This document shows, piece after piece, positions 1 to 64,000 of a stretch of DNA of 64,000 nucleotides. Position numbers and translations under genes: made by a program. Where the stretch lies: assembly GCF_944323605.1 (NCBI RefSeq), contig NZ_CALUTC010000007.1:1-64000 (forward strand), written 5' to 3'. The notes beneath the pieces are model-generated. The model saw only the letters and a list, made by a program, of their open reading frames with translations, was not told the DNA's origin and did not search any database. Source of the stretch: an uncultured Campylobacter sp. Lineage in GTDB: Bacteria > Campylobacterota > Campylobacteria > Campylobacterales > Campylobacteraceae. The number at the start of each line of letters is the position of its first letter. Position 1 is the stretch's first letter.

Positions 1-392
1 AGAAAAAGATCGGCTTGAGATCTTATATATACGATTATTTTTATATCATCAAAACCTACTTCTGTGAAAAATTCTTTTAATGCTATACTTGCATTTTCTA
101 CATCTTTACACCACCACAGAATATCCTCAGAAGAGAAAATAAAAGTTTTATTAGGATTTTGCTTAAGTTCTTCTTTTAATTTTTTTATTATATCTTTTAC
201 AAAGCTATCTTCTTTTTTGCCTTTTAAATAAAAATCAACTATGTAAATGAGATAGATATGTCTATTACGCGATAAATTCACATTAGAATACAATATTCCT
301 TTTTCTTTTAGTTTTTCATGGTTTTCATCAAGAAATACTTGTATAGTAGTAGTGCCTGTCTTACCAGTGCCTATATGCACGTAAGCCGTCAT
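1..392 (-). CDS. Sulfotransferase-like protein, N-terminal part (cut by window edge)
   Basis: Translating the minus strand from the ATG at 392 gives a frame that is open to the window edge (about 130 residues). It begins MTAYVHIGTGKTGTTTIQ, which is the 5'-phosphosulfate-binding loop (IGxxKTGTTxIQ) of the PAPS-dependent sulfotransferase superfamily. Near the truncation lies IIVYIRSQADLF, which resembles the second (3'-phosphate) motif, VVYLRxQxDL. The start is supported by AAGGA six bases upstream. Family members of this kind usually modify surface glycans or polysaccharides; the acceptor cannot be inferred. It follows the Sel1-repeat gene after an 18-base gap on the same strand. The C-terminal half is outside the window, so the call rests on two motifs. 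Confidence 0.75.
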   Translation of the reverse strand, partial: MTAYVHIGTGKTGTTTIQVFLDENHEKLKEKGILYSNVNLSRNRHIYLIYIVDFYLKGKKEDSFVKDIIKKLKEELKQNPNKTFIFSSEDILWWCKDVENASIALKEFFTEVGFDDIKIIVYIRSQADLF

Positions 393-410
393 ATTAAATC
401 CTTAACAATG

Positions 411-1115
411 CTAATTGCTTATATTATTATCCAAAAGTTTTTTATACTCAACACAGCCATCGCTAAAACCTAAATCACAAGATTTTCCAAAATTGCTTTT
501 AGCAGCCGAGCGATTATTTTTTTCACTTAAGTAAAATTCAGCCAAAACAAAACAAGATTTCGCATCCTTTAAATCACACGCTTTTGTGTAAGCTTTTTGT
601 GCTAAATGGGTATTTTGCTTTACTATATCTCCATTTCTATATAAAAAACCCATTCTAAGACAAGAATTTGCATCTTGTAAATCACAAGCTCTTTTATAAA
701 ATTCAAGTGCTAATTCCCCATCTTTTTCCTCATCATATATCATTCCTAAGCCTTTGCAAGCATTAAGATGTTCTAAAGAACAAGCTTTGTATAGATTTAA
801 TCTAGAATTTTTTATATCATCTTTGCTTTCTAAAATCAAAGCTAAATTAAAGCAAGCATTGCTAAGCTTTTTATCGCAAGATAGTTCATAATATCTTTGT
901 GCTGTATCTTGACTATATGAAACTCCCTCGCCATTTTCATACATATATCCTAATAAAAAGCAGGATTTTGCACTACTTGATTGTTCGCATAAAAATTCGA
1001 GCAAAGGTAAAGCCTTTGCGTAGTTTTTGGATTGATAATACCCTAAAGCCGTATCAAAGTCGTTTGAAAATAAAAAAGTAAAAAATACAAATAAGGATAA
1101 AAAAATTCTCTTCAT
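411..1115 (-). CDS. Sel1-repeat (Hcp-like) periplasmic protein
   Basis: The 234-residue product starts with a signal peptide (MKRIFLSLFVFFTFLFSN, residues 1-18). It then has about five Sel1-like repeats of roughly 36 residues, recognisable from recurring A..C..LG..Y..G units and A...Y..AC motifs. Regularly spaced cysteine pairs (for example SCFLLGYMYE and SCDKKLSNACF) are typical of the Helicobacter cysteine-rich Hcp proteins, where each repeat is disulfide-clamped, so export to the periplasm fits. Function is unknown; Sel1 repeats usually mediate protein-protein contacts. It lies downstream of the two dynamin genes, as I recall for Cj0413 in C. jejuni. A weak Shine-Dalgarno (AAGG) precedes the ATG. 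Confidence 0.85.
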   Translation of the reverse strand: MKRIFLSLFVFFTFLFSNDFDTALGYYQSKNYAKALPLLEFLCEQSSSAKSCFLLGYMYENGEGVSYSQDTAQRYYELSCDKKLSNACFNLALILESKDDIKNSRLNLYKACSLEHLNACKGLGMIYDEEKDGELALEFYKRACDLQDANSCLRMGFLYRNGDIVKQNTHLAQKAYTKACDLKDAKSCFVLAEFYLSEKNNRSAAKSNFGKSCDLGFSDGCVEYKKLLDNNISN

Positions 1116-1163
1116 ACAAAAACCTTAATTTTTAATATCTATGATAGCAAAAAAAAATAAACC

Positions 1164-2993
1164 CTATAAATCTTTAAGCGTATCTTTTGCTTTTAGAATG
1201 TGTTTTAAGTTTTTTTCTAGCTCATTTTTTTTATGTGATATAAGCTCTTTTTTACGCGAGATGAGTTCTAAATTTTGCTCTAAATGCCTTGAAACAACCT
1301 TGCTTATAACAGGCTTATTTATAAGTAAAGCTTCAAATTCGTGCACGTTTAATTCCGTTAAAACCCTTTCGTATATCTCGCTTTTTTTAGGATAGTAAAG
1401 GCTAAATTGTGAGCTATCAAGTTCGTAAAAATTCCTACTCTCATTTATTTTCCTAGAAAAAAATCCAAGACTTAGCTTTGTAGCATTTTCGTAATTTGTA
1501 AAGGCTTTTAAATTTAGCTTTTCTAAAAAAAGCTCAAGATCTAAAATATTTTTAAATAATATATTTTCAAAATCTCTTAAAAAATACTCCTCACTGGCAT
1601 TACAAAATGCTCTTACTTCGCTGAAATTATCATCACTTTGAAAATCATCATCTTTTTTTATATTTGAAAACCTAGATTTAAAAAGTAAAATTTCTTTTTG
1701 AAAAAGTAAAAAGCTATTGTTTAGCTTATCTTTTAGCTCCTCAAAAGATTTGCTTAGCTGTGCTTTTACTTTTTTAAACTCTTTATTTAAAACATCGCTA
1801 TTGTAAAACATAGATAAAAAAGCATCATCGCTTGATATATACGGGCTTTTGTAGTCATATTTCATATATAAATTTTTCTTAAAAAAGCCACTTGCTTCTT
1901 TGTAAAAATGAGCTTCTTTCTCTTTTACATTATCAAAAATTTCCTTAGAAATCCTTTCGCTAATGCCTTTAAGGCTTTCTAAAATTTGATGATTTAAAAT
2001 TTTTACATCTTTTAGCACTGTTTTAAAATGCTCTTTTAGATAATTTTCGTATTCATTAAATTTTTTTTCTAATATAGAGAAAACATCGCAAAAAAGTGTA
2101 TTTTCATTTTCTAAAAGTTTGCAAATTTTTAAAATTTTTCTTTTTGTGTAAGCTTTTTTTAGCTCTAAATGGTCTAAATTTTTTAAAAAATTTAGTAAAG
2201 TGTCAAAATTTGACTGTTTGTAAGTATTTTTATCAGAAGCTTCTTTGCAAGATATTGCTATGACTTCATTAAAATACTTTGAAAAAATTGTTTTTGCATA
2301 GCTTGATACATTTTCAAGCTCGCTTTCATTTAATTTATCTTTTTGGTTTAAAACACAGATACTAGCACCTTGAAGTAAATCTAAATTCGCTTTTATGGCA
2401 TCTTCCTCACTCTTTTTTCCGGCATTATCTATGAGACTTAGCCAGATTAGAGAATGTATGCTATTTAATTCTTTAAAGGTTGTAACCGTGTCTGTGTCGT
2501 TTGCATTTAATCCCGGAGTGTCGATTAGAGTGATATTTTTAAGTATTTCTACCGGTGCGTATATGTGTAAGGATTTTGCTTCTTTTACATTATTTCTTTG
2601 ATCGGTGTAGTGTTTTAACTCGCTTATATCGCAAAGCAAATCGCTTCCATCTTCAAATTCTATTCTTAAAAAATAATCTCTAGCATAACGCAAAAATGTA
2701 GGTTTGAATGTAACAGGCACGGCACCTGTTGGTAGGCATTCTTTTTGCAAAATGATGTTTAAAAGGCTTGATTTACCACTTGAAAACTGTCCTATAACAG
2801 CAACGTTTATATTTTTACTTAAGGAGTAAATCAGCTCATCAAGCTCTTTGCTTAAATTTTTACTTAAATGCATAAATGGTTCGTTTAAGATTTTGCATAT
2901 AGATTTTACCTTGCCTTCAAAGCTATCATCAAAACTAGGCAAATAAAGCCCTTCATAGGCTTTTATGAAGTTATTTAGAAGTTTAATTTGCAT
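1164..2993 (-). CDS. Dynamin-like GTPase, second of a tandem pair (DLP2 type)
   Basis: This is a 609-residue dynamin-superfamily GTPase. The GTPase motifs are a P-loop GQFSSGKSS (residues 68-76), G3 DTPGLN near residue 160 and G4 NQKDK near 215. Long helical, Lys/Glu-rich segments (about 290-450 and 560-609) form the stalk/assembly part. The start is the ATG at 2993, 11 bases inside the 3' end of the upstream dynamin gene, so the two are translationally coupled. In C. jejuni the matching pair (Cj0412 with Cj0411) is known to form a hetero-oligomeric membrane-tethering bacterial dynamin complex. I infer the same here from order and architecture. Its membrane role in the cell is not settled. 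Confidence 0.9.
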   Translation of the reverse strand: MQIKLLNNFIKAYEGLYLPSFDDSFEGKVKSICKILNEPFMHLSKNLSKELDELIYSLSKNINVAVIGQFSSGKSSLLNIILQKECLPTGAVPVTFKPTFLRYARDYFLRIEFEDGSDLLCDISELKHYTDQRNNVKEAKSLHIYAPVEILKNITLIDTPGLNANDTDTVTTFKELNSIHSLIWLSLIDNAGKKSEEDAIKANLDLLQGASICVLNQKDKLNESELENVSSYAKTIFSKYFNEVIAISCKEASDKNTYKQSNFDTLLNFLKNLDHLELKKAYTKRKILKICKLLENENTLFCDVFSILEKKFNEYENYLKEHFKTVLKDVKILNHQILESLKGISERISKEIFDNVKEKEAHFYKEASGFFKKNLYMKYDYKSPYISSDDAFLSMFYNSDVLNKEFKKVKAQLSKSFEELKDKLNNSFLLFQKEILLFKSRFSNIKKDDDFQSDDNFSEVRAFCNASEEYFLRDFENILFKNILDLELFLEKLNLKAFTNYENATKLSLGFFSRKINESRNFYELDSSQFSLYYPKKSEIYERVLTELNVHEFEALLINKPVISKVVSRHLEQNLELISRKKELISHKKNELEKNLKHILKAKDTLKDL

Positions 2994-5169
2994 TTAAAAG
3001 ATCCTCTTTTAGCTGGGTAAGTCTTGAAATTTTCTCCAAATTTTCATCATAAGAATTAAGTGTTTTAGAATTTTCGCTTTCAAGACTTGATATTACAGCA
3101 CTTAGATTGTGTAATTTTTCTTTTTGGCTTATTTCGTATTGAGATAGTTTTTTGTTTAAAAATTCATAGAAATTTTGATTTATATTTAAATTTTCTAAGA
3201 GTTTTTTTAGATTAAAATTTTTGAAAGCTTCGTTAATGCATTCGTCAAATTTTACTTCCATTGTAAAAATATCAGCTTTTTCTTGCACTATATTTGATAT
3301 TTGCATTCTTAAAATGCTAAAATTTTCATTATCAAATATATTTTCTATAGCTCTTGAAATACCTTCTTTAAATTCATCAAAGCCACTATCAAAATCATCT
3401 TGCAAAAATTCATATTTAAGTGAAAGGCTTTGTTTAAGCTCTGAAATCCTTTTCAAATTTTCAAATTTCACATCTCTTAAAATATCATTTATACCATCTT
3501 TTGTTGTTATATCCACTATGCTTAAAATACGATTTAAATTCGCCTTTAAAGACTTGCTTTTCAGATATTTAAGCTCATCAATCAATCTTTCTTTTAATTT
3601 TTTTGCCAACAAAAGCACTAAATTTTCAATGCCATTTTCTATATTATCAAGCTTTAAGAAAGTAGCATTTATCTCTTCCTTAGCCTTTGTTAGCTCTTTT
3701 TGCTCCTCTTTAAATTCTAGTAAAAGTTGTTTATTTTTTATATTTATGCCTTCTTTACTTTCTTTTATTAGCTTATTTTGCATTTCATATTCATCTAAGA
3801 GCTTGTTTAGCTCCAACATAAGCTCTTTTTTGTAGGCATTAAGAGCTATCTTGCTTTTTTGACCCGAGTAAAGTTCGTTAAAAAGATAGGTTTCAAGTTC
3901 TTTTATGCCGCTTTGCTTGAAAGCTTCTTCATTTTCTAAGCCCTTGTAAAAATCGCTAGCTTTTTTAGAGCTTACGCACAAAAAGTCTATATTCTCTACC
4001 AAATTTTCATCTAGGTCTTTTAAATTTTGCCTTAGACTTTGTTTTGTGTAGTTTATAACCTCTTTTAAATCACTTTCGCTTAGCAAATCAGCCTTTGTTA
4101 AAACTACCAAAAACTTAGATAAGCGGGAATTTAATAGGCAGTTGATTAAAAATTCTAAATCCTTTTGTGTTAGGCTTTGAGAAGCATTCATAAGGTGTAT
4201 TAAAAAATCGCTTTCTTTTATATATTCTTTTGTTAAAATTTCCCTTTGCACTACCACATCATCAAGTCCGGGTGTATCTACTATGCATATATTATTTTGC
4301 AAGAAATCTAATTTACTTTTTAATTCTATCTTTTTTATAAGAGCTGAAAGTTTGTTTTTAGCAGAGCTAAAATTTTTCAAGTCTTTTGTTTCTATTTCCT
4401 GTGTTAAACCACCGTCTTTTATATAGTCTTTTATGTTTATATCTTGCGAAAGCTCATCTACAAATTTTTGCAGTTCTTTATTATACTGTGAGCTTTTTAG
4501 TATATTTTCCCATTCTTTTTGATTCCAAAAGTAAATTTTAGCTTTATTTTCGTTTCCATATCTTAAAACCGTTAAATTTGCCGTTTCTGGTATATTTGAT
4601 GTTCCTAAAAAATCTTCTTTTAGTAAAGCATTTAAAAGGCTTGATTTACCAGCGTTCATCACGCCTGTTATGGCTATATTAAATTCTAAATCTTTAAATT
4701 TTTGTAAAGAATTTTGTAGTCTTTGTTTTGCATCGTGATTAAGGCTTAAATTTTGAAGTTCTAAATTTATCGCATCTAGTTCTTTAAAATTTGCTTTAAA
4801 AAGGGCTTGTTTGTCTATTTCTTCTAATTTTATATTTTCTATGAAAGTTATCACCAAAGAAGTATCTGAAATTTTTTCCAAAATTTTCAAGGCTTTTAAT
4901 AGATCGTTTTTATCGATAAAGCCACTTTTTAGCAAGTTTATACAACAGAGTTGAACTTGCTGTATGTTAAATATATCCACTCTTAAATTAAGTTTTTTGA
5001 ATATATCTTTAAATTCATTTAAGAGAAAATATCTTTCGTAATTATTAGAATTTGTGCTTAGTATTATCGCAAATTCGCTCACATCAAGTATATTTTTATC
5101 TTCAAAATTTGCATTAAAATCTAAAAACTGTAAGTTATCTTGCCAGATTTTTTCTAAAAAAGTTTGCAA
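2983..5169 (-). CDS. Dynamin-like GTPase, first of a tandem pair (DLP1 type)
   Basis: This dynamin-family GTPase is 728 residues long if the TTG at 5169 is the start. The GTPase domain shows GVMNAGKSS (about residues 169-177), DTPGLDD (G3) and LTKADLL (G4), preceded by an unusually long helical N-terminal region of about 165 residues. Extended helical segments follow, including a Glu/Lys-rich coiled coil. The frame is open further upstream to another TTG at 5226, inside frdB, which would add 19 residues. I prefer 5169 because GAGGGGGA lies just ahead of it, but that sequence is one arm of a strong hairpin (5175-5199). It probably shares mRNA with frdCAB and overlaps the second dynamin gene by 11 bases. 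Confidence 0.85.
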   Translation of the reverse strand: MQTFLEKIWQDNLQFLDFNANFEDKNILDVSEFAIILSTNSNNYERYFLLNEFKDIFKKLNLRVDIFNIQQVQLCCINLLKSGFIDKNDLLKALKILEKISDTSLVITFIENIKLEEIDKQALFKANFKELDAINLELQNLSLNHDAKQRLQNSLQKFKDLEFNIAITGVMNAGKSSLLNALLKEDFLGTSNIPETANLTVLRYGNENKAKIYFWNQKEWENILKSSQYNKELQKFVDELSQDINIKDYIKDGGLTQEIETKDLKNFSSAKNKLSALIKKIELKSKLDFLQNNICIVDTPGLDDVVVQREILTKEYIKESDFLIHLMNASQSLTQKDLEFLINCLLNSRLSKFLVVLTKADLLSESDLKEVINYTKQSLRQNLKDLDENLVENIDFLCVSSKKASDFYKGLENEEAFKQSGIKELETYLFNELYSGQKSKIALNAYKKELMLELNKLLDEYEMQNKLIKESKEGINIKNKQLLLEFKEEQKELTKAKEEINATFLKLDNIENGIENLVLLLAKKLKERLIDELKYLKSKSLKANLNRILSIVDITTKDGINDILRDVKFENLKRISELKQSLSLKYEFLQDDFDSGFDEFKEGISRAIENIFDNENFSILRMQISNIVQEKADIFTMEVKFDECINEAFKNFNLKKLLENLNINQNFYEFLNKKLSQYEISQKEKLHNLSAVISSLESENSKTLNSYDENLEKISRLTQLKEDLLNAN

Positions 5170-5174
5170 ATATT

Positions 5175-5199
5175 TTTCCCCCTCATTATCAGGGGGAAA
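5175..5199. terminator. Perfect 9-bp hairpin at the frdB/dynamin junction
   Basis: TTTCCCCCT (5175-5183) and AGGGGGAAA (5191-5199) form a perfect 9-bp inverted repeat around a 7-base loop, rare GC-rich sequence in this genome. It begins five bases beyond the frdB stop in the direction of transcription. On the minus strand it is not followed by a clean U-run, so it is more likely an mRNA 3'-end stabiliser or attenuator after frdB than a full terminator. Its G-rich arm also provides the likely ribosome-binding site of the dynamin gene starting at 5169. Confidence 0.55.
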
Positions 5200-5203
5200 G
5201 TTT

Positions 5204-5929
5204 TTATTTATCTTTTTGTGCGACAAGTTGTCTTCTCATATATGCTATTTTACTTTGCAATGGCAGCTCTTTTGGGCAATTATCTTCACAGGCAAGCAAA
5301 GACATACAACCAAATACACCGTCATCATCTCCCACAAGCTCATAAAAATCCTCTATGCTTCTATGATCGTGTGGATCTTGTAAATATCTAGCAGTTCTTA
5401 AAAGTCCAGTTGCACCTATAAAATTTGGTCTCATTAGTTTTGTAGCACAAGATGCTAGACAAATTCCACATTCTATACATCTATCAAGTTCAAAAGTTTC
5501 TTCAGCAACTGCTGGTTCTATCTTTTCTTCTATCTTAGATATATCTGTTTCTTTTTCGTTATGCACCCAGCTTTCAACTCTTTTACACATTCCCTCAAAC
5601 CATTCTCCTGTATTTACACTTAAATCTTTTATGTGTCTAAATGCAGGCATAGGCATAAGTTCTATAACTCCGTCAGCATAATCCTTTGTAAGAGTTTTAC
5701 AAGCTAGTTTTGGCACTCCATTTATCATCATAGCACAAGAACCACAAATTCCAGCACGACAAACAAAGTCAAAGCTTAAATCAGCGTCCATTTTTTCGCG
5801 TATCAAAGTAAGACATACAAAGACCGTCATAAAAGGAGTTTCCTCAAGCTCATAGCTAACAAAATGAGGTTTTGAAATTTTGCTTAAAGGATTATATTTT
5901 AAAGCTCTTATGGTTAGTTTTCTACTCAT
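5204..5929 (-). CDS. frdB: Fumarate reductase iron-sulfur subunit
   Basis: The 241-residue iron-sulfur subunit carries electrons between the haem-bearing FrdC and the FAD of FrdA. An N-terminal ferredoxin domain has Cys57, Cys62, Cys65 and Cys77 for the [2Fe-2S] centre. The C-terminal domain has [11 protein letters not shown] (151-161) and [11 protein letters not shown] (208-218), which supply the [4Fe-4S] and [3Fe-4S] ligands. The ATG at 5929 follows GGAG and overlaps the frdA stop by 8 bases. In Campylobacter this complex works as fumarate reductase and also as the cell's succinate dehydrogenase (family knowledge). The last gene of frdCAB, it is followed by a hairpin and the dynamin genes. 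Confidence 0.97.
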
Positions 5930-7913
5930 AATTAACTCCTATTCTTTGATTTAAAGCTTTGTATTTTGGTTGTAATTCGTAAGGCATTAAAGCGTGTTGA
6001 ATTTCGTGTCTTGATTTGCCTTCAGCTTCCATTTTTTCCCTTATAGCATCAACTTCAGCTTGTCTTTTTTCGCTTAGTGGATTTTCGATTATATTACCTT
6101 TTGCACCGTATCCTCTAAATGCTGGTGGCATTTCCATTTTCATAATATCAAGCTCATCATACTCAACCTTTGGCAAGGTCTCGCCCTCAACCCAATAAGT
6201 AAGAGTTCTTTTCATCCAATTCAAATCATCTCTTTTTGGATAGTCTTCTCTGTAATGAGCACCTCTGCTTTCTGTTCTAAGTAAAGCTCCATACGCAACA
6301 CAAAGTGCGACTTTTAGCATTCTAGGCACTCTATAAGCTTCTTCAAGCTCAGGATTTGCTGTAGCTATGTTTTTGCTATGCACTTTTACATCAAGGGATT
6401 TTTTATAAAGCTCTTCAAGCTCATCAACAGCTTCTTTTAATCCTTCTCCTGTCCTAAAAATAGCTACCTTATCCCACATTATCTCTTTCATTCTGTTTTT
6501 TATCTCAAATACAGAATTTTTTCCTTCTTTATCTACTAAGGATTTTAGATATTCATATTCTTTTGTTAAGAATTTTTTAACTAAATCTGTATCAACAACC
6601 TCTCCATTGTTTTTACAGTAATCAGCAAAATAGTCTCCAACTATCATACCAGCAACAACCGTTTCAGCACAAGAATTTCCTCCCAAGCGGTTAAAGCCGT
6701 GCATATCCCAACAAGCAGCCTCACCACAGGCAAAAAGTCCTTGTAACCATTGAGATTCTCCTGTTGGCTTTGTTCTAATTCCACCCATTGAATAATGTTG
6801 CATAGGTAAAACAGGAGCCCAGCCTTTAGGACCTTCATCAGCAGGATCTATGCCGTTAAATGTCTTACATATATCTTGCACGTCTCTTAGATTTTTTTCT
6901 ATGTGAGCTCTACCAAGTATAGAAATATCAAGCCATAAGTGATCTCCATAAGGACTTTTTACTCCTTTTCCTTTTCTTATATGCTCCATCATTCTACGAC
7001 TTACAACATCTCTACTTGCTAGTTCTTTTTTTTCTGGTTCATAATCAGGCATAAATCGGTATCCATCAACATCGCGTAAAATTCCACCATCTCCTCTACA
7101 ACCCTCAGTTAGTAAGATCCCGCTTGGTACTATAGGAGTTGGGTGAAACTGCACTGCTTCCATATTTGATAATCTACAAAGCCCGGTTTCAAGTGCTATA
7201 GCAGCACCTGTTCCTTCACAAATGACTGCGTTTGTGGTTTGTTTATAAATTCTGCCATATCCACCTGTAGCTATCATAGTTCCTCTAGCAACAAAGGCTG
7301 TTAATTCTCCATTTGTAAGGTCCCTTGCTATAACGCCTATGCACCTTTTACCATCGTGCATAATCCTCACAGCTTCCATTCTATCTATGATCTTAACTTC
7401 GTGCTTTATGGCTTCATTTGCAACACCATACAGCATACAGTGCCCGGTTGCATCAGCTATATAACAGGTTCTCCATTTTTTAGTTCCGCCAAAATCCCTA
7501 GCATTTATTAGTCCGTGTGCTTCTTCTTTTTCTTCTATAACTGTTTTTTGAGCGTTTATTACAACAGTTCTAGGTCCTTTAGTAACCCTAGTCCAAGGCA
7601 CACCCCAGGCTGCTAGTTCGCGTACTGCCTTTGGAGCAGTTTGAGCAAACATTCTTGCTACTTCTTGATCACAGCCCCAGTCAGAACCTTTTACTGTATC
7701 AGCAAAATGCAAATCCTCATTATCTCCATCCCCTTTAGCTCCATTTCCTAAAGACGCTTGCATACCGCCTTGAACAGCCGCAGAGTGCGATCTTTTTACG
7801 GGACAAATACTTAGCAATGTAACGCTTTGTCCGCTTTTAGCTACTTCAATAGCAGCTCTAAGCCCAGCTAAGCCACCGCCTATTACTAAACCGTCGCTAT
7901 ATTTAATATTCAT
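5922..7913 (-). CDS. frdA: Fumarate reductase flavoprotein subunit
   Basis: This is the catalytic flavoprotein, 663 residues, interconverting fumarate and succinate on the cytoplasmic face of the membrane. It shows the dinucleotide-binding [10 protein letters not shown] near residue 12 and HSAAVQGG, where His43 is the expected covalent FAD attachment site. HPTP (in [10 protein letters not shown]) and the RGAHYRED motif contribute substrate-binding and catalytic residues. The frame extends three codons upstream to a GTG at 7922, but AAGAGG sits directly against that GTG and 8 bases before the ATG at 7913, so I chose the ATG. It lies 12 bases after frdC. Confidence 0.97.
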
Positions 7914-7925
7914 ATCACTCACCTC

Positions 7926-8669
7926 TTAACGCATATATGTAGGAATGTAACGACTTCCTATTTCGTGATCACTCATACCAACTTTTATGTAAGCTGCCAT
8001 AGTTAAAAGCCCTAGAGCTATAAAAAATACACTTATTATCCATTTTAGTTTTTTAAGAGCTTTTCTGCTTGCTTTTGCATTTTTGCCCTCAAACCAACCC
8101 CATTTAACACATAGTCTATAAAGACCTATTCCTCCGTGTAATTCAACTGCAAAGAGTAGAACAAGATAAAAAGGCCACATTTGAAGCATTCTCTCACCTG
8201 AGCCGTAAGGATCTATGGTGTGAGCTTGAAAAAACATCATTCCCAAGTGATAAGAAGCAAAGAAAAACATAATAAAACCAGTTATTGCTTGTGTAAACCA
8301 TAAGCTTGTATCGCCGTGTTTTATAGTTTTTGCGTGAGTTCTAAAAAGCTGCCACTGTCTGTAGTTTATAGGAAATTTTCTCATAGCTAGTCCTGCATGC
8401 ACTACGAATATAACAAAAACTATAAAAACTATGATAGAAACTACCCAAGGTTGCGGAGTACCAAATATGAAGCTACCCTCGAACATCTTTGATATACTAT
8501 ACATAAAATCATTGCTAATTAAAATACTAGCAACAAAAAACATATGTCCCCACATAAACAGTCCCAAGAAAAGACCACTAGCGCTTTGGATAAAATCAAG
8601 CTTTGCTGGTAATTTGCTCTTTTTACCATCAATGCTTTTTCCAAAGTAACCTTCAATGATTTGACTCAT
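7926..8669 (-). CDS. frdC: Fumarate reductase cytochrome b subunit
   Basis: The 247-residue membrane subunit is of the Wolinella-type di-haem, five-helix family. Five hydrophobic segments are visible (about 28-52, 76-97, 123-148, 165-187 and 207-230). Histidines suitable as haem ligands occur in the helices (WGHMFF, VVHAGL, SYHLGM, ELHGGIG). It anchors FrdA/B and exchanges electrons with menaquinol. It is the first gene of frdCAB. The start at 8669 follows AAGGAG, and a TATAAT-type -10 box lies about 45 bases upstream. Confidence 0.96.
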   Translation of the reverse strand: MSQIIEGYFGKSIDGKKSKLPAKLDFIQSASGLFLGLFMWGHMFFVASILISNDFMYSISKMFEGSFIFGTPQPWVVSIIVFIVFVIFVVHAGLAMRKFPINYRQWQLFRTHAKTIKHGDTSLWFTQAITGFIMFFFASYHLGMMFFQAHTIDPYGSGERMLQMWPFYLVLLFAVELHGGIGLYRLCVKWGWFEGKNAKASRKALKKLKWIISVFFIALGLLTMAAYIKVGMSDHEIGSRYIPTYMR

Positions 8670-8714
8670 TGCTACTCCTTGAAAAAAAATTGTTAGTTTT
8701 AAGATAACGTTTAG

Positions 8715-8720
8715 ATTATA
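8715..8720 (-). promoter_or_regulatory. Probable -10 box of the frdCAB promoter
   Basis: Read on the minus strand this is TATAAT, about 45 bases ahead of the frdC ATG, preceded by an AT-rich T-tract region typical of Campylobacter sigma-70 promoters, which lack a clear -35 box. No other good -10 box lies between lgt and frdC. It may also drive the dynamin genes by read-through. A transcript start near 8708 is inferred, not shown. Confidence 0.6.
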
Positions 8721-8747
8721 TTTTTAATACACTTAAAATAACTTAAA

Positions 8748-9563
8748 TTAATACCTAAATTTAAACCTTAAATAAATAAAAATTAACAATGAAGCAAGAA
8801 TCATAACAATACTTAAAATTTGTCCCATAGTCAGTCCAAAGCTTAAAAAACCTATATGCATATCTGGTTCCCTGTAAAATTCACAGATAAAACGGGCGAT
8901 AGAATAAAATAAAGTATAAAGTATGATTAACTCACCTTTAAATCTTTGAAATTTTCTTGCTATAAATATCAATACAAAAACTACAACACCTTCCAAAAAA
9001 GCTTCATAAAGTTGCGATGGATGCCTTAAAATTCCATCTACATAAATTCCCCACGCAACATCTGTGCTTCTTCCAAAAAGTTCTTGATTTAAAAAATTTC
9101 CTATTCTTCCAAATGTATATGCTAACGGGACAGAAAGTGCTACTAGATCTAAATATTCCCAAATATTTTCTTTGTATTTTTTGCAGAATAGTATTGTAGC
9201 TATAAAAAAGCCTACAACTGCACCGTGAAAGCTCATACCACGAATTCCTACAAAATCTCCGTTTGCATTGAAGGGATTAAAAATTTGCCAAGGTTGCATT
9301 ATATACCAAAGAGTATTATTATCATAAATTAAAATATAGCCTAGTCTTGCTCCTAAAATAACTCCTATTTCCACCCAAACAAAATAATTATCTATCATCG
9401 CAGCTTTTATATTGAAACCGTATTTTTTTGCAAAGTATTGTCCTATAAATAGCCCAGAAAATAGTGCTAATACATACATAAGACTATACCAATATATATT
9501 AAAACCAAATATAGAAAAAGCAATCACATCAAATGAAGAATAGATATTTTGCCAAGTGTTCAT
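8748..9563 (-). CDS. lgt: Prolipoprotein diacylglyceryl transferase
   Basis: This 271-residue inner-membrane enzyme transfers diacylglycerol from phosphatidylglycerol to the lipobox cysteine of prolipoproteins. About seven hydrophobic segments are present. The signature region includes FHGAVVGFF (near residue 102) and [14 protein letters not shown] (near 150-163), which contains the conserved Arg-Ile-Gly-Asn-Phe and Asn/Glu residues. The ATG at 9563 is preceded by AAAGGAAA. It has its own likely promoter in the 86-base gap to the divergent lipoprotein gene. The later pathway enzyme, lnt, is also in this window (32.8-34.2 kb), but LspA is not. Confidence 0.96.
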
Positions 9564-9626
9564 AATTTTCCTTTTTTGTGAAAATATAGCAAATTAAGCC
9601 TTAATATATGTAAAATTTTGATAGAA

Positions 9627-9632
9627 TATAAT
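9627..9632 (+). promoter_or_regulatory. -10 box of the lipoprotein gene at 9650
   Basis: TATAAT is preceded by GATAGAA and followed 5 bases later by the Shine-Dalgarno AAAGGA of the lipoprotein gene. The transcript leader would therefore be only about 10-15 bases long. Confidence 0.55.
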
Positions 9633-9649
9633 CAAAGAAAGGATTTAAA

Positions 9650-10318
9650 ATGAAATTTATTGTATCAATTTTGTTTGCTTTTTTATTTTTATCTTGTGCA
9701 AACCAACGCACTTACAGCCCCTTGTTGAGTTTTGATATTCCATATGAGTTAAAAATGAGTGAAGAATCAAAAAATATAGAATTAAAATTTAATGATATAA
9801 AATTATATGAATCGCTTAGTAAAGATACTAGCACAGAATTTAAAAACACAGCTCTTTACGCTAGGTTAAAAACTGAAATAAATCTTTTAAAAGACGCCTT
9901 GCAAAAAGAAAGCAAGAAAATTTTAGAAGCAAAGGGATATAAGATAGTTGATACTAATGCTGATTACACTGCTTATCAAAGCTTAAATATTTATCTTGAT
10001 GAAATTCAACTTGCTAAAGATGAAAGCTTAATAGATGGAAATTTTATAAGATCAAATTTAAAAGTAAATCTTGTGTATGGTCTTGCTATAGACTTTAAAC
10101 GTAAAAAAATACCTTTTAGAAATATACACACAGAAAGTAAGATAAGTGGCATAGAGCTAAGATACAAAGTGCCTGATTCTAAAGATTTGCAAGGCTCAAA
10201 TTTAAAACAATCTATAACAGAGCTTGATGAAGATATTAAGCTTGTTGTTAAAGATATAGATGAATTTTTAATCGATTTTTATAGAAAGAGTATTAAATCT
10301 TTGATTGATAATTTATAA
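9650..10318 (+). CDS. Putative lipoprotein, possibly HpaA-like
   Basis: The 222-residue protein has a lipoprotein signal peptide (MKFIVSILFAFLFLSCANQ, with Cys17 after L-S as the lipid-modified residue). The mature part is charged and mixed alpha/beta, with a segment LQKESKKILEAKGYKIVDTN followed by a predicted strand. That segment vaguely recalls the Helicobacter HpaA/YajG-like lipoproteins. I do not regard this as proven. It is divergent from lgt and convergent with the PilMNO-like operon (14-base gap), and it seems to correspond in position to C. jejuni Cj0406c. The start is well supported by AAAGGA at 9638. Confidence 0.75.
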   Translation: MKFIVSILFAFLFLSCANQRTYSPLLSFDIPYELKMSEESKNIELKFNDIKLYESLSKDTSTEFKNTALYARLKTEINLLKDALQKESKKILEAKGYKIVDTNADYTAYQSLNIYLDEIQLAKDESLIDGNFIRSNLKVNLVYGLAIDFKRKKIPFRNIHTESKISGIELRYKVPDSKDLQGSNLKQSITELDEDIKLVVKDIDEFLIDFYRKSIKSLIDNL

Positions 10319-10332
10319 TTTTAAAAAATATA

Positions 10333-10875
10333 TTATCGATTTAAATCAGGAGCCGAGTATAGCTTTAGATTCATTTGTATTTTTATATTGTTTTGGTTTG
10401 TGGATTTAAAGCTTATAGGATAGTCTATTTTGAATAAATTTTTATATTTTTCTAAACCATACACAAAGCTATAAAAATTACTAGGATCTTTTATAATAGC
10501 ATTTATTTTTATGTTTTTGTTAAGATAAGCTTCGGAGCTATTTACATCAGAAATTGATATATTAATATTAGTAAAATTATTTTCAGATAATAAGCTCATA
10601 AAATCATCTTGCTTAAATTCGCTTGTAAATTTTGATAAAATTTCACCATAACTTGAATATAGCTCTTCAAGCTTGTTTGTAGATAGTGTGAGTTTTGTCT
10701 GTGCATCAGAATTTATATCATTTTGATTTAAGAGTCTTACTCTGCTTTCTTCGTGCGATTTAAAAGATGGCATTATTAAAAAAACTATTAAGGCACAGCA
10801 TATACATACAAAAATTAGGATATGCATAGAGAATTTTAATAAATTTAAATTATCTAAACTGTTATCTTTTTTCAC
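10333..10875 (-). CDS. PilO-like bitopic membrane protein
   Basis: The 180-residue protein has a short cytoplasmic N-terminus, one membrane helix (about 15-35), a Gln/Asn/Ser-rich helical linker (40-85) and a small C-terminal alpha/beta domain. This is the layout of PilO/GspM-type proteins. It begins with GTG at 10875 overlapping the stop of the preceding PilN-like gene (GTGA), which implies coupled translation. Sequence signatures are weak, and the assignment rests on architecture and on its place as third gene after PilM-like and PilN-like proteins. No pilin, PilQ or pilus ATPase gene lies nearby. Confidence 0.55.
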   Translation of the reverse strand: MKKDNSLDNLNLLKFSMHILIFVCICCALIVFLIMPSFKSHEESRVRLLNQNDINSDAQTKLTLSTNKLEELYSSYGEILSKFTSEFKQDDFMSLLSENNFTNINISISDVNSSEAYLNKNIKINAIIKDPSNFYSFVYGLEKYKNLFKIDYPISFKSTNQNNIKIQMNLKLYSAPDLNR

Positions 10876-11399
10876 TTTAGACCTTCTATATTTTTATTTA
10901 CGCTCACAAATTTATACCAACCATTGCTAAGAGGGTAGAAATTTATAGAGCTTGTATCAAAAGTGCTTTTTAATGGAGTTTGAATCAGCAAAGCAAACAT
11001 TTCTTTTGTAGGAGTGATTCCTACTAATTCTAGTGAAAATTTATCCATTTTTACACTTTCTAATCTTATAGCACCCGATTTTATTACAAAATCAAAAAGA
11101 TTATTAACTATATTTCTTATCTTCATATTATCACCATCCGAAGTAAGCACACTTAAGGCAAAATTCTTTCTGGCGGTTAATGTATCAAAATCAGCGTTAT
11201 TTTTAGAGGTTTGCTCTTGCATTTTTATCAATTCTTGTTTTTTTGTTTCAATTTCCATATTCATAAGAGTTGTTTTAGCTAACACAAAAAAGTAAAATGA
11301 TAAAATTACACCTATACATAGTATGTAAAATATCAGCCATATCTTAGCTACGAAACTAAATAGTGATTTTTGCTTAGGTTTTATTAAGCTATATGTCAT
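10872..11399 (-). CDS. PilN-like bitopic membrane protein
   Basis: The 175-residue protein has a basic cytoplasmic tail (residues 1-17), one membrane helix (about 18-40), a helical coiled coil (43-75) and a C-terminal domain with alternating strands and helices, like the ferredoxin-fold domain of PilN/GspL-C. The ATG at 11399 overlaps the upstream stop (ATGA), and its own stop overlaps the next start. It would pair with the downstream PilO-like protein in the inner membrane and contact the PilM-like protein with its cytoplasmic N-terminus. This is inference from architecture. Confidence 0.55.
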   Translation of the reverse strand: MTYSLIKPKQKSLFSFVAKIWLIFYILCIGVILSFYFFVLAKTTLMNMEIETKKQELIKMQEQTSKNNADFDTLTARKNFALSVLTSDGDNMKIRNIVNNLFDFVIKSGAIRLESVKMDKFSLELVGITPTKEMFALLIQTPLKSTFDTSSINFYPLSNGWYKFVSVNKNIEGLK

Positions 11400-12340
11400 A
11401 CCTTAAGCTCCTTACGCATAAGCTCATTCATAAGCTCTAATGTATCTATTTGCACCAGTTTTGGCTTTAAGAAAAGCTCACTTTCTATGTAACTTAAAAC
11501 AGCATTGCTTATGTTTTCATTATCATAAAGCACTATATCATCTATAAAATTTCCTTTGTAAAGTGGATTATTATAAAATTCTTTTATACTCATAAATATA
11601 TAAGAACACATCTGCATATCATTGCTAAAATCTCCTAAATTTATTTTAGCTGAACTCGTGTATTGCATATCGTCTAGTTTTTCATCTAAGAGATTATCTA
11701 GCTTATCTAAGTCATAATTTTCTATGTTTGCGTCTTCTATTTCTTTGTTTTCTTCCTTTTCTACTGTGGTGCTTTCTTTGTTTTCTAATGCTGATTCTTT
11801 TGGGCTAAGATCAAAAAAACTTCCAAAGCATATATCCTTTGCTTTGCATATCATTACAGCAATACAGTTAGAGTGTCTGTATATATAAAGTCTTAGTTTG
11901 TTTTCAATATTTTTTTCTTTGCTTATGCAGTAATATAGCAGAGCCAGTGGAGAAAAAGCAAAATCAAGTCCACCGCAATATTCAAACTTTTTTTTAAGTT
12001 CATTTATAGAATTTATAGATGAATATAATCTAGCATTAGCTATATTTATTGAAAATACATTACTTGGATTTACGCCGTATCCGCTCATATCTTTCGAATT
12101 AACGCAAGGAACTATACCTTGAATTTGACGGTCAAAAAATACAGATATGTAATAAAGTTGGAAGTCATTAACTAATGTTTTTACATACCCTAAAAGCTTT
12201 TCTTCGCTTTCAAATGTTTTTTCATAAGTATGTATTAATTTGTTATTTTTAATACTATGAGCTCTTACTATATGTTTTTTGTTTTCAAAAATAACACAAA
12301 CAAAAAGATGTAACATATATCTTCTAAAAGACAAAAACAT
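11396..12340 (-). CDS. PilM-like (actin-fold) cytoplasmic protein, tentative
   Basis: The 314-residue protein has no clear membrane helix. Its N-terminal strands and the segment YISVFFDRQIQGIVP resemble the actin-like subdomain of PilM/FtsA-type proteins. An acidic, low-complexity insertion (about residues 175-215, rich in Glu/Asn/Asp) separates it from a C-terminal helical part. Two starts are possible: ATG at 12340 (used here; AAGGA lies 10 bases upstream) or ATG at 12316 after AGAAG. It lies three bases after an acyltransferase gene and heads a PilMNO-like trio. I could not see convincing nucleotide-binding motifs, so the fold assignment needs a structure prediction. Confidence 0.5.
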   Translation of the reverse strand: MFLSFRRYMLHLFVCVIFENKKHIVRAHSIKNNKLIHTYEKTFESEEKLLGYVKTLVNDFQLYYISVFFDRQIQGIVPCVNSKDMSGYGVNPSNVFSINIANARLYSSINSINELKKKFEYCGGLDFAFSPLALLYYCISKEKNIENKLRLYIYRHSNCIAVMICKAKDICFGSFFDLSPKESALENKESTTVEKEENKEIEDANIENYDLDKLDNLLDEKLDDMQYTSSAKINLGDFSNDMQMCSYIFMSIKEFYNNPLYKGNFIDDIVLYDNENISNAVLSYIESELFLKPKLVQIDTLELMNELMRKELKV

Positions 12341-12343
12341 TAT

Positions 12344-12976
12344 TCACATATCCTTAGTAAAACTATCTTCTTTTGTAATAATATCAAATTTTTCCTTGAT
12401 TATCTTTTTTGCTTCATCTTTACTTAAATTTTTTATGCTAAATGCTTGTGAAATTCTATATCTTAATCTAGAAAATGGCTTTGGCAGTATCATTTTATCC
12501 CAAGATTTAAACTGCCAATACCTATTTGCTTCATAGTTTAATACAACTATATCAACATCTTTTTTTTGAGATATATTTATGCAACCATCTGATATTGAAT
12601 GATAAGGACCTCTAGGACCATCAGGGGTTATGGCTATGCAGTTTCCAGAATCTAAAATCTTAAATGAAGATCTTAAAACGCCAGTAGCGTTTTTGTATGT
12701 GCTTCCTCTAACGCTATCTATGCCGAAAAGTTCTATATTTTTAGCTATTAATTCCCCATCTTTATGTTCTGAAATCATTACAAAAACTCTTTTATCTTTA
12801 AGTCCTAGTTTTTTAAATATAAATGGCATTAAGGCAAGTTTGCCGTGCCAAAATAAAAAAATATAATTTTTATTATCTAATTTATCTCCTATAAATTCTT
12901 TTTTGCAACTTAGAAATAAAAACCACTGTAGTAAAAATATTAATCTTATAATAAAAGCAAATTTAAATGACTTCAC
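12344..12976 (-). CDS. Lysophospholipid acyltransferase-like protein (DUF374)
   Basis: The 210-residue protein has a hydrophobic N-terminal helix (about 5-23). It carries the DUF374/LPLAT-type motifs: [11 protein letters not shown] (His-containing catalytic block near residue 43) and [11 protein letters not shown] near 116. It is expected to acylate a lysophospholipid or lipid A-like acceptor at the inner membrane; the substrate is unknown. The start is GTG at 12976, inside the last codons of miaB, without a strong Shine-Dalgarno, so coupling to miaB translation is likely. The adjacent PilM-like gene follows after 3 bases. Confidence 0.85.
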
Positions 12977-14261
12977 CGTAAAGCACCATTCTCCTAGCTT
13001 GATTTATCTTTACATCTTTTATTTTTCCAAGTAATTCTTCACTAGCCTTTACTTGAACTAAAAAATTATTATCACTTCTACCGGCTACAAAACCATCATT
13101 TCTAAGTTCATCAAATAAAATTTTCATATTTGTATTTTCTTTTGTCTTTACTATTTCATCTAAAATTTCATTATATCTTGCTTGCAAAATGCTTAATCTT
13201 GTCGATGCTGTTTTTTCATCTATTTGATTTTCCATAGTAGCAGCCTTTGTAAGAGGTCTTTTTGAATATTTGAATGAAAAAACTTGCTCAAAACGAACAG
13301 CTTCTAAAACTTCCATTGTGTCTTTAAAATCTTGCTCGCTTTCTCCCGGAAATGCTACTATTATATCTGTAGATATGCTTACATCAGGGCAAAGCTCTCT
13401 TAGTTTTAAGGCTCTATCAAGATACCATTTTTTATCATAACCCCTTTTCATAGCCTTTAAAATAGCACTAGAACCACTTTGTAAAGGCATATGCATAGAT
13501 TTGCAAATTTTTTTATTTGTGCTAAATACATGCAAAAATTCATCATCCATATGCAAAGGATGAGGACTTGTAAAACGAATTCTTTCTAAGCCATCAATCT
13601 CGCTTAATTCTTGCAATAAATTTGAAAAATTCATTTTTTTATGTTTTGATGAGAAATATTTTCCATAATTATTTACATTTTGACCGAGTAAAAAGACTTC
13701 TTTAGCACCATTTAAGACAGCCTTTTTCGCCTCTTTAAAAATTATATCAAAAGGTATAGATAATTCTTTGCCCCTTGTATGCGGGACTATGCAGTAAGTG
13801 CATTGTTTATCGCAGCCAATAGATATATTTATGTATGTTTTATAAATGCTAGAACGGTAGTCTTCAAAACTGAATTCACTATCATCATTTTCAAGATCAA
13901 TGCTTATAAATTTTGATGTTTTAACAGCTTGGGAAATTTTTGAAACATTTCTAGCACCTAGAACAAAATCAACAACAGGAGCTTTTTTAAAAATTTCATC
14001 TCCTAAGTGAGATGCCGTGCAACCACATACACCTATCTTTGCACCGTTTTTTTTGATTTTATCAAAAGAGCCAATTTCTGAAAAAAGCTTATGAACTGGT
14101 TTTTCTCTAACCGAACAAGTATTTATTAAAATTAAATCTGCATCTTTTGCTTCTTTTGTAATGCTATACTCATCATTTTTGCTAAGCTCGGCTATCATAT
14201 GCTCTGAATCTCTTACATTCATAGCACAGCCAAGCGTCTGTATAAAAAGCTTTTTACTCAA
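12963..14261 (-). CDS. miaB: tRNA-2-methylthio-N6-isopentenyladenosine-37 methylthiotransferase
   Basis: This 432-residue radical-SAM methylthiotransferase adds 2-methylthio to i6A37 of tRNAs reading UNN codons. The UPF0004 domain supplies Cys12, Cys49 and a cysteine near 81 for the auxiliary [4Fe-4S] cluster. The radical-SAM motif is C150-x3-C154-x2-C157 in [11 protein letters not shown]-terminal TRAM domain (about 370-432) binds RNA. The ATG at 14261 overlaps the stop of the HP0268-family gene (ATGA). The length is normal for the family. Confidence 0.96.
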
Positions 14262-14500
14262 AATATATGCACCTCGTATATATAATCTCCACTATCAAGA
14301 CCGTATCTTACTTCTCTGTAATACACAGAAAGACCCTTTTTTTCGAAATGTTCAACTAGTGAATTTAAATTTTTTTTAGAATTTTCCTTGTCAAAATAAA
14401 AAAAACTTTGCCCTTCTTTTTCAACGCTGTCTTCTAGTTTTTTTAAACTTATAGTTTTTGCTTGCTCGTCTAATAAAGTCTTTGCTAATTTTAAGTCCAT
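14258..14500 (-). CDS. HP0268-family small protein
   Basis: The 80-residue acidic/basic protein beginning MDLKLAKTL ends with [20 protein letters not shown], which closely resembles the C-terminal strand pattern of H. pylori HP0268. HP0268 was reported as a small nuclease with nicking activity (family knowledge; not testable here). It is the first gene of the leftward miaB operon. AAGGA lies 7 bases before the ATG, and a possible -10 (TAAAAT on the minus strand, 14537-14542) lies upstream, divergent from nusA. Confidence 0.8.
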
Positions 14501-14575
14501 TATAAATCCTTGTCTATATTACTTTTGAAATTTTTAATTTTAGCAAATTTTACTTTTAATTAAACTTATTTTGTA

Positions 14576-14581
14576 TATAAT
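14576..14581 (+). promoter_or_regulatory. -10 box of the nusA promoter
   Basis: TATAAT lies 45 bases before the nusA ATG in the 125-base divergent region shared with the HP0268-family gene, preceded by T-rich tracts. It would drive nusA and probably azlCD, which follow with only a 13-base gap. Confidence 0.6.
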
Positions 14582-14625
14582 TTGACTCTAACTTTATAAA
14601 ATTTCCCAAAAAGGCTTTATAGAAA

Positions 14626-15711
14626 ATGGAAAAAATTACAGATATAATACAGTCCATAGCTAATGAAAAAAATTTAAATTTAGAAGATGTAAAAACTAAA
14701 GTTATTACCGCCTTGGTAAATACTGCTAAAAAGGTTTATGGAGAGCATTATGACTTTTTTGTTGATCCTAAAGATTTGAAGCTGTATCAAAAAATTATAG
14801 TAGTTGATGATAAGGACGAGAGGCTAAAAGAGGAAAATGAGCATTTTATCTCTCTTAGTAAAGCTAAAAAAGAAGTTAATGGTGTGGAAATAGGCGATGA
14901 ATTAACATATGAATGTAATCTTGAAAATTTAGGCAGAACAGCGGTAAATACCCTGCATAAAGAATTAGAATATCACGTGCAAAAGCTTTTAGAAGATACT
15001 ATATATAAAAAATATCAAAATATGCTAGGACACATAGTTTTTGGCACTGTTATTAGAGTAGATAGCGATGATAATACTTTCATAGAAATAGATGAGATAA
15101 GAGCTTTTTTGCCTAGAAAAAATAGAATCAAAGGCGAGGTATTTAAGGTAGGAGATGTCGTTAAAGCAGTGATTCGAAGAGTTTATATAGATAAAAATGG
15201 CATCAGAATGGAACTCTCAAGGACTAGTCCAAAATTTTTAGAAGCTTTATTAGAATCTGAAGTGCCAGAAATAAAAGACGGACTTGTAAGTATATATGCA
15301 AGTGCTAGAATTCCGGGAGAAAGAGCAAAAGTTGCACTTATATCAAATAGTCCAAATGTTGATTGTGTTGGGGCTACTGTTGGTTCTAAAGGGGTTAGAA
15401 TAAATGCTGTGAGCAAAGAGTTAAATGGTGAAAATATAGATTGTATAGAATACAGTAACGAAGCTGCCATTTTTATAACTAGAGCTTTAGCACCAGCCAT
15501 AGTAAATTCCGTTGTTATTGAAGATAAAAAAGCTATAGTAGGGATTAACAGCGAACAAAAAAGCAAGGCTATAGGAAAAAATGGTATTAATATAAGACTA
15601 GCTTCTATGCTAAGTTCATATGAAATAGAATTAAAAGAATTTAAGGAGATAAAAAATAAAGAAAATGAGGATGCTATCAAAAATCTAGAAAATTTATTCA
15701 AAAATATATAA
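14626..15711 (+). CDS. nusA: Transcription termination/antitermination factor NusA
   Basis: The 361-residue NusA binds RNA polymerase and nascent RNA, modulating pausing and termination. Domains in order are: RNAP-binding N-terminal domain (1-125), S1 domain (about 130-200, HIVFGTVIRVDSDD), then KH1 and KH2 (about 230-345, including VGSKGVRI and IGKNGINIRLAS GxxG loops). It lacks the C-terminal acidic repeats of enterobacterial NusA, as is usual outside that group. Confidence 0.97.
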   Translation: MEKITDIIQSIANEKNLNLEDVKTKVITALVNTAKKVYGEHYDFFVDPKDLKLYQKIIVVDDKDERLKEENEHFISLSKAKKEVNGVEIGDELTYECNLENLGRTAVNTLHKELEYHVQKLLEDTIYKKYQNMLGHIVFGTVIRVDSDDNTFIEIDEIRAFLPRKNRIKGEVFKVGDVVKAVIRRVYIDKNGIRMELSRTSPKFLEALLESEVPEIKDGLVSIYASARIPGERAKVALISNSPNVDCVGATVGSKGVRINAVSKELNGENIDCIEYSNEAAIFITRALAPAIVNSVVIEDKKAIVGINSEQKSKAIGKNGINIRLASMLSSYEIELKEFKEIKNKENEDAIKNLENLFKNI

Positions 15712-15724
15712 GCTAAGGATTTTT

Positions 15725-16408
15725 GTGAATTTTACACAGGCATTTAAACTCACAGTGCCAGTAGCCTTTGCTTATATCCCACTTGGTATTGCACTTGGAA
15801 TTTTAGCCGCTAGCAATGATTTTTCTTATTTGCAAATTTTAGCTATTTCTTTTTTTGTTTATTCTGGCTCTGCTGAATTTTTGCTTGTAAGCTTTATAGT
15901 AAATGATGAAAGCATTTTAGGAATTTTTGTGAGCTTGTTTTTGGTGGGATTTAGGCATTTTTTTTATACACTTTCTTTATTAAATGAGCTAAAATCATTA
16001 AATTTTTTAAGACATTATGTTATTTTTGCCTTATCTGATGAAAGCTTTGCTTTGTTAAGTGCTTATAAAAAGGAATTTAATGAAGACATAAACAAAAACA
16101 AAAAAAGCTTATTGCAAAGTTTTATTTGTTTTTTAAATCAATCCTATTGGCTAATGGGCGTTAGTTTGGGATTTTTGCTACAGAATGTTTTTGTTGTGGA
16201 TTATTCTGGCATAGAATTTGCCCTAAGTGCTTTGTTTATAGTCATTGCTTATGATGTTTATAAGCAAAATCCAAGCAAGGATATCCTGCTTTTTTCAGTA
16301 TTTATAGGACTTTGCGCCTTGTTTTTTATAGATAAAAAATATATGCTTTTTTTATCTTTGTTTGCTGTTCTTTTGTATTTATTTGTTAGGAAATATTATG
16401 CAAGATAA
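15725..16408 (+). CDS. azlC: AzlC-family branched-chain amino acid exporter, large subunit
   Basis: The 227-residue membrane protein has several hydrophobic segments. The conserved N-terminal AzlC block FKLTVPVAFAYIPLGIALG and the motif FFVYSGSAEFLLV are clear. With AzlD it forms a two-subunit exporter of branched-chain amino acids (BrnFE/AzlCD type). It starts with GTG at 15725, 5 bases after AAGGA. It follows nusA by 13 bases and overlaps azlD by 11 bases. Confidence 0.92.
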   Translation: MNFTQAFKLTVPVAFAYIPLGIALGILAASNDFSYLQILAISFFVYSGSAEFLLVSFIVNDESILGIFVSLFLVGFRHFFYTLSLLNELKSLNFLRHYVIFALSDESFALLSAYKKEFNEDINKNKKSLLQSFICFLNQSYWLMGVSLGFLLQNVFVVDYSGIEFALSALFIVIAYDVYKQNPSKDILLFSVFIGLCALFFIDKKYMLFLSLFAVLLYLFVRKYYAR

Positions 16409-16715
16409 GTTTATTTTAATAATTTTCATAGCTTTTTTGGCAACTTACAGTTCTCGATTGCTTCCATTTTTGCTTTTTAATAAGAAGTCAGAAAGCAAAA
16501 AATTACTTTTTATACAGCACAATATGCCACTTGCCATAATGGTAATATTAGTTTTTTACACATTTTATTCTTATGATTTATCTAGTTTTAAAAATATTTT
16601 TTCTTTGTTTTTATCTTGTGTTTTTGTGTTATTTTTGCATATTGTATTTAAAAGTGCTTTGTTTAGTATAGTTCTTGGAATTTTATTTTATATGCTTTGT
16701 TTGAGAATTATTTAA
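16398..16715 (+). CDS. azlD: AzlD-family small subunit of the branched-chain amino acid exporter
   Basis: The 105-residue hydrophobic protein has about three to four membrane helices and the family feature TYSSRLLPFLLF (AzlD: T.lpRllPf). The frame is open upstream to 16362, but the ATG at 16398 has AGGAA eight bases ahead and overlaps the azlC stop, so I chose it. It is the partner of AzlC. Its stop codon abuts the convergent flgS stop with no spacer. Confidence 0.88.
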   Translation: MQDKFILIIFIAFLATYSSRLLPFLLFNKKSESKKLLFIQHNMPLAIMVILVFYTFYSYDLSSFKNIFSLFLSCVFVLFLHIVFKSALFSIVLGILFYMLCLRII

Positions 16716-17735
16716 TTAAATTGGTAAGATAAAATAAAAATTCTTAGGCTCTTTTTCAAAACCAAGCTCTCCTGAATGTGCGTTTATGATTTCTTTAGAT
16801 AAAGACAGCCCAAGTCCATTTCCTTTTAGTTTTGTTGTTTTAAATGCTTCAAATACCGCTTTTTCGTCTTTTATTTCAGCTCCGTTATCAAAAACTTGCA
16901 CATATAACATTTTATCTTTCACAAAGCTTTTTATGGATATAAAGGCTTCGTCTAACTCTTTTTCTTCTATGGCATCTATGCTATTGTATATTAAATTTTG
17001 CAAAACTAAAACAAGTAAATTTTTATCTGCATTAATGTCAATATCCAAAAAATCAAAATCAAAATTTATATTAGCATTAAAATTATAAGAATTTATCACA
17101 AAATCACATTCTTCTTTTAACTCTTTTAGATTGAAGCTGTGTTTATTTATATGCACTCCCTTTGTAAATAGTAGGGTTGAATTTACTATCCTTTCAACTC
17201 TTGCTATAGCTTTTTGAATTTCAAGCACTATATGTTTATTTTTTAATTCACTTCTTGAAAATAATGTAGAAGCTAATAACGATATAGAGCCTATTGGATT
17301 TCTTATCTCGTGTGCTAAATGAGCTGCTACACTACCCATACTAGCAAGTCTTTCATTCCTTTTCTCATCACTTATATCCGTAACTAGTATTATGCAAAGA
17401 TCATCGTGTTTTGTATTTTTTACTGTGTAAAATCTTGTATTGTATTCAAGCTCATAAGAACCGATTTTGTTTATATCTATTTGTTGTAAGAGTTTTTCAT
17501 TTTTTGAGGCTTGATAGTTTTGTAAAACTGTTTCTTTTTTTGAATTTATTACCCAAAGTATGGCTGGTAAAACATCTATAATATCGCTTATCATTTTACT
17601 TAAAGCCATATAGCTTTCATTAAGTTTTTTATATTCGTTTTCTATGATATAGCTTTGTTCTATTAGCGATTTTAAGCCATCTTTTAAGACTTCTTTTTCA
17701 TCAGAATCTAGGCTCTTTAGTATATTTTCGTTCAT
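16716..17735 (-). CDS. flgS: Flagellar sensor histidine kinase
   Basis: This 339-residue soluble histidine kinase phosphorylates the sigma-54 activator FlgR once the flagellar export apparatus is assembled, switching on hook and rod genes. It has an N-terminal helical/PAS-like sensor (1-120), H-box AHLAHEIRNPIG with His142, N-box LQNLIYNSIDAI, G1 VFDNG and G2 GNGLGLSLSKEI. No membrane helix is present, as expected for FlgS. The ATG at 17735 follows AAGGG and overlaps the preceding gene by 35 bases. I saw no long homopolymer of the type that phase-varies flgS in C. jejuni. A sigma-54 target (flgG2) lies at 62.9 kb. Confidence 0.93.
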   Translation of the reverse strand: MNENILKSLDSDEKEVLKDGLKSLIEQSYIIENEYKKLNESYMALSKMISDIIDVLPAILWVINSKKETVLQNYQASKNEKLLQQIDINKIGSYELEYNTRFYTVKNTKHDDLCIILVTDISDEKRNERLASMGSVAAHLAHEIRNPIGSISLLASTLFSRSELKNKHIVLEIQKAIARVERIVNSTLLFTKGVHINKHSFNLKELKEECDFVINSYNFNANINFDFDFLDIDINADKNLLVLVLQNLIYNSIDAIEEKELDEAFISIKSFVKDKMLYVQVFDNGAEIKDEKAVFEAFKTTKLKGNGLGLSLSKEIINAHSGELGFEKEPKNFYFILPI

Positions 17736-18585
17736 CTGTGTCCCTTAGAAGTAATTTTAAATCGTTTATATTAAATAAAAGTAAATTTTGCACCTTATTT
17801 TTTGTAAGCTGTGTAGAAAAGCCATTTTTTGAAAAAAGTATGAAATAATCAGGTTTTAATCCTAAAATTTCAGCTTTATTTTTTAATATATTAAATATAT
17901 TTTTACACGATTTTTTTTCCGTAAATTTTACCTCACCAATCAAGGTCAAGTTGCTATCTTTATAAAACAAATCAAACTCAAGCTCTTTATTCCAAAAGCT
18001 AGATACGCACTCAAGCTTAAATTTTTCTTCTACAAGTTCTTTGCCAAGCATTTCAAAACAAAAGCTTTGATAGTGCGTAAAATCATTTTTTATTTTTTGC
18101 AAAAGCTTGTCATATTCTTTTTGTTTTATCATTTTTTCATTAGGCTTTAAAAAATAAAAGAAAAATCTTGCAAAATGATTTTTAAATATCACCTTATCTT
18201 GAACAGTGTATTTTCTTAGCTCTTTTTTTTCTTTTTCTCCCTTTTTTAAAACTTTTTTCTTTTCTTTGCTTTTTTCAAGCTTAAGCAAACCGCTTTCTAG
18301 CAGTTTATTCATAGTAGATAAACCTTTAAAATGTCCTAAAATTTTATTTATGGAATACCTCTTTCTAGAATTTTTTGCTAATAAGCATAGAGCATTTATG
18401 GTTTCTTTATCAAAATTAAATCTCTTGTCTATTAATTCGTAGTATTTAAATAATTCTTGTATGCTAGAGAAAATATCATTTGATTTAGCCTTTAAAAAAC
18501 ACCCGTCAAATACAGAATAAAAGTCTATTAATGTATTTATATGCTTTAAATTTGGATACTGCGTGCTAAAAGTGCTGAATTTTAT
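17701..18585 (-). CDS. Uncharacterised protein upstream of flgS (possible DUF234/nuclease-fold C-terminus); apparent AUA start
   Basis: The first ATG in this frame is at 18312 (203 residues), but the frame stays open and protein-like for another 91 codons upstream, beginning (M)KFSTFSTQYPNLKH. That part ends in a helix-turn-helix-looking segment (RYSINKILGHFKGLSTMNKL). No ATG, GTG or TTG occurs in it. The only well-placed initiator is ATA at 18585, five bases after AAAAAGGA. The product would be 294 residues. The C-terminus has FDLFYKDSNLTLIGEVKFTE, a D..(E-x-K) pattern like PD-(D/E)XK or DUF234 domains. Position matches what I recall of Cj0792. It overlaps flgS by 35 bases. Confidence 0.65.
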   Translation of the reverse strand: MKFSTFSTQYPNLKHINTLIDFYSVFDGCFLKAKSNDIFSSIQELFKYYELIDKRFNFDKETINALCLLAKNSRKRYSINKILGHFKGLSTMNKLLESGLLKLEKSKEKKKVLKKGEKEKKELRKYTVQDKVIFKNHFARFFFYFLKPNEKMIKQKEYDKLLQKIKNDFTHYQSFCFEMLGKELVEEKFKLECVSSFWNKELEFDLFYKDSNLTLIGEVKFTEKKSCKNIFNILKNKAEILGLKPDYFILFSKNGFSTQLTKNKVQNLLLFNINDLKLLLRDTDERKYTKEPRF

Positions 18586-18614
18586 GTTTTTCCTTTTTTA
18601 TAATCTTTTTCTTG

Positions 18615-18620
18615 TATAAT
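18615..18620 (+). promoter_or_regulatory. -10 box of the aminotransferase gene
   Basis: TATAAT preceded by TTG (extended TTGTATAAT), 48 bases before the ATG at 18668, in the 82-base divergent region between the gene upstream of flgS and the class V aminotransferase. Confidence 0.55.
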
Positions 18621-18667
18621 TGTAGCAAAACTTTTCTTAAAATTTTTGGGATAATTTTATAGAGATT

Positions 18668-19936
18668 ATGGATATAAAAGATTTAAAAAAAGATATAATT
18701 TTAAAAAAAAAGCATAAATATTTTGATTTCACAGCCTCTGCCTTGGCTTTAAGGTCTGTAGAAAAAGAGATAAGAAAAATTTTATTAACTTATGCAAATA
18801 CTCATTCAGATAGTGCTTTAAACTCTTTTATCACACAAAAATACTATGATGATTCAAGAGCGTATATAAAAAAAAGCTTAGCTCTTAGCGATGATTTTGC
18901 TTTAATTGCTTGTGGGACTGGTGCAAGTGCTGCTATTAAAAAATTTCAAGAGCTTCTAGGTCTTTATGTTCCTCCTCTTGTAAAAAAGAAATATTTTTCT
19001 AATATCGATAAAAAAGATTTGCCTTTGGTCATAATAGGTCCATTTGAACACCATTCAAATGAAATTTCCTTCAGGGAAGCCTTGTGTGAATGCATTAGAG
19101 TGCCTTTGAATAAAAATTTAGAGGTTGATTATGAATTTTTTGAAAAAACCTTGCAAGAAAACTCACAAAGAAAGATTATCATAAGCTTTTCACTTGCTTC
19201 AAATGTGACCGGCGTTTTTAGTGATTACAAAAAAATTTATTCTTTAGCTAAAAAATACAAAGCTATATTGGCTTTTGATGGTGCGTCTTTTATTGCTTAT
19301 AAAAATATAAATTGCGATTTTTACGATGCATTGTTTATAAGTTCTCATAAAATTCTAGGAGGAGTTGGTGCTTGTGGGCTTTTAGCTATCAAAAAATCTT
19401 TATGTGGAGATATTCCTAGTTTTGCAGCCGGAGGGACTGTTTCTTATGTATCTAAAAGTTCTGCTAACTATCTTAATGATGTTGAAATTTTAGAAGAGGG
19501 CGGAACTCCCGGAATTTTACAGCTTATAAGAGCCTCTTTAGCTTTTAAAAAAAGAGATGAAATAGGTCTTGACTACATAGAAAAAAAGAGCAAAATTTTA
19601 AAAGAATATTTTTTAAAAAAATTAGAACAAATAGAAGATGTTGTTTTGTATGCTGGGAATTTTAAAGATAGACTTTGTATTTTTTCATTTAATATAAACG
19701 GAATTTCTCCTTTTGATCTGTCATATACCTTAAGCAAATACTATAAGATAGAAACTAGGGCAGGTTGTGCTTGTGCTGGACCCTATGGACACGATTTGCT
19801 TGGATTAAAAGATAATCAAAAGCTAGAAAACAAGCCCGGTTGGCTTAGAGTCTCCTTGCACTACACTCACGATATAGAAGATTTGGATTATTTTTTTGAC
19901 TCCCTTAAAAAGAGTATCGATAGGCTAAAATATTAA
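18668..19936 (+). CDS. Class V aminotransferase / cysteine desulfurase-like PLP enzyme
   Basis: The 422-residue PLP enzyme is of the class V (NifS/CsdA-like) family. Lys228 in SSHKILGG is the Schiff-base lysine, and H128/H129 and D204 are in the usual cofactor-binding positions. Cysteines in RAGCACAGPYGH (C367, C369) resemble the sulfur-carrying cysteine loop of cysteine desulfurases, so L-cysteine desulfuration is plausible. The exact substrate is unknown. An A9 run (18703-18711) sits 12 codons into the gene. No nifU/sufE gene is nearby. It is convergent with nth, only 2 bases apart. Confidence 0.85.
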   Translation: MDIKDLKKDIILKKKHKYFDFTASALALRSVEKEIRKILLTYANTHSDSALNSFITQKYYDDSRAYIKKSLALSDDFALIACGTGASAAIKKFQELLGLYVPPLVKKKYFSNIDKKDLPLVIIGPFEHHSNEISFREALCECIRVPLNKNLEVDYEFFEKTLQENSQRKIIISFSLASNVTGVFSDYKKIYSLAKKYKAILAFDGASFIAYKNINCDFYDALFISSHKILGGVGACGLLAIKKSLCGDIPSFAAGGTVSYVSKSSANYLNDVEILEEGGTPGILQLIRASLAFKKRDEIGLDYIEKKSKILKEYFLKKLEQIEDVVLYAGNFKDRLCIFSFNINGISPFDLSYTLSKYYKIETRAGCACAGPYGHDLLGLKDNQKLENKPGWLRVSLHYTHDIEDLDYFFDSLKKSIDRLKY

Positions 19937-19938
19937 TA

Positions 19939-20565
19939 TTAGTTTATGTTTTTGTCTTTACTTGTGCAAAGATGTGATAAGAAGCATTCATTACACATAG
20001 GGTTTTTAGCCTTGCAAGTATATCTACCAAAAAGAACCATAGCTTGATGTAGGTAGTTTAAGTTGTCTTTAAAGATTTTTACTAGTTCTTCTTCTGTTTT
20101 TTCGGGCGTTTTTGCAGTGCTTAGTTTTAATCTATGAGCTACCCTAAAAACGTGGGTATCAACAGCCATAAAATTTGCTCCACACCATTCTATTAAGACA
20201 ACGTGAGCTGTTTTTTGCCCAACACCAGCTAAAGACTTTAAATCTTTTTCATTAAGCGGAATTTCGCCATTAAAATTTTCGCAAACTGATTTTGCCATTT
20301 TTATTAAATTTTCGGCTTTATTATTGAAAAAAGAGCAAGTTTTTATATAGTTTTTAAGGCTTGCTAACTTAGCCTTAGAAAGACTTTTTATATCTGGATA
20401 GGCTTTAAAAAGGCTAGGAGTTATTAAATTTACTCTTTTATCGGTGCATTGTGCTGAAAGCATAACACATACTAAAAGTTCATACAAATTTGAAAAAACA
20501 AGTTCAGTTGTGGCTTTATTATATTTTTGTAAAAAAAGTTCTTTTATCTGAGATTTTCTTTTCAT
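19939..20565 (-). CDS. nth: Endonuclease III (DNA glycosylase/AP lyase)
   Basis: The 208-residue base-excision repair enzyme acts on oxidised pyrimidines. The helix-hairpin-helix region is LKSLAGVGQKTAHVVL with catalytic Lys (in GQKTAH), and catalytic Asp is in AVDTHVFRVAHRL. The [4Fe-4S] ligands are C-x6-C-x2-C-x5-C in CKAKNPMCNECFLSHLC near the C-terminus. The length is normal. It is divergent from peb4 with a 76-base spacer. A second HhH-GPD enzyme without the Fe-S motif lies at 47.4 kb. Confidence 0.96.
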   Translation of the reverse strand: MKRKSQIKELFLQKYNKATTELVFSNLYELLVCVMLSAQCTDKRVNLITPSLFKAYPDIKSLSKAKLASLKNYIKTCSFFNNKAENLIKMAKSVCENFNGEIPLNEKDLKSLAGVGQKTAHVVLIEWCGANFMAVDTHVFRVAHRLKLSTAKTPEKTEEELVKIFKDNLNYLHQAMVLFGRYTCKAKNPMCNECFLSHLCTSKDKNIN

Positions 20566-20604
20566 TTTGTTATTTTATATTACTTAAGCTTAACGAAACT
20601 TAAC

Positions 20605-20610
20605 TATAAT
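20605..20610 (+). promoter_or_regulatory. -10 box of the peb4-fba promoter
   Basis: TATAAT 32 bases before the PEB4 ATG at 20642. The region upstream (TTAAGCTTAACGAAACTTAAC) carries repeated TTAA steps spaced about a helical turn apart, as in Campylobacter sigma-70 promoters. Confidence 0.55.
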
Positions 20611-20641
20611 GTCTTAAGTATTTCACTCAAAAGGAATGTTT

Positions 20642-21463
20642 ATGAGAAAAATTTTATTTACAGCCTCTATTTGTCTATCTTTAAATTTGGCAAATGCAGC
20701 TGTTTTAGCTACTGTCAATGGAAAAGATATCACAGATACGGAGCTTAACAAAAGATTGGAGCAGGTTTTAGCCGGTAAATCCATAAATTCTTTACCAGCC
20801 GAACAAAAAAGAATGCTTATACAGCAGTATATTGCTCAGTATCTAATCATAGAAGATGCTAAAAAAAAGGGATATGAAAAAGATAAGCTTTATTCTGAAA
20901 ACTTAGAACTTGCAAAAGAAAGCATTTTGATGGGGGTTTATCAACAAAAATTAGCAGATGATGTTAAGGTTGATAGCTCCAAAGTTAAGGCACTTTATGA
21001 GAAAAATAAAGATCAGTTCATAGAACCAGCTGCAGTTCATGCAAGACACATACTTGTTAAAAGCGACGCAGAAGCAAGAGCTATAATATCTGAGCTTGGC
21101 ACATTAAAAGGTTCTGCTTTAACTTCGAAATTTGAAGAATTAGCAAGAGCTAAATCAATAGACCCGGGCTCTGCTTCAAGAGGAGGTGATCTTGGTTGGT
21201 TTGGACAAGCTGATATGGTAAAACCTTTTAGCGATGCCGCTTTTTCTCTTAAAAATGGCACTTTTACAAAGACGCCTGTTAAAACTCAATTTGGCTATCA
21301 TGTGATATTAAAAGAAGAATCAAGAGCTAAAAAACAATTGACATTAAGCGATGCCAATGTTAAGAGATTTATAGAAAATCAATTAAAAGCACAAGAAGTT
21401 AATATTCTTATGAATGAAAAGGCTAAAGAGCTTTTTCAAGGTGCTAAGGTAGAGATAAAATAA
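20642..21463 (+). CDS. peb4: Periplasmic peptidyl-prolyl isomerase / chaperone PEB4
   Basis: The 273-residue SurA-like chaperone helps outer-membrane proteins fold; in C. jejuni it is the antigen PEB4 (Cbf2). It has a signal peptide (MRKILFTASICLSLNLANA), an N-terminal helical SurA domain (about 20-125) and a parvulin PPIC domain (about 130-235, HARHILVKSDAEA ... GDLGWFGQADMVKPFSDAAF ... TQFGYHVI). AAGGA touches the ATG at 20636 but lies 6 bases before the ATG at 20642, so I start at 20642. The stop overlaps the fba start (TAATG). Confidence 0.95.
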   Translation: MRKILFTASICLSLNLANAAVLATVNGKDITDTELNKRLEQVLAGKSINSLPAEQKRMLIQQYIAQYLIIEDAKKKGYEKDKLYSENLELAKESILMGVYQQKLADDVKVDSSKVKALYEKNKDQFIEPAAVHARHILVKSDAEARAIISELGTLKGSALTSKFEELARAKSIDPGSASRGGDLGWFGQADMVKPFSDAAFSLKNGTFTKTPVKTQFGYHVILKEESRAKKQLTLSDANVKRFIENQLKAQEVNILMNEKAKELFQGAKVEIK

Positions 21464-22527
21464 TGGGTGTTTTAGATATAGTAAATGCCGGCGTTGTAAG
21501 TGGCGAAAAATTAAATCAAGTTTATGAGTATGCAAAATCAAACAATTTTGCTATACCTGCTGTAAATGTAGTTGGCACAAATTCTATAAATGCTGTTTTA
21601 GAAGCAGCTAAAAAAGTAAATTCCCCCGTTATCATCCAGTTTTCAAACGGTGGGGCTAAATTTGTGGCTGGAAAAAATTGTCAAAATGGCGATATTTTAG
21701 GTGCTATCAGTGGTGCAAAGCACGTTCATTTACTTGCTAAAGCTTATGGTGTGCCTGTTATTTTGCATACAGACCATGCTGCAAGAAAGTTGTTGCCTTG
21801 GATAGATGGTTTAATAAAAGCAAATGCAGAATTTAAAGAAAAAGAAGGACAAGCTTTGTTCTCATCTCATATGCTTGATTTAAGCGAAGAGAGTTTAGAG
21901 GAAAATTTAAGCACTTGCGAAGCTTATCTTGAGCGTTTAGATAAGCTTGGAATTTGTCTTGAAATAGAGCTTGGTTGCACAGGCGGAGAAGAAGATGGCG
22001 TTGATAATACAGGTATTGACAATGCTAAGCTTTATACTCAACCAGAAGATGTAGCTCTTGCTTATGAAAGACTAGGTAAAATAAGCGATAGATTTTCTAT
22101 AGCAGCTTCTTTTGGTAATGTGCATGGTGTTTATAAGCCCGGAAATGTAAGCTTACAGCCTAGTATATTAAAAAACTCCCAAGCCTATGTAAAGGATAAA
22201 TTTAATCTAAATTACGATAAGCCTATAAATTTTGTCTTTCACGGTGGTTCTGGTTCAGAGCTTAGCGATATAAAAGAAGCTATTTCTTATGGTGTAATAA
22301 AAATGAATATAGACACAGATACTCAATGGGCATTTTGGGATGGAGTGCGTGAGTATGAAAAGCAAAATAGGGATTACCTACAAGGACAAATTGGAAATCC
22401 ACAGGGTGATGATAAGCCAAATAAAAAATATTACGATCCAAGAGTGTGGTTAAGAGCTGGTGAAGAAAGTATGATAAAAAGACTTCAAAGGGCTTTTGAG
22501 GATTTAAATTGTATAGGTAGAAATTAG
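21463..22527 (+). CDS. fba: Class II fructose-bisphosphate aldolase
   Basis: The 354-residue Zn-dependent aldolase interconverts fructose-1,6-bisphosphate with DHAP and GAP. Since Campylobacter generally lacks phosphofructokinase, its main role is gluconeogenic (family knowledge). Metal and substrate motifs are present: LHTDHAARK (Zn histidine), EIELGCTGGEEDGVD, FGNVHGVYKPGNV, HGGSGS and NMDTD-like MNIDTDTQW. It is translationally coupled to peb4. Confidence 0.97.
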   Translation: MGVLDIVNAGVVSGEKLNQVYEYAKSNNFAIPAVNVVGTNSINAVLEAAKKVNSPVIIQFSNGGAKFVAGKNCQNGDILGAISGAKHVHLLAKAYGVPVILHTDHAARKLLPWIDGLIKANAEFKEKEGQALFSSHMLDLSEESLEENLSTCEAYLERLDKLGICLEIELGCTGGEEDGVDNTGIDNAKLYTQPEDVALAYERLGKISDRFSIAASFGNVHGVYKPGNVSLQPSILKNSQAYVKDKFNLNYDKPINFVFHGGSGSELSDIKEAISYGVIKMNIDTDTQWAFWDGVREYEKQNRDYLQGQIGNPQGDDKPNKKYYDPRVWLRAGEESMIKRLQRAFEDLNCIGRN

Positions 22528-22536
22528 GGATTTTTA

Positions 22537-23853
22537 ATGGATAGAGAAAATTTAGAGGTTGTATTACCAGACATAAAGCAAAGAAGTGGTTTTTTAGTAT
22601 ATGTAAAGATTATATTTTTGCCATTTGTGTTTTGTTTTATAGCTATTTGTGCTTATTTAGACTACATAGACTTAAATATAGGTATAATAGAACTAAGTCT
22701 AATTATTTGCATATTTGTAATAGTGCTATTTTTTGCAAGATATAGCTCTGAATACACCTCTAGTATTTTCGAACAACAAAAAGATGAATTTAAACAAGCA
22801 CTTAAAAAATATATTATGAAAAATTTTTTAAGTATAGGCAAAGAAACCAAAAGTAACGCTTCTTTTGATGATTTTGCCAACTCTTATATAAGAGGTATAA
22901 AAAATGAGCATTTCTCCTCAATGGCTAGTAATGTATTTGCTCTTTTAGGAATTTTAGGAACTTTTATAAGCATAGCTTTTTATATACCAAATTTTACAAA
23001 TCTTAATATGAATTCATTAGAAGCAGATATATCAAAGCTATCTATAGGTCTTGCTTCATCTTTTTATATCTGTATTTATGGGATTTTTTTATCTTTATGG
23101 TGGATGTTTTTTGAAAAATTTGGAAATTTAAAAATTCAACTCATTTTAGATAGGCAAAAAAATGCTACTAGGGCTTTCTTTTGGTCAAAAGAGGAGCTTA
23201 GACAAAGATATTTGGAAAAATCTTTACAGCACTTCGATAAGATAGGTATAGTTTTTGAGCAAGTTAGCAATGAAGACTTTTTCAAAGAGCTTGATCATAG
23301 CATAGAACGTAAATTTGGTCTTTTTCAGGATATGCTTAATGTTGAAGAAAAAGCCATAAGACTAAGCAGTGAAAATATAAAGCAAAGTATGACTGAGCTA
23401 AATAGAGCACACAGAAATCAAAGAGACTTAAGCAAAATTTATCTTGAAATGACTAATAGCATAAGCATTTTAAATCAAAATTTCAAAGATATAAGCTCAA
23501 AGATGAGTGAGCAGTATAATAAATTATTAGATGTTAGCAATGAAAGAATATCTCATCTTGATAAAACATTGATATTGTTAGACGAAAAAATAGATTCTTT
23601 GAAAAGAAATTTTGAGCTTTATGAAACTTCCTTGCTTGAAAGTCAAGATAGAGTGTTTAAAGGCTTTAAAGACGCTATGTTTCAAGGTATGAAAGACTTC
23701 AAAGAAGTTTATGAAGAGGAAAAAACTATAGATGATAAAATAGAAATGATGTCTCAACTAAAACAAGATATGACAGAAATTGATAATGAAGCAAGTGAAG
23801 TTATAGCAAAGCTTGTGCAAGAAGATAAAGTCGCAAAGAAAAATGAAATCTAA
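22537..23853 (+). CDS. MotA/TolQ/ExbB-like membrane protein with long coiled-coil tail
   Basis: The 438-residue protein has four predicted membrane helices (about 20-40, 49-67, 130-150 and 168-193). The last two match the proton-channel domain: FALLGILGTFISIAF (compare LLGLLGTVxGMI) and LSIGLASSFYICIYGIFLS. Residues 200-438 form a long, Glu/Lys-rich, mostly coiled-coil cytoplasmic tail. The next gene, overlapping by 11 bases, encodes a one-helix OmpA-domain protein, so the two resemble the A and B subunits of a MotAB/ExbBD/ZorAB-type complex. Position corresponds, as I recall, to C. jejuni Cj0598. Function is unknown. It sits 9 bases after fba and may be co-transcribed. Confidence 0.75.
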   Translation: MDRENLEVVLPDIKQRSGFLVYVKIIFLPFVFCFIAICAYLDYIDLNIGIIELSLIICIFVIVLFFARYSSEYTSSIFEQQKDEFKQALKKYIMKNFLSIGKETKSNASFDDFANSYIRGIKNEHFSSMASNVFALLGILGTFISIAFYIPNFTNLNMNSLEADISKLSIGLASSFYICIYGIFLSLWWMFFEKFGNLKIQLILDRQKNATRAFFWSKEELRQRYLEKSLQHFDKIGIVFEQVSNEDFFKELDHSIERKFGLFQDMLNVEEKAIRLSSENIKQSMTELNRAHRNQRDLSKIYLEMTNSISILNQNFKDISSKMSEQYNKLLDVSNERISHLDKTLILLDEKIDSLKRNFELYETSLLESQDRVFKGFKDAMFQGMKDFKEVYEEEKTIDDKIEMMSQLKQDMTEIDNEASEVIAKLVQEDKVAKKNEI

Positions 23854-24703
23854 CAATAATCTATTCTTATTTTTTCCAATGCTTATAGTAGCGTTATTTA
23901 TGCTGCTTTTATTTCTTCTTTCTGTATTATTTTTAAAAAATATATTTACACGAGAAGAGATAAAAAAAGAAGAATATGACTTAGTGTCTCAAAAAGAAAA
24001 ATTTGATGAGTATATAGAAAATTTTAAACAAAGAGAAAAAGCCATATTTGATTTAGCTAGAGGTATGGAGAGTGGAAATCTTAGCATAAACACAAATTCA
24101 AGGGACAAAGATTTACTTTTGCTTCTTTCGCAGCTTGAAAGACAGGAGGCTGAATTAAATTCATTGAAAAATGATTTTAATAAGGCAAAGCAAAAAATTT
24201 TGGATTTAAATTTTTTACAAGGTGATACTATACTAGAATTACAGGCAAGATTGGATGCTAATATAAGTCTAGATTCTCAAAGTGGGGCTATGACTATAAG
24301 GTCTGATTATTTGTTTAATGATAATTCCTACACTCTTAAAAGCGAAGCGAAACCAAAATTACATAGAATTTTATCCGAGTATTTTAATGCGATATTAGAA
24401 GATGATTATTTAAAGGGCATTATACAAAACATAATCATAGAAGTGCATTCTTCTTCAGATGATTCATCTTTTATGTATAAGTTGGATTTAACACATAAAA
24501 GAGCTTATGAGTTAGCATCTTTCATACAATCTTTTTACAAAAATAATTCTTTTAAAAAGCTTTTACTAATTAGTGGAAAATCATTTTCACAGCCAATCTA
24601 CACAAATGGCGTTGAAGATGAGGTAGCTAGCAATAGAATAAAGATTTATTTTACAGTATCAAATGAAGCGATTATAGAAAAATTTGAAGAATTTTTTCAT
24701 TAG
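23843..24703 (+). CDS. MotB-like OmpA-domain membrane protein
   Basis: The 286-residue protein has one membrane helix (about 8-32, LFLFFPMLIVALFMLLLFLL), a coiled coil (40-145) and a C-terminal peptidoglycan-binding OmpA-like domain (about 160-286) with LDLTHKRAYELASFI and SNRIKIYF. The arrangement is that of MotB/ZorB, but the helix contains no Asp or Glu, so the usual proton-accepting aspartate is missing. An upstream in-frame TTG (23813) exists; the ATG at 23843 overlapping the previous stop (ATGAAATCTAA) is preferred. It is likely the partner of the MotA/ExbB-like protein. Confidence 0.75.
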   Translation: MKSNNNLFLFFPMLIVALFMLLLFLLSVLFLKNIFTREEIKKEEYDLVSQKEKFDEYIENFKQREKAIFDLARGMESGNLSINTNSRDKDLLLLLSQLERQEAELNSLKNDFNKAKQKILDLNFLQGDTILELQARLDANISLDSQSGAMTIRSDYLFNDNSYTLKSEAKPKLHRILSEYFNAILEDDYLKGIIQNIIIEVHSSSDDSSFMYKLDLTHKRAYELASFIQSFYKNNSFKKLLLISGKSFSQPIYTNGVEDEVASNRIKIYFTVSNEAIIEKFEEFFH

Positions 24704-25550
24704 TAAGATAGACAAAATAAAAATTGGCAATTTTTCTTTTTATGTAAAAAGAGATGATTTATTAGGCGTAATAAATGGCAATAAAGCTAGAAAATTGGCA
24801 TTTTTTATGGATAATGAATACCAAAAAGGACAAAAATTAATATCTTACGGTTCATCCCAAAGTAATGCATTAGCTGCTTTAAGCATATTTTGCAAACAAA
24901 GATCCTTAAAATTTATCTTTGTTTGTGAAAAAATTTCTTCTTTTTTAAAGCAAAATCCACAGGCAAATTACGCTTTAGCACTTGAAAATGAAGCTTTAAT
25001 ATTTGAAAATTTAGAATTTAAGCACAGAAGAGATAAGGCTTTAAATTTTTTAGAAGAAGGAGATATATTTATAGAAGAGGGGATTGCTGTTAAGGAGGCT
25101 GAATATGGGCTTAAGATTTTAGCCAAGGAGATACAAACTCAAAGCAAAGAATTAGGAATTGAATTTGATATTTTTTTGCCTTCTGGAACTGGCACATCTG
25201 CTGCTTTTCTAGCTAAAAATTCTGATTTTAATGTCTATACTTGTGCTTGTGTCGCAGATGAAGCTTATTTAAAACTTCAAATTTCAGCACTTACTAAATT
25301 TCCAAAAAATTTGCATATATTGAGTGCTAGTAAAAAATTTCATTTTGCAAAACCTTATAAAGAGCTTTTTCATATCTATAATGAATCTTTAAAAAGCGGC
25401 ATTGAATTTGATTTACTTTATGACTGTGTGGGACTTTTAACTGTGCTTGAAAATAAAAATATATTTAAAAAACCACTTTTATATATACATCAAGGAGGTT
25501 TGCTAGGAAATTCTAGTATGTTAAAAAGATATATAAGAAAGGGTTTTTAG
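24684..25550 (+). CDS. PLP-dependent enzyme of the ACC deaminase/D-cysteine desulfhydrase family
   Basis: The 288-residue fold-type II PLP enzyme has KRDDLLGVINGNKARKL near residue 22, where Lys of GNKARKL is the expected cofactor lysine. YGSSQSNALAALS matches the substrate-binding SNH/SNA block, and LPSGTGTSAAF the phosphate-binding glycine loop. It is shorter than typical members (about 325-340). The start is TTG at 24684, inside the previous gene, with no strong Shine-Dalgarno, so coupled translation is likely. Substrate is unknown (D-cysteine or ACC are only family precedents). Confidence 0.82.
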   Translation: MKNFFISKIDKIKIGNFSFYVKRDDLLGVINGNKARKLAFFMDNEYQKGQKLISYGSSQSNALAALSIFCKQRSLKFIFVCEKISSFLKQNPQANYALALENEALIFENLEFKHRRDKALNFLEEGDIFIEEGIAVKEAEYGLKILAKEIQTQSKELGIEFDIFLPSGTGTSAAFLAKNSDFNVYTCACVADEAYLKLQISALTKFPKNLHILSASKKFHFAKPYKELFHIYNESLKSGIEFDLLYDCVGLLTVLENKNIFKKPLLYIHQGGLLGNSSMLKRYIRKGF

Positions 25551-25560
25551 CATATTAATC

Positions 25561-27567
25561 TTACTCACACAATCCAGCTTCTATTAAAAAGCAAGATGGC
25601 TTGTATTCTTGTTTTTTATCTTTGCTATCTCTTTTTGCATAGCTTAGATAAAGTAAGTCTTTGGCTCTAGTAGTTGCTACATAAAAAAGCCTTCTTTCTT
25701 CCTCTATATTAGACATTATTTTTTTATTTGGAAACCTATCTTGTGCTAAATCCACAACAAAAACAAGCTCAAATTCAAGCCCTTTACTAGCATGAACTGT
25801 GAGCAAATTTACTCCTTTTGCTGAATTTATTTCTGAGCTTGCTAAATTTAGAAAATTATAATACATATCTATTTTTTCATATTGCAAGGCATAATTTTTT
25901 AACATATCTATTTTTTCATATAGTCTTTTAGAAGCCTCTTCTTTTTTGAAATAATCTACTTGACCGGCTTTATTCATAGAACGTTTATATATAAGCATTT
26001 CGCATATTTTTTGGAAAAACAAATTCGAGCTTATCTTTTGGCTTAACTCATAAGAATTTTTACATTTTTTTGCATCCTTAAAATAAAGATAAAGTTGTTC
26101 TAAAACCTTTGCCACTTGCTCATCTACTTTAGAAAGCTTTAATATAGGGTGTTCGTTAAATTCACTACTAAGTTCAAATTTTTGCTTGTCTTGCATAAGT
26201 TCTAAATCATCAAAGAGACCAAGGCTATAATCAATCCTTTTTGTTTTTTCAAGTTTTATGTTTAAATCAGGCTCTAAAAAACCTTTTATCAAATTTTCAT
26301 TTCCTAATTTTGTAATATTATCAAATAGCTCTTTTGAAAAAGCTGCACCAACTCCTTTCGTGTATTCTAAAAGGTGCATAAATGCCATTAAATCTTTTGG
26401 GTTTATAAAAAGAGAGAGCATAGCACAAAAAGCTTTTACTTCAAGACTTTCAAAAAAGCTCCAAGTTCCCTTTCTAACGGCACTTATCCCAAGCTCTCTT
26501 AATGCTAATTCTATCCCGTCTGCACTTGAATTGTTTCTAAATATTATAGCTATATCCTCGTGCCTTACTTGACTGTGAAGTATTATTTGTGCTATGTTTT
26601 GGTATTGTTCGTATAGATTATCATACACAAGCAAAGCAGGCTCTTTAAAATTTCCTTCTCTTGTTACTATTAGCTTTTTTGGGTAGAGTCTTTCGTTGTT
26701 TGATATTACTTTATTTGCTAATTTTAGAATTTGAGCTGATGAGCGGTAGTTTTTATTTAAGGTGTAAATTTTCGCATCTTTAAATTTATCTTTGAAATTC
26801 CCTATTATGCTTATGTCAGCACCGTTAAAAGCATATATACTTTGATCATAATCTCCTACGCAAAATAAACTTTTACTTTTAAAAGAGCTTATCAATGAGG
26901 CTTGTAAGCTATTTGTATCTTGGTATTCATCTACTAGTATTTCACTAAATTCTCTTTCATCTTTTAAATTTTCTTTTAGTCTTATAAGCAAGTCATTAAA
27001 ATCCACATAATCAAATCTCTTTTTTTCCTCTTCGTATTCTTTTAATATATCAGCATAAATTTTTATGAATGGCACTTGATCTTCACTATAGTTGTCTATA
27101 AAAAATTCCTCAAAACTTTCATTGTTGCTTTTATTTTGAAAAAGTGAGTATATATCGTATAAATAACTTGCAGTATATGGCTTTGAATCGCTAATATGTG
27201 CAAAACTTCTTTTTTCATATATGCTTTTTAAGAGGCTTTTAAGTTCGCTTGATTGCTTTAAGCTTATATTGTGATTTTTATTTCTTAGCAGCTTGTATGC
27301 TACGCTATGAAATGTTCCTGCTAAAATTTCCTTTGTTATTGATTTATCAAAGTATTTATTTAGCCTTGTTATCATTTCTTTTGAAGCTTTGTTTGTAAAT
27401 GTTAGTAGCATTATTTCATCGGCTTTTACACCATTTTTAAGTAAATATGCTATTCTAGCTACTATTGTTGAAGTTTTTCCTGTGCCAGCACTTGCTATTA
27501 TTAGATTGTGTCCGTATTCTGCGGTAGCGGCTTTTAGTTGCTCTTCATTTAATCTTGAAAGTGGCAT
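25561..27567 (-). CDS. UvrD/Rep-family ATP-dependent DNA helicase
   Basis: The 668-residue superfamily 1A 3'-5' helicase shows motif I ASAGTGKTSTIV (about 26-37), Ia LLTFTNKASKEM, II LVDEYQDTN, III GDYDQSIYAFNGAD, IV NYRSS, V LTVHASKGLEFELVFV and VI VATTRAKDLLYLSYAK. Whether it is functionally UvrD, Rep or PcrA cannot be decided by motifs. It has its own -10 box (TATAAT on the minus strand, 27589-27594), divergent from the OmpA-like gene. It converges with the PLP-enzyme gene, 10 bases away. Confidence 0.95.
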   Translation of the reverse strand: MPLSRLNEEQLKAATAEYGHNLIIASAGTGKTSTIVARIAYLLKNGVKADEIMLLTFTNKASKEMITRLNKYFDKSITKEILAGTFHSVAYKLLRNKNHNISLKQSSELKSLLKSIYEKRSFAHISDSKPYTASYLYDIYSLFQNKSNNESFEEFFIDNYSEDQVPFIKIYADILKEYEEEKKRFDYVDFNDLLIRLKENLKDEREFSEILVDEYQDTNSLQASLISSFKSKSLFCVGDYDQSIYAFNGADISIIGNFKDKFKDAKIYTLNKNYRSSAQILKLANKVISNNERLYPKKLIVTREGNFKEPALLVYDNLYEQYQNIAQIILHSQVRHEDIAIIFRNNSSADGIELALRELGISAVRKGTWSFFESLEVKAFCAMLSLFINPKDLMAFMHLLEYTKGVGAAFSKELFDNITKLGNENLIKGFLEPDLNIKLEKTKRIDYSLGLFDDLELMQDKQKFELSSEFNEHPILKLSKVDEQVAKVLEQLYLYFKDAKKCKNSYELSQKISSNLFFQKICEMLIYKRSMNKAGQVDYFKKEEASKRLYEKIDMLKNYALQYEKIDMYYNFLNLASSEINSAKGVNLLTVHASKGLEFELVFVVDLAQDRFPNKKIMSNIEEERRLFYVATTRAKDLLYLSYAKRDSKDKKQEYKPSCFLIEAGLCE

Positions 27568-27639
27568 TTTTATCCTTTAAGGCTGATAATTATAAAAAAA
27601 AATTACTTAAAGTTCTTATGTTTTAAAAGTTTTTTACTG

Positions 27640-27645
27640 TATAAT
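27640..27645 (+). promoter_or_regulatory. -10 box of the OmpA-like/valS transcription unit
   Basis: TATAAT lies 27 bases before the ATG at 27672, in the 104-base divergent spacer. A second TATAAT on the opposite strand (27589-27594) would serve the helicase gene. Confidence 0.5.
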
Positions 27646-27671
27646 TTAGCAATTTTTTCAAAAGGTAATTT

Positions 27672-28517
27672 ATGAATTCTAAGAAAATTATGGCAATTTT
27701 GCTGGTTTTGCTAGTAGTTTTAGTGTGCTTATTTTATTATATGTTCGCAAATAGAAATATAAAAGCTATAGATTTTAATGAAGAAAATCTCACAGAAGTA
27801 AAAACAGAAGTAAAACAAGATAAAAAACCAGAAATTAAGGTTGTAAAAAGCACTACAAATAAAGCCAAAAAAGAAGAAAAAATAAATTCCAAAGAAGCAG
27901 TTAAAGAAACTAAAAAAACTAATAATCCTACAAATGAATTGTATGATGAATACAAAAAGCTCTTAGCTCAATCAAAAAGAGATAGAAGTTTAGGTGAGCC
28001 AAGATACAATTTTTATGTCTTAAATTCTCAAAAGCTAAATGCGGCACAAAAAAGATTGATAAATGATATAAGAACGACTCTTTCTCTAAGAGGCGGTTAT
28101 CTTAAATATGAAATTTTTGTTGAAAAAATTTCTGATGAAAATATGAAACTTTATATTTTTAATACCTCTTTATTTGATAATACTTCTTGGGAAAAATTAG
28201 ATGCAAACGCACTTCCTAATATGCTTTTTAAATTCAATCAAGATACTGTTTTAAGTATAAAAAATAGCTTTTATATGAGAGATTTAAAGCTATCTATAGG
28301 TAAAAATGCAAAAATCAAAGCTATGCACATAAGCGGACACACTGATGAAAACGGTTCAAAAGCTTATAATTATGCTTTAGGCTTGAAAAGAAGTGCAGCT
28401 GTTGCAAGCGAATTTCTAAGGCAGGTTGGTAAGATTACGTTAGATTCTTACGGAAAAGACGCTCCATTTGGCGTAAAATCCTACGAAAATCGTTGTGCTG
28501 CTATAGTCTTTATGTAA
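27672..28517 (+). CDS. Membrane-anchored periplasmic protein with degenerate OmpA-like C-terminus
   Basis: The 281-residue protein has one N-terminal membrane helix (about 6-26), a Lys/Glu/Thr-rich linker (40-95) and a structured C-terminal half. Its end, AMHISGHTDENGSKAYNYAL, followed by LKRSAAVASEFL and NRCAAIVFM, matches the OmpA/MotB peptidoglycan-binding pattern (GHTD, LS..RA..V..yL, NRRVEI), with Cys-Ala in place of Arg-Val near the end. Resembles in position C. jejuni Cj0776c. Function is unknown; peptidoglycan tethering is inferred. It is followed by valS after 17 bases. Confidence 0.75.
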   Translation: MNSKKIMAILLVLLVVLVCLFYYMFANRNIKAIDFNEENLTEVKTEVKQDKKPEIKVVKSTTNKAKKEEKINSKEAVKETKKTNNPTNELYDEYKKLLAQSKRDRSLGEPRYNFYVLNSQKLNAAQKRLINDIRTTLSLRGGYLKYEIFVEKISDENMKLYIFNTSLFDNTSWEKLDANALPNMLFKFNQDTVLSIKNSFYMRDLKLSIGKNAKIKAMHISGHTDENGSKAYNYALGLKRSAAVASEFLRQVGKITLDSYGKDAPFGVKSYENRCAAIVFM

Positions 28518-28534
28518 GAAAAGGTTTTTATATT

Positions 28535-31156
28535 ATGTATGATAAGAGTATAGAGGAAAAATATTATAAAATTTGTGAGCAAAGAGGATATTTTGAGCTA
28601 GACGGTAACAAAAAAATACAAAAAAAAGATAAATATTTTTGTATAATGATGCCACCTCCTAATGTAACCGGAGTATTGCATATTGGACATGCACTTACTT
28701 TTACCTTGCAAGATATTATAGTTCGTTATAAAAGAATGGATGGGTATAAAACCTTATATCAGCCAGGTCTTGATCATGCTGGTATAGCAACTCAAAATGT
28801 TGTGCAAAATTTATTATTAAAAGAAGGTCTAAGTAAAGAGAAAATCGGTCGCGAAGAGTTTGTAAAAAGAGTTTGGCAGTGGAAAGAAAAGAGTGGGGGT
28901 CAAATTTTAGAGCAAATGAGGCTACTTGGCATAAGCCCTGCTTGGTCTAGGCTTAGATTTACAATGGATAAAGGTCTTGCAAATGCAGTAAAAGAAGCCT
29001 TTGTAGATTTATACAATAAAAAGCTTATATTTAGAGCAGATAAAATGATAAATTGGTGCACTAATGACGGTGCTATAAGTGATATAGAAGTGGAGCACAA
29101 GGAAAATAAAGGCTTTATTTATTATATAAGGTATTTTTTAAAAGATAGCGATGATTATGTTTTGGTGGCAACTACAAGACCAGAAACTTTTTTTGGCGAT
29201 AGTGCCGTTATGGTTAATCCAAAAGATGAACGATACAAGCATTTGATAGGGCAAACTGTTTTGCTTCCTTTAAGTAAAAAAGAGCTTAAAATAATAGCAG
29301 ATGAATATGTTGATATGAAATTTGGAACTGGGGTTGTTAAAGTTACTCCAGCACACGATGTAAATGATTATGAAGTTGGTCTTAGACATAATCTTGATTT
29401 TGTTGTTATTTTTGATGAAAAAGGTATTTTAAATGAAAAATGCCTAGAATTTAATGGGCTTGAAAGATTAAAAGCAAGAGAACTTATAGTTAAAAAGCTT
29501 GAAGAGGAAGGTTATTTAGAAAAGATTGAAGAACATGTAAATCAAATAGCTTACTGCTACCGTTGTAAAAATATAATAGAGCCATATATTTCAAAGCAGT
29601 GGTTTGTAAGTAAAGATATAGCAAAACAAAGCATAGATAAAGTAGCAAATAAAGATATGAAATTTTTTCCTAGCCATTGGATAAATAGTTTTAATGCTTG
29701 GATGAGAGAGCTTAAAGATTGGTGCATATCAAGACAACTTTGGTGGGGACATCAAATTCCTGTTTATTACTGCGAATGCTCCTATGAATTTGCTTCAAAA
29801 GACGAACCTAGCGAATGCCCTAAGTGCAAAGGCAAGAATTTCAAACAAGATGATGATGTGCTTGATACTTGGTTTTCTTCTGGACTTTGGGCTATGAGCA
29901 CTTTAGGTTGGGGAAATCGTGGCTGGAAAGAAGGTGAGCTTTATAATAAAGATGATTTAAAATATTTTTATCCAAATTCTTTGCTAATAACCGGTTTTGA
30001 TATTTTATTTTTTTGGGTAGCTAGAATGATGTTTCAAAGCACGAATGCACTTGGTTTGTTGCCATTTAAAGAAGTATATCTTCACGCCTTAGTAAAAGAT
30101 GAACTTGGTAGAAAAATGAGTAAGTCTTTAGGAAATATAATAGACCCAAAGGAAAGCATAAATGAATATAGTGCCGATATATTAAGATTTTCACTTGCTT
30201 TGCTTGCTATACAAGGAAGAGATATAAAGCTTAGCAATGATAAGTTGATTCAAGTAAGAAATTTTACAAACAAACTTTACAATGCAGCAAATTATTTGCT
30301 TTTAAATGAAAAAGACTTTAAAAATTTGCACGAAATTGATATAAAAAGTGAGCTTGGCAAGTATGTTTTATCGCGTTTTAATCTATGCGTAAAAGAGCTT
30401 AGAGAAAATTTAGATAATTACCGCTTTAATGATGCAGCAACTGTTCTTTACCGATTTTTTTGGGATGAATTTTGTGATTTTGGCATAGAGCTTTCTAAAG
30501 CCGAAAAATCAAGTGTTATAGAGCTTGGTTCTATATTTAAAGAAGCATTAAAAGCCTTATCTGCATTTATGCCTTTTATAAGCGAATACTTGTATCACAA
30601 ACTTAGTGGGACTACTTTAGAAAATGATGAAAGTATTATGATAAAGCCATACCCTGAATTTGTGAAAAGAGATGAGGAAATTGAGGAGCTTTTTTCTTTG
30701 ATTATAGAAAGTATAGTTTCTATAAGACGTGCAAAAAGCGTTATAGAGCTTACAAATTCAAAGATAAAAAAAGCATATGTAAAGCTAAATGATGAGAATT
30801 TGATAGAAAAATTAGAAAAATATAAACATTTTATATCTTTGCTTTCAAAGAGTGATGATATAGAATTTGTAAATTCCAAAATACAAAATTGCAGTGCCGA
30901 CATAAGTCTTAATTTAGAAACCTTTGTGCCTCTTGATGATGTCGATTTAAGTGCTGTTTTTCAGAGATTAAATTCACAAAAGAAAAAGCTGGAAAAAGAA
31001 AAAGATAAATTATCATCTATGCTTTTAAATGAAAATTTTTTAAAAAATGCTCCAAAAAATTTAGTTTCACAAAATCAAGATGCTCTTAAAAATGTAGAAG
31101 AGAGGATTTTAAAAGTAGAAGCTGAACTTAAAAATTTAAGGACTTTAAGTGATTAG
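28535..31156 (+). CDS. valS: Valyl-tRNA synthetase
   Basis: The 873-residue class I synthetase charges tRNA-Val. HIGH motif: [10 protein letters not shown] near residue 43. KMSKS motif: [14 protein letters not shown]. The editing (CP1) domain carries [12 protein letters not shown]-terminal coiled coil follows the anticodon domain (about 800-873, Lys/Glu/Leu-rich). The frame is open 14 codons upstream into the previous gene; the ATG at 28535 is chosen because AAAAGG precedes it by about 10 bases and the product then starts like other ValS proteins. It overlaps metN by 8 bases. Confidence 0.97.
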
Positions 31157-32162
31157 TATAAAAAATTTAAAAAAATATTACGGCTCTTCTTTGGTTATAG
31201 ACGATGTAAGTTTAGAGATTAAAAAGGGAGAGATTTTTGCTATAGTAGGACATAGTGGTGCTGGCAAATCCACTCTTTTAAGGTGCATAAATGCACTTGA
31301 AAATTATCAAGAGGGCAGTCTTAAGGTATTTGATAATGAAGTAAAAGACATAGCTAAAAATTCAAAAAAAATAATAAAGCTAAGACGCGATATAGGTATG
31401 ATATTTCAGCACTTTGCTTTAATGAGCAGAAAGACTGTTTTTGAAAATGTAGCTATGCCTTTACGCACTCATTATAGCACTTGTAAATTTCTTGCTAAAG
31501 TTTTTGGTAGGGATTTTATGAGCTTTAGTGAGCTTAAAGATAGAGTTGATGAATTATTAGAACTTGTCGGTCTTTCAGATAAGGCAAATTCTTATCCTAG
31601 TGAGCTTAGTGGAGGTCAAAAACAAAGAGTTGCCATAGCTAGAGCTTTGGCTTTAAAGCCAAAAATTTTACTTAGCGATGAAGCAACATCAGCACTTGAT
31701 CCAAATACTACAAAAAATATTTTAGAGTTAATTTCTAAGATAAACAAAGAACTAGGCATAACCGTTGTTTTAGTAACGCACGAGATGGAAGTTGTAAAAG
31801 AAATAGCCCAAAGAGCTATTTTGCTTGAGCACGGTAAAATAATTGGAAGTGGTGAAATTTCTAGTTTATTTTTGAAACCAAACAAAAAAATGAAAGAATT
31901 TTTAGGAGAAAGTGATTTCTTACCAGATGAGGGCTTAAATATAAAACTTTATTTTCCAAAAGAAGTAGCACAACAAAGCATAATAACTTCTATGGCTAGA
32001 GAGCTTGATATAGATTTTAACATAGTTTGGGGCAGGATAGAAAAGCTAAATGGAGTGGCACTTGGTAATATAGTCATAAATATAAAAAATGAAAATAAAG
32101 ATGCCATACTTTCTTATATTCAAAAAAGTGGCGTTTTATGGGAGCTAGTAAATGAATCTTGA
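31149..32162 (+). CDS. metN: Methionine ABC transporter ATP-binding protein
   Basis: The 337-residue ABC ATPase has Walker [10 protein letters not shown] (about 34-42), Q-loop MIFQHFALM, signature [15 protein letters not shown], Walker [14 protein letters not shown] and H-loop THEM. Residues about 255-337 form the NIL (ACT-like) regulatory domain that lets methionine inhibit transport. The GTG start at 31149 overlaps the valS stop and follows AAGGA by 6 bases. It couples with MetI; no substrate-binding MetQ gene follows here. Confidence 0.93.
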
Positions 32163-32817
32163 ACAAAGCATAAGTAATTTTACTCAAATTTTATATCCAG
32201 CTTTGCTAGAAACTATTTATATGAGTTTTGTATCTACCTTGCTTGGTTTTGTATTGGCTATAATTCCGGGAATTTTGCTTACAATATGGGATAAAGGAGG
32301 TCTTTGCGAAAATAAAAAAGCATATATGGTGCTTGATTTTTTTGTAAATATAGTTCGTTCTTTCCCCTTTATTATATTAATAATAGCTTTAATGCCTTTA
32401 ACAAGGATTATAGTTGGCACTAGTATAGGAACAAGTGCTGTTATAGTCCCTCTTACCTTAGGTATAGCGCCCTTTTTAGCTAAGGTTATAGAAGCTGCTT
32501 TTAAAGAGGTCGATAAAAGCATAATAGAAGCTGCAAAATCCTATGGAGCTAGTAATATGCAAATTATTTTTAGGGTAATGTTTGTAGAATCTTTACCGTC
32601 TCTTATCAACGGTCTCACTCTCACTTTGATAGTTGTAGTTGGTTTTTCTGCTATGGCTGGAACTGTTGGTGGCGGCGGATTAGGCGATGTGGCGATTAGA
32701 TACGGATATGAAAGATTTAATACAGGCATTATGATAGAAACCATAATAATTCTACTCTTGCTTGTGCAAATTATACAAGTGCTTGGTAATTTCCTTTATA
32801 AAAGGACTAAAAAATAG
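32152..32817 (+). CDS. metI: Methionine ABC transporter permease
   Basis: The 221-residue permease has five hydrophobic segments (about 20-40, 58-82, 88-108, 149-176 and 190-213). The cytoplasmic EAA-type coupling loop [20 protein letters not shown] is clear, and [16 protein letters not shown] matches the MetI family. The ATG overlaps metN by 11 bases and follows GGAG. The next gene, lnt, is convergent five bases later, so the operon ends here. Confidence 0.93.
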
Positions 32818-32822
32818 ATAAA

Positions 32823-34241
32823 TTATTCACTAAGACTTGTATTATTTTCTACTGTCTTAGTGGATAAATTCGCATCTCTTTCTAGCTTGTTTTGCGATTT
32901 GTTAGAATCAATGTTTTTGCTAATGTTTTGATTGTTTGCTTTTTTATCTTTATTTATATCTTTTTCTAATCTTTTTATAGGCTCTAATACATAATGCTTA
33001 AACAGTGAAATTTTAGGCTTTATAACCGCTGTTTCTTCTGCATTTGTTGAATGATAAACTGTTACGCCATATTTGCTAGCATAAAATTTTATTAAAGCTT
33101 TTTGTAGTATTGCTTGTGTAGATGGTTTAAACCAAGCATTGTTTGAAATAGCTATTATTATTTTAGATGATTTGTATATTTTTTCTTTGGTAACCTCGTA
33201 ACAAATCGCATTTGTTATTATTTGTCCATTAAGCTCGTATTGATTTAATTCTTTTCCTTTAGCAAAGCCTTCAAAACCCGGTAATAAGTATTTCGTAAAA
33301 AAGTCTTTTAAAAAAGGAATTTCTTCAGAAAATGGAACCAAGTAGTGCTTATGCATAATATTAACTTCTTTGTTTTTAAAGATGTAAGTGCTGTTATAAA
33401 CTTTATCTTTTTGAGTGCTTAAAGCACCTACTACTATAGTAATATCATTTGATAATTCTTTTAAAAGCTCGTAATACATAGAGTTAAAATCATTTTTTAA
33501 ATCAAAAACAAAGCTAGTTTCAGGAAAAATTATAAGCTCTTTTTTATCTGTTATTGCTTTAAAAACTTCATTTAAAACATCATCAGAATAATTTTGTAAA
33601 TTTTGTGCTAGGTGTTTTTGATTTTGAGATATATTTGTATTTACTAGTTTATAGTTTAAATTTAATTCTTGAGATTCTTTGTCATCGTATTGCATTCCAA
33701 GAAAAAACAAAAATGTTATAATAGCCATTTTGTAATATCTAGATATATATTTTTCATAGTAAAAATACGCTATTAAAAATATGCAAATAGCACCTCTATA
33801 ATTAGCATCAAATGTGCCATATACAGTTAAAACATTGAAATTTAACCAGTCAAACCCAAGCGGATGCACGAAGCTTAAACAGAAAATGGCTGCCAGTCTT
33901 AATAAATCAAATTTAAAAATATAACAAATTCTAAATAAAATCCCATACACAAGGGCTATAGCCAAAATTTCAAATGGTATAATCCAAGTAAGATTAAAAT
34001 AAATAGAAGAAAGCCCTATCCACCAAAACCACAAAATGCCTATAAAAAAACCACTATAAAAATATACCTTAGAATCGCCTCTTAAAAGCAGTATAAGACC
34101 GTATATTGCTAAAAATGGTGATAAAAATTCTAAAAATAAATTTTCAAAAAATGAAATATATATAAAATTTGAAATTAAAAAAGCTATAAAAAAGGCTTTT
34201 ATTATTTTAAAACTGTTAGAATTATAATTTAATTTTTTCAC
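32823..34241 (-). CDS. lnt: Apolipoprotein N-acyltransferase with unusual C-terminal tail
   Basis: This 472-residue enzyme N-acylates the cysteine of lipoproteins after Lgt and LspA. About six membrane helices precede a CN-hydrolase domain with the expected triad context: Glu in IFPETSFVF, Lys in MHKHYLVPFSEE, Cys in NAICYEV. The usual final membrane helix is not evident; the protein instead ends in a roughly 45-residue Asn/Lys/Ser-rich polar tail. The start is uncertain: I use GTG at 34241, which has no good Shine-Dalgarno. The frame continues open to an ATG at 34358, but that would run through yajC on the other strand. Confidence 0.85.
   Translation of the reverse strand: MKKLNYNSNSFKIIKAFFIAFLISNFIYISFFENLFLEFLSPFLAIYGLILLLRGDSKVYFYSGFFIGILWFWWIGLSSIYFNLTWIIPFEILAIALVYGILFRICYIFKFDLLRLAAIFCLSFVHPLGFDWLNFNVLTVYGTFDANYRGAICIFLIAYFYYEKYISRYYKMAIITFLFFLGMQYDDKESQELNLNYKLVNTNISQNQKHLAQNLQNYSDDVLNEVFKAITDKKELIIFPETSFVFDLKNDFNSMYYELLKELSNDITIVVGALSTQKDKVYNSTYIFKNKEVNIMHKHYLVPFSEEIPFLKDFFTKYLLPGFEGFAKGKELNQYELNGQIITNAICYEVTKEKIYKSSKIIIAISNNAWFKPSTQAILQKALIKFYASKYGVTVYHSTNAEETAVIKPKISLFKHYVLEPIKRLEKDINKDKKANNQNISKNIDSNKSQNKLERDANLSTKTVENNTSLSE
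34223..34228 (+). promoter_or_regulatory. -10 box of the yajC-secDF-leuS operon, inside lnt
   Basis: TATAAT lies 28 bases before the yajC ATG, inside the first codons of the divergent lnt gene. With AAAAGGA at 34243 as ribosome-binding site, the leader would be only about 20 bases. Any promoter for lnt must lie within yajC. Confidence 0.5.
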
Positions 34242-34255
34242 AAAAGGAAAAAAAA

Positions 34256-34528
34256 ATGGAACAAGGTTCACTTTTAAGCTCATTACTTCCCCTAATAGTG
34301 CTTTTTGCAATATTTTATTTTTTGGTAATAAGACCACAACAAAAACAAGCAAAGGCACATAGACAAATGCTCGAGTCCTTGCAAAAAGGCGATAAGATTA
34401 TTACCAGTGGCGGACTTATTTGTGAAGTCGTAAAACCTGAGGATGATTTTATCAAAGTTAAGCTTAATGATGAGAATGTTATAGTAAAAGTTTCTAGAGA
34501 TTTTATAGCAAAGAAGATTGATGAATAG
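34256..34528 (+). CDS. yajC: Sec translocon accessory protein YajC
   Basis: The 90-residue protein has one membrane helix (about 8-25) followed by RPQQKQAKAHRQMLESLQKG and a small domain with GGLICEV, matching YajC, which associates with SecDF. The ATG at 34256 has AAAAGGA 8 bases upstream. It overlaps the secD start by 8 bases and heads a long rightward operon. Confidence 0.94.
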   Translation: MEQGSLLSSLLPLIVLFAIFYFLVIRPQQKQAKAHRQMLESLQKGDKIITSGGLICEVVKPEDDFIKVKLNDENVIVKVSRDFIAKKIDE

Positions 34529-36101
34529 CTCAAGAATAAGCTACCGTTTAATTGTATTTATACTAGTTTTAGTCCTTTCTATAATTTTTTCTATACCGTC
34601 TTTGTTTCAAACTCAAAGTGGAAAAAAAATAAATTTAGGACTTGATTTGCAAGGCGGTCTTTATATGCTTTTAGGAGTAGATAATGATGAGGCTATAAAA
34701 TCTAAGATAAAATCAATAGCTTCAGCACTTAACTACGAGATAACAAAACAAGAAATGTTGGTTGATAATCTAAAAATAAATGGAGAATTTATAGAATTTG
34801 ATGTGTATGATGAAAATGATAAACAAAAAATAGATCTTGTTTTAAAAGATATACAGGGTTTAAATATAGACTTTATCAATATGCATTATAAGATAAGCTT
34901 AAATGAATTAGAAACAAAAGCTACTAAAGATTATGCACTTTTACAAGCTGTTCAAACCATAAGAAATAGGCTTGATGGTTTTGGACTTGCAGAGCCAACG
35001 GTTGCAAAGCAGGGCGAGGATAAAATTTTAGTTGAACTAGCTGGTATTAAAACTAGAGAAGATGAGTTAAGAGCTAGAGAAAGGATTACTACATCAGCAC
35101 ATCTTCAGCTTATGGAAGTAGATGATACTAAACTAGCACAAGCATCTTATATGAGCGAAGCTGAAGCGGCTAGCTACGGTCTTGTTATACTAAGTGATGC
35201 TAAAAATGAAAATATCAAGTATCCCTTAAAAAGCATACCAGTTTTAGACGGCTCTACCTTAACAGATGCAACTGTGGCTTTTTCACAGCAAGGTGGTTCT
35301 CCTGTTATAAATTTTACATTAAATTCTCAAGGAGCTAGAATTTTTGCTGATTATACGGGGGCAAATGTTGGTAAAAGACTTGCCATAGTGCTTGATAACA
35401 AGGTTTATTCTGCTCCTTCTATAAACGAAAGAATAGGTGGCGGTAGCGGTCAAATAAGCGGCTCTTTCACGCAAGAAGAAGCACGAGATGTTGCTGTAGC
35501 TTTAAGAAGTGGTGCTTTGCTTGCCCCTGTTGTTTTACTTGAACAAAGAAGCATAGGACCATCACTTGGTGCAGATAGCATAAAACTTAGTATGATAGCT
35601 TTAATTGGTGCTTCTATATTTATAGTTATTTTTATGATTATGTATTATGGCATAGCCGGAATCTTTGCAAATATGGCTCTTGTTGTTAATATCTTAGCCA
35701 TAATAGCCGTTATGGCTATGTTTGATGCCACTCTTACCTTACCGGGAATGGCTGGACTTGTCTTAACTGTAGGTATGGCTGTGGATGCAAATGTTATTAT
35801 AAATGAACGTATAAGAGAGCTTTTAAGAGACGGTGTAAAAATAAGGCAGAGTATAGAAAATGGCTATAAAAACGCTATGAGTGCTATCATAGATTCAAAT
35901 ATTACTTCTTTAGTTACTTCCATTGCACTTTATGCTTACGGGACTGGACCTGTGAAAGGTTTTGCCGTAACTTTAGGCATAGGCATAATAGTATCTATGA
36001 TAACTGCCATTTGGGGAACTCATGGTTTGTTTGAATTTTTTATGAAAAATATAGAAAAAAGTAATAACACAGTGCTGTGGTTTGGATATAGGAAAAAATA
36101 A
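34521..36101 (+). CDS. secD: Protein export membrane protein SecD
   Basis: The 526-residue RND-type Sec accessory subunit uses the proton gradient to complete protein export. Six membrane helices with a large periplasmic domain after helix 1; LGLDLQGGLYMLLGV and the channel motif GMAVDANVIINERIREL (the conserved DxN of helix 4) are present. An in-frame TTG precedes the ATG at 34521; the ATG gives the normal start. Its stop overlaps the secF start (TAATG). Confidence 0.97.
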   Translation: MNSSRISYRLIVFILVLVLSIIFSIPSLFQTQSGKKINLGLDLQGGLYMLLGVDNDEAIKSKIKSIASALNYEITKQEMLVDNLKINGEFIEFDVYDENDKQKIDLVLKDIQGLNIDFINMHYKISLNELETKATKDYALLQAVQTIRNRLDGFGLAEPTVAKQGEDKILVELAGIKTREDELRARERITTSAHLQLMEVDDTKLAQASYMSEAEAASYGLVILSDAKNENIKYPLKSIPVLDGSTLTDATVAFSQQGGSPVINFTLNSQGARIFADYTGANVGKRLAIVLDNKVYSAPSINERIGGGSGQISGSFTQEEARDVAVALRSGALLAPVVLLEQRSIGPSLGADSIKLSMIALIGASIFIVIFMIMYYGIAGIFANMALVVNILAIIAVMAMFDATLTLPGMAGLVLTVGMAVDANVIINERIRELLRDGVKIRQSIENGYKNAMSAIIDSNITSLVTSIALYAYGTGPVKGFAVTLGIGIIVSMITAIWGTHGLFEFFMKNIEKSNNTVLWFGYRKK

Positions 36102-37072
36102 TGCAATTTTTTAGTCAAAAGAAAATTTATGATTTTATGAAAATGCGTTTTGCTGCTATATCTATTTCAGGATTTTTGGTGATTGGCTCTATATATCTAC
36201 TTTTTGATAGAGGGCTTCAGTATGGTATAGACTTTGCTGGAGGAACGCTTATACAGCTAAGATACGATGAAGCAGCACCTATATCACAGATTAGAGAAAT
36301 TTTAGAGGCAAAGGGCGAATTTCAAAATCTCTCAGTAAATGAGTTTGGTAGCGAAAATGAGGTAAATATACGTTTTTTAGGTAGCAGTGAAAATGTTGGT
36401 GTGGATATAGCTGAGCAAATTTCTAGCTATTTAAAAGACACTGGAAATTTTGAGATTAGAAGGGCTGATGTAGTCGGACCTAAGGTTGGTGATGAGCTTA
36501 GAGAAAAAGGGCTTATGGCTATTATAGTTTCTTTAGTAGCTATATTGATATATATAGCTATAAGATTTGAATGGCGTTTTGCTATGGCTGCTATAATAAC
36601 TGAAATTCACGATGTTATCATAACTCTTGGAGCTATTTCATTATTTAGAATAGATGTAAATTTGGATATCTTAGCAGCCGTTTTAACGGTGCTTGGTTAC
36701 TCTTTAAATGATACTATCATTATTTTTGATAGGATAAGAGAGGGTATAAAAACTAGTAAAAATACAGAATTCTCACCTATTATAAATGAAGCTGTATCCG
36801 CTACATTATCAAGAACAGTGCTTACTTCAGGTCTTACTTTAGCTACTGTAATAATACTTTATTTATTTGGAGGATCTACTATAGAAGGCTTTGCATTAGC
36901 ATTGATGGTAGGTATGATAGCTGGCACATTATCTTCTATATTTGTAGCTAGTCCTGCATTGCTTTGGTTTAAATTTTCCGTGCTTGATTATAGGCAAAAA
37001 GAAATTAAAAAAGAAAAAGCTAGAGCTGAAAAAGAAAAGCAAAGAGCACTTTATGAAAAAGGAAGCGTTTAA
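36101..37072 (+). CDS. secF: Protein export membrane protein SecF
   Basis: The 323-residue partner of SecD has [13 protein letters not shown] after helix 1 and the conserved [16 protein letters not shown] with the functional Asp in helix 4. A Lys/Glu-rich cytoplasmic tail (about 295-323) ends the protein. AGGAAAAA precedes the ATG, and the stop overlaps the leuS start. Confidence 0.97.
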
Positions 37073-39510
37073 TGTCTTATAATGCAAAAGAGATTGAAAA
37101 AAAATGGCAAGAAATTTGGAAAAATGAAGATTATTTCGAGCCAAAAGATGATTACAAGCTAGAAAAAAAATACATACTGTCTATGTTTCCTTACCCAAGT
37201 GGTAGAATTCATATGGGACACGTTAGAAATTACAGCATAAGCGATGCTCTAGCTAGGTATTATAGAAAAAAATCCTTTAACGTGCTACATCCTATAGGCT
37301 TTGATAGCTTTGGTATGCCTGCTGAAAATGCAGCTATCAAACATAAAATTCACCCAAAAAAATGGACTTATGAAAATATAGACTATATGAAAAATGAGCT
37401 TTTTTCTTTAGGTTTTTCTTTCTCAAGAAAGAGAATGCTAGCTACTTCAGACCCAATTTACACTAAATTTGAGCAAGAATTTTTTATAAAAATGTATGAA
37501 AAAGGGCTTATATATACCAAAGAAGCTACTGTGAATTGGTGTGAAAATGATAAAACTGTTTTAGCTAATGAGCAAGTTGAAGATGGAAAATGCTGGAGAT
37601 GTGGGAATGAAGTAATTCAAAAAAAAATGCCTGGTTATTATGTAAAAATAACATCTTATGCAAAAGAGCTTTTAGATGATTTAAAAAAATTACAAGACAA
37701 ATGGCCAAATCAGGTTTTAACAATGCAAGAAAATTGGATAGGGCAGAGTTTTGGCTTAGAATTTTCTTTTAAGCTTGATGATAGCATAGAGCTTGATACA
37801 AAGAGTTTTGAGGTTTTTACAACTAGAGCAGATACGATTTATGGAGTTAGTTATGTAGCCATTGCACCAGAACACAAGATAGTAAATGAGCTTATTGACA
37901 AAAAACTTATAGACGAAGAGCTTATAACAAATATAAAAGCTATGCAAAATCAAAGCCCAAAAGAAAGACAAAGTGATGAAAAGAAGGGTTATTTTTTGAA
38001 TCTTTATGCTATTCATCCTCTTAGCAATGAAAAAATTCCAGTTTGGGTAGCGAATTTTGTTTTGATTGATTATGGAAGTGGAGCTGTTATGTCAGTCCCT
38101 GCACACGATGAAAGAGATTTTGATTTTGCTAAGAAATACAAACTTCCTATAAAACAGGTTATACAAAATAACGGCGAAGCAATCAACGATAAGCCCTATT
38201 CAGATAAATCAGGCATTTTGATAAATAGCGATGAATTTAATGGACTTGATTGTAATGAAGCTAGAGAAAAAATTATCCATAAATTTGAAACCTTGTCTAT
38301 TGGCAAGAAAGTTGTAAATTATAAAATAAGGGATTGGGGTGTTTCTAGACAAAGGTATTGGGGAGCTGCTATACCTATGATAAGGTGCGAAAAGTGTGGC
38401 ATAGTTCCTTGCGAACTTTCATCTTTGCCTATAACATTGCCAGATGATGTTGAGATTACAGGAGAAGGAAACCCACTTGAAAAGCACCCAACTTGGAAGG
38501 ACTGTATTTGTCCTAAGTGCAAACAAAAAGCCATTAGAGAATGCGATACTTTGGATACATTTTTTCAAAGTTCTTGGTATTATGCTAGATTCGCAAGTGA
38601 TGAAAAAACTTGGAATGAAAAGGCTTTTGATGAAAAAAGTGTTTCTTACTGGTTAAATGTGGATCAATATATAGGCGGTATAGAACACGCTATACTTCAT
38701 TTGCTTTATGCTAGATTTTTTCAAAAAGCTTTAAGAGATATGTCATATTTGCGAGATGATGAGCCTTTTGCTAGACTTTTAACTCAAGGTATGGTTATAA
38801 AAGATGGTGCAAAAATGAGCAAATCAAAAGGAAATGTTGTAGATCCTGATGATATTATCAATAAATATGGAGCCGATACAGCAAGGCTTTTTATCCTTTT
38901 TGCAGCACCACCTGCAAAGGAACTTGAATGGAATGATGACGCCTTAGAAGGTTCTTATAAATTTATAAATAGACTATATGAAAGAGCTTTAAGAGTATCT
39001 AAAAATGCTAGTTTAGATATAGTTCAAAACGAGCTTAGCAAAGAAGAAAAATATGCTAGATTAAAGGTTTATGAAGCACTTAAAAAATCATATGAAGTAT
39101 ATGAAAAAACTTTCGCTTTCAACACTTTAATAGCAGCGTGTATGGAAGCTTTAAATGCTTTAAATACTGTCGATAATGATAGTTTAAATAAAGAAGCTTT
39201 TTATATTATATTAAATATATTAGAGCCTATAATACCGCATGTTTGCTTTGAGTTAAGTCAAAAACTTTTTGATTTAGAAAATTTTAAAAAAGAATTAGTC
39301 TTAAAAGATGAGGTATTTACAAAGGATACTATAAATTTAGCAGTAAGTGTAAATGGCAAAAAAAGAGCTGAAATAGAGCTTTCATCTTCAAGTTCTAAGG
39401 ATGAGATCATTGATTTAGCTAAACAAGCGGTTTCAAAATGGCTTGTAGATAAGAGCATAGTAAAAGAAATATATATAGAAAAAAAGCTTGTTAATTTGGT
39501 AGTTAAATGA
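37072..39510 (+). CDS. leuS: Leucyl-tRNA synthetase
   Basis: The 812-residue class I synthetase charges tRNA-Leu. HIGH motif: [10 protein letters not shown] near residue 44. KMSKS motif: [16 protein letters not shown]. The editing domain carries [11 protein letters not shown]. Zinc-type cysteine pairs (CWRCGNE and CEKCGIV...CPKC) are present. Its stop overlaps the lptE start (ATGA), so it is part of the secDF operon. Confidence 0.97.
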
Positions 39511-40016
39511 AGTTTTTATTATTAGCATTAACACTATTTTTTTGTGCTTGTGGCTATATACCTACAAGTAAAATGGCTGATAATGTATTTCAGGATAATA
39601 TTTATTTAGAGGTTGATATATCTGTTAAAGATCCGAAAAATAGCGTATTTGTGGTCGATGCAGTTAGAGACGTGTTGATAAATAAATTTGATAAAAATCC
39701 TGTTGAAAAAAGCAAAGCTGAAGATTTTATGTATGTTAAGGTTGGAAATTTAGATTTTCAACCGATAATTTATGATGAAAATGGCTATGTTGTAGCCTAT
39801 AGAGTTAAATTATACTTGGAATTTAACATAGAATTAAAAAATGGCTTAAATGATACTATAAGAACTAGTGGTGATTATGACTTTGATATATTGCCAAACA
39901 GCGTTATAAGTGATAATGTGAGATATGAAGCTATAAGATCGGCTTCAGAAGAAGCTTTTGATGAATTTGTTTCTATTATAGCTATGAGAGGGCTTTCGTA
40001 TGACAAAGGTAAGTGA
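39507..40016 (+). CDS. lptE: LPS-assembly lipoprotein LptE (putative)
   Basis: The 169-residue lipoprotein has a short signal peptide ([17 protein letters not shown]), Cys15 being the probable lipidation site. The mature domain has alternating strands and ends with a long helix ([20 protein letters not shown]), consistent with LptE, the plug of the LptD outer-membrane translocon. Identity relies on size, fold pattern and its recalled place after leuS in C. jejuni (Cj1090c). It overlaps the next gene by 17 bases. Confidence 0.75.
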
Positions 40017-41376
40017 AATAGCTAAACAAACCTTGCTTTTATTAAATCAAAGAGGACTTAAAGCAACTCCTGAAAACTATAGCGATGTTTTCGAGGAATT
40101 ATCCCAAGAATTAGGCTTAAGTGGTGGCTCTAAAGAAAAGCTTGATAAATACAAAGCTCTTTTAATACCTAGTTATCAAGAAGAAGTAAATAAAAGAGGT
40201 GTAAAAAATTTAGATGAGCTTATAAGCTTTTTAATATCTAGCCTAAATAGAAAAAACATAGATAAAGCGAAAGAATTTTTCGAACTTTTAGAATCAGTTT
40301 TTAATGCTTTAGTAGTAAGCAAAGATAAAAAAGTTAGGGATTTAGCTTCATCTTCAAATTCTGCTTTATTAAGGACTACTGATTCTAGGGCTATTTTTTT
40401 ACTTACTAAAAAATGGCAAGATTTTGCTGAAAAATATGAAGATTTAGAGCTTGATGAAGAGCTTAGAAAATACGGCATTAAAAACGACGAATTTAAAGGA
40501 ACTATTAAAAAACTTTTATTTGAGCTTGAGCAAAGATCCTTTGAAAGGTTTGCAAAGCTTATATCTATGTGTTTGCCACCTTCTTTAAGCAAAAATGAAA
40601 ATATAGAAAAATTTTCTAAAAATATCATAGAAAAACCTTATCTTTTGGCTAAGAAACAAGATTGCGATGAATTTGAAAATGAATTGTTTGAAATGGTTAA
40701 TAAAAGAATTAATAGCGATTTAAATTTCACTCAAAGATATCTAAGTTTTTTTAACCAAAATCTACAAAAGTTAAATAAGCTCTTAGATTCTCTTAGCTCG
40801 CTAAACAAAACAAATGTTGATTTTATAAACAAACTTGAAAAAGATAAGCAAGGAAATATTAGCTTAAGTTTTGATGATTTAAAATCAAAATTTATATCTT
40901 TAAACGATAAAATGAATGCTATGTTCTCCCAAATTAAAGAAATGGGTGACGATAAAAAAATACAAGATTGGACGCTTCAAAAACAAATTTTAAAAATGGA
41001 TGAAAATTTTATACAGGAAAAAATAAATTATGCTCTTTGTATCTTTACTGTTAGTAATTATAGATATATAATGGAAAAATACGGACTTTCAAGCCTAAAT
41101 GAAATTTTACTTCGTTTTAAGAAATTTTTGAAAGATAAATGTGCGGATAAAGATGAACTGTGGATACTAGATGAAAAATCTTATCTTTTGATACTTAATG
41201 ATATAGAATACGAAAAATTAATTTCTTTCGTTCAAGACTGCTATACTGTTATTGAAAATTTTAGATTTATTTACAAGCAAGACATAGTCAAACCAGTAGT
41301 AAATACATTTTTTATGGATAAATCTAGCTATCCACATTTAAATATTCTTGATGAGCTTTTAAAGAAGTTAGATTGA
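40000..41376 (+). CDS. Uncharacterised protein with degenerate GGDEF-like C-terminus
   Basis: The 458-residue soluble protein starts with TLLLLNQRGLKATPENYSDV, the N-terminal block common in diguanylate cyclases (xTPENYxxxF). A long helical region (60-325) follows. The C-terminus (about 335-458) follows the GGDEF fold pattern: YALCIFTVSNYRYIMEKYG, then ILLRFKKFLKD, then LWILDEKSYLLILND. The GGDEF signature is replaced by LDEKS and the metal-binding Asp of the first strand is not evident. It is therefore probably catalytically dead, a c-di-GMP/GTP sensor or structural remnant. Occupies the recalled place of Cj1089c, between lptE and folC. Confidence 0.65.
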   Translation: MTKVSEIAKQTLLLLNQRGLKATPENYSDVFEELSQELGLSGGSKEKLDKYKALLIPSYQEEVNKRGVKNLDELISFLISSLNRKNIDKAKEFFELLESVFNALVVSKDKKVRDLASSSNSALLRTTDSRAIFLLTKKWQDFAEKYEDLELDEELRKYGIKNDEFKGTIKKLLFELEQRSFERFAKLISMCLPPSLSKNENIEKFSKNIIEKPYLLAKKQDCDEFENELFEMVNKRINSDLNFTQRYLSFFNQNLQKLNKLLDSLSSLNKTNVDFINKLEKDKQGNISLSFDDLKSKFISLNDKMNAMFSQIKEMGDDKKIQDWTLQKQILKMDENFIQEKINYALCIFTVSNYRYIMEKYGLSSLNEILLRFKKFLKDKCADKDELWILDEKSYLLILNDIEYEKLISFVQDCYTVIENFRFIYKQDIVKPVVNTFFMDKSSYPHLNILDELLKKLD

Positions 41377-42527
41377 TGTCTTTTAAAGAATTTTTAGAAA
41401 GAAAAACCCAATTTTACAGCGGTATAGATAGATTCCGTGCCTTTAGATTATTTGAAAAATACAAAAAAAATCTTGATTTTAAGCAAAATGTTTTTCATAT
41501 AGTTGGGACAAATGGAAAAGGTAGCACAGGTAGATTTATAACACAAATTCTAGAAAAATTAAATTTTAAAGTAGGACATTTTACAAGCCCGCATATATTT
41601 AAATTTAATGAGAGATTTTATTTAAATTCTGATATATCAAGTGATGAGCTTTTGCAAGATACGCATAATGAGCTTTTTAGTATAATGAAAGATGATTTAG
41701 AAAAACTTTCTTATTTTGAGTATTCAAATTTTCTAGCAGCCCTTATGTTTAAAGAATGCGATTTTGTAGTGCTTGAAGCCGGGCTTGGAGGAGAATACGA
41801 CAGCACCTCCTTGTTTAAAAGAGATGTTTCTGTATTTACGAGTATATCTTTAGACCACACCGATATATTAGGAGATAATTTGCTTGATATAGCAAGAACG
41901 AAGCTTAAAACTATGGCAAAAAAAGCTTCCATATACAAAGAGCAAAAAAAAGATGTTTTGGATATGGCAAAAAAGATAGCATTTTTAAAAGAAAGTGAAT
42001 TAAAAATTTCAAATTTAGACCCAATTTTTAAAAAATACATAGAATTTTACATAAAAAAATACGCAGTTCCAAAATTCTTAGAAAATAATTTAAGCCTAGC
42101 TCTTAGTTCTTTATCTTTTTATTTTTCTCAAAACGAACTTATAAATGCTTTACAAAATTTAGATAAGTTAAAATTAAAAGCTAGATGTGAAAAAATAAAT
42201 GACAATATCTATGTAGATGTGGGACATAATGAAGATGCGGCTAGAGTTATTTGTGATTTTTTTAGGGGAAAGAAGCTAAATTTAATATACAATTCTTTTT
42301 TAGATAAAAATATTTTTTCTATATTAAGCATTTTAAAACCTATAATTGATAAAATTATGGTTTATGATTATAAAAGTGAAAGAAAACTAGCTACTAAAGA
42401 GATAGCTAGCTTAGCTAAACAACTTGATATACCTTGTCAGGATTTTGATTATATAAAAGAAGATGAGCAGTATCTTGTTTTTGGCTCTTTCGTTTTAGTA
42501 GAACAGTTTTTGAAAGGTAGTCTTTGA
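41376..42527 (+). CDS. folC: Folylpolyglutamate synthase / dihydrofolate synthase
   Basis: The 383-residue Mur-ligase-family enzyme adds glutamate to dihydropteroate and folates. ATP-binding loop FHIVGTNGKGSTGRF (near residue 40), metal/substrate motifs EAGLGGEYDST and SLDHTDILGD, and the C-terminal ligase domain with DVGHNEDA are visible. An in-frame TTG precedes the ATG at 41376. The stop overlaps the next start (TTGA). Confidence 0.94.
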   Translation: MSFKEFLERKTQFYSGIDRFRAFRLFEKYKKNLDFKQNVFHIVGTNGKGSTGRFITQILEKLNFKVGHFTSPHIFKFNERFYLNSDISSDELLQDTHNELFSIMKDDLEKLSYFEYSNFLAALMFKECDFVVLEAGLGGEYDSTSLFKRDVSVFTSISLDHTDILGDNLLDIARTKLKTMAKKASIYKEQKKDVLDMAKKIAFLKESELKISNLDPIFKKYIEFYIKKYAVPKFLENNLSLALSSLSFYFSQNELINALQNLDKLKLKARCEKINDNIYVDVGHNEDAARVICDFFRGKKLNLIYNSFLDKNIFSILSILKPIIDKIMVYDYKSERKLATKEIASLAKQLDIPCQDFDYIKEDEQYLVFGSFVLVEQFLKGSL

Positions 42528-43432
42528 TAAAACATAAAAGACTTTTAAATAAATTTACGATAACAATAACAGATATAAATGGTTCTAGACATTTTTATCT
42601 AAGTCAAATAGTTAAAAAAATAGCTCTTTATGTAGCTTCTTTTATAGTATTTGTTCTTGTTGCTTCTATTCTTTATATAAAATACTTGGATAACAAAGTA
42701 GATGAGCTTACAAAAAAAGAAGAAGAGCTTTTACAAAGAAGCAAAGAGCTTGTTTCTAAAAATGAGAATATGCAAAAGAGCTTATCTGAAAAAGCTGAAG
42801 AATATGCTTCCATAGAAAGCAAATTAGCAGACTTTGAAGAACAGTTAGGACTAAATGTAGATAGAAAATTAAGTCTAACAGAAAGAATGGACAAGCTAAA
42901 TTTGACAAATGAGCAACAAATTGGCGTTTTAATGCAAATTCCAAATGGTTGGCCTATTAAAAATGCAGGTGTTTCTGGTGATTACGGTTGGAGACAACAC
43001 CCAGTTTTAAGTAGAAGAGAATTTCACGCTGGTATAGATTTAAGAGCTACTGAAGGCACTCCCGTCTATGCACCTGCTAATGGTGTGGTTGAATTTTCAG
43101 GTTGGAATAATAATGGTTATGGATATACTGTAGTTTTGCTCCATAATTACGGTTTTAAAACTGTTTATGCACATTTAGAAAGAAGGCAAGTGGTTCAGGC
43201 AGGTCAGTTTGTAAAAAAGGGGCAGCACATAGCGTATTCTGGAAATACAGGTATGTCAACAGGACCACATTTGCACTATGAGGTTCGTTTTATTAATAAA
43301 ACCTTAGAGCCTCTTTATTTTATGAATTTAACTAGATCAAATATGGATAAATTTTTTAAACAAGAAAGGAGAATTCCATGGCAATCTTTAATAAATCTAA
43401 TGTCGACTCAGGCATCTCAGAAACAACGGTAA
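42524..43432 (+). CDS. pgp3: M23 (LytM) peptidoglycan endopeptidase, cell-shape type
   Basis: The 302-residue protein has a membrane helix (about 33-53), a periplasmic coiled coil (58-110) and an M23 domain (about 150-275). Zinc ligands: His168 and Asp172 in HAGID, and His251 in HLH; His217 and His249 are the other active-site histidines. In C. jejuni the corresponding enzyme (Pgp3, Cj1087c as I recall) trims peptide cross-links and is needed for the helical rod shape. It starts with TTG at 42524 overlapping the folC stop, and it overlaps the bactofilin gene by 55 bases, as do csd1 and ccmA in Helicobacter. Confidence 0.88.
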   Translation: MIKHKRLLNKFTITITDINGSRHFYLSQIVKKIALYVASFIVFVLVASILYIKYLDNKVDELTKKEEELLQRSKELVSKNENMQKSLSEKAEEYASIESKLADFEEQLGLNVDRKLSLTERMDKLNLTNEQQIGVLMQIPNGWPIKNAGVSGDYGWRQHPVLSRREFHAGIDLRATEGTPVYAPANGVVEFSGWNNNGYGYTVVLLHNYGFKTVYAHLERRQVVQAGQFVKKGQHIAYSGNTGMSTGPHLHYEVRFINKTLEPLYFMNLTRSNMDKFFKQERRIPWQSLINLMSTQASQKQR

Positions 43433-43764
43433 TATCATCTGGTGCTAGGATAGAAGGTCAGTTTTATTTTAATTCTATACTTCATTTAGATGGTGAAATA
43501 AGTGGTGTAGTGCAGTCTCAATCTGTAGTTATAATAGGCAAAACAGGCACATTAAAAGGACAGCTAAATGCTGAAAAAGTAGTTGTTAACGGTATATTTG
43601 AAGGAGAGCTAAGTGCTGATAGTTTAGAGATATTAGCTGGTGGGCTTGTTAATGGCAATATAAGCATAAATCAAATAGCCATAGAAAATGGTGGCAAATT
43701 TATAGGAAATTCTAGCTTTAAAGATGGAGTAGGGAGTATAAATTTAATAGAAAACAATAACTAA
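43378..43764 (+). CDS. Bactofilin (CcmA-like cytoskeletal protein)
   Basis: The 128-residue protein is built almost entirely of the bactofilin right-handed beta-helix: repeated short strands with hydrophobic/Gly alternation such as ISGVVQSQSVVIIGKTGTLK and VNGIFEGELSADSLEILAGG. It polymerises without nucleotide and in Helicobacter (CcmA) guides M23 peptidases that set helical curvature. The ATG at 43378 is preceded by AGGAG and lies inside the M23 peptidase gene, implying tight co-expression with its probable partner. Confidence 0.92.
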   Translation: MAIFNKSNVDSGISETTVISSGARIEGQFYFNSILHLDGEISGVVQSQSVVIIGKTGTLKGQLNAEKVVVNGIFEGELSADSLEILAGGLVNGNISINQIAIENGGKFIGNSSFKDGVGSINLIENNN

Positions 43765-43765
43765 A

Positions 43766-46708
43766 ATGCAGGCAAAACTTTACGAATTTTTGCAAAAAAA
43801 ATCTCCTTCCTTGTTGCTTTGTGAAGATGATAAGGAGGCTGATTTACTCTCTCAAGTAACTGAATTTTTAGGCTTTAAAAGTTTTGTTTTACCTGATTTT
43901 AGAGCCTATGAAAATGATGATTTAAGACCATTTTTAAAAGAGCTTCTTGAGATTTGTAAAATTCTTTATGAGTATCACAAATGTAGTGAAAAGAAAATTC
44001 TCATATCTCCTATAAAAACTGTGCTAAATAAATTACCTTCTAAAAGGCACTTAAATTCACTTATTATAGATAAAAATAAAAAATTCGACATAGAAAGTCT
44101 TAAAAACGAACTATTGTTAATGGCTTATGAGTGCGTTGATATAGTTCAAGAAAAAGCTGAATTTTCTATCCGTGCGGATGTTGTAGATATTTTTGGAATT
44201 AGCGATGATAATCCCATTAGAATTTTGTTTTTTGAAAATGAGATTGAAAGTATTAGGTATTTTGATGTAAATACACAAAAATCATTTCCAACAGAGCTTG
44301 ACTTTGTGGAATTATGTCCATTTTTAGCACATTTTACTAAAGATTCTTATGATGATTTGCAAGATAAACTTAAGCATTTAAACTCTAATGCCCTTTCAAA
44401 CGATATTAACTCTCTTGCTTTTTGGTGTGTAGATGATTTTGAGGATTATTTAAAGCTTGATTTTTACTGTATAAAAACTTTTAATCAAGATGAATTTACA
44501 AAAGACATAAGCATAATAAATTCTAAGCTCATTCCCCAAGCAAAGCATTATAAGGATTTGGATACAACATATAGCAAGGATTTTTTTGCTTTTCATAAAG
44601 ATAAAAAAATAACACTATTAGCAAGAAATGAAGCCTTATTAAATGAATTAGATATTTCCAATATCACTTATATAAAAAGTCCTCTTAGAGTAAATATTAT
44701 AGGCGATAAAGATATTATTGCCTCCCTTAATAAAAAGCAAAAAATTAAACGAATTCCTAAGTCTAGCTTGATTGTTGATGAGCTTAAAAAGGGTGATTTT
44801 ATAGTTCATCAAAATTACGGCATAGGTAAATTTGTGGGTCTTGAAATGATAACTGTGGCAGGGGTTAAAAAAGATTTTGTTAGTCTGCTTTATCAAAACG
44901 ATGATAAACTTTTACTTCCCGTTGAAAATTTGTATCTTATAGATAAGTATATAAGTTCAAACTCTAGTATCCCTAGCCTTGATAAGCTCGGTAAAAATAC
45001 TTTTATAAAATTAAAAGAAAAACTACGCGTAAAACTTTTTGCTATAGCTTCACAGATAGTTTCTATGGCGGCAAAAAGGGCTTTAATAAAAGCAAAAGAT
45101 ATAAAGATAAATTTAGAGGAACTTTTAATTTTCGAGCATAGTGCAAATTTCACATACACAAAAGATCAGGCAACGGTTTGCAAGGAAATAAGGCAAGATT
45201 TTATGAGTGCTAGAGTTATGGATAGGCTATTAAGCGGAGACGTTGGCTTTGGAAAAACAGAGGTTGCTATGAATGCTGTATTTTCTGTAGTTAAAAGTGG
45301 TTATAGCTCTTTTTTTTTCGTGCCAACTACTCTTTTATCTCATCAGCACTATAAAACAGCTAAAAAGCGTTTGAATCCTTTTGGCATAGAGGTTTTTAAG
45401 CTAGATAGATTTACAAGCACAAAGGATAAAAAGATAATACTTGATAAATTAGCCAAAAATGAGGCTTGTTTAGTGATAGGAACGCATTCTTTATTATCTG
45501 TTAGTTGTGAAAATTTAGCACTTATCATAATAGATGAGGAACATAAATTTGGGGTTAAACAAAAAGAAAAATTAAAAGAATTCTCACAAAATTCTCATAT
45601 ACTTTCTATGTCCGCCACTCCAATACCAAGAAGCTTAAATCAGGCTTTAAGCTCTATAAAATCATATAGTGTTTTACAGACTCCACCAAATGATAGATTA
45701 GATGTTAGAACCTTTGTAAAAGAATACGATGAAGCACTTATAAAAGAGGCTATTTCAAGAGAATTAAGAAGAGCTGGACAAATTTTTTATATACACAATC
45801 ACATAGCAAGCATAGAAGCTTGTAAAAAAAAGCTTTTGGCACTTTTTCCTAATCTTAAAATTCTAATACTTCATTCTAAGGTCGATTCAAAAACCACAGA
45901 AGAAGAGATGATAAAATTTGAAGAAAAAGAATACGATTTATTGCTTTGCACGAGCATAGTTGAAAGCGGTATAGATTTGGCAAATGTAAATACAATAATA
46001 GTAGAAAATTCCCAGTGTTTTGGTATGGCTGATTTACACCAATTAAGAGGCAGGGTTGGCAGAAGTGATAGACAGGGTTATTGTTACTTTTTGATAGAAG
46101 ATAAAAAAGCTTTAAAAGATGATGCCATAAAAAGATTAAATTCATTACAAAGCAATTCTTTTTTAGGGGCAGGTTCTATTTTAGCTTATCACGATTTAGA
46201 AATTCGAGGAGGAGGGAATTTGCTAGGAGTAGATCAAAGCGGACATATAGAGCAAATTGGCTACAGTCTTTATCTTAAGATGTTAGAAGATGAGATAAAT
46301 ATTCTTAGCAAAGGAAAAGAGCTAGATATAGAAGATACAGAATTAAAATTAAATGTAAATGCTTTTTTAAATGAGGAGCTTATAAGCGAAGATAGATTAA
46401 GGTTGGAGCTTTACAGAAGACTTAGTAAATGTAAAAATGTAAATGATGTATATGAAATATCTGGAGAAATAGAAGACAGATTCGGTAAGCTTGATAGATA
46501 TACAAAAAATTTTTTAAATCTTATAAATATAAAAATTTTGGCTAACGATAAATTTAAGCTAATAAGCTCATATGAAGCAAATATACAGCTAGTTAAAAGA
46601 GATGAAAGCAAAGAAGTTATAAAAGCAAGTAGTGCAGATGATGAAGAAATCATTGCTTGTATATTGCAAAGACTTAGAAAGGAAGAAAATGGACTGGCAA
46701 AGGTATGA
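43766..46708 (+). CDS. mfd: Transcription-repair coupling factor
   Basis: The 980-residue Mfd displaces RNA polymerase stalled at lesions and recruits UvrA. The N-terminal UvrB-like part is followed by the RNAP-interaction domain (about 330-400, KGDFIVHQNYGIGKFVGLE). The RecG-like helicase core has DVGFGKTEVAM (Walker A), IIDEEHKFG (DEEH box) and LHQLRGRVGRSDRQGYCYF. The TRCF C-terminal domain ends the protein. It is somewhat shorter than E. coli Mfd (about 1150) mainly in the N-terminal half. A T9 run (45310-45318) falls in its coding region. Confidence 0.97.
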   Translation: MQAKLYEFLQKKSPSLLLCEDDKEADLLSQVTEFLGFKSFVLPDFRAYENDDLRPFLKELLEICKILYEYHKCSEKKILISPIKTVLNKLPSKRHLNSLIIDKNKKFDIESLKNELLLMAYECVDIVQEKAEFSIRADVVDIFGISDDNPIRILFFENEIESIRYFDVNTQKSFPTELDFVELCPFLAHFTKDSYDDLQDKLKHLNSNALSNDINSLAFWCVDDFEDYLKLDFYCIKTFNQDEFTKDISIINSKLIPQAKHYKDLDTTYSKDFFAFHKDKKITLLARNEALLNELDISNITYIKSPLRVNIIGDKDIIASLNKKQKIKRIPKSSLIVDELKKGDFIVHQNYGIGKFVGLEMITVAGVKKDFVSLLYQNDDKLLLPVENLYLIDKYISSNSSIPSLDKLGKNTFIKLKEKLRVKLFAIASQIVSMAAKRALIKAKDIKINLEELLIFEHSANFTYTKDQATVCKEIRQDFMSARVMDRLLSGDVGFGKTEVAMNAVFSVVKSGYSSFFFVPTTLLSHQHYKTAKKRLNPFGIEVFKLDRFTSTKDKKIILDKLAKNEACLVIGTHSLLSVSCENLALIIIDEEHKFGVKQKEKLKEFSQNSHILSMSATPIPRSLNQALSSIKSYSVLQTPPNDRLDVRTFVKEYDEALIKEAISRELRRAGQIFYIHNHIASIEACKKKLLALFPNLKILILHSKVDSKTTEEEMIKFEEKEYDLLLCTSIVESGIDLANVNTIIVENSQCFGMADLHQLRGRVGRSDRQGYCYFLIEDKKALKDDAIKRLNSLQSNSFLGAGSILAYHDLEIRGGGNLLGVDQSGHIEQIGYSLYLKMLEDEINILSKGKELDIEDTELKLNVNAFLNEELISEDRLRLELYRRLSKCKNVNDVYEISGEIEDRFGKLDRYTKNFLNLINIKILANDKFKLISSYEANIQLVKRDESKEVIKASSADDEEIIACILQRLRKEENGLAKV

Positions 46709-47450
46709 AGCTGCTATTTTTAGAGCTAGAAAGGAAATTTTAAAGCCTGTAGATGATATAGATGAGGTTTATTTTAAAGACTTGCTTGGTCTTGAAAAGC
46801 AAAAAGAACTCATTTATCAAAATACCTTAAATTTTATAGACGATAAACCAGCACATCATACCTTGCTTTGGGGTGCAAAAGGCTGCGGAAAGTCAAGTCT
46901 TGTAAGGGCTGTTTTTTGTGAGCTAAAACACAGAGATTTAAGGCTTGTTGAAATTTCAAAAGATGATTTGCATTTTTTAGTAGATATAATAGACGATTTA
47001 AGAAAAGAAACTTATAAATTTATCATATTTTGCGATGATTTATCTTTTGAGGAAAATGACAATAGCTATAAATTTTTAAAACCGCTTTTAGACGGTAGCA
47101 TAGAAAAAATACCTAATAATATTTTGTTTTATGCCAGCTCTAACAGAAGGCATCTTGTAAAAGAAAACATAAGCGATAATGAGCAAGTAAGTATGGTAAA
47201 TGGAGAGTTGCACCTTGGAGATTTGATAGAGGAAAAGCTTTCCTTAAGTGATAGATTCGGACTTTGGATAAGTTTTTATCAAGGCTCTTTTGATGAGTAT
47301 TTAAAATTAGTTGATTTTTATTTTGAGGATTTTAAAGGAGATAGAAACGAACTTCATTCAAAAGCAAAAGAATTTTCACACTTAAGAGCATCTCGTTCGG
47401 CTAGAACTGCAAAACAGTTTTACATAGCCTTTAAGGATATTTTAAAATGA
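46689..47450 (+). CDS. DUF815-family AAA-type ATPase
   Basis: The 253-residue P-loop ATPase has Walker A WGAKGCGKSSLVRAVF (about 60-75), Walker B IIFCDDLSFE and a sensor-like YASSNRRHL. This is the DUF815 family, whose cellular role is unknown. The frame opens 19 codons earlier inside mfd; the ATG at 46689 follows GGAAG and gives MDWQRYEAAIF, the natural N-terminus. It overlaps mfd by 20 bases and the next gene by 4 (ATGA). Confidence 0.85.
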   Translation: MDWQRYEAAIFRARKEILKPVDDIDEVYFKDLLGLEKQKELIYQNTLNFIDDKPAHHTLLWGAKGCGKSSLVRAVFCELKHRDLRLVEISKDDLHFLVDIIDDLRKETYKFIIFCDDLSFEENDNSYKFLKPLLDGSIEKIPNNILFYASSNRRHLVKENISDNEQVSMVNGELHLGDLIEEKLSLSDRFGLWISFYQGSFDEYLKLVDFYFEDFKGDRNELHSKAKEFSHLRASRSARTAKQFYIAFKDILK

Positions 47451-48124
47451 ATGGCTATGAAATTTTTAAAAAATTAATCGCCTTAAAATTAGATTTTTCA
47501 AATTTTGATTGGCTTGAAAATAGCAATTTAAGCGAATTTGAAATTTTACTTTCTATCATACTTACTCAAAATACAAATTGGAATAATGTCTTAAAAGCAC
47601 TTTCGAATTTAAAAAAAGCAAATATAAACGATTTTAATGCTTTGGATAATATAAGCAAAGAAGATTTAGCACTTTTGATAAAGCCAAGTGGATTTTATAA
47701 CACAAAGTCAAAACGTATAAAAGATTTTATTAATTCTATTAAACTTGATTTTAAAGATTTTGATGATTTTAAAAATAGAGTTGATAGACAGTGGCTTTTG
47801 AGTGTCAAAGGTCTTGGTTTTGAAAGTGCTGATGGCATTTTAAATTATCTTTGTGGTAGAGAAATTTTAGTAGTAGATGCTTATACAAATAGACTTGCTA
47901 AGGCTTTAGGATATGAGTTTGAAAGCTATGATGAGTGTAGAGAATTTTTTGAAAGTGGCGTAGAAAAGAATCAAGAAAAACTTTGCAAATTATTAGGAAA
48001 AGATTATAAACTTTATGAGCTTTATCAAATTTTTCACGCTTTGATTTTGTCCTTTGTAAAGATGTATTCAAAAGGTAAAAGCATAAATAGCGATGGTATG
48101 AATATCATAAAAGATCTAAATTAA
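47447..48124 (+). CDS. HhH-GPD DNA glycosylase lacking the Fe-S cluster (MagIII-like)
   Basis: The 225-residue helix-hairpin-helix glycosylase resembles endonuclease III but has no C-terminal four-cysteine Fe-S motif. LSIILTQNTNWNNV matches the N-terminal helix, the HhH is LLSVKGLGFESADGIL and the catalytic Asp is in LVVDAYTNRLAKALG. This matches H. pylori MagIII, a 3-methyladenine glycosylase (family knowledge), so alkylation repair is the likely role. Start overlaps the DUF815 gene stop (ATGA). Confidence 0.82.
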   Translation: MNGYEIFKKLIALKLDFSNFDWLENSNLSEFEILLSIILTQNTNWNNVLKALSNLKKANINDFNALDNISKEDLALLIKPSGFYNTKSKRIKDFINSIKLDFKDFDDFKNRVDRQWLLSVKGLGFESADGILNYLCGREILVVDAYTNRLAKALGYEFESYDECREFFESGVEKNQEKLCKLLGKDYKLYELYQIFHALILSFVKMYSKGKSINSDGMNIIKDLN

Positions 48125-48126
48125 AA

Positions 48127-48543
48127 TCAATCATCAAATTCTCTACTTAATACAACACCATTATTATCTATCTTAAGCTCCATATTATTTGACAATTTTA
48201 TCTCATAATATAAAATTTTTCTTTCTATTTTCATTATAGCTACATTAGGGTATTCATTTTTTATTATCGCGGCTATGTGTTTTGGCAAAATATTTGGATT
48301 AAGACTAGCATATCTTGCTTTTGCTTCTTTAAAATTGCCTCCTATATCAAATTCAAGCTCTGTGCCATCGCTTAAATAAATTTCATAGGTGCTACCATCA
48401 ACTTGGACTAAGCCAACAGAAGCTTGAAAATTTGCACTTATGAATTGTTTTATATTATCAGGTAAAGCTGAAGGTGATATCATCATATCAGCTTTAAGAT
48501 ACAAAAAAACAACTGCAAGTAAGACAAATACCCTCTTAAGCAA
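48127..48543 (-). CDS. Secreted PepSY-like (DUF2874-type) protein
   Basis: The 138-residue protein has a signal peptide (about 1-18, MLKRVFVLLAVVFLYLKADM). It contains two copies of a roughly 55-residue unit: helix (LPDNIKQFISANF / LPKHIAAIIKNEYP) followed by strands ending in a YEI(Y/K)L..GTELEFD or YEIKLSNNMELKID pattern. This is the duplicated PepSY-like/DUF2874 fold of small periplasmic proteins. Function is unknown. Convergent with the MagIII-like gene (2 bases apart). Confidence 0.75.
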   Translation of the reverse strand: MLKRVFVLLAVVFLYLKADMMISPSALPDNIKQFISANFQASVGLVQVDGSTYEIYLSDGTELEFDIGGNFKEAKARYASLNPNILPKHIAAIIKNEYPNVAIMKIERKILYYEIKLSNNMELKIDNNGVVLSREFDD

Positions 48544-48616
48544 AGAAATATCCTTATTTTTTCTTAAGATTATATATAAGCTTTGTGAATTATTAGTGAA
48601 CTTTAATATAAAATGC

Positions 48617-48622
48617 TACAAT
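48617..48622 (+). promoter_or_regulatory. -10 box (extended TGCTACAAT) of the rhomboid-sixA unit
   Basis: TACAAT with an upstream TGC. A transcript start about 8 bases later would lie beyond the TTG at 48624, supporting the ATG at 48648 as the rhomboid start. Confidence 0.45.
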
Positions 48623-48647
48623 TTTGAAAAAAGATTTAGGTTTTATT

Positions 48648-49160
48648 ATGTTTTGTATCGCCCTTATAATTTCAAATTGCATTCTTTATTTTCTAATACC
48701 AGATAATGGACTGTATTCTATAAATGTATTTTTTATGCAAGGAGCTTATTGGCAAATTATAAGCTCTATGTTTATGCACGCAAATTTAACTCATCTTGCT
48801 TTAAATATGATTGTTTTATACCAGTTTGGATATATTTTAGAAAAACATTTAGGAAGTATAAAATTTGCTATTTTATATATGTTTGGAGGAATTTTAACCT
48901 CTTTGTTAAGTGCTTTTTATGTATATTATGATAGCATTAAAAATCAAGCATTTATAAATCTTGTCGGGGCAAGTGGTGCTATCTGCGTTTTGATAGGTTT
49001 TTATGCTTATGCAGATAGAAAATCATTGTTAGGCTTGGTTGTAGCGGTTTTGATTATGAGTTTTGTGCCTATATTTATGGGAGTAAATGTAGCTTGGTAT
49101 GCACATATTTTTGGTTTTATTTGCGGTTATTTGATAGCTAGATTAAGGGTATTTGTATGA
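48648..49160 (+). CDS. Rhomboid-family intramembrane serine protease
   Basis: The 170-residue protein has six membrane helices. Catalytic Ser109 lies in LVGASGAICVL (GxSG) and His153 in VAWYAHIFGFICGYL, the serine-histidine dyad of rhomboids. The helix 2 motif HANLTHLALNM is also present. The frame begins earlier at a TTG (48624), but that lies next to the -10 box and lacks a Shine-Dalgarno, whereas TTTAGG precedes the ATG at 48648 by 7 bases. It overlaps the sixA start (ATGA). Substrates are unknown. Confidence 0.9.
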   Translation: MFCIALIISNCILYFLIPDNGLYSINVFFMQGAYWQIISSMFMHANLTHLALNMIVLYQFGYILEKHLGSIKFAILYMFGGILTSLLSAFYVYYDSIKNQAFINLVGASGAICVLIGFYAYADRKSLLGLVVAVLIMSFVPIFMGVNVAWYAHIFGFICGYLIARLRVFV

Positions 49161-49633
49161 AAAAAATTTATTTATTAAGACATGCCAAAGCTTTTAAAGA
49201 GGGATTAAATGACTTTGAAAGAGATTTAAATGAAAAAGGCAAAGAGGATATAAAAAAAATGCTAAAAAAGCTTGAAAAATATGGCTTAAATTTTGATATG
49301 ATAGTATCATCTAAAGCTACACGAGCTTTAAAAACAGCAAAAAAATTCGCACAGCATTATAATAAAGAACTACATCTTGAAGATAGTTTTTATGAAGCTA
49401 ATGCTAAGGACTTGTTTTCTTACATAAAAAATTTAGATGATAGCATAAAATCAGTTCTTTTAGTCGGACATAATCCAGCCTTAAGTGAGTTAGCCGAGCT
49501 TTTAAGCGATATTTGTATAAATTCTTTTCCAACAAGTTCTGTTTTAGGGCTTTATTTTGAGTCTGATTCTTTTAAGAATTTAAAGGAACACGAAGCTAAG
49601 ATTTTATTTTTTGAATGCGTTAAGAATTTATAA
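49157..49633 (+). CDS. sixA: SixA-like phosphohistidine phosphatase
   Basis: The 158-residue histidine-phosphatase family protein has LLRHAKAFKEG (catalytic RHG-type His at residue 8), Arg in SSKATRALKTA and the second His in LVGHNPALSEL. The length fits SixA rather than phosphoglycerate mutase. In E. coli SixA acts on the nitrogen PTS protein, but Campylobacter lacks most PTS components, so the target here is unknown. Co-transcribed with the rhomboid gene. Confidence 0.88.
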   Translation: MKKIYLLRHAKAFKEGLNDFERDLNEKGKEDIKKMLKKLEKYGLNFDMIVSSKATRALKTAKKFAQHYNKELHLEDSFYEANAKDLFSYIKNLDDSIKSVLLVGHNPALSELAELLSDICINSFPTSSVLGLYFESDSFKNLKEHEAKILFFECVKNL

Positions 49634-49672
49634 TTTTTTTGAATGCTAAAATTAAAACAAAAGCTTTTTTGC

Positions 49673-52620
<2,948 letters not shown>

Positions 52621-52631
<11 letters not shown>

Positions 52632-53382
52632 TAGCTTTGTTAGCAAGAGCTTAAAAATTTCTCGCAATAAGGCTTTAGAGCTGATAGAAAACAAAGAAGT
52701 ATCATTAAATTCATCTTTTTTTAAGCCATCTTTTAATATTAAAAACTATCTTTTAAGCATAGATAAAAAATCAGATTTAAGTGAGGCAGATTTATTAAAT
52801 AGTGAGCTTTTAAAGCTTGAATTAATAAAGAAAATTTATGTAAGTAGAGCGGCTTTTAAACTTAAGTATTTTTTAAATGAAATACAGCTTGATTTAAAAG
52901 ATAAAATTTGCCTTGATATAGGCTCTTCAAAGGGCGGATTTGTAGAGGTTTTGCTAGAAAATGGAGTTAAAAAGGTTGTAGCTTTAGATGTGGGTTCTAT
53001 GCAACTTGACAAGAGTTTAAGAGAAAATTTAAGAGTTGTTTGTGTTGAAAATACTGACTTAAGATCTTTTAAAAGTGATTTAAAATTTGATTTTATAAGC
53101 TGTGATGTGAGTTTTATATCTTTATTAAAACTTTTAGAATATATAAATAATTTTGCAAAAAAGGATATAATTTTGCTTTTTAAGCCACAATTTGAACTAG
53201 GCATTGACGCAAAGAGAAATAAAAAAGGTTTATGTTTAGATGAAAAAGAGATATATAGAGCAAGAGAAAATTTTGAAAAAGAATGCAAGGCTTTATGCTG
53301 GAATTTTAAATTCAGCAAGGCTTCAGAGTTGAGAGGAAAGAATGGAAATATCGAGTATTTTTACTATTACCAAAAAGGATGA
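52621..53382 (+). CDS. tlyA: rRNA 2'-O-methyltransferase TlyA
   Basis: The 253-residue protein has an N-terminal S4 RNA-binding domain (about 1-60) and an RrmJ-like methyltransferase domain with SRAAFKLKYFL and the SAM-binding LDIGSSKGGFVEVLL. C. jejuni TlyA is of the shorter type that methylates C1920 of 23S rRNA (family knowledge) and influences capreomycin susceptibility, motility and biofilm. The ATG overlaps the upstream gene, and the ribF start lies 41 bases inside the 3' end. Confidence 0.93.
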
Positions 53383-54202
53383 AGTAAGAGACTTGGCTAT
53401 AGGTTGCTTTGATGGACTCCATTTAGCACATTTCGAGCTTTTTAAGCATCTTGGTAAAAAATCAGCTATCTTAATAATAGACAAAGATTATAAATACAAC
53501 CTAACTCCGAATGAGGACAAACATTTTTTTATAAATTTTAGTGTCTTTTCTTTGTCATTTGATGATATAAAACATATGCAAGGTGATGAATTTTTAAATG
53601 AGCTTAAAAAAGAATTTAAAAACTTAGAAAAAATAGTGCTTGGTTATGATTTTCGTTTCGGTTTAAATAGAGCATTTGCCGCTGATGATGTTGAAAAGTT
53701 AAGTGGCATTAAAACCGTTATCGTGCCTGAATTTAAGCTTAATGGGCTTAGCGTGCATTCAAAACTAATAAGAGAATTTTTAAAAAATGGCAAAATAAAA
53801 GAAGCAAACGAGATGTTAGGCAGAGCTTATAGCGTTAAAGCAGAGATTGTAAGAGGGCAGGGACTAGGTTCAAAAGAGCTTGTGGCTACTATAAATTTGG
53901 AGTGTAAAGATAGATATTTGCTTCCTAAAAATGGTGTTTATGCAAGTTTTACAAATTTAAATGATAAATTTTTTAAAAGTGTTTGTTTTATAGGTATTAG
54001 AAATACAGATTTAAATTTTAGCTTTGAAACCCATATTTTAGATGAGAATTTTAAAGATGAGAATTTTAAAGAAGCAAGAGTATTTTTCAAGGACTTTTTG
54101 AGAGAAAATCAAAAATTTAAAGATTTATCGCAGCTAAAAGCTCAAATTCTAAAAGACTGTAAAAATGCTTTAAAACTTTTAGGAGGCTTTAATGAAAGAT
54201 GA
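53342..54202 (+). CDS. ribF: Bifunctional riboflavin kinase / FAD synthetase
   Basis: The 286-residue enzyme makes FMN and FAD. The N-terminal adenylyltransferase has GCFDGLHLAH (residues 22-31), LGYDFRFGLNRAFA and SVHSKLIREFLKNG; the C-terminal flavokinase (about 165-286) has VKAEIVRGQGLGSKELVATINL. The ATG at 53342 follows GAGAGGAAAG. A perfect 15-base tandem duplication (54041-54070) gives DENFKDENFK near residue 238. It ends overlapping cmoA by 11 bases. FrdA/FrdB-type flavoenzymes in this window need its product. Confidence 0.93.
   Translation: MEISSIFTITKKDEVRDLAIGCFDGLHLAHFELFKHLGKKSAILIIDKDYKYNLTPNEDKHFFINFSVFSLSFDDIKHMQGDEFLNELKKEFKNLEKIVLGYDFRFGLNRAFAADDVEKLSGIKTVIVPEFKLNGLSVHSKLIREFLKNGKIKEANEMLGRAYSVKAEIVRGQGLGSKELVATINLECKDRYLLPKNGVYASFTNLNDKFFKSVCFIGIRNTDLNFSFETHILDENFKDENFKEARVFFKDFLRENQKFKDLSQLKAQILKDCKNALKLLGGFNER
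54041..54070 (+). repeat. 15-bp tandem duplication inside ribF
   Basis: GATGAGAATTTTAAA occurs twice in direct succession (54041-54055 and 54056-54070), in frame, adding five residues in a loop of the flavokinase domain. Confidence 0.9.
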
Positions 54203-54896
54203 AGTTTTTAAGCTCGATGTAAAAAAACAATTTGAATTTGATGAAGATGTGGTATCTGTTTTTGATGATATGATAAGCAGATCCGTTCCTTTTTATGATG
54301 AAAATTTGCAACTTTGCGTTTCTTTGATTTCAAAACTTGCTAAACAAAATTCTACACTTTGTGATCTTGGTTGCTCTACAGGCACTTTTTTGCTCGAAAT
54401 GTTTAAGGCAAGAAGTGATTTGCTTTTGCACGGCATAGACAGTTCAGAAGCTATGCTTAATAACGCTAGGCATAAAGCCAAAGCGTATGGTGCAAAGATA
54501 ACACTGCATAGCGGCTTGCTTGATGAATTTTTGTTTTTTAAAAGCGATATATTTGTCTCATCTTATACTATGCAGTTTATAAGACCCCCAAAAAGACAGG
54601 CTTTGATAAATAACATATATGATAAACTAAACGAAAATGGATTTTTTATAATGAGTGAAAAAGTGCTTTATGAAGACGCTTTTTTGTCTAAAAAAATGAT
54701 AGAGCTTTATAGCGAATATAAACTATCAAAAGGATATAGTAAAATAGAGATAAGCAATAAAAGAGAAGCCTTAGAAAATGTTTTAGTCCCATACAGTGAA
54801 AAAGAAAATATTGCTATGCTTAAAAATGCTGGATTTTCCAAGATAGAAAGCATTTTTAAATGGGCTAATTTCGAGACTTTTTTAGCTTTTAAGTAA
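54192..54896 (+). CDS. cmoA: Carboxy-SAM synthase CmoA
   Basis: The 234-residue SAM-binding enzyme makes carboxy-SAM from SAM and prephenate for the 5-carboxymethoxyuridine wobble modification of tRNA. The N-terminal family block FEFDEDVVSVFDDMISRSVP is diagnostic. The SAM motif LCDLGCSTGTFLLEM, acidic loop HGIDSSEAM and SYTMQFIRP follow. AGGAGG precedes the ATG. The partner CmoB is not in the window. Confidence 0.93.
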   Translation: MKDEVFKLDVKKQFEFDEDVVSVFDDMISRSVPFYDENLQLCVSLISKLAKQNSTLCDLGCSTGTFLLEMFKARSDLLLHGIDSSEAMLNNARHKAKAYGAKITLHSGLLDEFLFFKSDIFVSSYTMQFIRPPKRQALINNIYDKLNENGFFIMSEKVLYEDAFLSKKMIELYSEYKLSKGYSKIEISNKREALENVLVPYSEKENIAMLKNAGFSKIESIFKWANFETFLAFK

Positions 54897-54933
54897 TGCA
54901 AAGCTCACAGTCTATTTGTTTGCTAAATTTAGC

Positions 54934-54939
54934 TATACT
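54934..54939 (+). promoter_or_regulatory. -10 box of purU
   Basis: TATACT, preceded by GC and a T-rich tract, 27 bases before the purU ATG at 54966 in the 69-base gap after cmoA. Confidence 0.4.
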
Positions 54940-54965
54940 TTTTTAATATTATTTTAAGGTTTTAA

Positions 54966-55790
54966 ATGACTTATATTTTAAAAATTTGCACTGCTGATGA
55001 AAAAGGCTTGATTTATAGGATTTGCGACCTTATTTTTAGACACCATATAAATATCATTAAAAATGATGAATTTGTTGGCGAGGGAATGTTTTTCTTTAGG
55101 TCTGTTTTAGAAGGTGATTTTGATACAAATGCTTTTTTAGGACTTTTAGAGGCACTTTTACCAAAAAATTCTTTAATAGAACTGCATAAAAATAGAAAAA
55201 AAGATATAGTAATCTTTGCAAGTAAAGAAAGCCACTGCATTGGAGATTTGCTGATAAAACACTACAGCAATGAACTTAAAGCAAATATAAAAGCTGTTAT
55301 TTCAAACCACGATTCGTTAGAGGATTTAGTTTTGAAATTTAATCTACCTTTTCATTTTATATCCACTTTAAATTTAGATAGACAGTTGCAAGAAGAAAAG
55401 GTTTTAGAGTGTTTAAAGGGATATGATTTTGATTATCTTGTATTAGCAAAATATATGAGAATTTTATCATCTTCTTTTGTTTCGAAATTCGAACATAAAA
55501 TCATAAACATACACCACTCATTTCTACCAGCTTTTATAGGTGCAAATCCCTACAAACAAGCTTACGAAAGAGGAGTTAAGATAATAGGTGCAACAGCTCA
55601 TTTTGTTAATGATAATCTTGATGAAGGTCCTATAATAACTCAAGATATATTGTCAATAAGCCACGAAGATACTTGGCAAGATATGAGAGATAAGGGTAGG
55701 GCAGTGGAAAAAAATGTTTTAGCAAAGGCACTTGATTTGGTCTTTGATGACAGAGTTTTTATATACGAAAATAAAACAATTGTCTTTTAA
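54966..55790 (+). CDS. purU: Formyltetrahydrofolate deformylase
   Basis: The 274-residue enzyme hydrolyses 10-formyl-THF to formate and THF, balancing one-carbon pools. An N-terminal ACT domain (about 1-80, LKICTADEKGLIYRICDLIF) is followed by the formyltransferase fold with AKYMRILSSSF, NIHHSFLPAFIGANPYKQAY (catalytic His and Asn context) and DEGPIITQD. Length is normal. It has its own weak promoter. Confidence 0.95.
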   Translation: MTYILKICTADEKGLIYRICDLIFRHHINIIKNDEFVGEGMFFFRSVLEGDFDTNAFLGLLEALLPKNSLIELHKNRKKDIVIFASKESHCIGDLLIKHYSNELKANIKAVISNHDSLEDLVLKFNLPFHFISTLNLDRQLQEEKVLECLKGYDFDYLVLAKYMRILSSSFVSKFEHKIINIHHSFLPAFIGANPYKQAYERGVKIIGATAHFVNDNLDEGPIITQDILSISHEDTWQDMRDKGRAVEKNVLAKALDLVFDDRVFIYENKTIVF

Positions 55791-55829
55791 AATTTTTTGT
55801 ATGATATTTGCAAGAAATCTATAAAACTG

Positions 55830-55835
55830 TATAAT
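55830..55835 (+). promoter_or_regulatory. -10 box of the MFS transporter gene
   Basis: TATAAT preceded by CTG, 29 bases before the ATG at 55864. Confidence 0.5.
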
Positions 55836-55863
55836 ATAGTCAAGCAAATGTTTTGGATTAAAT

Positions 55864-56997
55864 ATGAATTTTATAAAAACTGTCATAATATTTACAGCTA
55901 TATTAACTTTAGCTCTTTTGTATGCACCACAACCAATAGCTCCAAATTTGGCTATTTACTTTAATGTTTCTTTGAGTGAAATTTCTTGGGTATTAAGCGT
56001 TTCCTTGATACCTCTTGCCATAGCACCGCTTTTGTATGGATATTTGCTTGAAAAATTCTCCTTAAAAAGAATACTCATTTTTTCTTTACTTGCTTGTGCT
56101 ATTTTTCAAATTATCGCAAATTTAAGTTCTAATTTTTACTTTTTTCTAAGTTTTAGATTCTTGCAGTCTCTTTGTATCCCAGCCATACTTACATCACTTT
56201 TAACTCTTTTAACTCGTATAGACGAGCAAAACACTCAAAAAAATGTAGCTATTTACGTGGGAGCTACTACATTTGGTGGTTTTGTGGGCAGGGTTTTTGG
56301 GTCTTATCTTAGTGATTTGTTTTCTTGGCATTTTGCCTTAAATTTCTTTGCTATATTAATGCTTTTTTGTGCTTTTTTGTGCTTTGCTTTTAAGGATAGT
56401 AATTCTAGTGTTATGCAAGTATCATTAAGGGATTTTATACCATATTTTAGGGAAACTAAATTTTTGGTTTTGCTTTTTTGTATATTTATAATGTTTTTTT
56501 CTTTTCAAAGTGTGCTTTCATTTTTGCCATTTCATCTTAAGGATATTTTTAAAGATATTACACAAACTCAAATAGGTTTGATATATCTTGGTTTTTTAAC
56601 GGGCATTTTTAGTTCTTTGTTTATAGGGCAGACTGTTAAATTTTTTAAAAGTAGATTTAATACAGTTATTTTTGGGCTTTTTATCTTTATAACAGGGACT
56701 ATTTTTATGCTGATTCCATTTTTTGAATTTTATTTTATAGCTATGTTCGTTTTTTGTAGCGGAATGTTTATATGCCACTGTATATTTTCTGCTTTGTTAA
56801 ATTTAAGCACTACACAAAAAGGATTGGCAAATGGACTTTATCTGACATTTTACTACAGCGGAGGGGCTTTTGGTTCGGTATTGCCAAGCTTTTATTATGC
56901 TAGTTTGGGTTGGAATTTCCTTTGTATCTTTACTGTGTTACTTTTATTCTCATCTATATTAATTTTACTTAAATATAGGAATTTTTATAAATACTAA
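55864..56997 (+). CDS. MFS transporter (YnfM/arabinose-efflux type)
   Basis: The 377-residue integral membrane protein has about 12 helices. It shows the MFS loop 2-3 pattern (LLYGYLLEKFSLKRILIFSL) and the motif GGFVGRVFGSYLSDLFSW in helices 4-5. It belongs to the YnfM-like group of drug/metabolite exporters; the substrate is unknown. Transcribed alone. It may be accessory: the genes downstream to 59.1 kb are also non-core. Confidence 0.88.
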   Translation: MNFIKTVIIFTAILTLALLYAPQPIAPNLAIYFNVSLSEISWVLSVSLIPLAIAPLLYGYLLEKFSLKRILIFSLLACAIFQIIANLSSNFYFFLSFRFLQSLCIPAILTSLLTLLTRIDEQNTQKNVAIYVGATTFGGFVGRVFGSYLSDLFSWHFALNFFAILMLFCAFLCFAFKDSNSSVMQVSLRDFIPYFRETKFLVLLFCIFIMFFSFQSVLSFLPFHLKDIFKDITQTQIGLIYLGFLTGIFSSLFIGQTVKFFKSRFNTVIFGLFIFITGTIFMLIPFFEFYFIAMFVFCSGMFICHCIFSALLNLSTTQKGLANGLYLTFYYSGGAFGSVLPSFYYASLGWNFLCIFTVLLLFSSILILLKYRNFYKY

Positions 56998-57063
56998 AAT
57001 AATATTTTGCTTTTAGCTTAAAGTATAAATCTAAAAACATTTATATTCTTTTGTATTCTTTGA

Positions 57064-57069
57064 TATAAT
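57064..57069 (+). promoter_or_regulatory. -10 box of the citE-like gene
   Basis: TATAAT 30 bases before the ATG at 57099, so the promoter of the frameshifted gene is intact. Confidence 0.5.
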
Positions 57070-57098
57070 GTTTAATAAAAAATTAAGGTTTATACTAT

Positions 57099-57948
57099 AT
57101 GTCAAATTCTGTTTCTTTTAGAGATTATCCAAAAGCAAAAAGCTTTCTTTTTGTATCAGGGATTAAAAAAGATGATTTTAAGCATTGCTTTGCAAGTGAA
57201 GCAGATGCCATTGTAATAGATTTAGAAGATTCTGTTCCAGCTGAACGCAAAAAAGAGAGTAGGGCTAATGTATTAGAATTTTGTCGCTTAAATTCTGATA
57301 AGAAATTTTTTATTCGTGTAAATGATGCACAAAGTGATTTTTTCAATGATGATATGGTTTTTATAAGAGAATTAGGCTTGAAGTTTATAATGGGTATAAT
57401 GCTTTCTAAGGCGGAGCAAAAAGAGCACATAGAATCTGTCTTAAAAAAATTTAGGAGAAGTGCCTATAATCTTGCTTATAGAAAGTGCTTTAGGACTTCA
57501 AAATTTAAATCTCATAGCCGCACATCCTTGCGTAAAACAACTTGCTTTTGGGGCATTTGATATGATACTTGATTTGGGTTTAAAAGATGGATATGGTAAG
57601 GATTTTGTGTTAAATTATGCTCGTGTGCAAATGATTTTATCAAGCCGAATTTACAATCTTTTGCCACCGATAAATCGCGTATTTCCAAATACTAAAGATG
57701 AATCTAAATTTAAAACACATTTAGAATTTGTTTATTCTATGGGTTTTAGCGGTGCATTAACCTTTTATCCAAATCAACTCTCTATCATAAATGAAATTTT
57801 TTCTCAAGGAGACAAAGAAAGTGAATGGGCAAAAGAGGTTTTAAGATTATCAAAACTTCACAAAGGTGAGCCTTTTAGTTTTGAGGGGAATAGGGTTGAT
57901 ATATCCACGATTAAAAAGGCTCAAGGAATTTTAAAAACGCAGTATTGA
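57099..57948 (+). pseudogene. HpcH/HpaI-family CitE-like lyase, broken by a +1 frameshift in an A7 run
   Basis: Two frames together encode one CitE-like (citrate lyase beta/malyl-CoA lyase) protein. The N-terminal part (SFLFVSGIKKDDF, VIDLEDSVPAERK, FIRVND) reads from the ATG at 57099; the C-terminal part (PIILLIESALGL, FGAFDMILDLG, SGALTFYPNQL) continues in another frame to 57948. The break is at the A7 run 57443-57449. With six A's the reading becomes LKNLGEVPIILLIES without interruption, giving 282 residues, the normal family length. As sequenced, translation would end at 57560 with a foreign tail. It could be a pseudogene, a slipped-strand switch or a sequencing error. Confidence 0.85.
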
Positions 57949-57950
57949 CT

Positions 57951-58283
57951 TTATGTTGTCTTTTTATATTCATACCCCCATATAGCAAGTGAATTTAACA
58001 CGTCTTTTAGACTTTCGCCCAGAGGAGTCAAAAAATACTCCACTCGCGGCGGAACTTCGGCATAGACTTTACGCTTTAAAATCTTTGCTTCTTCTAGCTC
58101 TCGTAGATTCTGTGTTAGCACTGCTTGAGATATGCTTTGATTTTTAGTGGCTGAAATGCTTTTCTTTAGCTCCCCAAAACGTTTCCTCCCGCTTAATAAA
58201 TCTCGTATTATAAGAAATTTCCATTTGTTACCGATGAGATTTAGTGTCGTCTCAATATGACAAGGCGAGTGATATTTTTTCAT
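57951..58283 (-). CDS. HxlR-family transcriptional regulator (RrpB-like)
   Basis: The 110-residue winged-helix regulator of the HxlR/DUF24 family begins MKKYHSPCHIETTLNLIGNK: Cys8 is the conserved redox or electrophile-sensing cysteine, followed by the family block GNKWKFLIIRDLL. The recognition region is ISQAVLTQNLRELEEAKIL. It is divergent from a NAD(P)-binding protein, the arrangement of C. jejuni RrpB (Cj1556) and Cj1555c as I recall, where it affects peroxide stress. AAAGGAAA precedes the ATG. The gene uses GC-richer stretches than its neighbours. Confidence 0.88.
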   Translation of the reverse strand: MKKYHSPCHIETTLNLIGNKWKFLIIRDLLSGRKRFGELKKSISATKNQSISQAVLTQNLRELEEAKILKRKVYAEVPPRVEYFLTPLGESLKDVLNSLAIWGYEYKKTT

Positions 58284-58352
58284 AGCTTTCCTTTAAAATT
58301 TTACATTAAATTCTAACATATTTTTACAACTTATATTATAAATTTTAAAAAA

Positions 58353-58388
58353 ATTATTGTTTAAAAAACACATATTTTACACAATAAT
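58353..58388. promoter_or_regulatory. Inverted repeat in the hxlR/NAD(P)-binding divergent region (candidate operator)
   Basis: ATTATTGT (58353-58360) and ACAATAAT (58381-58388) are perfect 8-bp inverted arms 20 bases apart in the 217-base divergent spacer. They lie between the likely -10 boxes for the regulator (TAGAAT on the minus strand, 58310-58315) and the NAD(P)-binding gene (TATAAT, 58448-58453). Such arms can arise by chance in AT-rich DNA. Nothing else is evident in the spacer. Confidence 0.3.
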
Positions 58389-58447
58389 ATTAAAAATACT
58401 ACTACATTATAAAATTATTCCTACTTAAATTTATATACCTACTCTAT

Positions 58448-58453
58448 TATAAT
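58448..58453 (+). promoter_or_regulatory. -10 box of the NAD(P)-binding protein gene
   Basis: TATAAT 48 bases before the ATG at 58501. The preceding CCTACT motif occurs twice within 30 bases upstream, a possible direct-repeat site. Confidence 0.4.
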
Positions 58454-58500
58454 TTCAATGTTGCTTTTTAAGAGCAAAAAATTTATTATAAAGGATATAG

Positions 58501-59133
58501 ATGAAAATAGCAGTATTAGCCGCAAGTGGCAAAGCAGGTAGATTAATCGTAAGTGAAGCCTTAAACAAAGGTTTAGAAGTTACAGCCTTTGTGCGAGATT
58601 CTAAAAAGGCGAATTTTGATACTTCTGTATGTGTCGTGCAAAAAGATATTTTTAAGCTAGAATCTAGCGATTTACAAGGCTTTAATGTGATAATCGATGC
58701 CTTTGGAGAATGGCAGAATCTTATCTTACACAAGACTCATATAGAACATTTACTTACGATTCTAGTAGGAAATAAGGCAAAATTCCTTGTGGTTGGCGGA
58801 GCAGGAAGCTTGTATATGGATAAAAGCCATACTGTAATGCTTATGGATACAAAGGACTTCCCAAAAGAGTATTTGCCTTTGGCAAAGGCTACCGCAGAGG
58901 GTTTATCAGTGTTGCGTAATGCTAAAGAGCTAAATTGGGTTTATGTAAGCCCAGCAGCTGTCTTTATCCCAGATAGTCTAAAAAGTGTAAAGTATAAAAT
59001 CATTGGCGAGGAATTTGAAGTTAATAGTAAAGGCGAATCGCAAATAAGCTACGTTGATTATGCCTCTGCTATGATAGAAATAGCTTTAGATTCTAAATAT
59101 TCCAAACAAAGAGTAGGTGTGATAGGTCTATAA
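58501..59133 (+). CDS. NAD(P)-binding Rossmann protein (NmrA/YwnB-like)
   Basis: The 210-residue atypical short-chain dehydrogenase-like protein starts MKIAVLAASGKAGRLIVSEA, containing the NAD(P) loop AxxGxxGxxxxxEA of the NmrA/YwnB group. Later blocks are VIDAFGEW, LVVGGAGSLYMD, LNWVYVSPAAVF and YVDYASAMIEIA. Members paired with HxlR regulators are often induced by electrophiles, but the substrate is unknown. AAGGA lies 7 bases before the ATG. Probably controlled by the adjacent HxlR protein. Confidence 0.85.
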   Translation: MKIAVLAASGKAGRLIVSEALNKGLEVTAFVRDSKKANFDTSVCVVQKDIFKLESSDLQGFNVIIDAFGEWQNLILHKTHIEHLLTILVGNKAKFLVVGGAGSLYMDKSHTVMLMDTKDFPKEYLPLAKATAEGLSVLRNAKELNWVYVSPAAVFIPDSLKSVKYKIIGEEFEVNSKGESQISYVDYASAMIEIALDSKYSKQRVGVIGL

Positions 59134-59208
59134 TATAAATTTTTGATATTATCTATAAAAAATGAATAAGCCTTTTATAAAATTTGGCATTCTAGACTTG
59201 TTTTTTGT

Positions 59209-59214
59209 TATAAT
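59209..59214 (+). promoter_or_regulatory. -10 box of the arsB-like gene
   Basis: TATAAT preceded by TTTTTTGT, 23 bases before the ATG at 59237; AGAAGG serves as ribosome-binding site. Confidence 0.5.
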
Positions 59215-59236
59215 ATCTTTATTTTAGAAGGATTTA

Positions 59237-60511
59237 ATGGCTTATTTACTTTTTGTAAGCACAATGCTTTTTATATATCTTCGCCCTTTTTCACTGCCTA
59301 TTTGGCTTAGTGCAGTTATATTTGCCTTTTTAGCTTACTTGTTAGATGTAGTCAGCTTTTCTGACATTAAATTTGTTTTTAGCATAGTTACCGATAGCAC
59401 TGTGGCTTTGTTGGCTCTTATATTGCTAAGTATCAGTTTTGATAAATTAGGCTTTTTTAAGCACCTAGCTTCTTTTATAGCATTTAAGCGTATAAGTTCT
59501 TTTAGTTTTTTTATTTTATTAAGCATTTTAGCCTCTTTAATAGCCATAATATTTGCAAATGATGGGGCGATCTTAGTTTTAACCCCCATTATTTATAGGC
59601 TTTTTTCACATTATAAAAATGAAAATTTTAGCCCTTTGTTAGTATTTTTATTATGCGTGAGTTTTTTGAGTGATTTTGCTTCAAATTTATTACCTTTCTC
59701 AAATTTAACAAATATCATTACAGTTAAGATGTTTTCTTTGAATTTTTTTGATTTTGTGTTGTTTATGTTTTTGCCTCAAATTTTTGCCATAATATCATTT
59801 ATGTTTTTGGCTTATATTATCTTTAAAAGATATTTGCCAAAATATTTATGTTTTGATAAAAAGGAGCTTTTAAATACTTCAAAAAAAGATATTCTTTTTT
59901 GTTATTTTGTTGTGTTTTTATTATTTTTTTCAGTTTTTATTGCTAGTAAATTTAACTTAGAGCTTTATTTCATTTTGTTTATAATCTCCTTGCTTTCATT
60001 GTTTTATGCTTTTATAAGGGGTAGTATGAGCTTTTTCTCTCTTGTAAAAGAAGCTCCATTTTCTGTAATACCTTTTTCTTTAGCTTTGTTTGTAGTGGTT
60101 TTTGGATTAAAAAATGCTGATTTGCTAAGTTTTATGCAAGATATTTTTGGATATTTAAGCGATTCAAATTTATTTTTTCAAATTTTTTATGTAGGCATAT
60201 TTTCAAGCCTTGCTTCTAGTTTAATTAACAACCTGCCTATGACTTTTCTTGGAAATATGGCTATTGATTCTTTTGCTTTGGAGCAAAATCATAAGATTTT
60301 TCTTGCGTATTCTCATCTTTTAGCCTGTAATATAGGCTCAAAAATAACCCCGATAGGCTCTTTAGCTACATTGCTTTGGCTTTATAGCTTGTCTTTATAT
60401 GATCTAAGAATTTCTTTTTTTAGATATATGGCTTTTTCCTTTCTTATAACATTTTTTGTTCTTTTTGCAGCTTTGTTTGGACTTTGCTTGACTGTGGCTA
60501 TTGTTTATTAA
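59237..60511 (+). CDS. arsB: ArsB-family arsenite/anion efflux permease
   Basis: The 424-residue membrane protein has about 11-12 helices. ArsB family motifs are clear: IIFANDGAILVLTPII, SSLINNLPMTFLGN and CNIGSKITPIGSLATLLWLY, the last close to the ArsB consensus GPKLTPIGSLATLLWL. It would extrude arsenite (or act on a related oxyanion) as a proton-coupled carrier. No arsR, arsC or arsP gene is adjacent, so arsenic specificity is inferred only from the motifs. Confidence 0.88.
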   Translation: MAYLLFVSTMLFIYLRPFSLPIWLSAVIFAFLAYLLDVVSFSDIKFVFSIVTDSTVALLALILLSISFDKLGFFKHLASFIAFKRISSFSFFILLSILASLIAIIFANDGAILVLTPIIYRLFSHYKNENFSPLLVFLLCVSFLSDFASNLLPFSNLTNIITVKMFSLNFFDFVLFMFLPQIFAIISFMFLAYIIFKRYLPKYLCFDKKELLNTSKKDILFCYFVVFLLFFSVFIASKFNLELYFILFIISLLSLFYAFIRGSMSFFSLVKEAPFSVIPFSLALFVVVFGLKNADLLSFMQDIFGYLSDSNLFFQIFYVGIFSSLASSLINNLPMTFLGNMAIDSFALEQNHKIFLAYSHLLACNIGSKITPIGSLATLLWLYSLSLYDLRISFFRYMAFSFLITFFVLFAALFGLCLTVAIVY

Positions 60512-60546
60512 GCATATTTGCATAAGGGTAAAATTACAACTATACA

Positions 60547-60556
60547 GCAAGCTTGC
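60547..60556. repeat. 10-bp perfect palindrome after arsB
   Basis: GCAAGCTTGC is self-complementary and lies 36 bases after the arsB stop. There is no downstream U-run. It may be a weak end signal or chance. Confidence 0.25.
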
Positions 60557-60621
60557 TTGAAAAACAGCGGCAAAAAGAAGCTAAAATCCTAAAAATTTAT
60601 ACAAGTTTTAACATTGTTTAA

Positions 60622-60627
60622 TATAAT
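60622..60627 (+). promoter_or_regulatory. -10 box of the tautomerase gene
   Basis: TATAAT 26 bases before the tautomerase ATG at 60653, preceded by TTTAA steps at about 10-base spacing. Confidence 0.45.
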
Positions 60628-60652
60628 TAATTATAAATTTAAAGGAGATTTT

Positions 60653-60859
60653 ATGCCATTTGTCAATATTCGTATCACAAGAGAAAATAATGAACCGACG
60701 ATTAAACAAAAAGAAGAACTTATAGAAGGAGTAACAGAGCTACTTGCTAGGGTTTTGAATAAAAACAAAGCTTCAACCGTCGTTATCATCGATGAGATAG
60801 ATACCGATAACTACGGCTTAGGTGGCAAGAGCATAACAAATGTTAGAAAGCAAAAATAA
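60653..60859 (+). CDS. 4-oxalocrotonate tautomerase-family protein (DmpI-like)
   Basis: The 68-residue tautomerase starts MPFVNIRITRENNEPT. After Met removal, Pro1 is the catalytic base of the family, and Arg residues near 8-11 would bind the substrate. The frame opens further upstream (60614), but only the ATG at 60653, preceded by AAAGGAGAT, places the proline at the N-terminus. The ending DNYGLGGKSITNVRK resembles DmpI (HP0924-type) proteins. The physiological substrate in Campylobacter is unknown. Convergent with rpoD. Confidence 0.92.
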   Translation: MPFVNIRITRENNEPTIKQKEELIEGVTELLARVLNKNKASTVVIIDEIDTDNYGLGGKSITNVRKQK

Positions 60860-60870
60860 ATTTTTCTAAG

Positions 60871-60902
60871 CAAGACTTAGGCTGTCTAGCCTAGAAAACT
60901 TG
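60871..60902. terminator. Bidirectional terminator between the tautomerase gene and rpoD
   Basis: TAGGCT (60878-60883) and AGCCTA (60888-60893) form a 6-bp stem with a GTCT loop; outer arms CAAG (60871-60874) and CTTG (60899-60902) extend it. On the plus strand a U-rich run follows within 12 bases (T9 at 60911-60919); on the minus strand AT-rich sequence follows. It is one of few clear terminators in the window, at a convergent gene pair with 58 bases between stops. Confidence 0.6.
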
Positions 60903-60917
60903 TCTAAATATTTTTTT

Positions 60918-62798
60918 TTACTTCCAACCTTCTATATAGTTTTTAAGCTTTCTGCCAACTTTTGGGTGTTTTAGCTTTTTTATTGCCGAGCTTTCTATTT
61001 GCCTTACTCTTTCTCTGGTAACATTTAATTCTTTGCCTATTTCTTCTAATGTCCTATCGCTCTCATCATCCATTAAGCCGAAACGCATTCTAATTACAGC
61101 CTTTTCTCTATCGTTGAGTTGGTCTAAAACATCATCTATTTGTTCTTTTAAGTCATTTTTTAATATATGCTCCATTGGCGATAAAGAACTTCTATCCTCT
61201 ACAAAATCTCCAAATTTTCCATCATCTTCATTGCCTATTGGTGCTTCTAAAGATATAGGTTCTTTTGTTATTTTAATAACCTGTTTTACCTTATCAACAC
61301 TTAAACCAACTTCTTTTGCTATGGTTATGACATCTGGTTCTTTGCCGTTTTTTTGCAAGTATTCTCTTATGATTTTATTGATTTGATTTATAGTTTCTAT
61401 CATATGTATAGGAATTCTAATGGTTCTTGCTTGATCGGCTATCGCCCTTGATATAGCTTGTCTTATCCACCAAGTAGCATAGGTTGAGAATTTATATCCC
61501 CTTTTGTATTCAAATTTATCAACAGCTTTCATCAAGCCTATATTTCCCTCTTGTATAAGATCTAAAAAAGGCAATCCTCTATTAGTGTATCTTTTGGCTA
61601 TGCTAACTACAAGTCTTAAATTTGATTTTGCCATTCTTCCTTTAGCTTCATCAGAAATTTTCTTACCTCTTTTAATTTGCTCTAAAATTTCTTTTAGTTG
61701 TTCTTTTTCCAAATCAAAACTTTTTTTACTTGCTTCTTTTGTTTGAAAAAGCTTTTTTATCTCCATATAGGTGCTTACCATAGTTGTTTCTAGTGCCATT
61801 TCGGTGATTTCTTCTTTGCTTAGTTGTGTTATATTTTGTAGTATATTTTTGTGTCTATTTCTAAGCTCTTCTGAAAACATAGGTAAGCGATATTCTAGTC
61901 TTTTTAGCTCTTTATCAAAATCACTATCGCTTTTTAAAGCCGTTTCCATTGACTTTACTATCTCTGATATAAGTTTTGATGTAGGACCAAGATCCATAAG
62001 CTTTTCTTTTAAGATATTTTTTTTAAATGCTATGCTAAGCTTATTAAAAAGTTCATTGCTTTCTATTTCCTTAAAATTTTGTGTAGTTTTTAGCCATTCT
62101 TTTTTTGCTTTTTCAAGAGCCTTAAATTTTTCTATTACTTTTATAGCTCTTTCATCTTCTTTTTTATCATTTATTTTTTTAGCTTTTTTATTTTGACCTT
62201 CGTTTATAGTTTCGTCTATATCATCTTCATCTAATTCTTCTTCTTTTTCCTCATCTTCCTCATCTTTTTCCTCATCGTCAAAACTTTTAAACAGCTCCTT
62301 AACTCTTCTTTCTCTATTTATCAAAGGATCTTTATAGTCAAGTATAAAGTCTATAAGGTAAGGCACAGAGCAAAATGCGTCTATTATTATATCTTCTCCT
62401 AATTCTATTTTTTTGGAGATTTCAACCTCTTCATCTTTGTTAAGTAGCGAAATTTGCCCCATTTCTCTTAGATACATTCTTACAGGAGAATCAGATCTTG
62501 ACCATTCAAGTAAATCATTTTCATTGGCTAGGTCAAATTCATTTTCTAAGCCCATATCTTGTAATTTTTGTCTTTCTTCTTGCAGTTTCTTTGCTTCTGC
62601 TATGTTTTTCATTTTTGCTATTTCAGCAGATGAGCAAAGTTTTACTTTATGTTTTTTGGCAAGACTTTCTATCTTTTTTGCTGTGCTTAAAGTAGGCGGT
62701 TTTGACATAAATTTTACTATTTTTTCGTATGTTAGATAATCATTTGCGTTATCTATAAAACAATCTTCTAGCTGTTTATCTGTCTTAGCTGCGGACAT
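60918..62798 (-). CDS. rpoD: Primary sigma factor RpoD (sigma-70)
   Basis: This 626-residue primary sigma factor directs RNA polymerase to housekeeping promoters. Region 1.1-like N-terminus (1-80), region 1.2 ([18 protein letters not shown]), an acidic non-conserved insertion (about 190-215, Glu/Asp-run), region 2 ([13 protein letters not shown] ... [14 protein letters not shown]), region 3 and region 4 ([21 protein letters not shown]) are all present. The frame is open 21 codons upstream, but AAGAGG lies 6 bases before the ATG at 62798, giving [16 protein letters not shown]-type -10 (minus strand, 62838-62843) lies upstream. Confidence 0.97.
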
Positions 62799-62837
62799 AT
62801 TTTTCCTCTTAGAAATTAGATGAATTTTGAATTTGTC

Positions 62838-62843
62838 ATTATA
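62838..62843 (-). promoter_or_regulatory. -10 box of rpoD
   Basis: TATAAT on the minus strand, preceded by TG (TGTATAATG), 40 bases ahead of the rpoD ATG at 62798. It is divergent from the sigma-54 promoter of flgG2 about 80 bases away. Confidence 0.55.
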
Positions 62844-62917
62844 CACAGTTTTTTTAAACAAAAAATATAAATATTTTTTTCTTTTTTAAATCCTTTGATT
62901 TTTATGCATTCTACAAC

Positions 62918-62935
62918 TTGGAACAGTCTTTGCTT
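62918..62935 (+). promoter_or_regulatory. Sigma-54 promoter of flgG2-flgG
   Basis: TTGGAACAGTCTTTGCTT matches the -24/-12 consensus (TTGGAAC-N5-TTGCTT) at every conserved position. It lies 36 bases before the flgG2 ATG. RpoN with the FlgS/FlgR two-component system controls rod and hook genes of the Campylobacter flagellum (established knowledge). Confidence 0.92.
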
Positions 62936-62970
62936 CTTGCCTACAAATATCAAAATTTTAGGGGTTAATT

Positions 62971-63789
62971 ATGCAAAATGGTTATTATCAAGCTACGGGC
63001 GGTATGGTTACCCAGCTAAACCGCTTAGATGTCATTAGCAACAACTTGGCTAATGTAAATACAAGCGGCTATAAAAAGGAAGATGTTGTTATAGCTGATT
63101 TTAAGAGGATTTTTAGGGAGGTGCAAGATGAGCTTCCTATAGAAAATCACACAAGAGAGGCTTCTAGATTTGTGAATACAACCATAGATAGAGTCCCTCA
63201 AATAAATCATACATATACTGATTTTAGCACAGGCACTTTGAAATCGACTTCAAATCCACTTGATTTTGCTATGACTAGAGAGGATACTTTTTACCTTGTA
63301 AAGACAAACAATGGAGAGGTAAGACTTAGCAAAGATGGAAATTTTCAGCTTGATAGTGATGGCTATCTCGTAAATAAACAAGGTTATAGAGTGCTTAGTT
63401 CGAATTATTTTAATAATCCAGAAAATGATGGCATACAAATAGAGCCAAATTCAAGCTATATAAGTGCTGATAAAGATGGAAATATCAATGTTGATGGAGC
63501 AAATGTTGCCAGATTTTTTGTAGCACAGGTAGATGATTTAAGAAATTTGAAAAAAGATGGTGATAATGTTTATAGAATTTATGATAATGATTTGACTAGA
63601 ATAAGAGACTTAGAGCAGTCAAATGCCATTAGACAAGGGTTTTCGCAAGGCTCTAATGTAAATCCAGTAATTGAAATGACAGGACTTATAGAGGCGAATC
63701 GTATGGTTGAGATGTATCAAAAGGTTATGACTTCTCATATGGATGATTTAAATCAAGAAGCTATTAATAAATTAGCAACTACAAATTGA
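62971..63789 (+). CDS. flgG2: Flagellar basal-body rod protein (FlgG2/FlgF type)
   Basis: The 272-residue axial protein has the flagellar rod N-terminal motif LDVISNNLANVNTSGYKKEDV (residues about 19-39), and the C-terminal helix VIEMTGLIEANRMVEMYQKV pairs with it in the rod coiled coil. A central beta domain (about 75-200) includes STGTLKSTSNPLDFAM. It occupies the place of C. jejuni flgG2 (Cj0697, equivalent to FlgF of other bacteria). Transcribed from the sigma-54 promoter; flgG follows after 24 bases. Confidence 0.95.
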   Translation: MQNGYYQATGGMVTQLNRLDVISNNLANVNTSGYKKEDVVIADFKRIFREVQDELPIENHTREASRFVNTTIDRVPQINHTYTDFSTGTLKSTSNPLDFAMTREDTFYLVKTNNGEVRLSKDGNFQLDSDGYLVNKQGYRVLSSNYFNNPENDGIQIEPNSSYISADKDGNINVDGANVARFFVAQVDDLRNLKKDGDNVYRIYDNDLTRIRDLEQSNAIRQGFSQGSNVNPVIEMTGLIEANRMVEMYQKVMTSHMDDLNQEAINKLATTN

Positions 63790-63813
63790 TAAGATTAGCT
63801 TAAGGAGATAATT

Positions 63814-64000
63814 ATGTTAAGGTCTTTACATACAGCGGCTACAGGTATGATAGCCCAACAAACACAGATAGATGTTACTTCAAATAATATAGCAAATGTT
63901 AATACTGTAGGTTTTAAAAAGTCAAGAGCTGAATTCGCTGATCTTATGTATCAAGTTATGAAATACGCTGGAACTTCTACTTCAAATACAACACTACATC
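63814..64000 (+). CDS. flgG: Flagellar distal rod protein FlgG (N-terminal part, cut by window edge)
   Basis: The first 62 residues, [20 protein letters not shown] followed by [17 protein letters not shown], are the conserved FlgG N-terminus with the rod-protein motif. AAGGAGAT lies 6 bases before the ATG. The gene runs off the right end of the window. It follows flgG2 and is surely co-transcribed with it. Confidence 0.95.

Follow-up and report, generated by a model that had tools for sequence, protein, structure and literature searches.

The complex ZorA5B2 of the Zorya defence systems has been solved (PDB: 8QYD, 8VVI, 8VVN; PMC11890865), and both the aspartate of ZorB and the residues of its peptidoglycan site are required in Zorya; mutation of certain ZorB residues stopped peptidoglycan binding (PMC11890865). 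The aspartate of the membrane helix is essential in ZorB and in MotB (PMC9389320, PMC11890865). A survey of MotAB describes a further group of non-flagellar MotA relatives, the “generic ion transporters” (GIT), whose function is unassigned and whose B subunits are described as lacking an OmpA-type domain (PMC12505986); a search of its text for Campylobacter or for lost aspartates gave no result.

Here we analyse a gene pair in a contig of an uncultured Campylobacter sp. (NZ_CALUTC010000007.1, positions 1–64,000, hereafter the window). The pair, which we call ZA and ZB, resembles ZorAB and is found in most Campylobacteraceae, and the window copy of ZB has no aspartate in its membrane helix.

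The gene pair, its neighbourhood and its family

Two overlapping reading frames, as reported in the first-pass annotation of the window, encode ZA (22537–23853, + strand, 438 aa) and ZB (23843–24703, + strand, 286 aa from the ATG at 23843), with an overlap of 11 nt. ZA is a member of the MotA/TolQ/ExbB family with four transmembrane helices, located by hydropathy at about residues 19–48, 48–66, 133–151 and 168–186, followed by a helical cytoplasmic stalk and tail of about 240 residues. Helical periodicity after residue 195 is strong (3.56–3.6 residues), with a power for the window ZA alone of 14.7, above the 95% limit of shuffled sequences (6.7), so that hydropathy and periodicity agree on the four-helix protein with a coiled-coil tail proposed earlier. 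Its TM3–TM4 segment (residues 126–195; 22912–23121, +) carries the neighbours of the ion site and is followed by the cytoplasmic stalk (residues 196–300; 23122–23436, +). ZB consists of a single membrane helix (23858–23941, +), a coiled coil and an OmpA-like domain (24263–24697, +). Its match to OmpA by sequence is below the cut-off (E 1.3e-3), and AlphaFold predicts the C-terminal OmpA domain fairly confidently (mean pLDDT about 80); a Foldseek search with this model ranks ZorB structures first, ahead of MotB, Pal-type and other OmpA domains, which bears out the description of ZB as a single-helix OmpA-domain partner. The single-chain AlphaFold model of ZA, made from five sequences, reached a pLDDT of 40 and was discarded.

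The genes peb4 and fba (20636–22527, +) end 10 nt upstream of ZA, peb4 being the gene of an outer-membrane-protein chaperone, and a PLP-dependent enzyme gene (24684–25550, +), which we named by eye from its sequence as ACC-deaminase/cysteine-desulfhydrase-like, lies downstream. No regulatory RNA or promoter signal above chance was found. By the gene order of C. jejuni we take ZA to be of the Cj0598 type and ZB of the Cj0599 type. The pair occurs in C. jejuni, where its function is unstudied in the literature searched, which for Cj0598/Cj0599 yielded just a proteomics list and one table, with “function unknown” entered for cj0598. We searched 150 genomes of a larger Campylobacteraceae set, one genome per species, and found adjacent orthologous pairs in 128 of them with ZB as query, a recurrence far beyond chance. 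ZA and ZB are adjacent in essentially all Campylobacteraceae loci examined, C. jejuni and C. coli included. The gene order hardly varies throughout the family: nth, on the opposite strand, is followed by peb4, fba, ZA, ZB and the PLP-enzyme gene. Beyond Campylobacteraceae the pair alone is conserved and its neighbours are not, and strong ZB matches to an alignment profile occur in more families of Campylobacterales. Searches of plasmids and phages returned nothing but distant ZorB1/OmpA proteins. The pair had been called an orphan behind peb4–fba, and indeed its immediate neighbours include neither flagellar nor Ton genes nor Zorya effectors, and motAB lies elsewhere.

The Pfam family MotA_ExbB (PF01618) matches residues 122–201 of the window ZA, i.e. 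TM3–TM4, at 24.1 bits (curated cut-off 22.9), and ZA orthologues reach 40.5 bits. Profiles of canonical members find ZorA (8VVI, 2.7e-9; 8QYK, 4e-7) and ZorB (8QYD, 1.2e-21) as their best matches among solved membrane proteins. The layout shared by MotAB, ExbBD and ZorAB was recognised correctly in the first-pass annotation. All matches of the pair in defence libraries are to ZorA or ZorB, with PADLOC PDLC00609 (ZorB1) scoring 195 bits on C. coli ZB, and its anatomy is the same as that of ZorAB. This would suit an anti-phage system of the Zorya type, whether complete or reduced, a reading that we hold to be very improbable. The NCBIfam cut-offs for ZorA and ZorB (100–700 bits) are missed by far, the pair scoring 23–79 bits (window ZA 23.2 against ZorA_2, cut-off 100; canonical ZB 78.7, cut-off 400). 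No zorC, zorD or zorE was found next to the pair, whose neighbours are nth, peb4, fba and the PLP-enzyme gene, and PADLOC found no defence-family match for the latter. Core synteny is fixed and inheritance vertical, and in a tree of B subunits a 100/100 branch separates the core ZB sequences from ZorB2 of the same phylum (the placement of ZorB1 in this tree is unsure because it is a single row on a long branch). Furthermore, genome G073 possesses the core pair together with a separate ZorA2-ZorB2-ZorE set, a real Zorya II system. On cut-offs, neighbours, clade and co-occurrence we rejected membership in Zorya. A second flagellar stator or flagellar accessory, as a MotA superfamily member in flagellated bacteria might suggest, is more improbable still: all 18 genomes tested have a separate flagellar MotB gene, the window genome included (G000:C3:93645), the pair is distant from flagellar genes, the window ZB has no match to the MotB plug domain (PF13677), and the window copy is without the aspartate. 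Three other MotA_ExbB members occur in the window genome, all elsewhere, namely its own motA and two more that are likely TolQ/ExbB. Profiles, missed cut-offs, the tree, the co-occurrence in G073 and the separate MotB together define a ZorAB-like yet separate system, and the pair is a core component of most Campylobacterales, vertically inherited and neither defensive nor flagellar.

Genuine Zorya II sets (ZorA2-ZorB2-ZorE) were encountered in Campylobacterota at L111:5259–8079, L112:5303–8230, L109 and L110, with ZorE matches of 2e-86 to 6e-105; such sets coexist with the core pair in G073 and G035. A different arrangement at L114:4473–7888 consists of an 873 aa ZorA2-like protein and a ZorB2-like partner, with no adjacent ZorE at the inspected locus. 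Some 40 genomes of family f2, which lacks the core ZA–ZB, carry this ZorA2-like/ZorB2-like pair, possibly another orphan ZorAB-like pair. As PDLC00609 scores up to about 195 bits on the core housekeeping ZB of Campylobacterota, this model probably gives rise to false Zorya calls.

Loss of the aspartate and changes around the ion site

The canonical ZB helix, FWIAYADLMAGLLFVFIL, is of the textbook MotB type, and its ion-binding aspartate is present in 73 of 90 related pairs. The window helix reads NLFLFFPMLIVALFML, with Met13 (codon 23879–23881) in place of the MotB/ZorB-type aspartate and no acid in the helix. Across the 17 rows without it, the position is occupied by M, L, N, T, G or A: leucine in L032 (whose ZA is 81% identical to that of the window) and L052, asparagine in L025/L026, L027/L066, L072 and L087, threonine in L054, alanine in L049, and glycine in L039 and its kin, six genomes belonging to another genus group. 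Further loci without the aspartate were found later (L120 and L121, G; L122, N). A relocated acid in another helix was considered and rejected, as the membrane-helix cores of ZA and ZB hold none in any of the 17 rows, and no second, intact copy bearing the aspartate was found in the window genome. We also rejected an assembly error, since the aspartate is absent too in L032, an independent bin, and in the one-contig genome G138, and since states without it recur inside other clades.

Since all outgroup families retain the aspartate, its loss is derived. With the trait columns excluded from the tree, the fewest changes required are four (68 rows) or five (71 rows), and four of these are separated by well-supported branches. 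The aspartate was thus lost at least four to five times, independently in the window lineage and in at least three other Campylobacteraceae lineages.

The loss is accompanied by changes in ZA at four ion-site positions, read as TM3 Pro, TM3 Thr, TM4 Thr and TM4 Ser; by alignment the TM3 Thr corresponds to T147 and the TM4 Ser to S184 of E. coli ZorA. Three of these four otherwise near-invariant residues are replaced in the window ZA: Pro by Ala135 (22939–22941, +) in TM3, and Thr by Ser174 (23056–23058, +) and Ser, the S184 equivalent, by Cys179 (23071–23073, +) in TM4, while Thr142, the T147 equivalent, is kept. The proton-channel-type helix pair noted in the first-pass annotation stands by homology, but a proton channel is not supported for the window copy, which has neither the aspartate nor three of its four partner residues, nor a replacing acid. 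Among rows with the aspartate the four positions read PTTS in 54/55 and PTSS in 1/55. A change in this ring is present in 16/16 non-redundant rows without the aspartate and in 1/55 rows with it; the states found are ATSC (window and L032), PTSC, PTAC, ATTS, STAS, PTSS, PTSA and SVSA, and PTTS occurs in none. Of the ZA columns near-invariant in rows with the aspartate, 36 in all, Thr174 and Ser179 are the two released most often in rows without it. Independent contrasts agree in direction in 4/4 cases, with a sign-test p of 0.125, significance being unreachable with four. Part of the co-change signal is a general relaxation of TM3–TM4, where the majority of the released near-invariant columns are found.

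The most extreme pairs are those of L120 and L121 (genomes G065 and G040, both g4 genomes), where all four ZA residues are replaced (SVSA), the T147 equivalent included, and where ZB is almost unrecognisable and the OmpA motif is no longer discernible.

Selection, constraint and the peptidoglycan site

In all full-length loci without the aspartate both reading frames are open. After the loss, dN/dS is 0.016–0.10 for ZA and mostly 0.07–0.13 for ZB, indicating purifying selection. Between the window and L032 it is 0.092 for ZA and 0.131 for ZB, next to 0.079 for peb4 and 0.085 for fba in the same genome pair; these are Nei-Gojobori values, rough near saturation, and dS in the window comparison is partly saturated. 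At unsaturated distances the ZA/ZB values are 0.016/0.072 (L027–L066, dS = 0.23–0.25) and 0.043/0.072 (L068–L070).

ZB has evolved faster after the loss, and constraint is unevenly distributed along both proteins. The ZB helix, almost frozen in pairs with the aspartate (dN 0–0.031), reaches a dN of 0.223 between the window and L032, whereas the ZA stalk (residues 196–300) is the best-kept segment of that comparison, with a dN of 0.042 and 91% identity. In the window clade constraint has moved from the membrane to the ZA cytoplasmic stalk. The same upper part of the tail shows the top conservation within the disarmed pairs, in keeping with the earlier suggestion that the tail may contact a cytoplasmic partner.

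The peptidoglycan-site motif of the window ZB, and of ZB in its clade, is partly eroded, with EGHTDSDG changed to EVHSSSDD, YNL to YKL and SRRIEIKF to SNRIKIYF. Of the Pal/ZorB-type site, His202 and two arginines (one of them the Arg of KRA) are kept, and the losses are Thr to Ser, Asp to Ser, Asn to Lys and one Arg to Asn; the window ZB thus retains some and not others of the residues by which ZorB binds peptidoglycan. ZB is truncated or split in L122 and L073, where an apparent frameshift (L073:6106–7196, draft genome G147) divides it into reading frames of 273 and 83 aa.

Elsewhere in the window, a gene (27672–28517, +) flanked by valS and a gene for a UvrD-type helicase encodes P0003, a second inner-membrane-anchored OmpA-domain protein of 281 aa with an intact GHTDENG motif. 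Strong homologues are confined to the window clade and its sister genome G144, and matches elsewhere in the genus are weak or missing. As a replacement anchor P0003 was rejected: it has no clean link to the loss, strong homologues being present in the aspartate-bearing sister genome of L030 and missing from L025/L026.

Readings of the pair and known relatives

The reading that we favour, with a probability of roughly 0.55, is that ZA and ZB form a ZorAB-derived 5:2 complex that is motor-dead in the window lineage and persists there as a static transmembrane scaffold or tether. Homology, synteny, the losses, the co-changes, purifying selection and the shift of constraint form its observed basis, and from them we infer that the assembly is 5:2, that no ions flow and that the complex acts as a scaffold. 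The ancestor would have been a ZorAB-like, ion-driven 5:2 complex. By analogy, two ZB helices probably sit inside five ZA subunits in the canonical complex, and ion flow probably turns ZA, together with its cytoplasmic rod, against a ZB held by peptidoglycan. In the window lineage and at least three others, the aspartate of ZB was lost and the surrounding ZA residues were altered alongside it; with both changed, the complex could not be driven by the known mechanism. Its working face would be the ZA cytoplasmic stalk just beneath the membrane, where a cytoplasmic partner would presumably dock to the envelope. Selection keeps the genes and the stalk is under the strongest constraint, which is best read as a sign that an ion-independent second role remains. 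The envelope-spanning complex put forward in the first-pass annotation gains support as a putative one. More tentatively, and at somewhat less than even odds, the pair may represent a natural “pseudo-motor”, whose ion site was switched off at least four times while the complex was kept as a scaffold with the ZA stalk as its surface; repeated switching off of a retained complex would mean that the essential job needs no rotation.

The main rival is slow decay, in which loss of the aspartate left the complex without function and the present copies are a relic at several stages on the way to loss. It would account for the faster evolution of ZB and its eroded peptidoglycan site, for the highly diverged ZB of L120/L121, for the truncated or split ZB of L122 and L073, and for the absence of the pair from genomes G125 and G075. 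We nevertheless regard it as unlikely, albeit with an appreciable chance, because both frames are open in every full-length locus, dN/dS is well below 1 and close to that of peb4/fba (0.08–0.09, against 0.09 for ZA, window and L032), the window clade branched into several lineages after the loss with the genes retained, and the truncations sit in fragmented drafts. A complex still driven by ions, whether via another residue or via ZA pairing with an aspartate-bearing MotB, TolR or ExbD, is more doubtful again. The window ZA does keep Thr142 of the ion ring and the genome has other motor subunits, but the membrane-helix cores of ZA and ZB carry no acid where the aspartate is lost, the ZA ring residues are altered too, and a swap of partners is made unlikely by the constant adjacency of ZB to ZA.

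To our knowledge, all characterised members of the 5:2 motor family need the membrane aspartate. Its loss from genes that selection has kept suggests a further function independent of the motor, and such losses, repeated in nature under purifying selection, set apart a role in standing there from a role in turning. The natural D-to-N, D-to-G and D-to-L variants allow ion-driven and ion-free versions of one machine to be compared.

Among known systems, ZorA5B2 is the best match of the pair in sequence and fold: both have a MotA-like subunit with a long C-terminal cytoplasmic helical tail and a one-helix OmpA-domain partner, encoded by adjacent genes, and the ion-site residues can be aligned (T147 and S184 of ZorA, the Asp of ZorB). 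Unlike Zorya, ZA and ZB stand without ZorC/D/E, form their own clade, miss the family cut-offs and lie in fixed core synteny rather than a mobile or defence setting, and the window copy differs from ZorAB in the replacement of the Asp, the TM3 Pro, the TM4 Thr and the TM4 Ser. Flagellar MotAB shares the architecture of a four-helix and a one-helix/OmpA subunit, and canonical ZB has a MotB helix of the YADLMAGL type; the long tail of ZA, the presence of a dedicated motAB in the same genome and the lost aspartate of the window copy set the pair apart. With TolQR/ExbBD it has in common the MotA_ExbB fold and an envelope operon context (peb4), but ZB carries an OmpA-type domain and no tolA, tonB or pal adjoins. 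The GIT resemble ZA as non-flagellar MotA relatives with extra C-terminal domains and differ from the pair in their B subunits, since the OmpA-type domain of ZB has no counterpart there.
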